Translations under genes and position numbers: made by a program | The notes under the pieces: generated by a model | The model's input: the letters and a program-made list of their open reading frames with translations, nothing else | The model's database searches: none | Told to the model about the DNA's origin: nothing | Assembly: GCA_950295325.1 (NCBI GenBank) | Contig: OX485805.1 | Location: 57,622,758 to 57,686,757, forward strand | DNA from: Polytrichum commune | Taxonomy: Eukaryota; Streptophyta; Polytrichopsida; Polytrichales; Polytrichaceae | Reading direction: 5' to 3' | DNA: 64,000 nt | Part shown: in pieces, positions 1 to 64,000 of the stretch | How the letters are laid out: each line of letters begins with the position of its first letter | Numbering within the stretch: position 1 is the first letter of the stretch

Positions 1-2981
1 TAGCATATAGTAGATGCCTCCATTATTGATACTCATACGAGGATTTTGGCACATCCACTTCCACTCAAAGAATCCTAAACTCCCTAGAGTTGATTGATTT
101 GATGTCAGTACAACACACTATAAAAAAAAACCAAGTGAACAATATACAGTTCGAGGTTGAGAGGAACAAACTAAATTGTAGAGGTGTGAGCTCCACCTTG
201 CTTCTAAACATGCTATGGATTGTACAATTTCTAAGATCCTTGTAACAAATCGGTGTCCTATCTTACACAATACGCAGAGCAGTGGATTCAAATACATTCA
301 ATCAAATCGGGTATACTGAACAACAGGCTCCATACTCCACGTGTCACTGACTGGCCATGGCCACAACTCAATCAAGAACACAATTAAGTTACAAGTACTA
401 GATGAAGTAACAAAATTAGGGAGACACAAAATTCACAAATGTCCATAAAACCACTCTCTTCTAGAGCCTGCAATCCGCTTTGAACTTCCTACATACACGC
501 TTGCAATCACTTGCAAACATAGCTTTAAAACATATAGGTATTGACTAGGCGTTGCTACGATGAATGGCCCCAGGGAACTGTCACGTAATTGTAAGCAAGA
601 ACAAAAAACAATTTGAAAGGTCTGCCTTTGGGCCAAGAAAATGGACTCAACGCATGATTCTAGCGAGTAGGCATTTAGAATGCAAATTTCTACCAACAAA
701 GCATACATCCTCTGTACAAATGTCTAAACAATTAACAAGAAACCAAGTAGATCCCAACTTTTTTAAGACACTGACAAAACATTTTTCTTGGCATTGACCA
801 AAACCCCCTTAGAGACGACCTTTCCTTCATTCATCCCTACAGAAGCTCCACCCCAACCCGACCACATAGCAAAACACACCAACCCCTTATTCATATTTGC
901 TTACTCCACAACCCTCACCAAGCTACACTAAATCCACACAAGAAAAAAACCCACCTGAGCCCACGAGTTGTAGCCCAAATTGCATTTCCAAGGCCTCCCG
1001 CACCGATGACAAACAAACTGCTCCGATAGTAGATTTCCGATTAAATATCGTACAAGAACAGACTTTTCTCTATATTTTCCCAAGTTGCCAAACCATCATC
1101 ATCAACCTGAGAGGCAATCCAAACTAGTCACTTGAACCCATGGTCATGACCAGCGTTGCTCGACGGAAAAGGCCTCACAAGTAGTCTCTTACGTAATCAA
1201 AAGAAGTCCCTTCTCACTAAACGCAAGAAAGTATCAAATTGCTTCAAACTTGGACCATTCCAATTCATGCTACTTCATTGTTGGGTTCCTCCACAACCAA
1301 TGATCTCAGCAATTGAAAGTACACGTCAACGATCACAAATTCAATAAACCTGAGAAGGATTTGTGAAACCCACATCGGGAAGACATTAAAAACAAATTCA
1401 CGTAACCTCAATCAATGCAATCGATCATTCTAGAAGAAAAGCAATACAATCTTCCCATCGACACGCTACTCTATCTATAGCCTCTTGAACCATGTCCTCA
1501 TCACTAGTAATTTTTAAAGTGACTGCAGTGCAATGATTTCGAGATATGACATTTTCTATAGGAACTGTCCTCTGGGCTTGAAGTCCTCGCTTAGGTGTGT
1601 GGAAGCAGACTTAAAGTATACAATTCGAGTGTTCAAATCATGGAATAATTTAAAATCATCTACACGTGAGAGTAAAAAATAAGGGAGCCCGTTTCCTTGC
1701 TCCCCGTACAACTTTGGGAAGACTAGGTCTTTGTTCTCACATGAAATGATCTTAACCCCCTCAGACACTTTTGTGCTGCCATAATAGGGAGAAAGAAGAG
1801 TATCACATATTCGAAGGCAAGAGTACCAACCGTTTTAAGAAATAGAGATGAAACCCCCCTAAGTCATGTCATACAAGGATTTTGGCACATCCACTTCCAC
1901 TCAAAGAACCCTAAAACTCCCTCATATTGGTTCATAAACCTTGACATGTCAACTCCATTAGAAATAGAAGCACATCATCAGCAAGCAACTTCTAAGGACC
2001 CCAACCCCCACCCGATGCTCGAAGAACTTCAGCGTTTGTAACAATACACGTAACCACAACCACTTGAGACATATATGTGCACGAGACCGTCAACTCGTGT
2101 AGAGCACAACAACCTACACATCCACCCCCGTTCTAGTCGAGAACACATTGGCACTCCTCTCCAACTTGGCCAACACAATGCGTTTTCCTTTCTACACTCA
2201 CCTCCACGTCCAAGTCCAACTCAAAAGATTGATTACCGCACCGCACCACAACCAAATCAACCAAACCACGACAAACAATCTTCCACCTCACAAATAACTC
2301 AGATCTTAAAGATCACACCGCTCCCACTTGTTGACAAGTGCGACCCAGCAACAACACGGACCAAATTTTGATGCTCCAATTGGGGAGACGCTATTATACA
2401 AGTAGGGAGTTTGACTTGCTTGCCTCTTTGAAAAAATCTAACTAATTATTTAAAGGGAATAAAATTACGAACAACTTGCATTCCTCGTCATTTCCTCTAC
2501 TCCGTCATTGAAGAAATCTTGCACAAATTTCAAACAACACTTTCTGGCCAAATCAGTTTAATTCCACCGTTATTCGTATTTCTACCTTACACCTAGTAGA
2601 ACATTTTAAAACAACAACTGACCAAATTGTTTATTTTATTGCCATAAGATGGCCTTGATCTTGAATGGATACTATCATTGGGTTTCTTTATATCACCAAT
2701 TTGCTTATGTGTATGTTAATAACTAAATCTGGCCAAATTCAAACTAACAACCATGAGAGTTCGACTTGTTAATTTTGAAATCAAAGTGATTAATGTTTTA
2801 AAGTTTTGAAGTGTGTCATTCATAGACCACCATTTTTTTGGGTTTTTATTATTCATCATGGGGCCCGTGACTTGGGTCGAGGGCCTCCTTGGTTGACAAT
2901 GTGGTTAGGTGGACCCACGTTTGCCACATATTTTAAGAACCCTTGACACCTTCTCCCACCGCAGGAAACAAGCTCACAAGG
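1..2981. other. gene-poor AT-rich sequence with dispersed repeat remnants
   Basis: I see no convincing coding exon; open frames are short and compositionally ordinary. A stretch near 30-90 recurs near 1868-1930 (both read ...aggattttggcacatcc... and continue for about 55 bp). A second stretch, about 2215-2825, recurs diverged at about 10433-10806. Both pairs are in direct orientation, so this is old repetitive DNA of unknown class. Confidence 0.6.
2215..2825. repeat. diverged dispersed repeat, copy 1
   Basis: It shares long blocks with 10433-10806, including the rare words ctcaaaagattga, ttgccataagatgg, cactatcattgggtttctt and accatgagagttc in the same order and orientation. No terminal repeats or target duplication could be found, so the class is unknown. 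Confidence 0.6.
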
Positions 2982-3644
2982 TACAGTCTAACCTTGATAA
3001 TGTCACCCTTGTTAATGGGACACCTTGATACTGTCACCTAAAAGTTTGAAACCGATTTTCTTAGTGTAAAACTCCCTCGTTATTATCCCTATCACCCTTG
3101 TTAATGTCACTATTTTTTTCCAAAATCCGTAGTGTAAATGTGATAATATCAAATATGGATGGATTGTATGTGATGGTTGGATGTATGGATTGTATGTGAT
3201 GGTTGGATGGACATATTGTAGTAGCCAAAAGGGTCATGAGCCACCCCTGTGATAAATGCAATGTTATTCAAAGGGTCATGAGCCGCCTCTGTGCACCAAC
3301 CCTGAACGGTGCTGTCTATACACGGCACTCAAAGGTGTTGTCTTTGACGGCGCTGCCAAGACTTCTTGGCCTCTATGCACCCCACCTTCCGTCACATGTG
3401 TTCACCTATGTGTCTTTGAGGGTTTCAGCTTGTGTGAAGTAATTTAGGATGTTAAGTTCTACGGTTTAGCTGAGCTGGTACAGAGTAGTGTCGACTTAAG
3501 CTAAATTAGTTCAATTGGTTTGCAATGTAGAAATCTCAAGATATGTGGCACGGTCTTCACTGTTTCTATAGTCAATAGTCGCATAGGAGAATCTAGTAAG
3601 ATCATAAGTGTTAGCCGCTCATCCTAAGTGGGCATTCAATTAGG

Positions 3645-3800
3645 AACAATCTTCTAGATTAGTTAGTCAAGCTCATAAGTAGAAACAATCTTCTAGGTAG
3701 GTTAGTCAAGCTCATAAGTAGAAACAGTCTTCTAGGTAGGTTAGTCAAGCTCATAAGTAGAAACAGTCTCCTAGGTAGGTTAGTCAAGCTCATGGTCGAG
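3645..3800. repeat. 39-bp tandem repeat inside the pogo-like element
   Basis: The word gttagtcaag recurs at 3662, 3701, 3740 and 3779, an exact 39-bp period, within a unit containing gctcataagtagaaaca. Units differ by single bases (caatcttc, cagtcttc, cagtctcc), showing local slippage inside the transposon. Confidence 0.9.
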
Positions 3801-4028
3801 CTCACTTGTATATAATGAACCATTGTTCATTTGGAATTTAAATGCACACTTTCTATCATAGGCTTGTGTTTCTTCATGCAGTGCAGGTGTTCTTCGTTGT
3901 GTTGTTGTTTTTGTTGTTGTTGCTACATTGGAAGCTAGTGATTGGCTGGTTTTTTGCTCTTGTAAGCCTTCGTTGGCATTGTTGCATAGCTTTGTGAATT
4001 CGGTAGCGTATGAATTATTAAGGACAAG

Positions 4029-4403
4029 GTGCGAGATGTATGTCAAGTGGAATATTCTATTGAGGTGGAATATTCTACTGAGGAGCTTGTGCAATTAGTG
4101 CAAGATGGCGAACATGTACTTGATTCCATGGAAGAAGACCCATTGATTGTTGATAGCAATGATGATGAGTCTAAAGTAGTGAAGCTAAGCGATGCACAAA
4201 AATATGCTAAAGATGTTTTGAATTTTATGGCTAGCCAAGGTTCTCAGATTTTCAACACTCATGAGTTGTTGGGAATGGAAAACATCCATGACAAACTCAT
4301 TAGAATTGGTGTTGGACATTTAACATCACTAAAACAATGTGACATTAGAAGCTTCTTTGTCTCTAGTGAGAGGTCTTTACCTGATCTCAATGACACATTG
4401 TGA
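4029..4403 (+). pseudogene. C-terminal remnant of pogo/Tigger-type transposase
   Basis: The 124-residue frame lies inside the TA-flanked element, in its own orientation. It shows the layout of Tigger transposase tails: an acidic stretch (MEEDPLIVDSNDDES), then a helical segment starting DAQKYAKDVLNFMASQ, then HDKLIRIGVGHL, then a short terminal motif. That last motif, QCDIRSFF (about residues 103-110), fits the PCNA-interacting consensus QxxIxxFF known from pogo-family transposases, which is thought to link transposition to replication. The N-terminal DNA-binding domain and DDE catalytic core are not recognisable upstream, where a 39-bp tandem repeat sits. The ATG at 4029 is only the first in the open stretch and need not be a real start. 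Confidence 0.75.
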
Positions 4404-4636
4404 TGTGCTCATGTTGTTATTCACAATTTTGAATTATATTTTACATTCAAAAACATTGAAGTCTTGTGTTTTTTTTTACATTGTAATTTCATTTTGATTT
4501 TCTACCTTTTTTTTTTTTGATAATATCACATTATGCACAAATCTTCAAAATGTGACATTATCAAATATGTCACACCTTGTTTATATCACACTTTATGGTG
4601 AAACGGATGGTGTGATATTATCAAGGTTAGACTGTA

Positions 4637-7600
4637 GTACAATTGGTAGTGCAACACCGGGATAATACAAGAGTGGCTGGCCCCACTTGGGGTGCGTTGG
4701 AATTCGGTGCTTATATAATCTATAATCCCCCAATAGGGAAAATTTTGGGGACATGAGCACCGACAAAGCAGGGCCAAGCAAGTGCACCTGCTACCTTGGC
4801 CACTCAAACCCACCAAGCCAATGTGGAAGAAGATCACGTTCCTTAACTTATGCAAATGCAACAAACGCGGTTGCTTATCGGCGCCGCGTTGGAGTCCCTG
4901 CACCGTTAATGATTTCTTTAATGCCCCATACTATTCAGAGTCATGCAAGGCTATAAAAGGTTTACGATACAAATCCTTTCTTACCACACTGGTTATCTCA
5001 AGTAGTGTGTGTTACTATGCGGAGTTACCTAATGCTATAACTTTTTAATGTGATTGCAATACTCTACCAAGCAAAGTCATTTATGTTCTATAATGTTTGA
5101 ACAACCTATTGTATTGAACTTTCGTTAGTAAAATTTAAACTCCCGAGTAAGATGTAATTGCACTGCGTAGTTTCGAATAGTCACATGCATGGTTTGGGGA
5201 TAATCTATGTAGCAAAGCTCAAATAAGGTGTTTGGACAATGTAGAACATTAATGACTTTACTTGCGAAAATCTTCCACTCTTTGGAACAATTTAGAGCAT
5301 TGAGTAATTCTAAATAGCACATGACACTAGACTTCTTAATCGGTGTAGTGGTCCCAAGGAAAAGTGGCCGTAGGGTGGGCACTTTGCAATCCACATGCAA
5401 GTTTGACCGTTGGATCAAATAAGAATGGTCTCATCTAGTTAATAGTTGCGTTATTACAAAGATTACCATTTAAAGTTATAGGAGCAGAGTTGAGATGCGA
5501 AACTTATCAAAGATCAAAGTGAAATTTATTTTTCTTTTTTAGGGATCAAATAGGCCCTCTTAATTGTGTACATTACAAAGCATATAAAGATCTCCATATA
5601 CTACACACACATTCCAAATACAACAAGACACATGTCTTTGTGGTGTTCGTTAATAAGTACCAGCTAAGCTAGGTAACCTATCTTCTGAAAGTCCAATCTA
5701 AGGTTCACATGTAACCAAGTACCACTCAGATACAAATGTTTGGTTAAGATACTTAATTGAAGTAGGCCCACTTCCCTTAACCTATATATGTCTAAGAGGT
5801 CCATTTTGAGCCTCTCGATGTCATAAATAGGGTTTGAGAATTTTATGGTATTTTTAGCAAAAATAATTAAAGTTGGCTCTGTATGAAATTAAGCTCATTC
5901 ATCATATTATACATGCTTCCAATTGGAATAATTATGTACAACGAATTATAAGAAGTTCGAGTAAATGTCATACCTCCCATATGACCATTTAAAGAGCACA
6001 TGAATCTTCACTTTGGTAATGGATGAGATATTTATAAGAACTTCAAAATCTACAAGGAAAGTGATTGTGGCCTCCATTTGGATTTGCTAACCATTTTGTA
6101 TAAATTGTGTGTTGTTCATATCCTCATACACATGGCCTAGTTGGAAAAGTAACCATCAAGACCCATCAACCTAAGTTTGTATCATGGATTCTCAAAACAA
6201 AACACGAGTATCGCACAACATCAATATTTGGTCTAAATACTAAAAGCTTTCTCCCACAAATGATGCCATAGGACACCACCTTTAAATAGCTTACAACTTA
6301 TCCCATTTGTGTCAACAGACATTAAACCTTCCTCTACAAGCTTTTGATGGGAGAGAGGGGTCTTAGGCTAGGATAAGGTCTCGAGCAATCATGAACAAAA
6401 TTTCTAAATTTGACCGAAAAATAATGTATGCCTTGCCTGAATTCTCAAAAGCAATGTATGCCTTACCCTTGTATTCATGAAGGTTTCCTTGTCCACAAAA
6501 CCCATTTTGAGTGCATCTCAGCTTCAAGTTCAAAATCCAATATATATGGTCACTTTCATGTTAATGTTATTTTGAAAGTGTTAAACCCTAATTAGATCAA
6601 ATCAACTTATGTAATCCTAGTCAAGCATAACAAGGTGTAATTTAACACATTAGTTCTCGTTTGTGAACTGAAAAAAATATGAGCTTACTTTAATCAATTA
6701 TAATTTAGTTAATTAATGAGAAATGATGCACTTAAGTACACTTGTTTACACTTGATTAAGCTTAATTACACTCAGTTTACTTGCACTTAATTAGTTTGAA
6801 TGTGTATGAATACTTGTGGAAATCTACTTGTGAAAAGAGAAGGCATTCACTAAAATATTATTGAATGTATGTGCTACAATTAGTATGTTGTTTGCAATTT
6901 AACTGTCGGATGATAAAGACCCTTTCAAATGGCAAGTCACACAAATTATGATCCCATTGCTAATTAGGTTTTTTCATAACTTTTGCTTTCCAGTTGATTA
7001 GATGTCGTATTGGTGATTTCCCTTCTGGAATGAAATCCCAATAAAAAAAGGAATATGTATTGTACATGCCTTCATCCAAAACTCAATCACAACTTCAAAA
7101 TCATAAACTTCACTTTAACCCCCAAAGGCCCAAGCTTTTTCCACATGGTAACAAACACTGTTCATGTGTTATAAAACTAAGGTTGTAAGGCTACCAAGCA
7201 AAGACTTTGTGAAGCAAACTTATGGACATTGAGTCAAGTTCACATCAAGTTATGGTTGTTAAAATAAATATCTCCTCATTAAATATTACATGACTTTTCA
7301 TGTATAGCCTTTAGGTGTTATGACTGCATGCTAGTGAATGGTGTTTTGAAATATGAAAGTCAATAATGACTATTTATGGTTGAATTGGAAGAAACATGCC
7401 TATAAATGAAAATGATCTAATAAAAGAAAATTATGAGTGAATTTAGTTAATGATATATACTTGACAATGATCAATGTATTTGTGACAAGTGTGATTTAAT
7501 TGTAATTTGAAGTGCATTTCTTATTAATTATGGACATTTAGATTCGTTCAAATAAGTTTTGGGCATTGATGCCAATTCATGTGTAAATCGCATAACTTTC

Positions 7601-10600
7601 TTCTATAAATGTTTGTTATGACAAAAATCAAGAAGTGAAATTTGGACGCACAAACAAAAGTTGGCATCAAGAATTTGATGATTCCATATTTCTATTGCAT
7701 TTGACCAACAAAAACATTCATTGGTTTGCACACTAATGCTCAACACATTTGTAACAAAATAAAAGGATCGCTTTCTATAAAAATGAAAATGGAAAGCTTA
7801 AAACATAATACTCGTTCAAGGTTGATACACCATAGATACTATCATCAATAATCAACACAACATGTATACGTGGATCCATACACATTGCCACTACCAAAAG
7901 ACTCCTCGCCCTTAAATTTCCTTTTCAACACCTTTTAACATACCGAAATGAAGTTGTTCCTCAATGGAATGGTAAAAGAAATTATCATGACAAACTAGCT
8001 AGGAATGACACTTGAAGCTCACTTCTTTCAAGTTGGCCTATTAAAAACATTCCCGTGTGAAGCAACCCCACTATGACCTAGACGGTTTCCACCATTTGCC
8101 AATCTCGAGAGCCGGGGCGCAAATGAGGTATTAAAGCAAATATGTAACTTACACCGTGGAAGCCACGGAACTATAGACTAACCAGTGCCATACAAATGTG
8201 TTGCTTTCTCACCTCGTCGCGAACGCCTTAAAAAATTTAACTTGTGGTCGAGTGACTTAGAATTGCATGTTTTATGCTCAAGGAAGATAGCACCTCTAAA
8301 GCAAATCCTCATCTAGAAGATTTAGGTTGTGCAAGATCTTATCTCAAAGTGTTTGAACCCTCTCGAATGTTCTCCTTTGTGAATATAATTAACCTAGAAG
8401 TCACCGTAAACACTCTTCTCCATCTTAGACCCTTCCATATAGGATGTGAGAGAACTCTTTCACATTGGACCCACATAAAATGTAATTCAATTTTTGTCTA
8501 CTCTTTGGTTTGCCTTAATTTGCTTCAAAATGTAATTTCCACTTGAAATTGTGCATTTACATATCCATCAAAACTTGGTGAATATTCACAAGGCCTACCA
8601 AGGGGGAAGACGATTAAGGGGAGGGGAGGTTAAATATGTTGATTATTGGGTTTAACCTCGGTAATCATGTTTAAGTAACTATTATTTATGCTTAACCTAA
8701 CCCTAATTCGGTTTCAAAGGTCCCGAATAAGTCTAGTGAGTTAATTTGGGATGAATCAACAACTGACCTATAAGGGGTCTAATTTTTATTTATTTATAAG
8801 CCCCTTGGTAGATGTTAGGAAACCTATTCAACCAAAACATCATAAAAATCTTCCATATTTTCTAGAAACATGTTACGCCAAGCCAAGGATAAGGTACAAT
8901 TTACTAGATGTAATACTTCCTTGGGCCAAGGCCATATTGAAACCTTGACACACCATAACCATGTTGCTTTGGAGGCACTTTGCTTCATGATATCTTGGTC
9001 TTGAGATCCTAGCGTAATGATTGAGGGACCAATGCAATGGTCTTGAGTCTTGAGTAATGGGATCGCTCAATTTTATATTTTCCAAGTCGACCTTGTACTA
9101 CTCTTGTCCATTGTGCTATTATATGTCGCTTGACCAATTTGGGTGACCACCTCCTTTAGGAGTTGACCCTTTCTTATTAGAGTTGTAACTCATACACCTT
9201 TGTTTGACCTTATTTATTTCCCTAAGAACTTGGAAACCTTTTATATATTCGTGTTAGAATCGTTAATTAAGTGGTGCCTCATGGTTAAATTGATCACGCT
9301 ATCATATCTCTAACAACATGGCTTTAACCCCTAAAATCTTGAACCGAACATGTATTATGAAAGATGAAATAGAGGTCACATTTGGAATTGGCATACAAGG
9401 AAAGAACTTGAAGAGAAAATTTTAGACCACATCCACATGGTTGGAATAAAGATCATTATCCTTGATCTCCACCAAAGTAGTTAAAAAAGTTTCCCTCTAT
9501 AGCACAATTTTTTTTAAAGATTAATTAAAATCACTTCATCTTTTTGATGATTTGGCTAAAAGTGTGCATTTCATAATTTAGTGGAAAAAATAAAAATAAA
9601 ATCATGGCGTTGACCTTGTTTATTTTTTAACAAAGGACATTTTAGTTCCCATCATTTGAGAAGTCCATATCTTACAGTTATTTCTATCAATTTCCTTTAG
9701 ATGGTGCATAACGTGACTAGTTCAAAGTGGGAAAAAATAGGAAACAAAATGCAAATTTTCCTTGAGAAAATAATTGTTAAAAAACACTCCCAACCATTTT
9801 TGGCTTCATAGGAATTTAGGGGCTAAGGTATGTGTACCTACCAAAATCCAACGCTATAAACCAAATTAATATATTAAGAAAATTCAAATGTACAATTGTG
9901 GCAACTAGTGATCATTTTAGGTTCAATGTTGACTTTGGGTGTGTCTACTCTTAATGGCATTTGTAAGACTTTTTTATCATGTAAATGGTACCCAAATTAA
10001 TGCGTGGAGAGTTCAAAATATTATTTAGGATCAAATGATGGATTCATATGAAGTGTAATTGATTTTAAAGTCCAAGAAACTAAAAAGGCTAACGGGATTG
10101 GAAGTACATCATGATGGATTCAAAGGAATTAACTCCCTAGAGTGGCGGAGTGTGGTAGCCTCCGTAAGATAGAGGCTAATGTCACCTAGATGAAACCATG
10201 AAGTCGAGGTTGAGCCCTCAATATAGTTACCTTATTTGAGAACTTTGATTTGAGAACTTTCGTGGAGAGTGTCACAAGGAGGGGTGAAATTACTTTGAAA
10301 ATGAATGAGATCACCCTAGCAAAGCACTTCATGAATGCATTGGATTCTTGTAAACTCTGCTTCAAGTGGTGACGAATTTGGACAACTTGCATTGGATTGA
10401 TGTCCACCACAAACTTCACGTGTCAAATAGACTCCAACTCAAAAGATTGAGCACCGCACCACAACCAAATCAAATCAAACAAATAACAAATGATCTTCCA
10501 CATGACAAATAACACAAAGCTCAAATCTGGCCGAATCAGTTTATTTTCATCATTTTCCATAATTCTACCTTATACCTAGTAGAATGCATCTATATAACAA

Positions 10601-12408
10601 CTAGCCAAATTGTTCAAATTTTGCCATAAGATGGACTTAGTCTTGAATGGACACTATCATTGGGTTTCTTTGTTTCACCCATCAACTTCTGTGTATGTTA
10701 ATATCTAGTTGTGGCCAAATTCAAATGACAACCATGAGAGTTCAACTTGTTAATTTTGGAGTCAAAGTGATTAATGTTTAAATTTTTTGGAGTGAGTCAT
10801 TCATATTTTCCCTTTCTTTATTTCCAAGTATGTACAAATTTGCTAGAAACCATTTAAGGTTCATCCATGTAGAAAGGACCACCCACATTTATCTAAAATC
10901 ACTTGCGAAGCAACCTATCGTTCATTTTATGATTGTATCTACAAGGTCAATCCTCACATGGAGTCAATAATATGGCAAACAATTTTGTGGATAACAAGTA
11001 AGGAATATTAACTTTGAACTTCTTGAAGTTGTGATGATTTATATCTATGTGAAATAAGCTTAATTAAACATATGATTTTTTAATGTTTGATCTCAAGCAC
11101 ATCACATCTATTAAATATGAATCATGATGCTCCTATGTGCATTTTTTATCTGATTTGGGATTTGTTTTTTGTGCAGTGCAATGGCAAGGGGGTATGATTT
11201 TCAAAATAAACCAAACATGGCCCAAGGGTCCCCCTTCCAAAATCAAGTGCCCTTTAAACTAATGCCTCTCTATCATGCATGTACTTAATCCCTAAATGCC
11301 CAAAGGGGTTGTTTTCAACCATTTTTTTGAACTTTAAGGCCATGCATAGGGTTAGCTTGAGTGGATTATATTTGTATATTCCATAACTTTGTAGAAAGGA
11401 AAAATGTCTTCAGAGACCCAAAAGTCAAAGTTTCTAATCAATCTATAAAAGCATAAAAAATCGTTGGGCATTTAGGGGTTCAGTTAGTCTTTACATATCA
11501 TTTCTTTACTCAAAATTATCAAAGACAAATTAAATTGGATGAAATTTCTTGATTTCATGTGCTAAGCCTTTATGCTCCAAATATGAAGATGTTGTAGAGG
11601 CTTGTAACTATGGTGTGCTTGATTGTAATGAATGGTTTAAAAACATACTTGAAAGTGATTTATCCAATGTCGGCAACTCACGAATTATATTAGCTTTAGG
11701 ATAACTCGAAGATGAGGAAGCCTCACAAACAATACGGGGTACCTCAACCTCAACAAGGACCCCAAATGCATGCCACATTGCCCATGGTAAATAATTTGCA
11801 ATTTACCTTGACCATTTTATGATCGCAATTGTTCATCTTATAATTTGATGGATGAAAATAACAATTTCTACTCTTTTATTGCATAAATGAAACCATACCA
11901 TTATTCATATGATGATGCTTTTTCCCTTTCCAAATGAAGTCGCGTTCACATGTGGCTTGATGTTAGCATATGGCAATCATGATTCAAGCTATGTAGGAAT
12001 CCACCGGGATTTCTAGAAGTAGAATTTCTCCAATTTTTTGAGGCCTACATAATTAAGTGGATATACATGGGAATGTTCTAGGCACCAAAAACCCAAAAAA
12101 TGTAGGCAATAAAGAAGGAAGTGGGGGAATAACAATGCTTTTGGTCATTGGAGGGAAATCATACGCCAAGTGCGTCATTCCCAACACATCAAAACCATGC
12201 ATGCAACTTGAGGGCGCCAACACAAGAAGCATACAAAGACACGCAACTTAAGCAAAACCAAGGGAGCAATATAAATGTAAGAGTCAAAACAACAACAATT
12301 TCAAACTACAACTAAGACACTTTGTGGGTCTCGTGTAATTGATGATTGAAAAATAATTGGCACCAAAAATACTAAGAGAGCGCATGTATTTTGATTATGT
12401 TGCAAGGT
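4637..12408. other. long gene-poor AT-rich stretch
   Basis: Apart from the repeat copy at 10433-10806, I see no gene, RNA gene or transposon end that I can support. Open frames are short (under about 100 codons), lack recognisable domains and are spaced as expected by chance. Confidence 0.55.
10433..10806. repeat. diverged dispersed repeat, copy 2
   Basis: It matches 2215-2825 in order and orientation but is shorter, with several internal gaps. Boundaries are approximate. Confidence 0.6.
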
Positions 12409-12416
12409 CATCAAGA

Positions 12417-12772
12417 CTCGGGGGGGGGGGGGGGGGGGGGGCAGTGTGTTAAAAAGTTAAGGATATAGGTGTGAACAACCACTATTTTATAGGGGGGTAT
12501 TACTTTCAAGTCTCTTCTTTTTTTCACATGCTATCATTATGTAAATTTCTACTTTGGGTTAATAGAAAAATGGCTTGCATTACTTATAATTCCAAATTAC
12601 CTATTATTCCATACCCTATAGTACTTTAAAGATGTCCAGTGCCATTTTTGATACCCTATATTACTCTTAAGTCCATTTATAATTTTTAGCCCCCATGTTT
12701 TTAAAATACCCTATCATTTGTTCGCACGTATATTGCTACTCCAACCAATGACTACCCCCCCCCCCCCCCGAG
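12417..12772. mobile_element. MITE with G-homopolymer inverted ends
   Basis: The 356-bp element starts CTCG followed by a run of 22 G in all (12420-12441). It ends with a run of 15 C (12755-12769) followed by GAG. On the opposite strand the right end therefore reads CTCGGGG as well. Inside the homopolymer the inverted ends continue imperfectly: atataggtgtgaacaa on the left against atatacgtgcgaacaa on the right. It is flanked by a perfect 8-bp direct repeat, CATCAAGA, at 12409-12416 and 12773-12780. An 8-bp duplication fits the hAT superfamily (MULE also possible). No coding capacity is present. Confidence 0.85.
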
Positions 12773-12780
12773 CATCAAGA

Positions 12781-13480
12781 TGGACCGTACAGGTTTTACA
12801 CGGGCAAACCACACATGCAAAATGGCTCCTATGACAATAATAATTTCAAGCAAGATGCAATGAAAATAAACAATGTAATATACCCTACAAGTATTGCACT
12901 TAAAGCCATTTTCTAAGACTATTGTTAAAAAAAAAACCAAAAAAAAAAAAAACTTGAGTTCAAGTCATATGCACTCACCAAGCTTTCAACTCTTTGAGTA
13001 GGTTTACATTGGGGTCCCGGTCCAAGAAACTTGGATCCAAAACACCCCCTTTAATGGAGCCACTTGGGGTCGAGGCCCCTCCGTTGGTGGGAGGAGGAGG
13101 CTCTCATAGGAGAGGCGGTTCATTTGAAACGCAACGAGGGCATGCGGGTGTGAAGTTAAGACCAAATTCAATCATGATCTGCTCAATAACGGGGGGAAAA
13201 AATAACCAAAAAAAAAAAAACTTAGATTGATATCTTTGAGGTACAATTACATGTTGGCTTTGTGATCTTCACATTTCCTCATCCAAAAAATGCAACGTAG
13301 ATTGTTCACAACATGCTTCCATTTCGAGCTAACTTATGATTAGGTTAGTCTAACTCCTTTATGCTTCATGCTTGTCGCGCACAACATTGTATAGAGTTCG
13401 CATAGTGCATGGTGAGCACTTGTAAGGCTTGAACTCCATATGAACTGCTCTGATGTGTGTCCAAATTAGATTTCTGAAAA
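12781..13480. other. non-coding stretch with two A-rich tracts
   Basis: Near 12930-12955 and 13198-13222 the sequence reads accaaaaaaaaaaaa followed by actt(g/a)ga, forming an imperfect direct repeat around a GC-richer 250-bp piece. A short frame at 12994-13230 shows no domain. Nothing else supportable is seen. Confidence 0.45.
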
Positions 13481-13669
13481 CTAGATCCTAGGAGATCCTC
13501 CAGTGTGCAGTAAAGTGTGCATCTGGAGTTGTCTATTCAACATGGATGAGCCGCATACATCACAGCTGATATGACAATGTGACAATTCGCGGTGTGCTTG
13601 TAGCCGATAAACATCAACAAATACCTCCCCACACCGCGGTTCCATGCACACTACATGGTCAACCACCAT
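13481..13669 (-). pseudogene. C2H2 zinc-finger exon fragment (two fingers)
   Basis: The minus-strand frame contains two adjacent finger-like motifs. The first is CMEPRC...QAHRELSH (Cx4Cx12Hx4H). The second is CDVCGSS...QMHTLLH (Cx2Cx11Hx3H), followed by TGG as in finger linkers. This is the general pattern of TFIIIA-like plant zinc-finger proteins. Only 62 codons are open and no further fingers follow, so it is best read as an isolated exon or gene fragment. It lies to the left of a Helitron fragment that points towards it, so capture by that element is possible but unproven. Confidence 0.5.
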
Positions 13670-13948
13670 GGACTCTGCATACCCAAAGGAAAATACGTTC
13701 AGGAAATCAACATTTAAAGTTGCTCAAGCATCACTTGGATTTCGTGTGTGTGACCTTTCAGCCTTGTTAGCAACATAACTCCTAAATATACCTGATTTAG
13801 CACAAACATCAGAAAACAAGTCTCATCCATATTATGAAATACCACGTACGAAGCCACAACAACATAGCTACAAAGTTATACAGAGAGGAGTACTGGAAAA
13901 GTCCATTAGGGCTGCCACTCCCAGTTCTCTCCAACCGCTCAGTCGCAC

Positions 13949-14536
13949 TCATAGACAGAGTAGCAGAAGATATAGACCCCTTCCGTTCCAAAGAGGACAA
14001 TCCCCATTCCTTCGAAATGTAGTAGCCCTTCTCCACGGGCAATGGGGCCCTGTCAGAATGCAAACTGTTGTACAAGCTCTTTGCTCGAGTTGGCTGAACT
14101 CAAATTCTGCCATTACACTTGGCTTTGTCTCTAGGAGCATGTGAGGAGTAGAGGGAATTGTTTCATCATACGTATTCCTCTCCAGCTGACAGTAGGTGAA
14201 AGCTAACTTCTCTATGTTTGCTATCTCAACCTTCCCAAAGGGATCCCTATGTGTTGGCACCCAGTAGGACGGGTTCTTGTCCAGCATTCCGAGGCTCCCA
14301 TTTTCGTGCATGTTACTTGTGTTCTCCACATTATGATATAAGGAATTTGTTGATGCCCCATAAATGCGTGGCTTGTAAGACGTCTCTTTCTTCACCAAAG
14401 GAACTACATTTCCATAATGGCCATGTCCGCATTCATCACCGGCATTCTGCACTGTATATGTGGTAATTTTAGCAGACTGCTGAAGTGGGAGGTAATTATA
14501 TGTTGGAGTGGGCATATCCAGAATAGTTGTTGTCAC
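13949..14536 (-). other. open reading frame of unknown function, probably a gene fragment
   Basis: A 195-codon minus-strand frame with ordinary, mixed composition and no domain that I recognise. From about 14075 a second minus frame (13809-14075) overlaps and continues open for 88 codons with serine-rich composition, suggesting one frameshift or an intron. It lies just beyond the 3' side of the deleted Helitron copy and near the zinc-finger exon. It may be part of the same captured or broken host gene. Confidence 0.35.
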
Positions 14537-14916
14537 CCAAACCTGGTATCAAAAGAGGACTTTTGCATTCTTGCAATCTGACCTAGTTCTTCTGGAACTG
14601 CAGAAGATTAAGAAAATTATGAGGGCTTGCAATATTTTTGCAATTCAGAGATGATGAAAAGGGCAGATGATTAAATTCTGAATATGAGAACACTGTCAAT
14701 TGTTTAAATTTTATCCATAACTCCAATCACATAATCCAAATGAGAGGCTTAAATACATTGAGAACTTCGAGCTCAACTTATTGACAAAATAAAGAATATT
14801 TTTCGCAAGAGGAAGAATAGGTATTGGATGTTGTGGAAACTCACCAATCCCTCTAGGAGAACAAAGAGTTATGACTGCATCCCAAAGGATTCCCAATTGC
14901 GACAATGTTTTCGACT

Positions 14917-15334
14917 TGATTTGAGTGGTTCATAATGGTGAGGATCATGTTGTATCAAGAAGTGGACATGGAATGAAATCTGAAGGTAGCAGTTTTCTTA
15001 CGATCTTTAGGTTTTGTCTATTTGTTGTTCTAGAGAGCATGACATAAGTTAATCCGGGTGCGAATGCGTTCCGAATATAAACAATAACTTTGGTTGATAT
15101 TGTTGCACCTTGTGATTTATGGCTGGTCATTGCATATGCTAGAACAATTGGGAATGACGCTTTGTAATAATATTGTTCATATGTGTAATTGTGTTGGAAA
15201 TTATGTCGTTTTAAGGAGATTTTGTGGCAGCACTATTTGTTCAAACCGTGGTGGACTAGTCACCAAATCAGACCCTGCAATGTTGTTTAGTCGCAAAACT
15301 CGATACTTTCTTCAATTAGAAACATTAGGGACGA
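14917..15334 (-). mobile_element. Helitron A, internally deleted copy
   Basis: Read on the minus strand, it begins at 15334 with TCGTCCCTAATGTTTCTAAT. This matches the start of the large Helitron at 54142 (TCGTCCCTAACGTTTCTAAT) for about 34 bp, each preceded by A, as expected for a Helitron 5' end. It then jumps to about 290 bp matching the last part of the helicase gene (15231-14945), ending shortly after the stop. The shared sequence with the large copy ceases near 14917; a 3' end with a hairpin and CTRR was not identified. It is uninterrupted where the large copy carries a solo LTR. Confidence 0.75.
14945..15231 (-). pseudogene. Helitron helicase C-terminal fragment (copy A)
   Basis: The minus frame encodes MTSHKSQGATIS and then NAFAPGLTYVMLSRTTNRQN, the conserved end of PIF1-like Helitron helicases (normally TGHKSQG, then ...YVALSR). 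Here the first glycine of TGHKSQG is changed. The reading ends at a stop at 14942-14944, close to the end of the other copy, so the C-terminus is natural while everything upstream is missing. Confidence 0.8.
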
Positions 15335-17100
15335 TTCTTGGATTTCTGAACTTGGGTACGAATGGATGAGCAGGAGAAATCCGGAAATTATGCGACAAGA
15401 GAGGTTGTCGTTGCAGTCCACAAAATAGTACAGGAAGTGACATGTGCCCATTTCTTATCATGAAATTAAAAATGCAGAGGGGGAGCTTCATCCTCTTCAG
15501 ATTCTTCACCACAACCTTTAATCAAACAACACCAGGACAGAGTTCTGAAATCTCTTAATGTTCTCTGCAACGTCCACTCGTCATTTTCCAGAATGGGCAG
15601 CAACCTTCAAACTGTCATGTGGCTCCTTCCCTTCCGTCACTGCCCAGGAAGTTGAGGTCACCATTAGGTTGAACCAAACATCTCATACACCTCAATGACC
15701 GCGTGCACCAAAGATGCACTGCGCAGGACAGTTTTCGGGACCAAGTTCAGAATTTTGCAGAGGTTAAACTTTGGCATGGAATAAGCTGAAGATGATCAGC
15801 GGAGAGAGATAACTTGAGACATGTGGCCACTTCTTCTCACGAAATTTAAAATAATGCAGAGAGGAGAAGCTTCATCCTCTTCAAATTCTTCATCACAACC
15901 CCTAATCCAAACAGCACTAGGACATACATGGCTCTAAATTCTCTTAACATTTTCTACAACGTGCACTCCTCAACCTTCGGAATTACCTCTTGCTCCTTCC
16001 TTCCCTTCCCTCACTGCTAGGACACGAATAACAAATATTTTGCAACTCCAGGAAGTCGAGGTCACCGTTTAGGTTAACCCAAACCGAACAAGCTCCAACC
16101 AGCACACAAACACCAAACAAAAAACGAGAAGCTCGATGTTCCCTAACCTCGAATGCTCCCCCAACGATAGAAAGCCTCGATGAAGCACGTGGAGTTAGGG
16201 TTAACATCATCATCCCAGAGACCATAGTACACTACCATACCCTTCATCTACTGCGGTAAAAAGTCTGTTACCTCCCAGTCTCCATCACAACTCTTCACAA
16301 TCCACAGCCCCTCCGCACCTAGCGCTGTCCAAGCTTGATTACACTAAAACGACATTGGGTTGCAAAAACCTCTGTACTCTCTCTCTCTACAACCCCGATC
16401 GAAAGTGTGAGTGGTAGTAACGCAGGACGATGCCCTATTCCAAACACTTACTCCCACCCACAGGCTTAATTAACTAGTACACACGAAACTTATAGCTCGG
16501 CCACATGTGAAAATTGTTTAGAGCTCGATTCCAACATGATCCGAGATGCTCAACCTAAACCTTGAGCAAGGAAAGTGTGGAATGAATTTTCCTCTCCTAC
16601 AACCCCATCTGTAGTATCCCATAAACCATAAGTGCGAAAACACCGCCACTGTGACGACACTCTTTCCGAAGATTTTTGAGTCGCGAATGTGACGATGTGA
16701 GGATGCGAGGATAGGAGTGAGACAGTCGTGCCTGGTTTTGTTTGCTTCGTTTGTCGAATTGTTCGCAACAACTAACCCCACTTCGGTGCATTGTCTGCCG
16801 ACCTCGTATGGATGGCGGACGAAAACTTAAGAATCGTTTCATAGGTTAGGTTTCTTCGAGGATTACAGGTTGCAAAACCATAAGCACACCATCATCATCA
16901 CCACCACCACAACCTGTCGGTTCCTAAAATGCACCCAACCACCAAACCAAAAAAATCGTTGGGCAAAAACGCAGGAACAAACAAGGGCGACACCCGCCCT
17001 CTTCTTCCTCCTGCTCTCGGGGCACAAAACTCGCCGCTGGGGACCCACTCTCGTAACATCCACCAGGATCATGATAACAAGTCTGCAGGGTCGACACAAA
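15335..17100. other. gene-fragment region with an internal direct repeat
   Basis: About 15440-15690 and 15838-16075 are diverged direct copies; both carry a block like gagcttcatcctcttcag, then attcttca, then ctcttaa, then aggaagt(t/c)gaggtcacc. The rest has short minus-strand frames without recognised domains. It lies between Helitron A and the kinesin exons and may be cargo of the large Helitron, whose 3' end was not found. Confidence 0.45.
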
Positions 17101-17204
17101 CTACTCATTAGAAATATGGAATACTGTTACCACTATCAGAAACTGCTTCTTCCTGAGAAGAAGTTTTATTTACAAGCGTGAACTGTTCTAAAAGTTCCAC
17201 ATAC

Positions 17205-17279
17205 CCAAGAGTTGAGAGCGACGTGTTAATATTGGCTGCCTCCTTCAATCGTTCACCTTCAGCACCCGAGTTCTTTTGT
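17205..17279 (-). pseudogene. kinesin motor exon (switch II / alpha-4 region), isolated
   Basis: A 75-bp exon is bounded by cag| and |gtatgt and encodes QKNSGAEGERLKEAANIN followed by TSLSTLG. This is the conserved kinesin motor segment that follows the DLAGSER motif. In all kinesins this segment lies N-terminal to the segment found at 17418-17468. Here it lies downstream of it on the same strand, so the order is reversed. Intact splice sites argue for genomic, not retro-, capture. Confidence 0.8.
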
Positions 17280-17417
17280 CTGCAAAGAACGTGTTGGTAG
17301 CCCATCATTGCTCGATTTAAAATTGTATTTATCAGAACAAATATTAAGGAAAACTGACCTCTGTTGAGTTTCAATGAAGATGTGTACAGGACAACCATGA
17401 ACGATAAGGATAATTAC

Positions 17418-17468
17418 CAGTTGGAAGGGTTGATATTGGCAATCATGGTTGTCTTGGACCGTAACCCT
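17418..17468 (-). pseudogene. kinesin motor exon (SKTTMIANI segment), isolated
   Basis: A 51-bp exon sits between tttag| and |gtaatt on the minus strand and encodes LRSKTTMIANINPSN, which matches the kinesin motif usually written GGNSKTTMIANISP. It lies about 35 bp from the point where homology between the two Helitron copies stops, so it may be Helitron cargo. The neighbouring motor exons that should come between this and the other kinesin segment are absent. Confidence 0.78.
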
Positions 17469-17527
17469 CTAAAAGAAGTTGAGGTGACGGGGCCGCCCTT
17501 GATTTGAATGGTTCGTAATGGTGAGAA

Positions 17528-17690
17528 TCATGTTGTGTGAAGAAGTGGGCATGGAATGAAATATGAAGGTAGCAGTTTTCTTACGATCTTTAGATTTTGC
17601 CTATTTGTTGTTCTAGAGAGCATGACATAAGTTAATCCAGGTGCGAATGCGTTCCGAATATCAACAATAACTTTGGTTGATATTGTTGCA
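17528..17690 (-). pseudogene. Helitron B helicase, C-terminal segment
   Basis: It encodes GATISTKVIVDIRNAF followed by APGLTYVMLSRTTNRQN and the natural stop. It continues directly from the segment ending at 33249: with one CAAGG copy removed, the codons read ...SQG|ATIS in frame. The YVMLSR motif is the helicase motif VI region of PIF1/Helitron helicases. It is nearly identical in protein to the copy at 14945-15231. Confidence 0.85.
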
Positions 17691-18324
17691 CCTTGTGTGA
17701 GGCCAAATCCACCACCCTTAAGCGTCCTAGTCCAGGTGATGACTTTGAGAATCACATTTATCTATTACAACATTGAACCATGTGCAAGGTAATTTTCATG
17801 TCCAAATGAACATGTATTGTCTCACTCATTGTACTTTATTAATGTTGGCCTCTTGGCTTGTGCTAGAGTTGGCTTTCTCAAGAGTCCAACCCGCGGCCGT
17901 GGCCACACATGCCTTTAAAGACATCCCCCTCGCAACCTTTGGCCTAACCTCCTTTGTCTCGTCATTGCGGGGGTCATCCACCTTCTCCATTAATAATGCA
18001 AGTGATTTATTTGCCCAATAAGATGCGAGTGTTCAAAAACACTCTTCTTACTAGTCCACCCCAATTACATTTACTAGCAAGCCACACCTCACACTACCTA
18101 GCCTAATAAGTCTAAAACTTACATATGCACTAGAATAATCTAAAATGCATAACTTGCCCTATGCTTAGTTTTAGTGATAATGTTCGATTTGAGCTAAGCT
18201 TTAGGCCCCTAAACCCATTCCTCGGTAACCCAGCTTAAACCAACCATCCAGGTTCCCTTAAAGTTGACCTTCGCTTTCACCACTTCAATGAGCTGGTCTC
18301 GGCCCTTTCGGCTACTGAGATAAC

Positions 18325-19690
18325 GAGCCTTGGGAGGCCCCTGGACTAGCAGTCCCGGCAGCAGTTGAGCCTGGGGAGGCCCTGGACTAAGCAGTCCCAG
18401 TAGCAGTTGAGCCTTGGGAGGCCCCTGGACTAGCAGTCCCGGTGTCGCGACCCTTGCTAGTTTTTCTCCACTTAGCTCAATTGCTTTCCAACTCTAGCAA
18501 GTGTCCCGAGCGCTAACCTGCACATCCCACGCACATGCATGGTTAGCTCCCAAAACCGCGGACCTTCAATCCCATATTTGGTCACCAAACCCTCCTACAC
18601 ATGCATTCGGGACTCTTTCCCCTTAGTAGGTAACCCATCGCTAAGGTGGACTTCCATCCATGGAAGTCCACTCCCTACTTGGTCATAGTGTTGCTAGGAC
18701 AACACTACAACCACCCGGAGCACATTGCCAAGTATGCTCCGGGGGGGTCGGTCGGCAAAGCCGCCTCACCCATATAAGCCTCTAGGACTTTTGGCGGGGC
18801 CCCTCCCCCACCGTCAACATCCCTTTTGTCTCTCTACCAAGAGTTGGGGCCAAGTAGACATTTTCCCTTAGCCGCTGGGTCTAGAAGCCTCCCTGCAGCT
18901 TCAGACCTTCATAACTTCCACGTGCGGTCTCTGAATCTAACAACCAACCACTCTATCGTCATCTACATTTCACGTAGATCCCTATGGACACCTCACTTGC
19001 CCTATTCGGGCAAGTATTGAGGAAGTTATGCCTGTTTAAACCTTTGCAGTCCCGGGAGCCACTCCCAGGCCCCTGCTGTTCCAGGGCGCTGTCCCGGGAC
19101 AGCATCCCACTCAAAGTGCCATATCTCCTAGCTCACACCTCAGATTGAGGTGTTCTTTAGCATTCTAGAATCGGGACGCCATAAGCTACTCATAGCTTAT
19201 GGCTTTACCCTCATGACTCCTAGTCTATGTGGGTGGGAGGCGTTCTAAACGCCCGGGGCCCTCACCCACATTAGGATCACTTGGTCCCTCTCACCAATGG
19301 CGTCACAAGTCCCGGGTGTCACTCCGGGGTCCCCCTTGTGCCCATGGTGTTGCGGGCACTCCTCATGGAGAGGTGCGCGACACCCGGCAGCAGTTGAGCC
19401 TGGGGAGGCCCTGGACTAAGCAGTCCCGGCAGCAGTTGAGCCTTGGGAGGCCCCTGGACTAAGCAGTCCCGGCAGCAGTTGAGCCTTGGGAGGCCCCTGG
19501 ACTAGCAGTCCCGGCAGTAGTTGAGCCTGGGAGGCCCTGGACTAAGCAGTCCCGGCAACAGTTGAGCCTGGGAGGCCCTAGACTAAGCAGTCCCGGCAGC
19601 AGTTGAGCCTTGGGAGGCCCCTGGACTAGCAGTCCCGACAGCAGTTGAGCCTTGGGAGGCCCCTGGACCAGCAGTCCCGGCAGCAGTTGA
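18325..19690. repeat. 42-bp GC-rich minisatellite in LTR 1, split by a solo LTR
   Basis: Units contain gcagttgagccttgggaggc and then ccctggactagcagtcccgg, repeating every 41-43 bp (for example at 18361, 18403, 19390, 19432, 19475). The array runs 18325-18442 and 19383-19690 around the inserted LTR. Any open frames across it come from the repeat itself. Confidence 0.9.
18443..19382 (+). mobile_element. solo LTR, family B, copy 1
   Basis: The 940-bp sequence starts TGTCGCGACCC and ends GTGCGCGACA, with the TG...CA and short inverted ends usual for LTRs. It is flanked by a perfect CCCGG duplication (18438-18442 and 19383-19387) inside the 42-bp array. A TATA-like catataagcc lies near 18770. It is homologous throughout to 35357-36334, which has a different target duplication, so the two are separate insertions. 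Confidence 0.9.
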
Positions 19691-20138
19691 TGAAATCAAC
19701 ACCAAACTAATTTCAACTCTAGTGCTTAATCAATTGCTCATCTAAGCCTCTTAACTAATGAATGCACACCTCCCACTAAATTAATCCAATCTAACCACTA
19801 CTCATGAGCTTAGTCCAATGACTCTAAGCTTCCCCTACTCATAAGAGGGATTAACTTCCTAACTTCACTATAACTAACTAATCCACACATAAGCCTCAAA
19901 CTCTAAGAGCTCGCTCCCCTTGAGAGGATTTGAGAGGGAGAGCTTAACTACTTAACTTCACTAAAACTAATGACCCACACACATGGCTCAAGCTCTTAAG
20001 AACTTGCTCCCTTGAAAGCGCTTGATGGAGAGAGTTGTAAATGAGAGAGAAAACACCTTAAGTAGCAAAGAGGGAGAGAGGGAGAGAGGGAGAGAGAGGT
20101 GAGGATAGGGTGAGAGGATTAGCACCTCCAATCACAAT

Positions 20139-20149
20139 CCCTTAACCTT
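20139..20149 (+). repeat. left target-site duplication of the MULE
   Basis: CCCTTAACCTT occurs here and at 32919-32929. The core CTTAACCTT (20141-20149 and 32921-32929) is a 9-bp duplication, the size usual for MULEs; the two extra C may be shared by chance with the element end. Confidence 0.85.
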
Positions 20150-20225
20150 GGGCGTTGCTAGGGCATGAGCGTAGAGCGTAGAGCGTAGAGCGTAGATTTT
20201 CTGAGTTTCGAGCGGAGAGATTTTA
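20150..20225 (+). repeat. left terminal inverted repeat of the MULE with heptamer array
   Basis: After GGGCGTTGCTAGG comes GCAT and four tandem GAGCGTA heptamers (20167-20194). Downstream, CGAGCGGAGAGATT (near 20210) recurs at the right end in the same, not inverted, orientation. Heptamer arrays at transposon ends commonly serve as transposase-binding sites; this is inference here. Confidence 0.85.
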
Positions 20226-20269
20226 TTTTTAGTAATAAAATTTCCAAAAATAAAATATTATTATTTTAA

Positions 20270-20497
20270 ATGGTATATTCCTTAAAATATTCGAATTTTT
20301 TATCCTTATGGCCGTGGAATTTAGTACCCATAACCGTGCAAAATGGGTTTGACATATGGAAAAAATTTATATGTGACCGAGTTTTGGAGGAAATAGATGA
20401 CTTCATTGAAGAGAACTACAAGGACACATGTTCACGGAAGAGCACAAGTGAAGGACAAGTACAAGTTAATGATGAAAACATAAAATTTAAAAGCTAA
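20270..20497 (+). other. 75-codon open frame between the MULE left end and the transposase
   Basis: The frame contains NGFDIWKKFI and an acidic part (RVLEEIDDFIEENYKD). I recognise no domain. It lies where the missing last exon(s) of the transposase would be expected but on the opposite strand. It may be chance or an inverted remnant. Confidence 0.25.
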
Positions 20498-20590
20498 AGA
20501 TTTGATATTGTTTAGATACTACATTAGACGCAGAGATAAGAGTGCAAACTTAAAGAATTAAAAAATTTGAATGAAAAAGTGCATACTTAC

Positions 20591-22702
20591 CAGTTCCATG
20601 AATCCACCCCACTGCCTATATCGGAAATGCCAAAACGCTAGCCAGTGGTTCAAATGGTGGAGGCCAGCGTCAGAGGTCGCACCCGAAGATGTCCACCAAG
20701 CTTTGATTGCCAAGTAACGTGTTTCAGCCTCTGCCACAGACCGTGCATCTTTGTATTGCATACATAATTTCTTGTGTTGATCTTGCAATTCGTGCACGAT
20801 GTATTGTTTGGTGTGTTTTTCTAGGGATTGCGCCCAATGGAAATAACACGTTCGCTCGCAGCCTTCCATGGGTATCTTTGGGTCTCCGGATCCGTAGATG
20901 ATGCGCACAGCGTTCCAATTGGCTTGCGCACTATCAGCCATGAAACCTTTGAACTGGGGCTTGTGTATTCCATGCCTACCCATGACATGGTTAAGGTTCT
21001 TCCAGAAAACGAGTTGAGCATCTTTGTCCTCAGACTGGAAATCACAGCAAGCAATGGTGAGTACACGTTGGTAAGAGGAGTCGTACACGTGGCAGGCCAT
21101 GGTGGTCCAGTTGGCAACTCGTTTGACGTGGTCAAACATCATCCAGGAGTGCTCTAAATCGCCACTAGGTTGCATTCGGCGGACAAGGTCAACACCGCTG
21201 CCAGGTCCCACCTCGGACATCTTGAATATGAAGACCTTGTCGGAGTCGTCACCTTGGCCTGGAAACATGTTTCGTTGCACGTAGGCCCAGTTGCTCAACC
21301 CTCTGAGCTTAGTGATGCCATCAAGAACGCCATATCTGCGCAAATACTTAAAACTGTAGACACGGTTTTTTAAGTTAGGGGAATTGAGCTCCTTGTAGCA
21401 TTGGAAGATAGGCTCTAGCTGTTCTAGAGAAAATAAGGTGGGAGGGTCGTCTTCTTCGCGGAGCAAGACGTTACCTAAAACATCCTTGCTAGTTTCCAAG
21501 ACTATTTTGGAAATGGTAGCCTGCGGGTTGCGCTCAACATGTTGTTCGATAAAATCGTCGATTATCTTCCGCGTGCCCCTATAGTCTCCTACCTTGACAG
21601 GATGCTTATGGTTGCCTACATGGACGCAAGCACGCTCTTGCGTATCATCTCCAAAAACGTAAAAGATTTTTGCATCACAAGAGGCTACACAAACAGGAGG
21701 TTCTTTACAGATCTTACAGACTAATGTTGAAGTTGGAGGTGGAGCGTCTGCAACAGGGAAGGCATCTTTGGAAGAACCTTCGAACTCGACCTCGTTCACT
21801 CCATATGCGCGTTCAGGCCGTTGCAGAAACCCACATTTGGGATTGTGGCATTGAAGATGACCTACACAGTTAGACGACCGGAATGACAACCCCAGCGTGT
21901 TACTGATGTTAGTAGTCATAGTCTTTGTCCATATATGGCCATCGTAACGTTTGTCCATACCTTCCATAGATTTAGCATTCTTATGGACTGCAGATGGAAG
22001 GGTGGGAGGAAGAATGAAGATTACATCCCCATTGAACGACGGTGGCAGGAAATCTACGTTCTCAGTATAGATGGAATCATAATTCATTTTCTTAAGAACT
22101 GACTTGCTTCCAGGCATACTACCTAGGGAACGAAGGGAGGGAAGAATGTTTATCAGTTTTGTAGTTTGCGAAGGTATAAGGAAAGGAGTAGTCCTACGTG
22201 AATCTTGAGAAGAGGAGGGAGATGGACGCTTAGCACTAGACCGGATTGATGGATGGGAAGGCCTCCCCTCATCATCAGAAGAATCAGACAAATCAATGCT
22301 AACGCGGAGACCTGGCTCGATCTTGACACGAGATAGTAAGGGGGCTTCAGTGCACAGTGTAGAGGAACTGCAAGGAGTGAGGAGGACTGTAGTAGCGTTC
22401 ATGGACTCTGACAAGCCAAAGACGCGATACTTTCCGGGCTTGAGTTTCCAAACGCGAGCATTATTGTCTAACGTTACGGCCTGGACGTATAAGGAATAAA
22501 TGACATTTTGAGTTTCCGGATTGACAACATCTGTTTCTAACCACAAGCTATCAGCATCGAAACCAAAACGAATGGATAGCCACTGGGGAGTGAGATCAGC
22601 GGTTCCATCAGGGCCAGGAGGTATGCATGTAGGGATAAGAGATCCAAGAGAAACAAGTTCGATGACATCGACGAGTGGAGGTTGGACAGCAGCGGAAGAC
22701 AT
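20591..22702 (-). CDS. MULE-type transposase with GCM/WRKY-like zinc cluster, 3' end missing
   Basis: The chosen ATG at 22702 (MSSAAVQPPLVDVIELVSL) lies about 70 bp after a TATA-like TATATAT on the minus strand; the frame is open 36 codons further upstream. A serine-rich, acidic linker precedes a Cys/His cluster at about residues 280-390: CHNPKC, then CKICKEPPVC and ACVHVGNHKH, a pattern like the WRKY-GCM1 zinc fold often fused to MULE transposases. The RNase-H-like core follows, with MMFDHVKRVANW, SEDKDAQ, FMADSAQANWNAV (near 587) and CYFHWAQSLEKH (near 620). It would cut and join the element ends. The frame reaches a consensus donor (ctg|gtaagt) at 20591, yet only about 440 bp remain before the terminal repeat and no acceptor exon was recognised, so this copy is probably truncated. 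Confidence 0.8.
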
Positions 22703-22895
22703 TGAGAAACAATTTGACAATGCTATGTGAGAAGGAATTTGCAAAAGGGGGATCGAAAAGAAACAATGGGATATATACATGAGAGGTTGATGAAGACGTT
22801 GGACATCCAAGACATGTACAGAATGTAGTCAGAAAATGTTTGGTTAATCATGAGAAATATTAATAATCTGTATAAACAGTAGTGTGAACAATACA

Positions 22896-23333
22896 TCATG
22901 GAGTGGGAGACGAAAATGGGGCCTTTGCCATATGGGGCCCTTTGCCATATTTATCATTGTCATGTTTATGACAATGATCAATTCCTAAACTACGAACTGC
23001 AGTGCATCCTGCGCAATCGAGTTTCTGACCTTTGGCACTCCTCAATATGGATCTAGAGTAAGTGCCAGGTTTAATAACCCCTGCTCTAGAATAGGGATGA
23101 ATCTTGAAAGTAGACTTGTTCTGTATCAGTAATGCATCAACTGCCTGCAAAGATGGAGTCTGTGGTTGAGGAGTGGGAACCACGACCGCAGGAGTAACTG
23201 AGCAGTCAGGTGGGTTGGCATTCTTCATGTTCTTGACGTCTGCAGAACCATCGATGGACAACGTTGTGTGAATTTGAGATGAACTAGAAGCACCTAATGG
23301 AGCAAGGCTTGGGAGACGTGAGTTAGTACCCAT
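22896..23333 (-). CDS. small MULE-borne protein with Cys/His tail, unknown function
   Basis: The 145-codon ORF has its ATG at 23333, about 55 bp downstream of a minus-strand TATATAA (23388-23394), which supports this start. The N-terminal two thirds are serine-, threonine- and proline-rich. The C-terminal part has LDCAGCTAVRSLGIDHCHKH, a CxxC...HCHKH cluster that could bind a metal. The codons for HCHKHDND contain a perfect 11-bp hairpin (22953-22978, loop gttt). It is collinear with and just upstream of the transposase gene, so it may be a helper protein or a first exon. No family was recognised. Confidence 0.5.
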   Translation of the reverse strand: MGTNSRLPSLAPLGASSSSQIHTTLSIDGSADVKNMKNANPPDCSVTPAVVVPTPQPQTPSLQAVDALLIQNKSTFKIHPYSRAGVIKPGTYSRSILRSAKGQKLDCAGCTAVRSLGIDHCHKHDNDKYGKGPHMAKAPFSSPTP

Positions 23334-23387
23334 TGGAGAAGATATTGATGAGATGACATGAAGGAAAAGGGTAGCAATAATCGGGTA

Positions 23388-23860
23388 TTATATACAATTT
23401 GGGTTGACAACAATACCCGAATAATTGACAACTTATTAGATCAATTAATAGTCAATATTTATTCATGTAAATTCTGGACAACATGTTTCATGTAGGATTA
23501 GAATGTACTCCAGTAATAGTCATTACTTCCTGACCACCAAATATGATACATGTCAGTATAGACTAATTTTTATACGCACCCAAAAATAACCCAATATATG
23601 CTATGCCGAAATGCTGAAGTTAAACCCTAAAGGTGTCTGTACCTTAAATGGAAAAACATGACAATTCAAAAATTTCTGGAGGCCGACATTGTCAGGGGAG
23701 ATGCGTAAATATATAGACAAATTCGAAATAGATTAGTAATTGATGTCAGTGTTGTAAGATATCTAATCTCGGATTCCGCGTTTTTATTAAACGCGGGATT
23801 ATAACTCGATGACATAGCTTGCTAGAAATTAAATATAAAGGAAAGGGATTCGGAGGACTA
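23388..23860. promoter_or_regulatory. divergent promoter region with palindrome
   Basis: Between the two diverging gene sets are a minus-strand TATATAA at 23388-23394 and a plus-strand aatataaagg near 23832. A stem of ATTCCGCGTTT and AAACGCGGGAT (23773-23799, loop ttatt, one mismatch) lies between them. The TATA spacing to the starts at 23333 (about 55 bp) and 23949 (about 115 bp) is plausible for core promoters. The palindrome could be an operator-like protein site; this is inference. Confidence 0.5.
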
Positions 23861-23948
23861 GGTCATTCAAATACAAGTTGTGTTGTAGTTGGGTTAGGGT
23901 GTTATTGTTGTTTTACAAATTTGTGTTCATTGATCGAAGTATCCAACC

Positions 23949-24314
23949 ATGGAGGCTACGAGTAGTAAAACAAACAAAGTGAATGAGGTAGGGCGGGGGA
24001 GGAAGAAGAAGAGAGGTGGTATAAAATTTAGTGGGGCCAAGGCTTTGCGACGGAACGCGTTGCGGAAGAGGGATGCCCCGGGTTCTTGCGAAGACGATCG
24101 AATAGTAGATGAAGAAGATAAGAACGATGAGGACGAGCCAGGAATGTTCAGAAAGACTATCACGATGCAGCCGTTGAACTTGGATGCAGTTGTAGAAAAT
24201 GTTGATGGTGAAGAAGAAGACGATGGAGGGGAAAAGGACAATGCAATCGAAGAGCAAGAATGTAGAAGGCCCTCATCATCGAGGAGTGATTATGGGATTC
24301 GAAAACGACAGTGA
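23949..24314 (+). CDS. small charged MULE-borne protein, unknown function
   Basis: The 121-codon ORF starts at an ATG about 115 bp after a TATA-like box. Residues 15-45 are strongly basic (GRGRKKKRGGIKF, then ALRRNALRKR), like a nuclear or nucleic-acid-binding tail. Residues 50-110 are strongly acidic (DEEDKNDEDE, then GEEEDDGGEKD). No domain is recognised. In the next frame the sequence stays open past the stop to a good splice donor (MGFENDSDEEGIDKV|gtaagt, near 24337). One frameshift may therefore separate this from a first exon of the downstream ParB-methyltransferase-like gene. Confidence 0.5.
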   Translation: MEATSSKTNKVNEVGRGRKKKRGGIKFSGAKALRRNALRKRDAPGSCEDDRIVDEEDKNDEDEPGMFRKTITMQPLNLDAVVENVDGEEEDDGGEKDNAIEEQECRRPSSSRSDYGIRKRQ

Positions 24315-24933
24315 CGAAGAAGGGATCGATAAAGTTGTAAGTTCCAAGACCCTAAAACCTTGAAAATGAGTAGTAAACTTCAGTCATAGTCTTACTTGCT
24401 TATCGTGCGATCCCGTGGGGTGAACCTAACAGAGGCAAAGGGTAGATGTTACAAAGATAAATTATGGCTTATGATGCCTATAATATCATACAAACTTATG
24501 TCATAGACGTTTGTTCTAGGAATTTGTTCTAGGAACTTAATATCTAGGAATTAGTTTCTAAAGTTTGTTTGTCACATGATTGTTGCCTGTTGTATGTACG
24601 TGTTGATAACGTCTTAGTATAAGTAAGTGGCACTTGACGATGAAACGACACATTAATAAAAAAATCAATCTACATGACCCTCAATATTGGCAGTCAGATA
24701 TTCAATTATAAGCGAAAAAATTAATGAACGTGGGAGTCAAAGTGGCTGGATAACTGGGAACACTCGGCAGTTCGGGCAGACACCTCCAACCCACCTGGTA
24801 GACTGATCCGACAGAGCGGGACCCTCCGAGCAGGTCGGGTAGCGATGGATTGTTTGGGAAGGTCTCCATAACAGATCTTATTGCAAATGACCGCCTTTGA
24901 TTGAATCGAATTTGCAATATATGTTACTAGGAA

Positions 24934-25008
24934 ATGGCAGCTGAAGGAGGATGTGCAGTTACAAGGTTGGAGGGCACCCCCGAAAACGTCGACGAAGATT
25001 TGGAGAAC
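24934..25008 (+). CDS. possible upstream exon of the ParB-methyltransferase-like gene
   Basis: It starts with an ATG (MAAEGGCAVTRLEGTPENVD) and ends EDLEN|gtaagt, a consensus donor in phase 0. A possible next exon follows a T-rich acceptor (ttttttttgtag|) at about 25964 and encodes VSSQRVHGAEYNSYLSEM. Its junction to the main exon at 26152 could not be fixed, so the true N-terminus of the protein is uncertain. Confidence 0.35.
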
Positions 25009-25258
25009 GTAAGTCCTTCATCTTCATCGAGTTATTTCAATGGGTCCATTGTGAAGGGAGCATTGTGAGGTAAGTGTGATTTTAAAACCCTAAAATATTA
25101 TCTGTTGATAGTTGCAATGAGATGGCGGATTGTCACGATGCTTCTGAACGAAGTTGTGATTGAATTTGTGAGACCCATCTGCCTGGTGGTTGTCAAGTGC
25201 CGATGAAGACCATTCGCGGCTCAAAGGCTAGTAGGGTTTGTTTTTGCGGTACATTTTT

Positions 25259-25890
25259 CTGCTATACCCTCTGCCTTGATGAATTTGTGCGCCGATGATG
25301 AGCTTCTGGCTCTGAGGCAGGATAGGGTATATAGTTTGATTTTTGGCAGTTTGCTTTAGGAAAATGGGTGACCCCTGCGTTGGCGCAGGGGTCCTTTCTG
25401 CCTTGATGAATTTGTGCGCCGATAATGAGCTTCTGAATCAGAGGCAGGTTAGGGTATATAGTTTGATTTTTGCAGTTTGCTTTAGGAAATTGGGTGACCC
25501 AAGGGGTCCTTTCTGCCTTGATGAATTTGTGCGCCGATGATGAGCTTCGGGCTCTGAGGCAGGATAGGGTATATAGTTTGATTTCCTGCAGTTTGCTTTA
25601 GGAAATTGGGTGACCCCTGCGTTGGCGCAGGGGTTCTTTCTGCCTTGATGAATTTGTGCGCCGATGATGAGCTTCTGGCTCTGAGGCAGGATAGGGTATA
25701 TAGTTTGATTTTCGGCAGCTTGCTTTAGGAAAATGGGTGACCCCTGCGTTGGCGCAGGGGTCCTTTCTGCCTTGATGAATTTGTGCGCCGATGATAAGCT
25801 TGTGGTTCAAAGGCAGGTTAGGGTATATAGTTTGATTTTTTGCAGTTTGCTTTAGGAAATTGGGTGACCCCAGGGGTCCTTTCTGCTATA
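25259..25890 (+). repeat. 127-bp tandem repeat with hairpin, probably intronic
   Basis: Five copies are marked by gggtatatagtttgatt at 25325, 25452, 25567, 25694 and 25821 (spacing 127, 115, 127, 127). Three copies carry the hairpin GACCCCTGCG-TTGG-CGCAGGGGTC (25370-25393, 25612-25635 with one mismatch, 25739-25762). The other two have lost about 12 bp at exactly this point (gacccaaggggtcc; gaccccaggggtcc). Short open frames inside are products of the repeat. Confidence 0.9.
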
Positions 25891-26151
25891 GGTTATATGA
25901 GTATTTTTTTGTCATGTGATAATGGCCTATTTATTCTAATCCATATTCTTTTTTTTTTGTAGGTTTCTTCACAGAGAGTACATGGAGCCGAGTACAACAG
26001 TTACTTGTCCGAGATGCTTAGTGGTTTCAACATTGTCTTAGCTAGTCGTCATTTAGTCATAGGTTTACTTGCTATAACTTAGCTAGTCATCGTTTATAGT
26101 ACTTCATATTTTTTTCCTAAGTGTATTGTGTTTCATTTACCTACCTTCCAG

Positions 26152-26990
26152 ATGACATTATCCGATGTTCCCGTACCCGAGCAAGTCCCACCTCCCTCGA
26201 TAGATTCCTTGGAGGAGGATTGTGGCATTCCCCCTCAACATTCTTCAATCCTAAATGTTGCCGACTTGGAGGAGGATGTCCCATCCTCCGATCAACATGC
26301 TGCTGATACCACTCAAGAGGCCACCCAAGAAGCCGATACCATACAAGAGGCCACCCAAGAAGCGCCCGATTCAAGCGACAAACGCTCGTCAAATCCCTTA
26401 CGTCCTCCTGGTGGTGTTGAACTTGGCATTGTTCACATGCCTCCTCATTTGCAGGACAAGGACCCCATGTGGAGCGCAAATGAGATGAGATTGCTGCAGA
26501 AGAGTGACTACAATACTGTCATCTCCAATCTTCGCACCAAACCCATTAAGAAGTCTCGATTCCTTATTCCTCTTTGCCGTCTCAAGACCTACCCGAAGGT
26601 GCGTCCAATTGTCGATTCCTACGTCGAGATGTTGGCGAACGAGTTCGTCAAAGGGTATCGAGAAGGAGATCGAGTTTTGTATGTGTTTCCTTTCGACATC
26701 ACGGACAAGGATCTAACGGTTCGAGAGGATGACGCCATCTGGTCTAACCCACTATGGAAATCTATTAATAATGAGTTCGAAGAGTACTTGTCGTCTGATC
26801 CTGATCTCCATCAGTTTCGGAACAAATACTTTTATGTCTACGAAGGTAATCACCGCGTGACGGCTTGGATGGGTTACATCCACAAGTACCATTCCAATAA
26901 TCCTGACTGGTACATTTCGGTTGACTGTATTGTTCTCGACGCACGTGGGCAATGCTCAATGTTTCTCAACGCCATGAACGACATAAACTG
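26152..26990 (+). CDS. first main exon: ParB/sulfiredoxin-like domain
   Basis: The exon begins after the acceptor ccttccag|ATG and ends AACTG|gtaagt, splitting a Trp codon. Residues 1-95 are acidic and proline-rich with a short repeat (TTQEATQEADTIQEATQEA). Residues 110-280 contain SRFLIPLCRLKTYPKVRPIV, then VYEGNHRVTAWMGYIHKYHS. The GNHR motif followed by a helix is the signature of ParB N-terminal and sulfiredoxin-like folds (usually G[NH]HRxxA), which bind or hydrolyse nucleotides. Upstream, DKDLTVREDDAIW and NEFEEYLSSDPDL fit the intervening helices. It is joined to the methyltransferase-like part by eight or nine further exons. Confidence 0.7.
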
Positions 26991-27557
26991 GTAAGTATAC
27001 TTGCAAATCCATTTCCATTAATTTCATATTCCATTTACCCATGGAAGCCTTGTTTTAATACTCATATCTTCATTCACAGGTCGACGGAACATGATCATGT
27101 TCAAGACAGTACTATTGCCAAGTTGCAAAGAATTCGAACCTTCAGCTCCTTCAAACTTTCTGATTTCAAAGGTCTTATTAGCAAAGAGGACATGGCTATT
27201 TGCGAGGCTTATAAACCCCGTCTACCGTCATGGTATTTATTCACAATGGACATTTTTGTTAAATTCCTCCACGCGGTAAGTTTTCTAAAGTTATGTGCTT
27301 ATTGTTTTCATATTATGAAGTGCATCATGCGTTTCTTGCATCTTAATTATTGTCATACAGAGACAATGCGCTGCTGTATCCGACGTTGCTTGCTCGAACT
27401 ATTACGAGACTGTGCCCGAGAATGAGAGGATTGGGCCTGGAGTCTGGAGTGCGATGGACAAGGCCATCACGAAATGTATCAAGCACTGGCGCAGCCAAAG
27501 GTTTGACAAGATGGTTGCAATCGCCAACCAGCCAATGGAGAGTTATTTGAACAAGAG

Positions 27558-27840
27558 GTATTCTCAACTCAACTCTCAACTCTCAATTCAACTGTCAACT
27601 CTCAATTCAACTCTCACCTCTCAACTCTCAACTCAATTCTCAGTTCTCAACTCTCAATTCTGAACTCTGAACTCTGAACTCTCAATTCTCAACTCTGAAC
27701 TGTGAATTGTGAACTGTGAACTCTCAATTCAATTCTCAATTCTCAACTCTCAACTCTCAACTCTCAATTCAATTCTCAATTCTCAATTCTCAACTCAACT
27801 CTCAACTCAACTCTCAACCCTCAACTCTCCATTTTCCACG
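27558..27840 (+). repeat. CTCAA/CTCTCAA minisatellite, intron of the ParB-methyltransferase-like gene
   Basis: Short units ctcaa, ctctcaa and ttctcaa alternate for about 280 bp between a coding segment ending near LNKR and the acceptor ttttccacgcag| at 27843. Frames through it are open by composition only. Confidence 0.9.
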
Positions 27841-29148
27841 CAGCTCAATAAACATTATACTAGCGGGAAATCATTGGACTTGACCGTTGAGCGACTTCAT
27901 AAAATTGCAACCACCAAGGTCCATCCTGACTTCAAAGGGAAATGGTTGCAATTGTGGAACGGAACGGACGAGGAACGGGCAGCCTACCGATTTCCACTAG
28001 ATCGTCCAATGAAGGACAAATTCCTCGACGTCTGGTTGCCAAGGGCTTCTCTCTGGGCTCAGGTATGACGATACTTACTTCCTCTAGGCTCTTCATTTTT
28101 AATCCGTTGAAATTGTCGTTACTTCTAACACCCATCGTTTCATAATGTATGTCAGTTGTCTACTTTCCTTAAAGACCACATGGACAACTATGTCGCTAAA
28201 CTTAAGATCAACATTGAGTGGAGCTCCGTTGTTCTCAAGCCGGCGGAATACGTGGAGAAATGGAGATCGCTATTGTGGAAGAAGGCTTTCCCCTTCTACC
28301 TCTCGGAAAATGCAAGCCCAAGGTTTCTCAAAGGTTCAGGGCTCCTTAAGATTGAAGGTGGAATTTTGGCGGGCCGCTTGTTTTACAGGTTTGTATGATT
28401 TGGCTTCTTGTTTGATTCAGTGTTCTCTTTGTCTCTATCACCCTTCCTAAATGTAACGCATATATGCAGGTACATGAAGCAAGAGCTCATCGCCAAACGT
28501 GCTCTTGCGGCTTGGGAAGTTCCGGCTCATGTTGAGCTCAAACCGTCTACCCAAACGCCTATTGATGGACTTTGGACCGAAGACCAACGCAATCGATTTC
28601 CCTATGAGGTATTGCTCACAGGTGGTTGGTTCCTCGAGTGCCCACAGAACTTCGTTCCTGAGGAGGAGAAACATCTCGTCCCTGTCCCGGAACCATCTAC
28701 AGGAGGAGCGGCTCCTATGGTCACTGACTTGAACGACGACGACGAGGAGGCAACTCAGCCTGAACCTGCTCCGAAGCCAAAAGTTCAACGTCGAGGGAAG
28801 GTTCGTTCTCACGACGGTTCCGTTGTGGCAGCCTCACCTGCATGTGTTCAAATTCCTGCAGGAGCTCCTTTGGCTTCGACTCAGACTTCGCAACGCACGG
28901 TTTCTAATCCGCCATCACCCCCACGTTCCAACTTGGATGTTCAATCTAGCCAAAATCTTCGTGTCACACTCTTTTGCCGTGGTGTACCACCCCCGAAAGG
29001 TGTAGGTGTCATTTCGTCTTCGCCGTTTAAGACGACCCTGCCGATGTTTCTTGAGCATGGAAACTTCTGTGCCTTGCTTAACCAGTCTGAACACCAAAAA
29101 TTCATGGATCGGCAACTTGTCCGTATCGTAGACCACATTATCAAGGTC

Positions 29149-29325
29149 ACACAATCCCAACTCAACTCTCAACTCTCACCTCTCAACTCTCAATTCAACT
29201 CTCAACTCTCAACTCTCACCTCTCAACTTTCAACTCAACTCTCAACTCTCAACTCTCAATTCAACGCTCAACTCTCAACTCTCAACTCTCAATTCAACTC
29301 TCAATTCTCAACTCTCACCTCTCAA

Positions 29326-29361
<36 letters not shown>

Positions 29362-29377
29362 AACTCTCAACTCTCAA

Positions 29378-29427
<50 letters not shown>

Positions 29428-29464
29428 AATTCTCAACTCTAAACTCTAAACTCTCAACTCTCAA

Positions 29465-29510
<46 letters not shown>

Positions 29511-29514
29511 CTAA
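29149..29514 (+). repeat. second CTCAA/CTCTCAA minisatellite, another intron of the same gene
   Basis: The same repeat family as at 27558-27840 fills most of the intron between 29145 and 29600. Apparent coding such as NSQLSTLNSQ is repeat readthrough and not protein. Confidence 0.9.
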
Positions 29515-29599
29515 CTCTATCAATTTCAAAATTGTCTTGGACTAGTGAGGTTTTTTTTTATCGGTAACTCATGCTTTCCATTTTTTCTTATTCATACAG

Positions 29600-30883
29600 A
29601 TCGGGGTCGGCCGTACTTATCCTTGTGAATCGATGCAAATGCGGCCTAGGCATCCTGGAATTGATCTCGTGATTGTTGACGCTCCAGAATACTTGGTCGT
29701 GCCTGTCATCTCTCCCATGTCCGTACCGTCGTGGAACAAGCGAGAGACAGACTACTTTGACCAACTCTTCGCCTTTGCAGATTGTCACTTGACCGATGAC
29801 GGAGTTGTTCTCCTCTTCCATCCCAAGGACCGTTGAATCGAGAAGAAGTTAGATAGTAAAATCAAAATGTATGATTTTACGATTGTCCGGGATTGGTGGG
29901 GCTATAATCCCATTCCCATGGCCTCCTCCCTTCCACACCAGAAAGAGGTATTATCTTTTATGTTCATAATTTGAATTTCTCAATCCGACAATCAGTTTCA
30001 ATATATTCTAATCCTTGAGGTTTTCTTACAGACCCATAACTTCAACATTAAGGTCTTTGCACGCCTTAGTTCCAAGTTCCGTACTCGCCGATTGCGACCG
30101 TAGTTCGTACAAATGGAGATCCTTCCCGAAGAGCGCGACGACTTGACGAACTTCACGACAACCGAGTCCCAGCTTCTACGCCCTACTGGACTTCCTTGGC
30201 GTGGCTCGCGTGAGAAGGACCCATCATTTGTTCAGTGCTTCATCGAGTGTCTTACAGACGAGCATGATATCGTCTGCGATTGGAGCCCTAGTACAGGTTT
30301 TCAATATCTCCCTTCATTGTTTACAACAACTGAAACTGAATTCCACTTTCTAAATTCCGTTTTCCAAACTGCAGGTGCTTCTGTCATTGCTTGCCAACGT
30401 TCGAACCGACACCTCATCGCATTGGAGCCGGATTCAGAAATCTTTGAGGCGCTTCTCAAGCCTTACGTGGATGCGATCCCGCAACCAGAAGAGCGCGCGG
30501 ATTCAACCACAGACTCTGATTCCGACGAAGACTTTGCTCCAAAGAAGAAGAAGGGTCGCAAATATTGCGGTGCGTCTTAACTGCATGTCTTAAGTCTCTC
30601 AAATATTTAATGTATTCATATAATTTGTCATGTTGACTTTGTTTTATTATTTAGTGACGCAGGTCTCGCAAGACGTTTGATCCGCCACGGTGATGTCTAC
30701 ATGAGTCCTCCTACTTCGTTCGCCTTACCTTCATATGCCGAACGTATAGCACAAGAATTCATACGCGCCCCATCTCCAATCCTTTCAGATTTTCCACGTC
30801 AACTTTTCAACCCTATAGTGCTTAGATTCATGGATGTCGAGGCTGATCAATGTGACGAGAGTTTCGATGTTGGTTCACCTTGA
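29600..30883 (+). pseudogene. methyltransferase-like C-terminal part of the fusion gene
   Basis: Exon 29600-29947 has GIDLVIVDAPEYLVVP at the position of motif IV (normally DPPY/SPPY), then helix KRETDYFDQLFAFADC and DDGVVLLFHP, the strand after motif IV. Exons 30032-30296 and 30375-30569 join to give LPWRGSREKDPSFVQCF and then DIVCDWSPSTGASVIACQRS, the motif X/I region (normally a DPFxGxGTT loop), followed by RHLIALEPDSEIFEALLK. The order motif IV then I is the beta class of DNA amino-methyltransferases. DAPE and WSPSTGA depart from active-site consensus. A lysine-rich stretch (KKKKGRK) precedes a last exon ending at a TGA at 30881-30883. Confidence 0.7.
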
Positions 30884-32844
30884 TCAAGACTATCCATATG
30901 TTTGTTTCTGGTTTGTTACGTGCATAATGTAGCCATTTCAAATGGCCATTTCTTTTTAAAATAAAACATCTACAAGTTTCTTTGTGTCATAGCTATTGTA
31001 GACTTGTCAAAGAAGTTCAAAGAAGTTGAAGTTTGAAAGTTTGAGTTATGCCATTTGCACTGAAATGCATGTGCACGCTTCTAACTTGAACACTGAATTG
31101 ACTCTATCTAACAAAACTTTGTCATATCTAGTGACATTTGGGAGATGTCACTAGATGGAACTCCCAATTTTTAATACATACATGAATTTTTCTCGCCATC
31201 ATATTTGTTGCTTCACAATTGCTCCTTTGTTTGTTTTGAATAAGTCTATGGCTTAGAATAGGTGTCTACAACACCCTTGCTTCAAATATTTATGTTAAAT
31301 TGCTCAAGCCTCCAATAATTTATATTCCAACGCCCAATCCTTCCTTTCGGATTTGCTAACACATTGATATTTTCACTCCATGCTCTTTGCACTCCTAGGT
31401 TACCAATTCCCTTGAATTGTCATGAATAGGTGTCTCTACCTTAGAGGGTGTATAAACCAACACTCGAGAGGGCTTAGCCGATTTAGATCAACGGTATAAA
31501 TGATTGGCTTAGCAAATTGACCTAGATTTATGGGTTGCTCGACCCAACTCTCGACGCAACCTCCAAACCTAACCTCCAATAACATGTAGTGATGTAAGCA
31601 TCCACATCAAAGTTGGGACATAGGACTTAGGACCCCACGTGAAGTAATAAGTCCCAATTTTTATCCTTTCAACAACTAAGTTTGCACATATTGACCTTAA
31701 GTGAACTAAGACTTGGGACCCCTTTTGAACCAACCCTTAGTGAACCGCCCTCGTTCACATCGACTTAAAGTGCCGAATTTATTTTTCTTTTCTTTCTTTA
31801 TTCCCCGGCCCAAGGAAGATGGTGGTCCACCAAATTGTCCTATTAGTGTGGGTTACCATTTGGGGTTACGTATTGCTAGAACTTTTTACCGACATTATTA
31901 TATTTTAACTAACTAGATTACATCATATTCTTCAATGTGCGTACTAAATACTTGTGTCATTTGGGTAAAAAATTATACTCTCTGTAAAATATCATAGCAA
32001 TGCGTAACTGCAAACAATAACCCCCACTAATTAGGCAAAATAGCGTAGTAAATACCATAAGCCTTGTAGTTGAATTTTAACATTGGCTAGGCATTTTTAA
32101 AATTTAAGATCATGACTGGTCATCTCTAGATTCCACCTATAAGAAGATAGAGCAATATTACTTTATAAGTTATCCATAAATCAGAATAAGGAAAACTTAT
32201 TTGGAAATCAACGTCTAGAATTTGACAATGACTTAGTTGAAGAATGAGGTAAGTAAACCTAATTTGGTTACTTATCTTGATTGAAAATAATTATGTTTAA
32301 ATGGTCTTTGGTTAAGTGTGTATCCAAGAATGGACACCAAGAAGACACGTGTTTGATAGATTTGGAAGAAAGGCATAATGTTCCTCAATAAACCACACAA
32401 TGTTTAATACTCTCAAACAATATTCTTTACTAAAATTGTCGGCACTACCCTCTCCACTGAGATTCTAGATTGAGGGGACCTACCTACATGACCGATTAAC
32501 AAGCACAAGAATATTCACTTGTTGGATTGTATAAACTTTGCCATTTAAATTATTGTTTCGAGGATGCCAGCCCTAATTACGCCCTTAGCCTTAAACACTG
32601 AAATAAATTTGTTAATTAATTAAAACACAATTTCATTTCAACCTTGAACGGTCCTCATTTAAATCACCCTTTCATATAAATGATGACGTCAGCCCTAATT
32701 TCAGTATATATATAATAACAAAAATTTGCAGTAGGACCCCCTTCCACGGATTTGGGGTACTCTTTTCCCTAAAAATATACATTTATAGTTTTCTCTAGAC
32801 CAAATTCAGTGGTAATAGGATCCTTATGTTTCAATAAAATTTTG
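30884..32844. other. non-coding right arm of the MULE
   Basis: About 2 kb of AT-rich sequence lies between the ParB-methyltransferase-like stop and the right terminal repeat. I see no exon, RNA gene or nested element end that I can support. Confidence 0.55.
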
Positions 32845-32920
32845 AAAAGCGAGCGGAGAAATTCACGAAAACATGACGCTCACCGCTCTACGCTCTACGC
32901 TCATGCTGTAACTTTCCCCC
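32845..32920 (-). repeat. right terminal inverted repeat of the MULE
   Basis: Read inward on the minus strand it starts GGGGGAAAGTTACA, then GCATGAGCGTAGAGCGTAGA, with two perfect heptamers and one altered (GAGCGGTGAGCG) against four at the left end. The nearby GCGAGCGGAGAAATT is in the same orientation as its left-end partner. Confidence 0.85.
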
Positions 32921-33248
32921 CTTAACCTTCACCTTCAAAGTAGGGACTAATCCCCTTCCACCAAGCTTCCTTCTTCCTAAACTACCAAGGTGGATCCAAA
33001 AGTGGGCATTTAACCCGCGGAGCTCACCTTGCCTCACCTTACCCCCTACTCACATAATCAAGGCATCCTCTTATTGAAATCAAACCTTGAAATAACTACA
33101 CCACACATTTTAATGCCTAAACTTAAATCCACACCACACTTCACTCTTTTTATGTTTTGTGAATAATCATAACACCTCAAAGTCAAACTAAAATTGGGTT
33201 CGAAGACTTAATCACCACATGTGGGCACCATTTTGGGCTCACACCTTG

Positions 33249-34192
33249 TGATTTATGGCCGGTCATTGCGTATGCTAGAACAATTGAGAATGATGCTTTG
33301 TAATAATATTGTTCATATGTGTACTTGTGTTGGAAATTATGTCGTTTTAAGGAGATTTGCGTCAAGGTCCCGATGATTTGAACACCAATGGTTGTGACCA
33401 CACCTTGGTTGTCTGTATGGATTGATGTTACCGTTGTGGGTGCACCATTGACAGCTCCTTTTGCAATATTGACATTCGATGTGAACATAACGAGCGCACC
33501 TCCAGCCACATGATGAAGTTGGTCAAATTTGGTGTCATTCAACCATGTCGATACGTTGTGAGCTTCGGTTGCATTTGTATCAAGTGTCACAGGAATTCTA
33601 TATGCCGGGGCAAAAATGGCTTTGAATATGATGTCGTTGTACGTGGTAACATCTTCGCGGTGTGAACACAAGATCGTCGTAGTTGCATCTAGATAGTGTG
33701 ATAGCATGTCGTTGTCAATGAAGCACGCACTGAGTGTGTCTTCGATCTCTGCTTATGTAGGTGGCCGATGTCGTATTATATTTAGGAAATTGAGATACGA
33801 TGGATCGGATGAATGTCTAACAGATGTGTGAAGAGTGTGTTGTTTTGCAGCTGCCCAACATGGAGCGGAGGTAATATGACATGCTCTACAAATGAGGTCT
33901 GGTGGTTTGGGTTTGTGTATACATATCGCAGGCAGTTGAGCAAGGTCTCCAACTAATATCAAAAGTTTATTTTGGAATGAAAATGTGTCCGTGATAAGGG
34001 TGCTTTGTTTATGCGTTGTTCTACTACACACAACATATTGCTAGTCATCATCGACATTTCGTCAATGATTATGACGTCTGCGTTGTTTAATTTGGTCAAA
34101 ACGGGGCTTGATTCAGGTAACACAGATAAATAGCTATGTGTAGGTATACGAAATACATTATGGACTGTAGATGCGAATTTGGAAAGCCTAAG
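33249..34192 (-). pseudogene. Helitron B helicase, middle segment (Walker B to motif V)
   Basis: Reading from 34192, RLSKFASTVHNVFRIPT leads to ADVIIIDEMSMM (Walker B), then KLLILVGDLAQLPAI (motif III, GDxxQLP), then late motifs ending AYAMTGHKSQG at 33249. It needs at least two frame changes (near 34000 and 33730), so it is a pseudogene. Its left edge is the CAAGG target duplication of solo LTR 1 and its right edge is the CTAAG duplication of LTR 2. Both joints restore the codon frame when the LTRs are removed. Confidence 0.85.
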
Positions 34193-34833
34193 TATGAGCC
34201 CAAAATGAGTGCTCATATTTGTTTTATGTTTAGAATTTAATTAGAATTGCAATTGGAGTGTTATTGAAACAATCAAAAGTATAAAAAGAGTGCGGCTTGG
34301 TGTGAAGTTATGTTTAGGCCTTAGGCTTATGTGGTGTAATTGATTAGAAGCTTAGCGGCACGAAGGAAGTGCTTAGGTTAGGTGAGTGTAGTGTGTGGTG
34401 AACCAAGGGGAGCTCCTTGAGTTAAATATTTGAATTGGAATTTATATTGTTGGTTTAGGAGTTGAAGGTTTAGAGGATATGATGAGAGCCTACGAATTAG
34501 GAGAGGATCAAAAGGCTTATCTTGAGCTTGGAGGGGTACTCACCTCTCCCTTCCCCTATACAATCCTAAATCTCTCACCTTCTTCATTCACTTGTTTTCC
34601 TATTCACTTTCTCTCTCTCATTCTCTCTTCCCCTCTTGGAGGTGTGTGTGTGAGAATGTATGTGGGAGTGTGCGTGTGGTGTAGTGTGTTAGAAAATAAA
34701 TTTGATTAGGGAATAGATTTGAGTAGGGAAACTTAGAAGATAGATTGAATTAAAGGTAGTTTAAAAGATAGATTTGATTAGGAGGAGCCAGGAAATTAGA
34801 TTATTAAGGTTGCAAGGCTATTAGGCAACTGCC

Positions 34834-36722
34834 GGTGGAGCTGATGGTTACTACTGTTGGGCTACGGGTTACTACTGGGGGCTCCTGGTTGCTACTGTTG
34901 GGCTGCTGGTTAATATTGTTGGACTACGGGTTACTACTGGGGGTTGTTGGTTGCTACTGTGGAGCTGTTGGTTACTACTGTGGAGCTGCTGGTTACTATT
35001 GTTGGGCTACGGGTTACTACTGGGGGCTGCTGGTTGCTACTGTTGGGCTGCTGGTTGCTACTGTTGGGCTGCTGGTTGCTACTGTGGAGCTGCTGGTTAT
35101 TACTGTTGGGCTACTGGTTACTACTGTGGGCTGCTGGTTGCTACTGTTTGGCTGTTGGTTGCTACTGTGGAGCTGCTGGTTACTACTGTGGGTTGTTGGT
35201 TGCTACTGTGGGCTGCTGGTTGCTACTGTGGAGCTGCTGGTTAATTCTGTGGGCTCCTGGTTGCTACTGTGGAGCTGCTGGTTGCTACTGTGGAGCTGCT
35301 GGTTACTACTGTGGGCTGCTGGTTGCTATTGTGGAGCTGTTGGTTACTACTGTTGGTGTCGCAACCCTTGCTAGTCCCCTTAAAAATCTTGCCAATTTTG
35401 AATTCTAGCAAAGGTTACGAGCGCTAACCATTCGCATTCCGCCATGCTAATGGTTAGCCTTCCTACCCCAGACCTTATAGTTCATAGGAGGGAACCAACC
35501 CTCCTACTTTGCTTTCGGGACTCACCCCTTAATCCGTAACCCATTTTAACATTTGGACTTCCATCCATGGAAGTCCAATCCTATGTTGATCATCGCATTG
35601 CCGGAGCAACACTACAACAACCCGAACCATACTAGGCAACTATGGCCTTACAATGGGACAAAGCCCATGGAGGCCGTGCCGTTCGGCCTCGGATGGGTGA
35701 GGCCACACCACCTCACCCATATAAGCCTCTAGGACTTTACGCGGGGCCCCTACCCCACCGTCAACCAACCTCTTGTCTCTCTACCAAGAGTTGGGGCCAA
35801 GTGGACATTTTCCTTTAGCTGCTGGGCCTAGAACCCCCCCCCCCCCAGCAGCTTCAGACCATCATAAATTCCTTGTATGATGTCAGATCATACCAACCAA
35901 CCACTCCATCTTCATCTACGCTTCACGTAGATGCCGATGGACTCCTCACTTGCCCCATTCGGGCAAGTATTGACGAAGTTATGCCTGTTTGAACCTTGGC
36001 AGTCCCGGGAATCACTCCCAGGCACTGCTGTACCAGGGCGCTGTCCCGGGACAGCGCCCCACTCAAATGGCCATAACCCCTAGCTCACACCTCCGCTTGA
36101 GGTGATCTTTAGCATTCTAGAATCACCACGTCATGAGCTACGCATAGCTCATGGCCTTACCCTTGTGCCTCCTAGTCTCCGTGGGTGGGAGGCGTTCCCA
36201 ACGCCCGGGGCCCTCACCCACACTAGGATCACTTGGGCCCTCTCACCAACGGCGCCACAAGTCCCGGGTGTCACTCCGGGGTCCCCCTTGTGCCCATGGT
36301 GTTTCGGGCATTCCTCATGGAAAGGTGCGCGACAGTTGGGCTACTGGTTACTACTGTGGGGTTGCTGGTTGCTACTGTGGGTTGCTTGTTGCTACTGTGG
36401 AGCTACTGGTTACTATTGTGGGCTATTGGTTGCTACTGTGGAGCTGTTGGTTACTACTGTTGGGCTACTGGTTACTACTGTGGGCTGTTGGTTGCTACTG
36501 TTGGGCTGCTGGTTGCTACCGTGGAGCTGCTGGTTACTACTGTGGGCTGCTGGTTGCTACTATTGGGCTACTGGTTACTACTGTGGGCTGCTGGTTGCTA
36601 TTGTTGGGCTGCTGGTTGCTACCGTGGAGTTGCTGGTTACTACTGTGGGCTGCTGGTTGCTACTGTTGGGCTGCTGGTTGCTACTGTGGAGTTGTTGGTT
36701 ACTACTGTGGGGCTGCTGGTTA
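34834..36722 (+). repeat. 21-bp minisatellite in LTR 2, split by a solo LTR
   Basis: Units such as gctgctggttgctactgttgg repeat for about 520 bp (34834-35356) and 390 bp (36335-36722). Because 21 is a multiple of three and the unit lacks stops on the plus strand, all three plus frames stay open and give leucine/tryptophan/cysteine-rich artefacts of up to about 210 codons. Confidence 0.93.
35357..36334 (+). mobile_element. solo LTR, family B, copy 2
   Basis: The 978-bp sequence starts TGTCGCAACCC and ends GTGCGCGACA. It is flanked by perfect GTTGG duplications (35352-35356 and 36335-36339) that lie in the 21-bp array. It aligns along its length with 18443-19382, including the catataagcctctaggactt promoter-like block. 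It contains a run of about 11 C near 35836. There are no internal genes. Confidence 0.9.
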
Positions 36723-37836
36723 ATAAGTTTAGTCGGCCGACACTAGTAAGGGGACTTAGTGAGGCAGATTCAAGGCTTAATGCTAGGCCTTTAGTGACTT
36801 GGGTAGATAATTAAGGGGGGAAGCCGTAGTGCTATATCGGACTAAATGATAGTTAGTTGATTGGGTTGTTACTTAATGTTACTTTAGATAATTTGTCATT
36901 AGCAAGATAATATAACACGAAGTGAGGATTGTGAAAATAGAGAATAGCGTTTTTTTAACGCTTGTACCCACACTAGGAAATAAACTGAGTGCACGAGTTG
37001 ATGGAAAGTGTGAAGGATTCCCGCAATGTTGAGACAAGGAAAATCACAACTAAAAGGCCAAGGGGAATGTCCTTAAGGGCATGTGTAGCTATGGCCGCGG
37101 GTTGGACTCTTGAGAAGACCCGCGCTACATCTATTCACGAGGCTAGCATTAACAAAGCATCATGACTTTAAACAATGTGGGTATCCCCGGATACGGAAGT
37201 TACATTTCATGCTACTACTGTGGGAGTCCAAATTCGACGGAAATACGGAAATACTGATCCATTTTCCGTATTTTATCCTTCTTGTATGAGGATAATGGGG
37301 TCTCTTAGGATAAATTAATTGTACTAGGAAATAGGGCATTCTAAATCCGCCTCGCGCGATAAAAAAGATAAAAAAGAATATTATTACCGGTCCGGCAAAT
37401 TGGATTAGGGGGACCGTTTGATCATGGTCCGAACCACTGGTCCGGACCAAGTAACGGTTGCGCCAAGATTAACCAACGGTCCGGAAGTGGCGGTTACAAC
37501 GGATTTATGACGGTTGGGGGAAAACCGTCGGAAAACGGTTGGCAACCGTTTTTCGTTAAACCCTAACGGTAACAGGGGAAGGAAGAGGGGGGAAGGATAT
37601 TTAAAGGTCCCTTCCTTCTCCTCCCCACTTTTTGCAAGGAGAAAAATTATTGAGGGAACGAGTGGTGAGGCTGTGTTTTTTTTTTCGAGCCTCCAGCAGT
37701 TGGATTGCTGGGACTCCGTAATTTCCAGTCACCGGCAGTTGGCTTGCGGGACTCCGTAGCAGTTGAACGGAAGAGAGGGTACCCGGAGGGGAGAAAGTTT
37801 CCGTAATTGAGACGGAAGTTGAGAGAAGAGAGGAAG

Positions 37837-38598
37837 ATGTTGGAAGCACAGGAAGAGGATCAGAGGGAACCCATCCCGGTTCCACTCAAAGCCCTCATCC
37901 CTGCAATTCCGAGGGAGGACAGGGAGTTGCAGGAGCTAGCGGAGGATCTCCGGGTTATGGGCTGCGCAGGGTTGCTCGCCAAACCCTGGAACCTCCGAGC
38001 AGAAGATACCCTCCGAGAGTTCAAGTTCGAGAGAGGGAACAGTGGCTAGGAACAAAGAGGAGGGATCCGGATAATTGGACTCCGGATATTTGGAATAGGG
38101 TCTACGGGTTTCCGAGGGGGATTGCAGAGGGATGGGCCGGCCGCCGCGATGGCCTGTTCGCCGGAAAATTTACAGGGGACGCGGATCCGAAGGACGGCTT
38201 CCACCCCGGGAACTGCCGGAACCTTAGAGAGCGGAGGGTGTTAGAGTTCCTCCTGCCCATCCTTAACCCGGACAAGCCGAAGCGGATTAGCCTTACCATG
38301 GCTAACACCCTGTTCGGTGCTATGTCCGGAGTCCGGCCCGTGAATTGGGGGCTGATCATTCAAGAAATAGTAGGGCGAGCCCTCCCCCATATAGGCCGGA
38401 AACCCTCCTTCCTCTCCCCCTTCATTCTGCACCTCTATCAGCACTTCGATTGCACCACGGCCGAGGAGGAGGACCTGCTGACGATAGCGGCGGACGAGGT
38501 CACCTACAAGCTCCATTCGGAAGCCGGAGACCTGGAGACAGAGACTTCCAGCGACCCCATCATTCCGGAAGCACCTCCCTCTTCACCCGGAAGCCCGC
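37837..38598 (+). pseudogene. gag-like / transposon protein of element X, N-terminal part
   Basis: It starts MLEAQEEDQREPIPVPLKAL and runs in one frame to about 38034, then continues one frame over (EQWLGTKRRDPDNW, then WAGRRDGLFAGKFTG) to the Ty3 insertion at 38598, so one frameshift is present. The segment PDKPKRISLTMANTLFGAMS and the helices after it resemble the plant transposon-protein/aminotransferase-like domain found in gag-only retroelements; this is a tentative reading. The tail is Pro/Ser-rich (IIPEAPPSSPGSP). Confidence 0.55.
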
Positions 38599-40574
38599 TG
38601 TGAGCCCAAAAGGGTGCCCACATTTAGTCTTAGACCCTTGAAACGTTAGTTGATGCACTTTGAAGTAGCATGTTACTTCACAAAAATATAAAAAGAGTGA
38701 AATGTTAGTCTTAGAAGTACCATGTTGTAAGAGGCTAGGATGTGAGTTGTTATTGTGTTTTTACCTTCGGAAGGATTTAAGTGAATGAGGATAGGTAAGG
38801 AGAACTTGGATTGAGTAGTTAGTGAGTAGGCTAGTACAAATGGATGGAGACAACCAAAGTGACTCAAGAGGCAAGTGCATTCGAATTGGGATGAATGGAG
38901 GATCACATGGAGCGCACAAGTGGACCACCTCATCATGGCCACTTAATGGGAAAGGCCCAAGGAAGAATGCAAGGTGGAGGATAAGCAAATTCTCAAAGCA
39001 CCAATCAAATCACGAGTTAAGCATCGTGGTTTGAATTAAGTGGTGAGCGACGATTTGGAAAAGTAAGGGGAGAAAGTTATGGCGGCGGAAAGCGAAGGAG
39101 GCTAAGTTTGGGTTGAAGCATCCCAAGTTTGGTAAAGTGTGGTAAGTAGAAAGCCAAGGCTAGTTAAATGTTCGAATTAGGATCCTTGTTGATCATTTGA
39201 GGGAGGAAGGCTTAGAAGATAGGATTGGCACCTACTAAGTAGGAGGAAATCTCAAGGGCTTATCGTGAGTTAGAAGGAGAACTTGGATTGAGTAGTTAGT
39301 GAGTAGGCTAGTACAAATGGATGGAGACAACCAAAGTGACTCAAGAGGCAAGTGCATTCGAATTGGGATGAATGGAGGATCACATGGAGCGCACAAGTGG
39401 ACCACCTCATCATGGCCACTTAATGGGGAAGGCCCAAGGAAGAATGCAAGGTGGAGGATAAGCAAATTCTCAAAGCACCAATCAAATCACGAGTTAAGCA
39501 TCGTGGTTTGAATTAAGTGGTGAGCGACGATTTGGAAAAGTAAGGGGAGAAAGTTATGGCGGCGGAAAGCGAAGGAGGCTAAGTTTGGGTTGAAGCATCC
39601 CAAGTTTGGTAAAGTGTGGTAAGTAGAAAGCCAAGGCTAGTTAAATGTTCGAATTAGGATCCTTGTTGATCATTTGAGGGAGGAAGGCTTAGAAGATAGG
39701 ATTGGCGCCTACTAAGTAGGAGGAAATCTCAAGGGCTTATCGTGAGCCTTGAGGGTGCTCACCCCCTCAAGCTTACTATATAATCCCTCATTCTTCCCTC
39801 ACTCATCCTCTCTTTCCTTTGTGCTCCAAGGCACCCCACGAGTTATAAGTGTGGGTGTAGGAAGCCATATTGGAGCACATGTGTGTGCTTAGTTTTTAGT
39901 TTGAGAGCCAAGGCTTGTTAGCCTTGAAGAGGGCTTGACCTCTTGGTAGAATTAGTGTTGACGTGAAGGATTTTAAAGTTAATTCATGATTCCAATTTGT
40001 GGTACTTTAAGTTCATGTTTTGAATACACGTGGTTGCAAGTTCCATGTTTAAGAGTTGAGCACTTGATGTTGTGATGAGTGCAAAAATATACTTGTGTGG
40101 ATTAGTTAGTCTTAGTGAAGTTAGGAAATTCTCTCTCCCCCTCTCCTCTCTAGGATTTTAGGATTTTAGGATTAGAGAAGAATTGTGTGATTAGAAAGGA
40201 ATTGTTAGTAGAATTAGGGAAATTAGGTAGGAAGATTAGTTAAGGGCTTGAATAATTAGTGAGGTAGTTGGGAATTACAACTACAAAGTTGTGGGTTCAT
40301 GAAGGAGCTGGGTTTATGAAGGAACTGGGTTTGTTTAGTTAGAAAGTAAAGAGCTGGGTTTATGAAGGAGCTGGGTTTATGAAGGAGCTGGGTTTGTTTA
40401 GTTAGAAGCTAAGAAGCTGGGTTTATGAAGGAGCTAGTTAAATCCAAGACCACTTGAAGGGTGAACCTTGCACTATGGACTCATCCAAGTCCAAATCCAA
40501 TACCGCGGAGGAATGTGAGCCCAAACCCACTACTCGGACTACGGACGCTTAAGGGTGGGGGGTTTGGCCTCACA
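38599..40574 (+). repeat. 5' LTR of the Ty3 element, with internal tandem duplication
   Basis: At 1976 bp it is 477 bp longer than the 3' LTR. The unit 38797-39269 is repeated at 39274-39746, joined by the filler TTAG. A TATA box, TATATAA at 39777-39783, lies in the part shared by both LTRs, so transcription should start shortly after it. A 17-bp minisatellite (ggagctgggtttatgaa) lies at about 40304-40440. Confidence 0.93.
38797..39746 (+). repeat. 473-bp tandem duplication in the 5' LTR
   Basis: Both copies start aaggagaacttggattgag and end gggcttatcgtgag. The second copy matches the single 3' LTR copy more closely (gggaaggccc and attggcgcct against gaaaggccc and attggcacct). The upstream half of the U3 region, before the TATA box, is thereby doubled, which could affect promoter strength. 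Confidence 0.92.
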
Positions 40575-40600
40575 TAATTGGTGCGTCCGCCGGGAGCGAA
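40575..40600 (+). promoter_or_regulatory. putative primer-binding site of the Ty3 element
   Basis: Directly after the 5' LTR the sequence is TAATTGGTGCGTCCGCCGGG. A TGG at this point complements the CCA end of a tRNA, and the GCCGGG layout is common in plant Ty3 elements. I could not assign the tRNA. Confidence 0.5.
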
Positions 40601-41483
40601 GCGGAAGGTAGTTACAAGACTTGGAGGCGACTAGGAGACTTGGAGGCAACTAGGAAAAATTGGAGACACAAACTTGAGAGAAGGGAAGGAGCACCCGAAA
40701 TTCGGTAAGTATTCTCTCTTTGGGTTACATTTGAATTCATTGTATTTCAACTATTCCTTGGAATGAATTGCATTGTCAATTACGCAAATTCATTTTTGAG
40801 GAAGGAGCGCGGCGAAGGTACGTCCTCAACCTTTTTGGGGATTTGCTAAGAACTTAAAAGGAACCTATAACCGAGTAGCTCATTAAAACATTAGAGGGTA
40901 AATTCACCTTAGGACATTGAACTTTGACAGTCACCTCGGGGTGAGTCTCAAAGTTTTGGGAGTTGTCATTTCATGCTCTAGATTAAATTAATATTTCACA
41001 AAGTTTATGGTGTTGTTACATTGAGTCACGATTGAGGGGAGTGCTAACTCACAGGGGGATGCGATTGCTCAAGGTATGTTTATTTCTTCAAAGTGAACTC
41101 ATTAACTAATTAAGGAATGCCTTTTGTACTCGTGATTGTTGTTATCCGTTGTAGAGGGTAATTCCCGAATTGTGGATGGTGTGAGAAGTTGAAGGGTGAA
41201 GCCTCGACTTTTAACATAATCTACTCGGAAGGTCACCCCCTCACAATCGGTATTGTGGTGAGTGTTAATTTGCGGGAAGGTGCGGAGGTGATGCTCCGAC
41301 TTAACCAAAAAATTAACATGAACATGCCTATCCCCTATTGGGATTCTTTCACCTAAGTGGGCTTGCAGGTTCTTTTCCTCACCTCCTAAAAAAATTATAA
41401 CCACACCAAGACAAGTGAAAATATTAAGAGGGGAATTGCTAGGATTATGTGTGGTCAAGTGAGGGTCGATCGATTCTTATGGA
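40601..41483 (+). other. untranslated leader of the Ty3 element
   Basis: About 880 bp lie between the primer-binding site and the polyprotein start. There is no convincing coding sequence; leaders of this kind usually hold packaging signals, which cannot be recognised here. Confidence 0.5.
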
Positions 41484-44400
41484 ATGCAAGGTAGGACTCG
41501 CTCACAAAAACCAAGTTTGATAGTAGGACTAGAGAAATCTACTCGAAAGAGGCGGTCCTCTAAAATCAGTGATAGATTAGAACAAGATAATGTTAGAATA
41601 GAGAGTTGTTTGAACGTCGAACCTAGGACTAGGTCAATTCTAGACACCTTAGAACTTGGAGCTCAACTTGAAGAGGAGATCACTCCCTCCAAATTGAGTG
41701 GTGAAACTTCTTCGGAAAATTACACACTTAGAGAAGAATTCCCGGTAGAAGTTGATAGGGGATTGTTGAATAGTTCACCGGTCACCATGGCCGAGGAACG
41801 GGGGATGGATCCACCACCCATACCCCCAATTCCGCCCATACCTCCTATACCTCCAATAGACCCATTGGTTAGGCCAAGAGGCCTACCAATTGTGGTTCCA
41901 CAAAATTTAGCGGCGATGGATATGCCATCTCATCTCCCTAAATTTTATGGGACCAAGGATGAGGACCCCTCTCGGCACATGGAACGGTATATCGAACGGT
42001 TGGCTAGCTTCCTCATAACCGACCCGGGTTATTGGTTAGTGTGGTTTCCTACCACTCTAGAGGGGGAAGCCTATGAATGGTATCGGGATCATGCCGAGGG
42101 ACATTTTAGGGGATGGGAACAATTACAAAGGGAGTTTCTTAACGAATTTAGGCCGGAAGTGGGTCAAAGTACCGCATTAAGGGCATTGTCGTCATTGAAG
42201 CAAGGAAGGGAGGAAGAAATTTCGGCTTACATTAGGAGGTTTGATTTAGTGTGCACTAGATTTGTGGGTACCATGCTCAACGACGACACGCTAAAGCAAT
42301 TTTTCATTCAAGGGTTTTTTAAGTCCGGAACTATTAGGGGTGTTCTAGAAAGGAATCCCTTGACCTTGGCGGATGCCAAGCGTGCGGCTAGAGATATTGA
42401 AAACTTGGATAAAGATCACGAAAGGCTATGGAGAAGGGAGGATGAATTGATCCCACAATTCATCCCCATACGCCCTAGGGTGGTAGCGGTAGAACCCGCT
42501 AAGTATGAGAACCAAATTCCATATGCCATTGTGGACACCGGTCCCCGACCTTTAGCGGTTAGGGAACCGGCACCTCTTTTGGCACTACCGGCCCCTAGAA
42601 CGGATCCACACTTGGAGGAGGTTGAGAGAAGACTAGGTGCTAGCCAACTAGGATTCCAAGAGGCTATGATAAAACAAATGCAAAGCCTCACGGATCAAAT
42701 GTCATTAATGATCCGGAGTCAACAACCGGGGCCTCCACCCCCGGTTGAGTCGGGTAGGCATTCTTCCGGATTATGGTGTGTCCAATGTGGCCAACCGGGC
42801 CACACGCGTCAATTTTGTAGAAGTGGACAAAACCGTGACCAAAGAGGAAACGGTAACCCACCTCAACAAAATCAACGAGGTCAAGCGCCACCTCACTATG
42901 GAAATGGAAGCAATAGAGGACCACAACCTAGAGGGCAAGGTGGCCAAAATTTAGAGAAGAAGGAATTTCATCCCTTTTGTGGAAGGTGGCACGCTCAAGG
43001 ACAATGTTGGTCCGAAGGTCAAGAGTTTAATTGTAGCAATTGTGGAGGAAGTCATCCCTCGGATACGTGTCGCCAACCGGACAAAATAATTAATGTCCCT
43101 TACCCGGTGGCTAATCCACAACAACAAGCAAGGGATAATATGCGAGGTGCTAGGCCACAAGGAGTACCGGCCAATGAACTTAGGCCACCTAACTTATACT
43201 ATGACCATAGTAATGCTAGGCAAACTTTTCATCCACCGGCGGGCTTGCAAACTACAACCGGTTACATTCCAATACAAAATAGACAAGGAGTTCCACCTAA
43301 TGGTAGTAACGGGAGACAAGCGCCTCCAACGGATCCGGGACCATCTAACTCCCAAGATGTTAGGTTCATGGATGGAGTGTTGGAGGCCACATGTGATGAC
43401 ATGCTTCCTCTCCCAACGAGAATTGGAGAGGAGCAAAGTCAATGGCCTCCTCACACCAATGCTATTACATATGAGTTAGTGAAGGGTAAGGGTGTGGTTG
43501 AAGAAGCACCCGCACTAGCGGTAACTACTAGGGCTAGGAGAGGGGATGCCCCGTTGGAGGTAGGAATAGGAGAGCAAGGAAATTACTCTTCGGATGAAGA
43601 GATTAATCTCTCCGAGTTGGATAGGGTAGCTAGAAGAGCTACTAAGGATGTGGAGAGGGAAAATATAATTTTACAAGATAGGGAGAGGACTAATGCGGTA
43701 CATGACTTGGATAATAGCGATGTGGGTGAATGGGAAGGACCGGGGGTTCCCGTAGACGAATTCGACGTAGTGGGTAATTCTAAGGTGGAAAGATCTACCG
43801 GGTACGACTTGTGGGCGGACCTTAGTACACTCAAGGCGGATATTACTTTCGGCCAACTATTGGAAATTTCACCCACGGCAAGGAAAACATTAAAGGAGGG
43901 AATGCCGGTACACAAGAGGATGAGGAAGGTGAAAGCTAAAATAGCCGCTAGGATCCAATCACAAGGTGGAAGAGACGTGAAAGCTATAGAAATAGAAGTT
44001 GTTATAGTAGATAAGGTGGTTCCTAATGTGCTAGTCGACGGAGGGAGTAGTCTAAATATACTACCGGAGGATACTATGAAAAAATTGGGACTTGGACTCA
44101 CGGGGCCTTCACCTTTGGTCATAAATATGGCAAATCAAAGTTCGACTACGCCTTTGGGGATGATCAAGGATTGTAGAATGACTACGGGAGGTGAGGAGTA
44201 CTTGGTCACCTTCCATGTCATTAAAATGCACTCCAACAAGGACACCTTCCCCATTTTGCTAGGTAGGCCTTGGTTGCGGATGGCGAATGCTATGGTCAAT
44301 TGGGGTGGACCTAAACCATCCATCACTTATGGTCCGGAGGGTAATAGGGTCATAGTGTCCATTGGTTCATTAGAAGGATGGATGAAGAAGGAGATGTATT

Positions 44401-46526
44401 TGCCATTGGAGAAGGAAATTGATGACTTAAACGAGAATGAGATTGGCAAGGCATTGGTGGGAGTCGTCCATCCCGAAGGTCAAAGGGTTGTTATAGATTC
44501 GGGCTCGGGAAGTCTAGGTCCTAATTTTTACAATTATGGGGATAATGGGGATTATGCCCAATGGCTAAGGGAGTACCCCGAGTCCGAGGTTGATGTAATG
44601 GTTACATTTCACCAAGTAGGCTTAGGGAGTGAATTTCCTAGTGTTAGTTTAGGAGAGGGCTCATTGTTGGAGCCATGTGAGGTGCTCACCGAGGAAGAGT
44701 GGGTTAGCGGTGGGTTAACACCTTGGGTAGATGACGTGGAAGAGGGTGAGGTTAGTTTAATTCATGTAGATGGGACTCAAGAGGAGGATGTGATTATTGA
44801 GTCATCGAAATTGGAGGAGCCTTTACATTTCAAGACCACGTCTACGGGGATAGTTGTAGGTCAAGATGTGAAAGATTACCCCAATGTGCCTTCCGATTGG
44901 TATCGGAACAAAGAGGAACAAGCACATGTGTCGGAAGCGGATTGGCGGTACGTGGATGTGAAATTAAAGAATGGAAAAACCCGACAAATGAAGATGGGCT
45001 CCAAATTGGGGGAGAAAGAGGTTAGGGAGTATAGCAATTTGGTGGATGAGTTTAGTGATACTTTTGCATGGTCCTACGATGAGCTTAAGGGAATTCCTAG
45101 GGAAATGGTAGAGCACCGGATTCCTTTAATTCCGGGGGCGAGGCCAATTAGACAAAAGGAGAGGAGGATGCATTTACAAGCGGACCACTTGTCTAGGTTG
45201 TCGGAGGAGATAGGAAAAAATCCGGTAAATGATATGTTAGTAGATGATAGCCTCTTTGTGGTCACTTCTACACCGGAGTGGTATGCGGGCATAGTGGAAT
45301 TTCTAACAACCCACAAGTTGCCCAAAGAGTGGACAAAAGAAGAGAGAAGGAAGGTGAGGGTAAATAGTAGGCAATTTGTTGTAGTGGGCCATAGGTTGTT
45401 TAGAAGGGGGTCCGATGGTATTTTACGACGATGCGTGTCAAAAACGGAGGTTGAAGCGATTTTAATCGCTTGCCACGATAGCGCTTGCGGCGGTCACTTC
45501 TCGGGTCAACTCTCCGGGCAAAAAATACTTAGAGCGGGCTACTTTTGGCCTACACTATTTAAGGACGCCCATGACTATGTAAGGAAATGCGACGCTTGCC
45601 AACGGTATGCCCGAAACGACCTTAGAATGGAGATGCCTTTACATGTATCATTACCCTTAATTCCTTTCGAAAAATGGGGCATCGACTATGTGGGTGAGGT
45701 CCATCCCCAATCTTCAAAAGGAATGAAATATATTGTGGTGGCAACCGAGTACCTCACCAAGTGGGCGGAAGCCAAAGCGGTGAAGACCGACACGGCGGAA
45801 CACGCGGCAACATTTATGTACGAAAACATAATTTCGCGGTTCGGGGTGCCGAAGATCCTAGTAAGCGATAGGGGTACTCACTTTTTGAATGACTTGATTC
45901 GAGAGATGACAGAGAAATTTAAAATTGATCACCGGAAGACTACTCCCTACCACCCACAAACCAATGGACAAACGGAAAGGGTTAACGGAATTTTGGTGAG
46001 TATACTACGCAAAACGGTTATAGACTCGAAGCGGGATTGGGATACGAAACTAACGGCGGCACTTTGGGCATACCGTACAACCTATAAGGTAACTACGCGT
46101 GCTACACCATTTTCCTTAGTCTATGGTCTTGAAGCGACACTACCAATCGAATATGAAGTCGAGTCACTTAGGGTGGCCGTGAGTACGAGACTTACCGAAA
46201 GTCAATCCTTACGAAATCGACTAACCGATTTGGAAGCACTTGACGAAGGGAGGAGCATGGCGGCTCAACATATTGAGGCAATCCAAAGAAGGAGAAAAAT
46301 TACTTTCGACAAACGACATAAGAGAAGGGCCCTAACACCGGGAATGATGGTCATGATTCAAGACGCACGAAAGCTTGAATTTCCGGCGAAATTCAATGCG
46401 GTATGGTTAGGACCTTACCTTGTCTATGAGGTCTTTCCTAATAATTCAATTCAATTGGAAACGTTGAATGGTGAGCTCTTTCCTACCCGTACATCGGGAA
46501 GTAGATGTAAGGAGTACCGAGCTTGA
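41484..46526 (+). CDS. Ty3 Gag-protease-integrase polyprotein without reverse transcriptase/RNase H
   Basis: 1680 codons are open from the ATG at 41484. Order: proline-rich repeat (PPIPPIPPIPPIPP, near residue 110); capsid-like gag domain about 150-300 (HMERYIERLASFLI, GWEQLQREFLNEFRPE); zinc knuckle CVQCGQPGHTRQFC at about 431; second Cys/His motif CSNCGGSHPSDTC near 517; aspartic protease active site VDGGSS (Asp about 851). Next, PGARPIRQKERRMHLQ (about 1220), which normally opens reverse transcriptase, is joined in frame straight to ADHLSRL, which normally ends RNase H. Integrase follows: HHCC zinc region (HDSACGGH...CDACQ, about 1330-1375), catalytic Asp 1401, Asp 1462 and Glu 1498 (D-D-35-E), and a C-terminal domain. 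Gag and integrase could be made but not cDNA. Confidence 0.93.
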   Translation: MQGRTRSQKPSLIVGLEKSTRKRRSSKISDRLEQDNVRIESCLNVEPRTRSILDTLELGAQLEEEITPSKLSGETSSENYTLREEFPVEVDRGLLNSSPVTMAEERGMDPPPIPPIPPIPPIPPIDPLVRPRGLPIVVPQNLAAMDMPSHLPKFYGTKDEDPSRHMERYIERLASFLITDPGYWLVWFPTTLEGEAYEWYRDHAEGHFRGWEQLQREFLNEFRPEVGQSTALRALSSLKQGREEEISAYIRRFDLVCTRFVGTMLNDDTLKQFFIQGFFKSGTIRGVLERNPLTLADAKRAARDIENLDKDHERLWRREDELIPQFIPIRPRVVAVEPAKYENQIPYAIVDTGPRPLAVREPAPLLALPAPRTDPHLEEVERRLGASQLGFQEAMIKQMQSLTDQMSLMIRSQQPGPPPPVESGRHSSGLWCVQCGQPGHTRQFCRSGQNRDQRGNGNPPQQNQRGQAPPHYGNGSNRGPQPRGQGGQNLEKKEFHPFCGRWHAQGQCWSEGQEFNCSNCGGSHPSDTCRQPDKIINVPYPVANPQQQARDNMRGARPQGVPANELRPPNLYYDHSNARQTFHPPAGLQTTTGYIPIQNRQGVPPNGSNGRQAPPTDPGPSNSQDVRFMDGVLEATCDDMLPLPTRIGEEQSQWPPHTNAITYELVKGKGVVEEAPALAVTTRARRGDAPLEVGIGEQGNYSSDEEINLSELDRVARRATKDVERENIILQDRERTNAVHDLDNSDVGEWEGPGVPVDEFDVVGNSKVERSTGYDLWADLSTLKADITFGQLLEISPTARKTLKEGMPVHKRMRKVKAKIAARIQSQGGRDVKAIEIEVVIVDKVVPNVLVDGGSSLNILPEDTMKKLGLGLTGPSPLVINMANQSSTTPLGMIKDCRMTTGGEEYLVTFHVIKMHSNKDTFPILLGRPWLRMANAMVNWGGPKPSITYGPEGNRVIVSIGSLEGWMKKEMYLPLEKEIDDLNENEIGKALVGVVHPEGQRVVIDSGSGSLGPNFYNYGDNGDYAQWLREYPESEVDVMVTFHQVGLGSEFPSVSLGEGSLLEPCEVLTEEEWVSGGLTPWVDDVEEGEVSLIHVDGTQEEDVIIESSKLEEPLHFKTTSTGIVVGQDVKDYPNVPSDWYRNKEEQAHVSEADWRYVDVKLKNGKTRQMKMGSKLGEKEVREYSNLVDEFSDTFAWSYDELKGIPREMVEHRIPLIPGARPIRQKERRMHLQADHLSRLSEEIGKNPVNDMLVDDSLFVVTSTPEWYAGIVEFLTTHKLPKEWTKEERRKVRVNSRQFVVVGHRLFRRGSDGILRRCVSKTEVEAILIACHDSACGGHFSGQLSGQKILRAGYFWPTLFKDAHDYVRKCDACQRYARNDLRMEMPLHVSLPLIPFEKWGIDYVGEVHPQSSKGMKYIVVATEYLTKWAEAKAVKTDTAEHAATFMYENIISRFGVPKILVSDRGTHFLNDLIREMTEKFKIDHRKTTPYHPQTNGQTERVNGILVSILRKTVIDSKRDWDTKLTAALWAYRTTYKVTTRATPFSLVYGLEATLPIEYEVESLRVAVSTRLTESQSLRNRLTDLEALDEGRSMAAQHIEAIQRRRKITFDKRHKRRALTPGMMVMIQDARKLEFPAKFNAVWLGPYLVYEVFPNNSIQLETLNGELFPTRTSGSRCKEYRA

Positions 46527-46587
46527 CTAGGCAACTTACCCTTGGAGCAAGAGATGTTTGGATTCATCCCCCGATGGTCGCCAATTA

Positions 46588-48086
46588 TGTGAGCCCAAAA
46601 GGGTGCCCACATTTAGTCTTAGACCCTTGAAACGTTAGTTGATGCACTTTGAAGTAGCATGTTACTTCACAAAAATATAAAAAGAGTGAAATGTTAGTCT
46701 TAGAAGTACCATGTTGTAAGAGGCTAGGATGTGAGTTGTTATTGTGTTTTTACCTTCGGAAGGATTTGAGTGAATGAGGATAGGTAAGGAGAACTTGGAT
46801 TGAGTAGTTAGTGAGTAGGCTAGTACAAATGGATGGAGACAACCAAAGTGACTCAAGAGGCAAGTGCATTCGAATTGGGATGAATGGAGGATCACATGGA
46901 GCGCACAAGTGGACCACCTCATCATGGCCACTTAATGGGGAAGGCCCAAGGAAGAATGCAAGGTGGAGGATAAGCAAATTCTCAAAGCACCAATCAAATC
47001 ACGAGTTAAGCATCGTGGTTTGAATTAAGTGGTGAGCGACGATTTGGAAAAGTAAGGGGAGAAAGTTATGGCGGCGGAAAGCGAAGGAGGCTAAGTTTGG
47101 GTTGAAGCATCCCAAGTTTGGTAAAGTGTGGTAAGTAGAAAGCCAAGGCTAGTTAAATGTTCGAATTAGGATCCTTGTTGATCATTTGAGGGAGGAAGGC
47201 TTAGAAGATAGGATTGGCGCCTACTAAGTAGGAGGAAATCTCAAGGGCTTATCGTGAGCCTTGAGGGTGCTCACCCCCTCAAGCTTACTATATAATCCCT
47301 CATTCTTCCCTCACTCATCCTCTCTTTCCTTTGTGCTCCAAGGCACCCCACGAGTTATAAGTGTGGGTGTAGGAAGCCATATTGGAGCACATGTGTGTGC
47401 TTAGTTTTTAGTTTGAGAGCCAAGGCTTGTTAGCCTTGAAGAGGGCTTGACCTCTTGGTAGAATTAGTGTTGACGTGAAGGATTTTAAAGTTAATTCATG
47501 ATTCCAATTTGTGGTACTTTAAGTTCATGTTTTGAATACACGTGGTTGCAAGTTCCATGTTTAAGAGTTGAGCACTTGATGTTGTGATGAGTGCAAAAAT
47601 ATACTTGTGTGGATTAGTTAGTCTTAGTGAAGTTAGGAAATTCTCTCTCCCCCTCTCCTCTCTAGGATTTTAGGATTTTAGGATTAGAGAAGAATTGTGT
47701 GATTAGAAAGGAATTGTTAGTAGAATTAGGGAAATTAGGTAGGAAGATTAGTTAAGGGCTTGAATAATTAGTGAGGTAGTTGGGAATTACAACTACAAAG
47801 TTGTGGGTTCATGAAGGAGCTGGGTTTATGAAGGAACTGGGTTTGTTTAGTTAGAAAGTAAAGAGCTGGGTTTATGAAGGAGCTGGGTTTATGAAGGAGC
47901 TGGGTTTGTTTAGTTAGAAGCTAAGAAGCTGGGTTTATGAAGGAGCTAGTTAAATCCAAGACCACTTGAAGGGTGAACCTTGCACTATGGACTCATCCAA
48001 GTCCAAATCCAATACCGCGGAGGAATGTGAGCCCAAACCCACTACTCGGACTACGGACGCTTAAGGGTGGGGGGTTTGGCCTCACA
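46588..48086 (+). repeat. 3' LTR of the Ty3 element
   Basis: At 1499 bp it is identical or nearly so to the 5' LTR apart from the duplication there. The internal region ends ccgatggtcgccaatta| without the purine tract usually seen before a 3' LTR. Its last bases are the inverse of the first internal bases (TAATTGG at both ends). Confidence 0.93.
47811..47947 (+). repeat. 17-bp minisatellite in the 3' LTR
   Basis: Units of ggagctgggtttatgaa, broken by ctgggtttgtttagttagaa spacers. The same array is in the 5' LTR at about 40304-40440. It lies in the same part of the LTR as the 42-bp and 21-bp arrays of the two related solo LTRs. Confidence 0.85.
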
Positions 48087-48091
48087 CCCGC

Positions 48092-48843
48092 CGCCGACCC
48101 TCCAGAGGCCAATCTCTCCTCCCCCTCATCATCATCCGGAACCCGGACCCAGCCGGGACACCACTTGGCGGAATGTGGATCTCTCCGCTTGGGACTTTCC
48201 GGAAAATCCCTTCAAGCGGGTCCAGGAGGGGTTGGAGGATCTGCAGAACCAGTACTACCGGCTGGAACACATCGTCCGAGGAGCGAACCAGGCCCTGGAC
48301 GACTACGGACCCAGAAATATTCTCCGGGAGTTGGCAAAGAGGGCAGACAGGAAGGAGCTCGAGCATGCCAAGACGGAGAATGCTCACCTCACCGCGCAGG
48401 TAGCGGCCATGACTCAGGAGTTGAGTCAGAAGAGCAAGGAGATCCGGAAGTACCGCGCGGAGCAGGCAATGGTCTTCAGTCGGATCCGGGAGCTGGTGGG
48501 GCATCCGGCAGAGATCGTCAACAATGCGCATCTCTACGACCGGATGATGGAGTCCGGAGAACCCGCTTCCACTAGGCAGACCCTCCCCATCCTCGTGAAA
48601 TACTCACGGACGATGAAGGATCTCCTGGTAGAAATCCAGAAGGTGGTTCCGCCAAGCGGAACACCCCGGCGGGTACTCTATCCGGGTCCGCCTGGGTCAC
48701 CACCGGAACCCTCTACGAGGTGGTTGGTGAAGTCACCCTGGTCTAGAATCCGCCAACGTCTGCAGGACCCAGCCAGCAGGGAGGCGGCTCTCGGCCTGCT
48801 AGTTCCGGAAGAGCTCCGGAAAGGATCCGCTCTCCCCAGGTGA
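48092..48843 (+). pseudogene. gag-like protein of element X, continuation after the Ty3 insertion
   Basis: Removing the Ty3 element and one CCCGC copy joins codons across 38598/48092 in frame (…SPGSPP|PTLQRPISPPPHHHPEPG). It continues with helix-rich sequence predicted to coil (LQNQYYRLEHIVRGANQALD, then ELAKRADRKELEHAKTENAH) and a region with IRELVGHPAEIVNNAHLYD, stopping at 48841-48843. Coiled coils after a globular part fit a gag-like structural protein. The function is otherwise unknown. Confidence 0.6.
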
Positions 48844-49035
48844 GGAGGAAGAGCACCGGGTCTGTTAGATCCACCACGAGGCCAGTCCCCTGTTCCGCGG
48901 ATCTCGGATCGATCCCGGACTCCGGACAGGGCTAGGACGTCGATAAGGCACCAAACTTCGGATCGAGAGGCAACTCCGAGTAGGGGTAAGGCCCCTATGA
49001 CCCAAGCCTGACCGTCGTCTCCTCCGGACTGCCAA

Positions 49036-49380
49036 ATGGTTAGCCCATTCCCTCCGCCACCCTCAAGGGCGGCCTCCAATAGGGATCCGCGGACTGCCTC
49101 GATCTCGGGCAGGCAGAATCCAGAACAACGCACCGGAAGCGATCCTTCCCCAATCCGGAGCGTCCGGAAGGGGAGTACAGTTTCCAGAACACCAGGGTCC
49201 GGAACACCGCGGACTGAAGGAGCAGCGGACTCGGAGGATGAGATTGCCCCTTCTCCGAACATGAGGAGGATGCTCACGCAGCTACAGAAGGCATCGCCGG
49301 GAGGGGGCTCATCCACCGTCAGTGGACTTGGCAGCCATTCGAAGGAGGGAGCAGCTCAGAGGAAGCACCGCTCTTCTTAG
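49036..49380 (+). pseudogene. probable C-terminal tail of the element X protein
   Basis: A 114-codon frame rich in Pro, Ser, Arg and Gly (FPPPPSRAASNRDPRTASIS, then SGTPRTEGAADSEDEIAPSP) ends at 49380, shortly before an aataaa at about 49455. Its disordered, low-complexity composition resembles the tail of the upstream frame. It probably belongs to the same gene after frameshifts near 48840-49030. Confidence 0.4.
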
Positions 49381-50745
49381 CTTAGGATGGTAGTTAGATT
49401 AGTTAGGCAGAATAGAGGTAGGAAGATAGGACTTAGGAGTTTTTGAAGATGAGGAATAAAACTCTCCCTTGGGTTTTGTCAGCGGAAAATCCGGATCTTG
49501 ATCCGGGAAATCCGGGAGAACGGATGCAGTTAGGGTTTTCCTTAGGGGCGGCCGCCTGAGCCGCCGCCCTCAGGTTAGGGATTTTGGGCCTCTACTTAAG
49601 GCTGAATAAGGAGTTGGGGAAGGGTTCCTTCTCCATTGTTTTACTTTGATTGCTCCTACTCTAATAAACTATTTTTTATCTCTCACCCCTTGATTGTCCT
49701 TGTTTGATTTTGCGTACGAATGATTCTGAGATTGTTAGCGGAGGAGGGAGAGCATGAGGGGATAGGAATTCCGGATAGAGCATAGGAGAAGAAACCCGGA
49801 TCAGAACTAGTTATTGCCTTGCGGATCCTCTCTGTGTGTAGTGGGAGGAAAACCTCACTATTCCGGATGGTTGAGTAACGTCTAGGTGGGATAGCCGCTG
49901 GGAGGATTGGGCGAGATCCGGAAGGGATCCGGACTTGCGCCATCCGAGCTTCTGAAGAGGTCCCACCACCCTTAGACGGACCAATCCGGAAAGTGGTACG
50001 GATCGCCCAGTTAGCTCAGATTGAGTAGAGTCCCAGGAAGTGGTAGCTGGATCGATCCGTCGGAAGGAGGAGGAAAGGACCGGAACAGTTAGGATTCCAG
50101 GTTGGAGGCCATCTCCGGAGTGTAGTGGGAAGGGAACCTCATTGTTCCGGATGTCTGGGTAACGTCTAGGTGAGATAGCCGTGGGGAGGGCTGGGCAAAG
50201 ATCCGGAAGGGATCCGGACTTGCGCCAATCTGAGTTTCTGAAGAGGTCTCACCGCTCGTGGACGGGACAATCCGGAAAGTGGCACGGATCACCCACTTAT
50301 CCCGTCGAGTCAGATCTCTGGTTGGAATCTGGAATACTCGGGTTGTTGTGGTCCTAAGATATAATCCGGATCTCCCTGTGTGACATGCCAAGACGGATTG
50401 GTTGTGAGGGAATATCCGGATCCCAATCTTATAAGGAACGTCTTCACCGGAAGAAACCACCTATTCTAGAGGATAGAACGTAGAGGGGTACATCTGAATC
50501 AGAGGGATGAGTAAGTGTTATAATTAGGACCTAAAGGTACAATCCAGAAATGCAAACTCCGGAAGAAGAAGAATGTCCAAAAGACCGGAAATTCGGCTAA
50601 GGAGTAGAAGATAAGCGGGTACGGAAAGTTCTAAACCTCCTATACTTCACAGAATCCTTGGACGATACTAGGGTCATCCGGACAAAACCGGATTAGGCAC
50701 TTAAAAACGCCAATCCGGATATTTTGGTGTTCGCGTGTTCTCACA
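49381..50745 (+). other. non-coding 3' part of element X with a diverged tandem repeat
   Basis: About 49855-50010 and 50140-50295 are two copies of one block (ttccggatg, then gtaacgtctaggtg, then gatccggaagggatccgga, then gcttctgaagaggtc), offset by about 285 bp. The word tccgga is very frequent. No coding region was recognised. Confidence 0.6.
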
Positions 50746-50882
50746 CCTACCAGTTTTAGTAGAATGCATGTGATTCTCAAAACCATAACCCGGACTAGGA
50801 CGCTTAAGGGTGGTGGGTTTGGCCTCACACTAAGCGCAGCTGCTTCTGTGGTTGCGGAGAGAATGATTTTTTTATTGTGCTT

Positions 50883-51461
50883 TTAAAAGTATTGGGCGAT
50901 ATATTTCACAAAGAATGTTTTGCCACTTCCTGGAGTACTTGTGAGGATATGTAGTCCATGTGGATTTTGTAAAATGTTGCCCATAATGTGTTGTTGGTCC
51001 TCAGTGAGTTCCATATTCGCAATATCTATATCAAATACGTGGTCAATATGTTTAGGTGGTCGTTTTGTATTCACTCTCTCGCGATTTGATAACGGAATTG
51101 AGACATGAATATCTTGTGATATGTGTTTAGGGTTTAAGAATGGATAGTCTTCCAAAAGTTGCTCGAGTAGTTGAGATCGTTTTTCTGTGTCTATGAGGTT
51201 GCGGTGTGTGTATTGTAATAAGTATTCTTGAATGGCGTCCAAGTTTGAGATGATTCCACGATCGTAACATTCACGGATATAACTTTTTTCGTTGTTTGTA
51301 GAAGAGAAAAGATCATTTTTGTTTCTAAAGAGAATGGTGCGAATGAGAACGTTAAAGAAAAATGCATCTGAATTGTGTGTCGGGTGGAAGTCTGTGAACC
51401 TCGTGATTTTATGATTCTCGTCTATGTAGAATTCGAGTTTGTCTTTTCCAAAAGAAGGCAT
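50883..51461 (-). pseudogene. Helitron B helicase, N-terminal segment with Walker A
   Basis: The minus frame ends ELTEDQQHIMGNIL, then GLHILTSTPGSGKTFFVKYI. Here Q-motif-like residues precede the P-loop STPGSGKTFF of a PIF1-type helicase. A stop follows QYF (50880-50882), after which the frame continues with KIILSATTEAAAL into the segment beginning at 34192. Upstream, about 150 codons are the variable linker between Rep and helicase. Confidence 0.85.
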
Positions 51462-51772
51462 ATTTTTTCCATGTCGAACCTCTTGAAATAATCGGTGAAT
51501 GTCATGTCCTTGTATTCATGGGGTCTGTTGCAGTAAATGTCAATGGGATGGAAGCCTAATAATCTCGATTTAGTGACCATTCTTGTTCGTAGTGCACGTG
51601 GTTTGGAGTCGATGTATTTAACAGCAATGTTTTTTTGAACAATCGGTATTTGCAAGTAAGCAAGCGCTGCTTCTGAAGGTGAGACCGGTCTAGCGATGAT
51701 AAGCGATGATAAGCGATGATATGAGTTTAAGTTGTGCGTCAGAAGTTCCATGGAATTCCAATCGTTCGGCAT
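51422..51772 (-). pseudogene. Helitron B Rep-helicase linker segment
   Basis: It starts MPNDWNSMELLTHN and includes VSPSEAALAYLQIPIVQKNI, which resembles the conserved segment between Rep and helicase (…EAAWRIL…). It overlaps the next segment by about 40 bp in a different frame, so a frameshift separates them. The region 51773-51840 just upstream supplies YYLLRYVMKCEP, the end of the Rep tyrosine region. Confidence 0.7.
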
Positions 51773-51840
51773 TTTTTTTGTTTAAGTTTATGGGGTTCAT
51801 GAGGCTCACATTTCATTACGTATCTCAAGAGATAATACGA

Positions 51841-53040
51841 CTAATACGTTGTATTTATTCGTTGTAAACTCAAGTGTGCACCCCACAACAATAACAAGGA
51901 CGCATAATAAGGGACAACGTTACGGTCTTCATGTCTTGGTCTATAGTATTCCCACCTTTTTGTTTCGGAGTTGTATGTTGTTTTCTCTTCAATGTGTGGT
52001 TTGAAAGGAAATCCATATTTGCAGTTGTTTCCATTGGTTTGTTGTTGACATCGAGAGTTGCACGTATGCAACTGTTTTCTCATAACAATCTCAAACAAAT
52101 TATTTTGATGTGAGTCTAGAGGTTCCAAGAATTCTTCAATGGTTGTATCAAAAATTGTCGGCGTTGGTCCTGTTATTTCATTAGTTACTCGTTCTATGTC
52201 AACTTGGTTCATCCACAAAATGATATGGGCATGCACAGAGCCTCGCGACTGTAATTCGTATCGTATGACGTATTGATCAATCATACCCAAGATTTTGGGC
52301 CCACTTAATAAGATGTCATGCATGAATTTTTGAATACGTGCATGAAACAAAGTGGCGCATTCAATAGGGCAATCTTTCCATGACATCAATGGGTCTATTG
52401 TTTTTGCTATGTCTTCTATATGTGTTACTTCTTCCCAACGAAGTGAACTTATTTCGTCTACAGTTAAGGTGAGAAAAAAATGCGGCATTCCAAATTTTTC
52501 GACCATAGCCAATAAGTTTTGCAAATGTGATTTATGCCAACGAGGGGTCCCTTGAATGGATGATGGAAGATTGTATTTTGTGATATGTTGCAGCACATCA
52601 TGTTCTGTCATGTGTGGATGTTGTTGTTGAATTTGTTTGATCTCTTCATCTAAGCATGTTTTAGAAGTTTCTTTAATTAATTGCAGAGATTGGCGCACGT
52701 CGTACATACATAATAAATACGGCTTGTATAAGGTGAAAGGAGAGAACATTGTTTCCATGCGATATTTTAAGTATTCAAAAAATGTTACTCTTCCATCATA
52801 TCCACCGTGCCCGTGTGCAAATAAGAATGGAAATAATGCGTTTTCAAGTGTTAGTCCTTTTTTTTTTATATTCATCGTGTCAAATCGAAAAGCGATTGGT
52901 TCACTTGGGATATCAATTTCCGATGCGCCGCGTCGATGAACATCACCAATTACATAGAAATCGTTGTGCTTAATATGAGGTGCAGTGTCACGCATGTCAA
53001 ATAAGATGGTTAAATCGTAGACGGTTGAAGGAACAGACAT
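51841..53040 (-). pseudogene. Helitron B Rep (HUH endonuclease) domain
   Basis: This 399-codon segment has PHFFLTLTVDEISSLRW (Rep motif 1), GSVHAHIILWMNQ (the HUH-type HxH metal site), and CKYGFPFKPHIEEKTT followed by NVVPYYASLLLLWGAHLSLQ, as in the Helitron-like N domain. It ends at a TAG exactly before SYYLLRYVMKCEP, where tyrosine motifs follow in relatives. A TGG-to-TAG change would explain the stop. Rep nicks and joins single strands in rolling-circle transposition; this copy is dead. Confidence 0.88.
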
Positions 53041-53052
53041 CGCAAGAAAGAA

Positions 53053-53795
53053 TTATGTGTGCGTATCGCTTGATTGTATGATATTAGATATAATCTCAGG
53101 TGTTAAGATGCACATGCTTGTGTTTTTTTGTGGTTGTTCGAACACTGTTAAATATTTATTGAACAGAGGGTTGCTATGCATATTCTCCGCGAAGATGGGA
53201 CCAACGGTTGAAGACAATTCTTCAATTGTTGCAATTTTGTCTGTGGTGTCATCCCAGTTTAATAATGGACTGTTCAATAAGCTTACTCAAGTATTTGGCC
53301 ACTCGAGAAGCCCCAATTTCTTGATTGAATGTGTATACCAATGTCTAGAAACGATAAAAGTTGAACATGTAAAGGATTTGTCGATTTAATTGATTTTGTG
53401 TATGATGGTGAATGGAATACAACATATGGGGTGTTTGTGGGTTTAGTTTGGTTCATGTAGCATTTCATGTACAAATGCATTACGTTTCCTTTTGTGTTCG
53501 TCATGTATTCTGATAAATATACGTTGGCAAGTCCATATGGAGTGCATCCTGATCAAATGGGACTACCAGAATCATTTATGTTTGGATTTGGTATGGATCG
53601 TTATTTCTTATTCCTATGTAATAACTTTGTAACGCCACATATAGCACAACATTGGAAATCCTTGAAGAATGTCAACGTCGCCTTGGTCCATTTGTCGACG
53701 ACTTCGTTCCTAGAACTCCAAGCCCAATCGTAAGGTTGGAATCTTTGACACCGTCTTTTTCGCACTTGTTCATAAACGTCTTTGATGTACCTCAT
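53053..53795 (-). pseudogene. Helitron B region upstream of Rep
   Basis: Three minus-strand frames in series (53601-53795, 53283-53504, 53053-53277) are separated by stops or frame changes. One encodes PYDWAWSSRNEVVDKWTKAT, another IFAENMHSNPLFNKYLTVFE. In relatives this is the poorly conserved N-terminal part, often with zinc fingers; CCAICG is the only candidate here. It lies directly upstream of the Rep frame. Confidence 0.5.
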
Positions 53796-54142
53796 TGTTT
53801 TGTGTTTTGAATAGCGTTTAACGATAATGGTACATAAAAATTCAAATAGATGTTTTCGTAGATTATAATATTATTGTAGGTTATGTGAATCAATCAACGA
53901 ATGAAGCGCTCAAGAACGAAAAATCAATCTTGCGTCTTACAAATTAACGGCTGCAATATAGGTTATTTTGAAGCAATTCTATTCATATATGTATTTGAGT
54001 CTTAAGTTATATATTTTACATTTTAAAATCAAATGTTTTCGTATTTTTATTGAGTTATTTATAATTTCATACTTGGAGTTTTATATTATCTTTTTTTTAA
54101 AAAAATTACGATACTTTCTTCAATTAGAAACGTTAGGGACGA

Positions 54143-54741
54143 TTATTAGGTTTCACCCGTTCATTTTTGGCATCTGTTTACCCATTCTGACAAAGCCGTG
54201 CTTGCTTCTCCCCCTTTCTCTTTTTCTTCTCTCCTGTTTGCTTGATGCCTCGGACGCTTCACTTAACTTAAACATTCTCTTCTTTGCATCGCAATTTATC
54301 ACGCGACTTCGATATATCTGTTGATATCGCATCCTTAGGCGCCTTGTGTTGTCGTAAATTTGAATTCGAGTTGAACATCTCAAGTTTTGGTGGTTACTAT
54401 ACTACAGGTTGCACAGGTATGTTGGCGGACCAGTGCGCGATGTAGCTCCTGCATTTGAAACCCTAATCATTTAACAGGCGAAAAAATGGATTATGCGCTT
54501 GTATGCTAGAACATCGATGAATTTTAAGGTCTAAGATTGTGTAGATTAATTTCTTTTTGATTTTTGTTTTCTAAATTGTTTTCACTCTGTCTCTGTTTGC
54601 GCTCTGTTTTTTTTTTTCTTCGCTTCTTCCTTCTTCTCTCCCCCTTGTAAGTGCGATATCCGAGCTGAAATACTTAGAGGTTTTCACCTGAAGCTAAAAT
54701 TCGGTGCTGGAGCAATTTGTAAGAAGGTTTTGGGCTGTGTC
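54143..54741. other. sequence outside the Helitron 5' end
   Basis: It is pyrimidine-rich on the plus strand (cttctccccctttctctttttcttctctcc), like a plant 5' untranslated region, but I recognise no exon. The minus frame at 54153-54383 has no known domain. Confidence 0.4.
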
Positions 54742-54751
54742 GCTCTCTATC

Positions 54752-55147
54752 AGAGCCCAACATTGGGCGCCCATGCCCATGCCCATGGGTTTTGGGTGGG
54801 CATGGGTGCAATATTATTGTTCATGGGCGGGTATGGGTGGGCATGGCTGAGCTATTATTGTTCATGGATGGGCATGGGTGGGCATGGCTGTGATATTATT
54901 GTTCATGGGTGGGTATGGGTGGGGCACAATTGCACAATTACACAATTACACAATACACATTACATAATTTTTGAATACATGGGCGCAATTTGAATAGCAT
55001 GGGTGGGCATGGGTGGGCACATGTCATGCTATGTGTGGGCATGGGTGCGCACATGTCATGCTATGGGTGGGCATGGGTGGGCATAGGTCGCTGCTGATGG
55101 GCATGGTCTAGGTATGGGTGCAATTAGAAAGGAAAATGTTGGGCTCT
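54752..55147. mobile_element. MITE with 10-bp target duplication, filled by a CATGGGTGGG minisatellite
   Basis: It begins AGAGCCCAACATT and ends AATGTTGGGCTCT, a perfect 13-bp inverted repeat. It is flanked by perfect GCTCTCTATC at 54742-54751 and 55148-55157. A 9-10 bp duplication points to a MULE-related MITE. Nearly all of the 396-bp inside is an array of catgggtggg-type units, with the longer period ttattgttcatgggtgggca. The frame across it (54730-54993) is an artefact of the repeat. Confidence 0.87.
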
Positions 55148-55157
55148 GCTCTCTATC

Positions 55158-55930
55158 GACAAGGCTTTAGGGTTTAAGAGGGTAGGGATTGGTTAGTGCG
55201 AGCTGGAAAAATATGTGTTCAGGTAGCTTCTGCACTTCGGACTGCATAGGTTGGTTTGTTGACGGAGATGTGAGTTCACGGTTGAAGTCATAGGAGTGGT
55301 TTGTAAGTTTGAACGTTGCGTGGAAAGTTATATCCCAAGAAACTAACAAGTTTCACAAGGAAGATAGATTGATCCTAAGGAATAAGATAGGATTTCAGCG
55401 CAATCTTCCTGCAACGAACCTTCCCCGTCACAAATTAGCTACTGAAATTCATTTCCAAATACTTTATCAAGGACTTTAACCATTGCCCATTGACCTATTG
55501 TGTACCCAAATATACTCTTCTGAACTCCATGTCGTGGCATTGTCACACGAACGAGTCAAAATCCCCAACCCCTAGAATTCGTTATTAAGGTGGTTTCCTA
55601 AATCCTTAATGCTGCCTGAATAATTTCTAAATTTGCAATGTTGCGGATGTGTTGCCTCAGTAAATTATAAGATGTTTACATCACAAGTCAGGCAATGTAG
55701 GTAAGTTCTTGTTGGTCCTCATTGGCGAACACATCCAATATGTTCGGTTAGCTTAAACTCAAATCTGTTTAACATAAGCTTCACAACGTAGATATAGTCT
55801 ACGTTGATTATACCAAATGATGTGCATTATTTTATTATTATCGAACTGACCATTAGTCCGTTCAAATACAATTACGCGGGTGCAGACAGTTTGGATGAGC
55901 CGTGCATTGCAGGTGATATTAGGAGATCTT
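55158..55930. other. no recognised feature
   Basis: Ordinary intergenic-looking sequence; I see no supported gene or repeat here. Confidence 0.5.
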
Positions 55931-55989
55931 ACCGCCAAAACATGGACGACATTAAAACGCCCATTCATAGCTCATTTGAACTATGCAAT

Positions 55990-56085
55990 ACATCACTCGC
56001 ATGCTGCAAACAATAAGGCCTCAGCTCGTCCTAGTCTAATGAATGTCCTCATGTCATTCGGATATATGCTTGTCATTTTTTATCA
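55990..56085 (-). pseudogene. fragment of a five-copy coding-like module, copy 1 (frameshifted)
   Basis: On the minus strand it matches the segment coding CDDEIMTSIYPNDMRTFIRL at about 57480-57590, but base changes give stops. The module is unrecognised. Confidence 0.45.
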
Positions 56086-56439
56086 TCACTGGCCTTGCAC
56101 ATATTTTCCACTCTTCCTTCCAAACAATATTAAAAAGTCCATTATACACAATCTTCACAACGCACGGGAACTACAAACCCAAATCAATTAGCACTGCTCA
56201 GCTTAAGTTGTGTTGGAACGGATGTTTCTCTTCAACGCCTTCCAAAGAAGACTAAAAGCGAGCTGGGATTATCCAGTCATCATTGCAGCCCACCAATTGC
56301 TTCCATCCTCATCTAAACAAATTATGCATTGCTCAGCTAACCGCAACAGGAATATTGGTCTCAGGGGCTTATCCCGTGGGAATAGCCTACACCTTCCTTT
56401 TATCATCATAGCAAAGCAACACTCACATATCATTACTAC

Positions 56440-58200
56440 CAACCAAACAGATCACTCAGCACTTCTTAGAGATTGAAGCCCACACTTGACCAAAGCCTTT
56501 CGGAGGATTGACAGATATGTTATTCATCCTCGTCATCTGTTTGTTACTAGAATACAACTGCAAAGCGAACACATTAACAAAATGAGAGTGGAAGCTTCTT
56601 CCTGCCCAGGTAGATTCGTCAGGGCCAGGTTGAACAGCTACCCACCCACTTCGCTCTTGGCAACTTTCAGCGCTCATATGTGCTACCAGGTCCAAGCACA
56701 CGAGTGACTCTAGTCAGATTGCCTTACTCAATACAACCGCTCAGACCCTTAGATGTTCTGTATGTTTTGAGATAGTTTCAATTAGCCAACTGATTATCCA
56801 ATCTCATCATCACGGTTTAGACAAATAACATGACCCAACGAAAAAAAGCCAGAGGCGTCAAACCTAACACAATTCATTGTAAACACGCAGACGATAGGAG
56901 ACATCTTGTAATACGAAAAAGAGTTCCGTCGTCCGTCATAAAACGGGGATATACTGCAGATGGAGGACAGGAGTTAGGGTTAACTTTAAGGCTACAGTTT
57001 CAACGAAAACAAAATGCATACAATAATGTGCATGGTACACCGTTTACGGTATTTAGTGTTACTAACCATTTTGAGTTCTGATGTGCCATACCTTCTTAAT
57101 ATAGATCTCAAATTTTACTAACAGAAATCGAATTGTTTTCGTCGTCACGGATTCGATAACAAATTTGATGAGGGATTGGATTCACTACCGCAAGGGTTGG
57201 ACCACTTAGAATCAAATTCAAATCTATTTATTCCTAATGGCTAGATAATCTTCCGCATCACAGTATACATATAGACGATGACATTAGCTCATCACAAATC
57301 TTCATAAAATCCTTTATATCCATGTGTCGAGACAAGCCATTGGCAAGCATAACATTCAGACATGTGAAGCAAGCGTCAGATAGGAGCGAAAGACTAATTT
57401 CTTCAATTATTCATAGCCCATTAGGCTCATTTGAACTATGCAAAGCATCACCCGCTTGCTTCACAAAATAGTCCCACAACCCCAGCTCTAAAGGATGCAA
57501 GGCCTCAGCTCGTCCTAGTCTAATGAATGTCCTCATGTCATTCGGATATATGCTTGTCATTATCTCGTCATCACAGGCCTTGCATTCTTTATACATTCCA
57601 ATCAACCAAGAAGTCACGACTCAGAAGGAGGTAATTCGGTCGTAAATAAATCAACAAACATGTCAATGAACATGTCATAACAGGAAGTACAGTTACACAT
57701 ACAGACACAAACGTAACGGAAGTCACTCAATCGTATAGAGCCACCTACAGACTTGGGACGAATACTGGACAGACTTCCATCGGTTGACGTAGAAGGTGGA
57801 ATATTGGGGAATTTGTCGACGACTGTAGAGTTTCAATTCGACCATCAGAAAAGAATCACCCTCCTAATCCACAACGCAGCCAACCCTAAAACTAGGACTG
57901 CAAGATCCCAGTCTAACGAATGTCCTCATATTCATCGGATATATGATTGTCATTATCTAGACATCAGCGATCTTGCAACACCCACTCACCATCCACACAG
58001 AGCTGCTACATAAAATCTCAGAACGAAGCAATTCAATTTAACAATCACAGTGAAACTCAATGCAATCTTCTTGAAAGCAACCTTTCTCATCATAGATTGG
58101 ATTCCGACAGACTCAATAGCCTCGACCAACACATAACCCTAAATAGCTCTTGGAATAGAACAAAACCCTTCCTTGGTTGAAGAAAAAACTCGTCATGCAA
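56440..58200 (-). repeat. direct duplication block, copy alpha, of gene-fragment sequence
   Basis: The parts occur in the same order here and at 62500-64000. First comes a minus frame with HMSAESCQERSGW (56456-56701). Next is the module CDDEIMTSIYPNDMRTFIRL (57411-57617), then a stretch with agccacct, then a broken module (about 57890-57975), then a block starting aactcaatgcaatctt (about 58060-58200). Identity is highest over the first two parts. I recognise no known protein, so these could be exons of an unknown or dead gene. Confidence 0.65.
57411..57617 (-). pseudogene. open fragment of the duplicated module (alpha)
   Basis: 68 codons are open on the minus strand: KECKACDDEIMTSIYP, then NDMRTFIRLGRAEALHP, then a tail ending SSNEPNGL. 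The paralogue at 63225-63315 keeps the same residues with CKAVDDELMTSIYPNDMRT. This conservation in two open copies hints at past coding function. No family was recognised, and both copies lack a longer frame. Confidence 0.45.
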
Positions 58201-61200
58201 GAAGAACTACGGACATCCAACGGAAACAATAGTCGTACACTGCAGGGTGACTCTATGTCACATTACTCTTTGAGCCCTCATAGCAGAAAAGACTCATAGA
58301 GAAACGCGGAAGACTCGAGAGAAGATGGTTTTCAAAACTGGCGCGAGCGTTTTACTATATACGCCACAGCTAAGAGGACTTGCCTTGAGCTCCAAACCCT
58401 AATGAAACCCTGATTCTCTGGCTCCTTCTGGCCGTCGATGGTTGATGGAACTGTCCATCTGAGCCGTCGATATAAGCTTTTGCCAATTAATTGATGAAGA
58501 GAGTCTTGGTATAAATTAGAACTTTGTGATAAGAATAGAGTTTATCCATAGATATTGAACTCCCAGTTAGTTGGCTAAAAACTGAGTGTGAAAGATTACT
58601 CGTGAAGCCACAAATGTTTTCGTCGGGATTAAATTAGCATGCTAAAAGTGTGCGGTTGGGCTATGAAAAAATCAATTTTTTAGCTTCTCATATCAGGATT
58701 ATTAGTGTTCCAAGCTAGTCTTGTATAACTTGATCCAAAATTTAGGAGGGAGGTCCCATGAGTTTCACCCAAGTTCTAGCACAAGACAAGTTGTGAGAGT
58801 TATCCATAAAGTCTCTCATAGAGGGACAAAATCATGGGTTTGATCCTTCTTGAGAAAAAAAATCCATTGAAACTTTTGGGACCTTCTCCTTCCACCATAA
58901 CATCATAGATATCCATAACAATGTTATGTGGGACTAAGAACATTCCACATAATATTCCCCACATTCAGACTGAACACATAACATTGTTATGGATTTGAAT
59001 AATGTTATGACCTATCAAACTTTGATAAATTTTTAATATGAAAAAATAGAGTATGTGCATGGGATCCGCTATCCTAAATCAAGGGTCGACCCATGCAAGG
59101 CTAACTTGGATTAGTTCCAAGGTAGGCCGTTCGCCCCACCAGATTCAAGCAGAAGTGTAGATTTTACTAAGTGGAGTCTTTACTTCCAATAGAAGTTGGT
59201 GCGCCCGATTGACCTTCATGAAAACTAGCCCTTGGTCCACCCATCCTAATAAGACAAGCTAGAAAACCGGTATTTAATAGCCGACATCATTCTTTACATA
59301 TGGTAATTTAAGCATTAAGTAAACTTCAGTGACTTTCTATTGATTCTATAAACTCATAGTTCAGGACTAAACCCATGGTTCTATTTGCTTTACTTTACGA
59401 ATAGCACTACTAAGCTCTCAATAAAAAAATCCTTACAAAGGGGGACAAAATTTGAAGTACTTTGCAAATACATTTATTAGATTTTTCCATAATTCCACAG
59501 TGTGTTCTTATACCGTGTGGGAAGATATGTTTATATTGAATATGCAAGCATACATCTTCACAAATGTACCCATTGATGTGTGACATGGGCTTTCTAACTG
59601 GGGGCCTTTTAGGAAAATTCACCAAAAAAATCCAAGACTTCCCAAATATCTTTTGAATTCTTAGTTCATTTAACAATGTAAACCACCAATAGGAAACCAC
59701 CATCTTTTCAAGGTGATCTTGAATTGATATGTGGATAAGTGCCCTTGGCAAGTAGAACAAATGACTTCCAAGTTGGTTAGTCATCAAAACATTGGGTAGA
59801 TGTTTTGAGATTGAAAAATGCCATCAAATAAGTTTCTCATCACATCACTAAAGTCAAATGCTTGAGATTGGAAGGCGGTTGCAAAGTGTGTGAGTAGATG
59901 TGTTGTACTAATGCAATCACAAGTTTGCACTCAAGCCATGTGACCATGAAATTTTCTTGTTTTTAGCCATTTCCTAAAAACATTAGCATCGGAAGTTCAT
60001 TGCTAGATTATAATAACTATAGTCATTTTAATCAAATATTGATTTGTCATTGAAACATCAAAATGTTCTCACTTGATATACTTGACTGATCTGAAGCCAA
60101 AATTATGAGAGGAAAGAGGAGAAATACCCATTCACAAAGACCAAACAAGATGGATATATTGACAAATTCCTAAAACCCAACATCAAAGTAACCATCAACC
60201 AAAGGCAATCTCCTTAGTGGTAGAGTGCAACAGATCTATTCCAACAAGATTGCAAGGAACAAAATGAGTATAGCCGTATTGCCTTTGGAAAATCATCCTA
60301 GCCCTCAACTATTTATGCCTTCATTGACCAAGGGTTGCGGTGCCCACATGACCTTATCACCATGCCATTTGTAAACTTTCCACGTGCAATCCATTGTTAA
60401 TCAAATTGTTCAAGAAACCATTTAGCCTCAACTAGGAGAGTCTTGCGGTTATTGCATTCAACTTCCGTGCACTGCGGTTGGTTTCAATGAGGCAATCCCA
60501 CATATATATATATTTCATGTTGACAAATGCCATTATTCAACAACCAACTACATCAAAACTTTGATAAGGGGGAACAAACAATATGTACACACAATGTCAT
60601 GGATGGATTCCATCAACATTTGATATTCAAAGGATTGGATTGATTGCAAATACATATGGGTCTTAAAGCCCTTGGGAGGTAATTCCCACCCAAATATTCA
60701 ACAACTTGCGACTATCCCCCCATTAACAACTAATATTCCTCAACCCACAAATGTCCTCAAATATTACACCATCAAAGAACCCTTCTCCTTGCCATCCTTT
60801 GTATTGACAATGTACAACTCCTTTCCCAACACACACATATCTCTCAATACTCCCACATTCACTACGATCAATATGCCACAGAAACCCTATCCAACCTAAC
60901 ACCTCACATTTATCCAAATCCACCACTCCTTCAAGCACAAACGTATGGTTTAGGATACCCTCACCACTATCTCTACAATTCAAGAATGCCCACCCCTCCT
61001 CCACTCCGTAATTAGCCTCCATTCCATTAACCATCAATTGCACTATCTATTACACAACATCATTGAATGTGGTGGTGGTATTGGTTGTTTCCAAACCTTT
61101 CTTTCATTATTGTCCATCATTCTTCACCATTTACCAATGAACGATGACCACATGTGCAATGGGTCCGGATGACACATGTCAAACTAGTCCACACTACAAA

Positions 61201-62480
61201 GATGGATGCTTCATCCCACTTACGATGATGGAATTGGAGGCAATAACGAGTATGGTGTATACAACGGTCCCTTGGACATGCATAATGATACGTTCATACC
61301 CTCCCCACAATACTAATTGTACACCCTACATCCATACAATTTTGAATTAATTTATGTATGTATTTATGATACTATACACTCAAAACTCATATGTCCACCA
61401 TAGGTTCTCCCATGCTCATGCTACCTACCCATATGTAAATGTTTGGCATGATTAAAACCATACATTTTGCGCGTTACAAGGAAAACACCTATGAATAACC
61501 CTCTTTTCACCCTTCTCCACACCTCGCGGTCCAAGTTACCAAATTTGTTGAAGGTAGAGCATTAGGTTGCTTGTAGTTATAGGATATTGATTGTTAGAGG
61601 AATAAGAATGTATAAGGTTTGAGGGAATTGGGAATTGAAATATCTCATATCTATTATACGAACCAATGAGGAAAAAAGAAGTCAAGGGATGGAGGTGACT
61701 CTATCACTCCAAACATTGTTTATATGCTTTTTTGCATGTGTAGTTGCTTGTGTAATCTGATCTCTAATTTTATTATGTTTTAATAGATTATGTGCCCACT
61801 CACACAAGTTTTAAAGTTAGGGATTTGATCGTTTATCATTTTATAGATCTTGAGTGTTTTTAGTGTTTGGAGAAGTCTTCTAGGTGCTTCATATTAAAAG
61901 TACATTGTGCATGTTTGCATGCTAGGAGTTTGGAGAATATAGCATTGGAGGTTTACAAGTGCATATGTGGAGGTTGTAAGTGTTGATTTGAAAGTTAGTA
62001 GTGATTGAATGAATATTTCATGTAACTAAGTGGTGATTTGAGTTGGTTGAGTGCATTTGTAAATATTTGAATGTATTGAAGGTCATTTGAATTGATAATG
62101 ACTTGATTAGAGGTTTTGTAGTTCAATTGTGCTTAATTGAGGGTACCAAAGTCATACTATTTTAAGAAAAATTGATTTAAGGTTAATAAGTACAATATAT
62201 TGTGCACAATATATTGAATCAGGATCATTTCAATTGGAGATGATTTGATGTTGTGCACATTCCAGTGTATAAAAGTCATTTAAGTTAAAGAGGTCTTCAT
62301 TTGTGTGATGTAAGTGTTTAGGGTACAGAGTCGTAGATGTAAAACATAATTTAGCTTATTTGAGGCTGAACAAGCACATTTGCATTGAAAAAGGCTTAAT
62401 TGGAGTAGTTCGAGGGTGTAAAGACATTAGGTTTGAAGAGGATTTGATTCAAGTGGCTTCAGGGTTCATGGGCACATTTG
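58201..62480. other. gene-poor sequence between the duplicated blocks
   Basis: No gene is supported. Near 58913-58992 lies a long inverted repeat. The rest has short frames without domains. Confidence 0.5.
58913..58992. repeat. perfect 18-bp inverted repeat (hairpin)
   Basis: CCATAACAATGTTATGTG at 58913-58930 pairs with CACATAACATTGTTATGG at 58975-58992 across a 44-base loop. Each arm contains its own small palindrome (ATAACAATGTTAT-like). No target duplication was identified. Confidence 0.85.
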
Positions 62481-62499
62481 ATTTGAAAATGACCTACAC

Positions 62500-64000
62500 C
62501 TTCCTTCTGTCATCACAGAAACATAACACTCACATATCATTACTACCAACCAAACAAATCACTCAGCACTTCTTAGAGATTGAAGTCCACACTTGGCCAA
62601 AGCCTTTACAGAAGATGGACAAATATATTCTTCGTCCTCGTGATCTGTCTGCTCCTATGCTACGATGCGATGCAAATACATTGAGAAAGTGAAACTGGAA
62701 GCTTCTTCCTTCCCAGGTAGATTCGTCAGGGCCAGGTTGAACAACTGCCCACCCACTTCGCTCTTGGCAACTTTCAGCGCTCATATGTGCTACCAGGGCC
62801 CAAGCACACGAGTGACTCTAGTCAGATTGCCTCACTCAATACAACTCAGACTCTTAGATGTTCTGTATATTCTCAGATAGTTTCAGTTAGCCAAATGATT
62901 ATCCAATCTCATACATGGGTTTAACCGCCGTAAGGAATTCGACCATATATTGGACCTAACACCATTGTGTTTTCTGAACCGGGCGATGATCTAACACAAA
63001 TTTCGGAGTTCTTAACAGATATGATGATATCCTTCACGCTCAAGAACCAATGAATTTGTGATCAAACAGCAGGAAGGACTCGCTGACATAATGAAACACG
63101 CGTCAGATAGGAGCGAAAGACTAATTTCTGCAATTATTCATAGCCCATTCGGCTCATTTGAACTATGCAATACATCAATCGCATGCTTCACAATAAAACA
63201 CTACCGCAACTCCATCTCAAAAGGGTGCAAAGCCTTAGCTCGTCCTAGTCTAATGAATGTCCTCATGTCATTCGGATATATGCTTGTCATTAGTTCGTCA
63301 TCAACGGCCTTGCACCCTTCATCCCTTTCGAATCAACCAACAAGTCTCAGAAGGAAGCCAGTTTTTAAGTCCTAGAGAAATCGTAGAGAATCTCAAGGTA
63401 ACCTTTCTTGCAAGGAACCTTCTTCATCACAAAACACACACTCGCACATTCACACACATGCGTAAAGGAAGACACTGAAATCATATAAAGCCACCTGTAC
63501 ACACATTAGACGAATGTTGCACAGAACGCGGCGCTCCACGCAGCAGGAGGAGGATTGCAGAGGAGCGTGTGGACTGCAATTTAGGGCTTCTATTCGCTCA
63601 TCAGCAAAGCGTCATTCCCCTGCTACACAACGGCACCAAACCTAAAACTAGGGCTGCAACACCTCAGTTCTAATGAACGTCCTCATACGTATCGGTTATA
63701 TGCTTGTTACTATTTCGTCCTCAGCGACATTGCAACACCCACTCATAACCTACGCAACCCTGTCACATGAAACCTCAGAAGGAAGGCAGTTCGGTCCTAA
63801 ACAATCACAGTGGAACTCAATGCAATCTTATTGCAAGGAACCTTCTTCATCACAGATTGGCATCCTAATCACTCAATAGCCTCGACAAATACAAAACCGT
63901 CAGAACCTCTTGGACGACATCTGAACCCTAGCTTGGTTGAGGAAGAAAGACCCCATGCAACACCAACTACAGAAATCCTCGGAAGGAAGAGAAAGTGAGT
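62500..64000 (-). repeat. direct duplication block, copy beta, running off the window
   Basis: It matches block alpha in order: HMSAESCQERSGW-type frame (62563-62784), the open module CKAVDDELMTSIYPNDMRT (about 63225-63315), an agccacct stretch, a broken module (about 63655-63745, with a stop within SIYP), then aactcaatgcaatctt (about 63815). The offset from alpha is about 5.9 kb. The block continues past the end of the window. Confidence 0.65.

Follow-up and report, generated by a model that had tools for sequence, protein, structure and literature searches.

A MULE-like element of the moss Polytrichum commune carries a ParB–methylase-like fusion gene next to lineage-specific palindromes

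Here, we report a 12.77-kb MULE-like element at positions 20150–32919 of a 64,000-nt stretch of Polytrichum commune DNA (contig OX485805.1), called the window throughout. The element starts with GGGCGTTGCTAGGGCATGAGCGTAGAGCG at 20150 and its right end, inverted, is GGGGAAAGTTACAGCATGAGCGTAGAGCG, terminating at 32919; GAGCGTA heptamers are common to both terminal inverted repeats, as an earlier note on this DNA had described. The same note had given a 9-bp target duplication; a duplication is indeed present, but it is 10 bp long (CCTTAACCTT in the window). It is perfect in 8 of 11 copies, with a different sequence in each, and in the remaining three the flanks agree at 7, 6 and 1 of 10 positions; agreement at 9 or more of 10 positions would arise at random in about 3e-5 per copy. 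By the criteria for MULEs, terminal inverted repeats are present and the duplication falls within 8–11 bp.

Two divergent genes lie inside the element (Table 1). The transposase previously claimed as MULE-type is there, but truncated: its second exon, 487 aa long in the copy at C7:40.4M, is gone from the window copy. No Pfam family, and no MULE domain, matches the 1191-aa transposase even at E 10. Reading by eye, we found conserved Asp residues in CDxQSED and ADSAQANW and a CxxHW motif in 36 sequences, and further an AExxHN motif and a SWIM-like CxCx(n)CxxxY/H C-terminus; these may correspond to MULE motifs. AG/GT borders delimit the ten exons of the fusion gene, whose protein spans about 1,130 aa and includes a long middle stretch. 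This ten-exon divergent structure agrees with the earlier proposal, with the start of exon 4 corrected to 27844; a start at 27864, from the initial splice, was overruled by the other copies. Please note that the Pfam and PHROGs searches with the window copy, and the genome searches for the fusion gene, used a query spliced at 27864 with X at both stops. The fusion gene in the window is dead (exons 3, 7 and 8 in Table 1) and, with both genes broken, the window copy is ruled out as a working element. Of two further reading frames, ORF3 may represent a 5′ exon belonging to the fusion gene.

Table 1. Features of the element and its borders in the window.
Feature	Positions	Strand	Basis
Left target-site duplication, 10 bp, CCTTAACCTT	20140..20149		comparison of both flanks
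Left terminal inverted repeat, GAGCGTA heptamers	20150..20225	+	sequence, multi-copy comparison
Transposase exon 1, 704 codons; second exon absent from window copy	20591..22702	-	comparison with other copies
ORF2, 145 aa	22899..23333	-	occurs in 9 of 11 F1 elements
ORF3, 121 aa, basic/acidic	23952..24314	+	occurs in 9 of 11 F1 elements
Tandem array, 127-bp units, three 24-bp palindrome sites, proposed parS-like	25270..25871	+	sequence analysis
Palindrome GACCCCTGCGTTGGCGCAGGGGTC, exact	25370..25393		sequence
Palindrome, one mismatch	25612..25635		sequence
Palindrome, exact	25739..25762		sequence
Fusion exon 1, acidic N-terminus followed by ParB domain with GNHR	26152..26990	+	splice model, copy comparison
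Fusion exon 2	27080..27275	+	splice model, copy comparison
Fusion exon 3, one base short, frameshift	27361..27557	+	comparison with open-frame copies
Fusion exon 4	27844..28062	+	copy comparison
Fusion exon 5	28156..28388	+	splice model, copy comparison
Fusion exon 6, variable linker	28470..29145	+	splice model, copy comparison
Fusion exon 7, DAPE replacing DPPY at methylase-like motif IV, in-frame TGA	29600..29947	+	motif placed by eye
Fusion exon 8, motif X and beginning of motif I, in-frame TAG	30032..30296	+	hhalign, copy comparison
Fusion exon 9, remainder of motif I and next strand	30375..30569	+	hhalign, copy comparison
Fusion exon 10, including stop	30663..30883	+	splice model, copy comparison
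Right terminal inverted repeat	32845..32919	-	sequence, multi-copy comparison
Right target-site duplication, 10 bp, CCTTAACCTT	32920..32929		comparison of both flanks

Across the 408-Mb genome we counted 39 matches to the left-end probe and 33 to the right-end probe; 26 end pairs were assembled from them by hand (spans ≤49 kb). A fusion-gene match lies in 14 of these pairs (41 of 3610 search candidates being scored), and F1 fusion matches occur also at two one-ended loci, C4:9.08M and C4:44.04M. As for the other 12 pairs, two were fetched and both belong to a second family, F2; five more have F2 palindromes among the sites listed, the pair at C3:16.2M has F1 palindromes, and four were not assigned to F1 or F2. 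Thirteen elements bounded by these ends were fetched, and each contains, at least in part, the transposase together with a divergent ParB-methylase-type gene, degraded copies being included in this count; both genes recur in two diverged families, D1 and D2, with a single copy examined for each. The fusion is thus a regular second gene of this MULE-like family, as had been claimed, and none of the findings that the earlier note had named as speaking against it (ends elsewhere without the gene, a nested insertion with ends of its own, neither domain in fold prediction) was obtained. Ten of the 11 F1 elements (the window copy is the eleventh) were chosen for having both ends and a fusion match, so that 11 of 11 with both genes is a test of the transposase rather than of the fusion. 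Selection of the two F2 elements rested on their missing fusion match in the genome search, and both hold both genes. The copy at C6:36.3M has no fusion exons 4–9, three further elements miss other exons or are frameshifted, and the sequence of the C7:13.09M copy starts 1.6 kb within the element. Only transposase exon 1 and fusion exons 1–4 were seen in the D2 copy, and the right end of the D1 copy (C5:7.53M) was not found in the stretches examined there.

The ParB half of the fusion protein was modelled with a pLDDT of 86; the predicted structure has the ParB/sulfiredoxin fold and resembles the CTP-binding ParB proteins. Each residue of GNHR, a G-x-x-R motif presumably belonging to the nucleotide site, is conserved in at least 90% of 120 sequences. 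Fold prediction and motif conservation together support the GNHR-type ParB domain suggested before. A Foldseek search with this model gave no match reaching E 0.001, a PDB search by sequence gave none, Pfam returned for this part DUF6551 alone, under its cut-off, and viral contigs contained no relatives of it. The only named relatives come from Ceratodon purpureus. We did not locate a DNA-binding part in the protein; the middle part could not be folded, the structure model from three Ceratodon proteins that was made for the methylase having a pLDDT of 28 and being discarded.

Over motifs X and I, the methylase-like half shows homology to adenine methylases of phages. PHROGs methylase matches have E values of 7.9e-4 for the window copy and 2.5e-5 for Ceratodon, and hhalign against phage methylases gave P 1.1e-8 over 58 columns of the motif X–I part, compared with at least 0.037 for 11 controls; the phage set consisted of four methylases, taken from six fetched records, that are themselves matches of the same query. 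Pfam methylase matches were obtained for the Ceratodon proteins (E 0.0024, under the Pfam cut-off) and not for the window copy. The homology bears out a beta-class methyltransferase-like half, but the catalytic motif IV does not: assigned by eye, its position reads DAPE in F1 and Ceratodon, DVPD in F2 and DIPE in D1, versus the expected (D/N/S)PP(Y/F/W), so ordinary methylation is unlikely. The aromatic residue is replaced by an acid in all three lineages read and in Ceratodon; in the D2 copy the motif IV part was not found. The SAM loop reads DWSPSTG in F1, and a GxG-like DWQCGTG is kept in some lineages. The domain is therefore predicted from sequence to be catalytically disabled. A working DNA-modification enzyme, as first proposed, is not supported by these motif IV readings, and the window copy encodes neither protein intact.

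The array at 25270–25871 in the window, with its palindromes, had escaped the earlier note. Palindromes of 22–24 bp, mostly in tandem arrays, are located between the transposase and the fusion gene, and they adjoin the ParB gene as parS-type sites of ParABS systems do. The four ParB lineages (F1, F2, D1 and D2) have four different palindromes, and across 17 loci no palindrome is found at a locus of another lineage. Genome-wide (408 Mb) there are 97 occurrences of the main palindrome, all of them within or next to these elements; the F2 palindrome has 84 genome sites and is confined to elements among the 50 of 84 listed, confinement being shown for these two of the four lineages. In the two F2 elements the ends are the same as in F1 and the transposase is 91–96% identical, whereas the ParB gene is 47% identical and the palindrome is different; gene and array thus change together. 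Across lineages the ParB exon is 47–53% identical and the element layout unchanged.

The largest arrays contain tens of sites and reach 13.5 kb, with 57 exact sites at C2:69.44M. C6_9.55 retains one imperfect site and C1_1.52, with an open fusion frame, only two, so that a large array is not needed for persistence. Perfect palindromes of any sequence number one each in C1_1.52 and C1_12.9, which some shuffles equal (0–1; five shuffles per locus, preserving base composition alone). Our earlier site counts had been picked by palindrome similarity and were hence biased towards conservation; the comparison was repeated with flank anchors. Palindrome columns then show a slight excess of conservation over their neighbours in the 127-type (0.881 versus 0.846) and 167-type units (0.681 versus 0.620), and are clearly more conserved in D1 (0.983 versus 0.848) and D2 (0.990 versus 0.906).

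We consider it about evenly balanced that the fusion protein binds the palindromes before its own gene and keeps the element unsilenced. The fusion protein and its array would likely form a ParB/parS-like self-recognition module, VANC-like in action. A ParB dimer would recognise each palindrome, load there and perhaps spread as from parS, and the resulting complex would keep out or strip host silencing marks on its own element only, with VANC proteins at Arabidopsis VANDAL elements as the model; the methylase-like domain may bind DNA or SAM without methylating. A fuller scenario, to which we incline slightly less than not, is that a bacterial ParB-methylase became a parS-like means of self-identification, with lineage-specific loading, spreading and shielding confined to the own element, gene and array swapped as a cassette, and rival tags on the same transposase backbone.

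Alternatively, the ParB complex could aid transposition as a partition- or MuB-like helper, through copy bridging or clustering, donor protection or transposase placement. ParB proteins do bridge and spread on DNA, according to the portion of PMC5016525 available, and the gene stays next to the transposase in the examined copies of F1, F2, D1 and D2; however, the sites are internal and follow the ParB lineage rather than a transposase that is nearly the same across two palindrome types, and we regard such a helper as unlikely. Somewhat less probable still is that the palindromes are only an operator for the fusion and the divergent transposase promoters. Their position between divergent genes, immediately upstream of the fusion gene, would suit this, yet the tens of sites in the longest arrays exceed what simple autoregulation needs. 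It is also improbable, more so than an operator, that the fusion works as a methyltransferase which ParB brings to the palindromes to mark element DNA with 6mA or 4mC: the phage homology described above, the DWQCGTG loop, a motif IV read only by eye and a bacterial ParB–adenine methylase fusion on record (PMC5512222, in part) speak for it, while the DAPE/DVPD/DIPE residues in place of (D/N)PP(Y/F) and the F1 loop DWSPSTG speak against it.

That the gene is a functionless captured passenger beside chance satellites is hardly credible to us. Besides the window copy, 8 of the 10 other F1 copies do carry stops, deletions or frameshifts, and such arrays also expand by slippage; against this, two F1 copies (at C1:1.52M, or C1_1.52, and at C5:15.65M) have an open fusion frame, dN/dS between this one pair is 0.34 over the ParB and methylase-like parts, the layout is preserved despite the divergence of the ParB exon, and the palindromes match the lineage, two of them being confined to elements. 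Part of PMC5512222 describes ParB domains in other fusions as nicking nucleases, which makes a cutting role for the moss fusion possible.

We take the moss protein to be a ParB-methylase-like fusion and not a VANC protein. Self-recognition by the fusion and its array would nonetheless have a close parallel in VANDAL/VANC. According to the sections consulted (PMC5735166, PMC10398659), VANDAL elements are likewise Mutator-like, bring an additional gene and have lineage-specific motifs within tandem repeats of their non-coding parts, with co-change of protein and target, the palindromes being the putative targets in the moss; VANDAL sites are the 9-bp YAGTATTAY, whereas those of the moss elements are 22–24-bp palindromes. 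Terminal inverted repeats, the 10-bp duplication and the SWIM-like C-terminus seen by eye resemble MULEs as treated in part of a survey (PMC6446971), whose extra domains include FAR1, SET, PMD and the ovarian tumour gene and in whose text, as far as available, the words ParB and methyltransferase are absent. Among the open-licence papers listed by our literature searches, we saw none that reports a ParB-carrying MULE in a moss or such a fusion in any eukaryote. If the self-recognition reading is true, a ParB/parS-like module works in a eukaryotic nucleus, as a second answer, with an apparently unrelated fold, to VANC's task of shielding its own copies only, and as a new route for transposons to protect or mark themselves. 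The four natural protein–site pairs, two on a near-identical transposase backbone, would offer a direct test of how a DNA-binding protein coevolves with its target and could supply orthogonal DNA-tagging pairs for plants.

With ParB/parS (plasmid sopC, OB iterons; PMC5016525, in part) the moss system shares the ParB fold with its nucleotide-site motif GNHR, as well as palindromes within longer tandem iterons adjoining the ParB gene; it differs in its location in a plant nuclear DNA transposon and in the attached methylase-like domain. Bacillus cereus Bce_0392 likewise joins a ParB domain to an adenine-methylase-type domain (PMC5512222, in part). Unlike bacterial and phage ParB-methylases, the moss fusion has seemingly lost motif IV, is about 1,130 aa long in ten exons, with a long middle stretch, and comes together with an array of palindromes and the transposase of a eukaryotic element. 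A ‘DNA methylase’ of Mycobacterium phage Vincenzo matches the ParB model, a likeness by name and match alone.

The element limits claimed in the earlier note held: the element spans 20150-32919 and is bounded by CCTTAACCTT. In the genome (408 Mb in 64 contigs, with the window on contig C3), the left-end and right-end probes gave 39 and 33 matches, respectively, and our comparison set of the window's ParB lineage (F1) consisted of 11 elements, i.e., the window and ten further elements bearing both ends. All of them start with GGGC(G/A)TTGC and end, inverted, with GGGGAAAGTTACAGCATGAGCG, their sizes range from 10.8 to 15.9 kb, and a perfect 10-bp target duplication, differing in sequence between copies, was found in eight including the window. 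The left side of a copy of the diverged family D1 (G000:C5, about 7548130) carries GAGCGTA heptamers as in the F1 ends; no right end came to light for this copy in the stretches searched.

It had also been asked whether copies with these ends hold both genes; transposase and fusion gene are present, at least in part, in 11 of 11 F1 elements, on opposite strands and divergent. The window transposase is without exon 2; the full protein, in the copy at C7:40.4M, has 1191 aa in two exons, and a Pfam search with it returned no family. We take it to resemble MULE transposases. Public assemblies contain 53 relatives of it. Conservation is strong at a CxxHW motif and at two aspartates, and its C-terminal end resembles a SWIM finger. 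In D1 (C5:7.53M) and a second diverged family, D2 (C3:36.43M), the transposase is 57-62% identical and the layout is as in F1; for the D1 copy at C2:64.97M, the 7 kb upstream reached the array only. In public assemblies, one transposase relative (P0037) and one ParB relative (P0120) each lie on a contig of 674,632 bases; judging from this equal length, the two probably share a single contig and would thus sit together in another genome as well.

The fusion gene comprises ten exons. Its frame is open at full length in two F1 copies (1135 and 1120 aa), four others have in-frame stops (1, 1, 2, and 4), and in the remaining five, the window among them, exons are deleted or frameshifted. For the two open copies (one pair, 1120 codons) dN/dS is 0.34, i.e., 0.24 in the ParB part, 0.21 in the middle, 0.30 in the methylase-like part, and 0.65 in the linker. 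A whole-protein search found no relatives other than three from the moss Ceratodon purpureus, with 46-49% identity over 66% of the query, in which the ParB part is absent as annotated; the ParB part alone gave 200 matches, 120 of them listed.

Directly upstream of the fusion gene, Tandem Repeats Finder detected an array in ten of the 11 F1 elements and in one diverged copy. Five F1 elements have units of 127 bp and four have units of 167-169 bp, whereas one shows several unit sizes between 126 and 399 bp (the best being 147 and 274); the eleventh, at C6:9.55M, has a single imperfect site. The F1 palindrome, GACCCCTGCGNTGGCGCAGGGGTC, is 96% common to the 127- and 167-bp units at sites chosen by likeness to the palindrome, and its left and right flanks are 50% and 16% common. 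D1 has GAGGCCTCGGATCCGAGGCCTC (C2:64.97M, C5:7.53M, C4:47.47M) and D2 has CACCCTCTCGGTTCCGAGAGGGTG (C3:36.43M), at 24 to 62 sites per copy. Perfect palindromes of any sequence number 1 to 57 in 15 loci versus 0 or 1 in shuffles, with just one each in C1_1.52 and C1_12.9. Genome-wide, the exact F1 palindrome occurs 97 times (reversed control, 0): 92 lie between paired ends of this element family, 57 of the 97 being in one element (C2:69.4M) across 13.5 kb, and the other five (C4:9.05M, C4:9.07M) are at most 5 kb from a single family end.

Two elements with both ends and no match in the F1 fusion-gene search (F2) carry a nearly identical transposase, which shares 91-96% identity with its F1 counterpart over the matched pieces, and another ParB gene, whose exon identity is 46-48% to F1, 62-63% to D2, and 58-59% to D1. 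Their arrays contain yet another palindrome, the fourth, AATCCCACGGATCCGTGGGATT, which occurs 8 times in one element and 23 times in the other. This palindrome has 84 places genome-wide (control, 0); among the 50 matches listed, 41 fall within elements that have both ends and no F1 fusion match, and nine, at C4:55.13M, are at most 7 kb from a right end. No locus among the 17 compared contained the palindrome of a different ParB lineage, and 16 have their own lineage's palindrome, C4:53.4M having a variant of the F1 site. Gene and array thus change together on a nearly constant transposase, which links the site with the ParB protein and not with the transposase.

Binding of the palindromes by the fusion protein, although putative, is well supported by this exchange and by the confinement of the sites. 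Some plasmid partition sites are palindromes within longer iterons next to a ParB gene (PMC5016525), and the arrays here are alike. VANDAL elements (PMC5735166 and PMC10398659) are MULE-type, encode an additional protein and have tandem targets that differ between lineages, and VANC binds its targets and strips silencing marks from these only; our MULE-like element is similar in that it, too, encodes an additional protein and has tandem candidate targets specific to the lineage. By such logic the ParB-methylase-like protein would bind the palindromes of its own element, and the outcome, by analogy, might be anti-silencing of its own targets only. Rival outcomes are active methylation by the fusion protein, a helper role in transposition, or simple autoregulation. 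The component parts are each known singly, a ParB domain fused to an adenine methylase being described for Bacillus cereus (PMC5512222); in the open-licence literature searched we found no report of a eukaryotic transposon that combines them and has palindromes to match.

Further frames of the window are listed below. One of them, ORF3, could represent a 5' exon of the fusion gene; the array would then sit in the first intron, like some VANC targets.

Further open frames and neighbouring mobile-element-like frames in the window
Feature	Position	Strand	Remark
Further ORF	22899-23333	-	kept in 9 of 11 F1 elements
ORF3	23952-24314	+	kept in 9 of 11 F1 elements
Helitron replicase-helicase-like piece	33186-33752	-	by eye
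LTR-retrotransposon polyprotein-like frame, 1687 codons	41463-46523	+	by eye
Helitron replicase-helicase-like piece	50886-53052	-	by eye

CTCAACT minisatellites occupy introns 3 and 6 of the window fusion gene (27568-27829 and 29161-29510), and arrays of this type are listed in seven of the 11 F1 copies.
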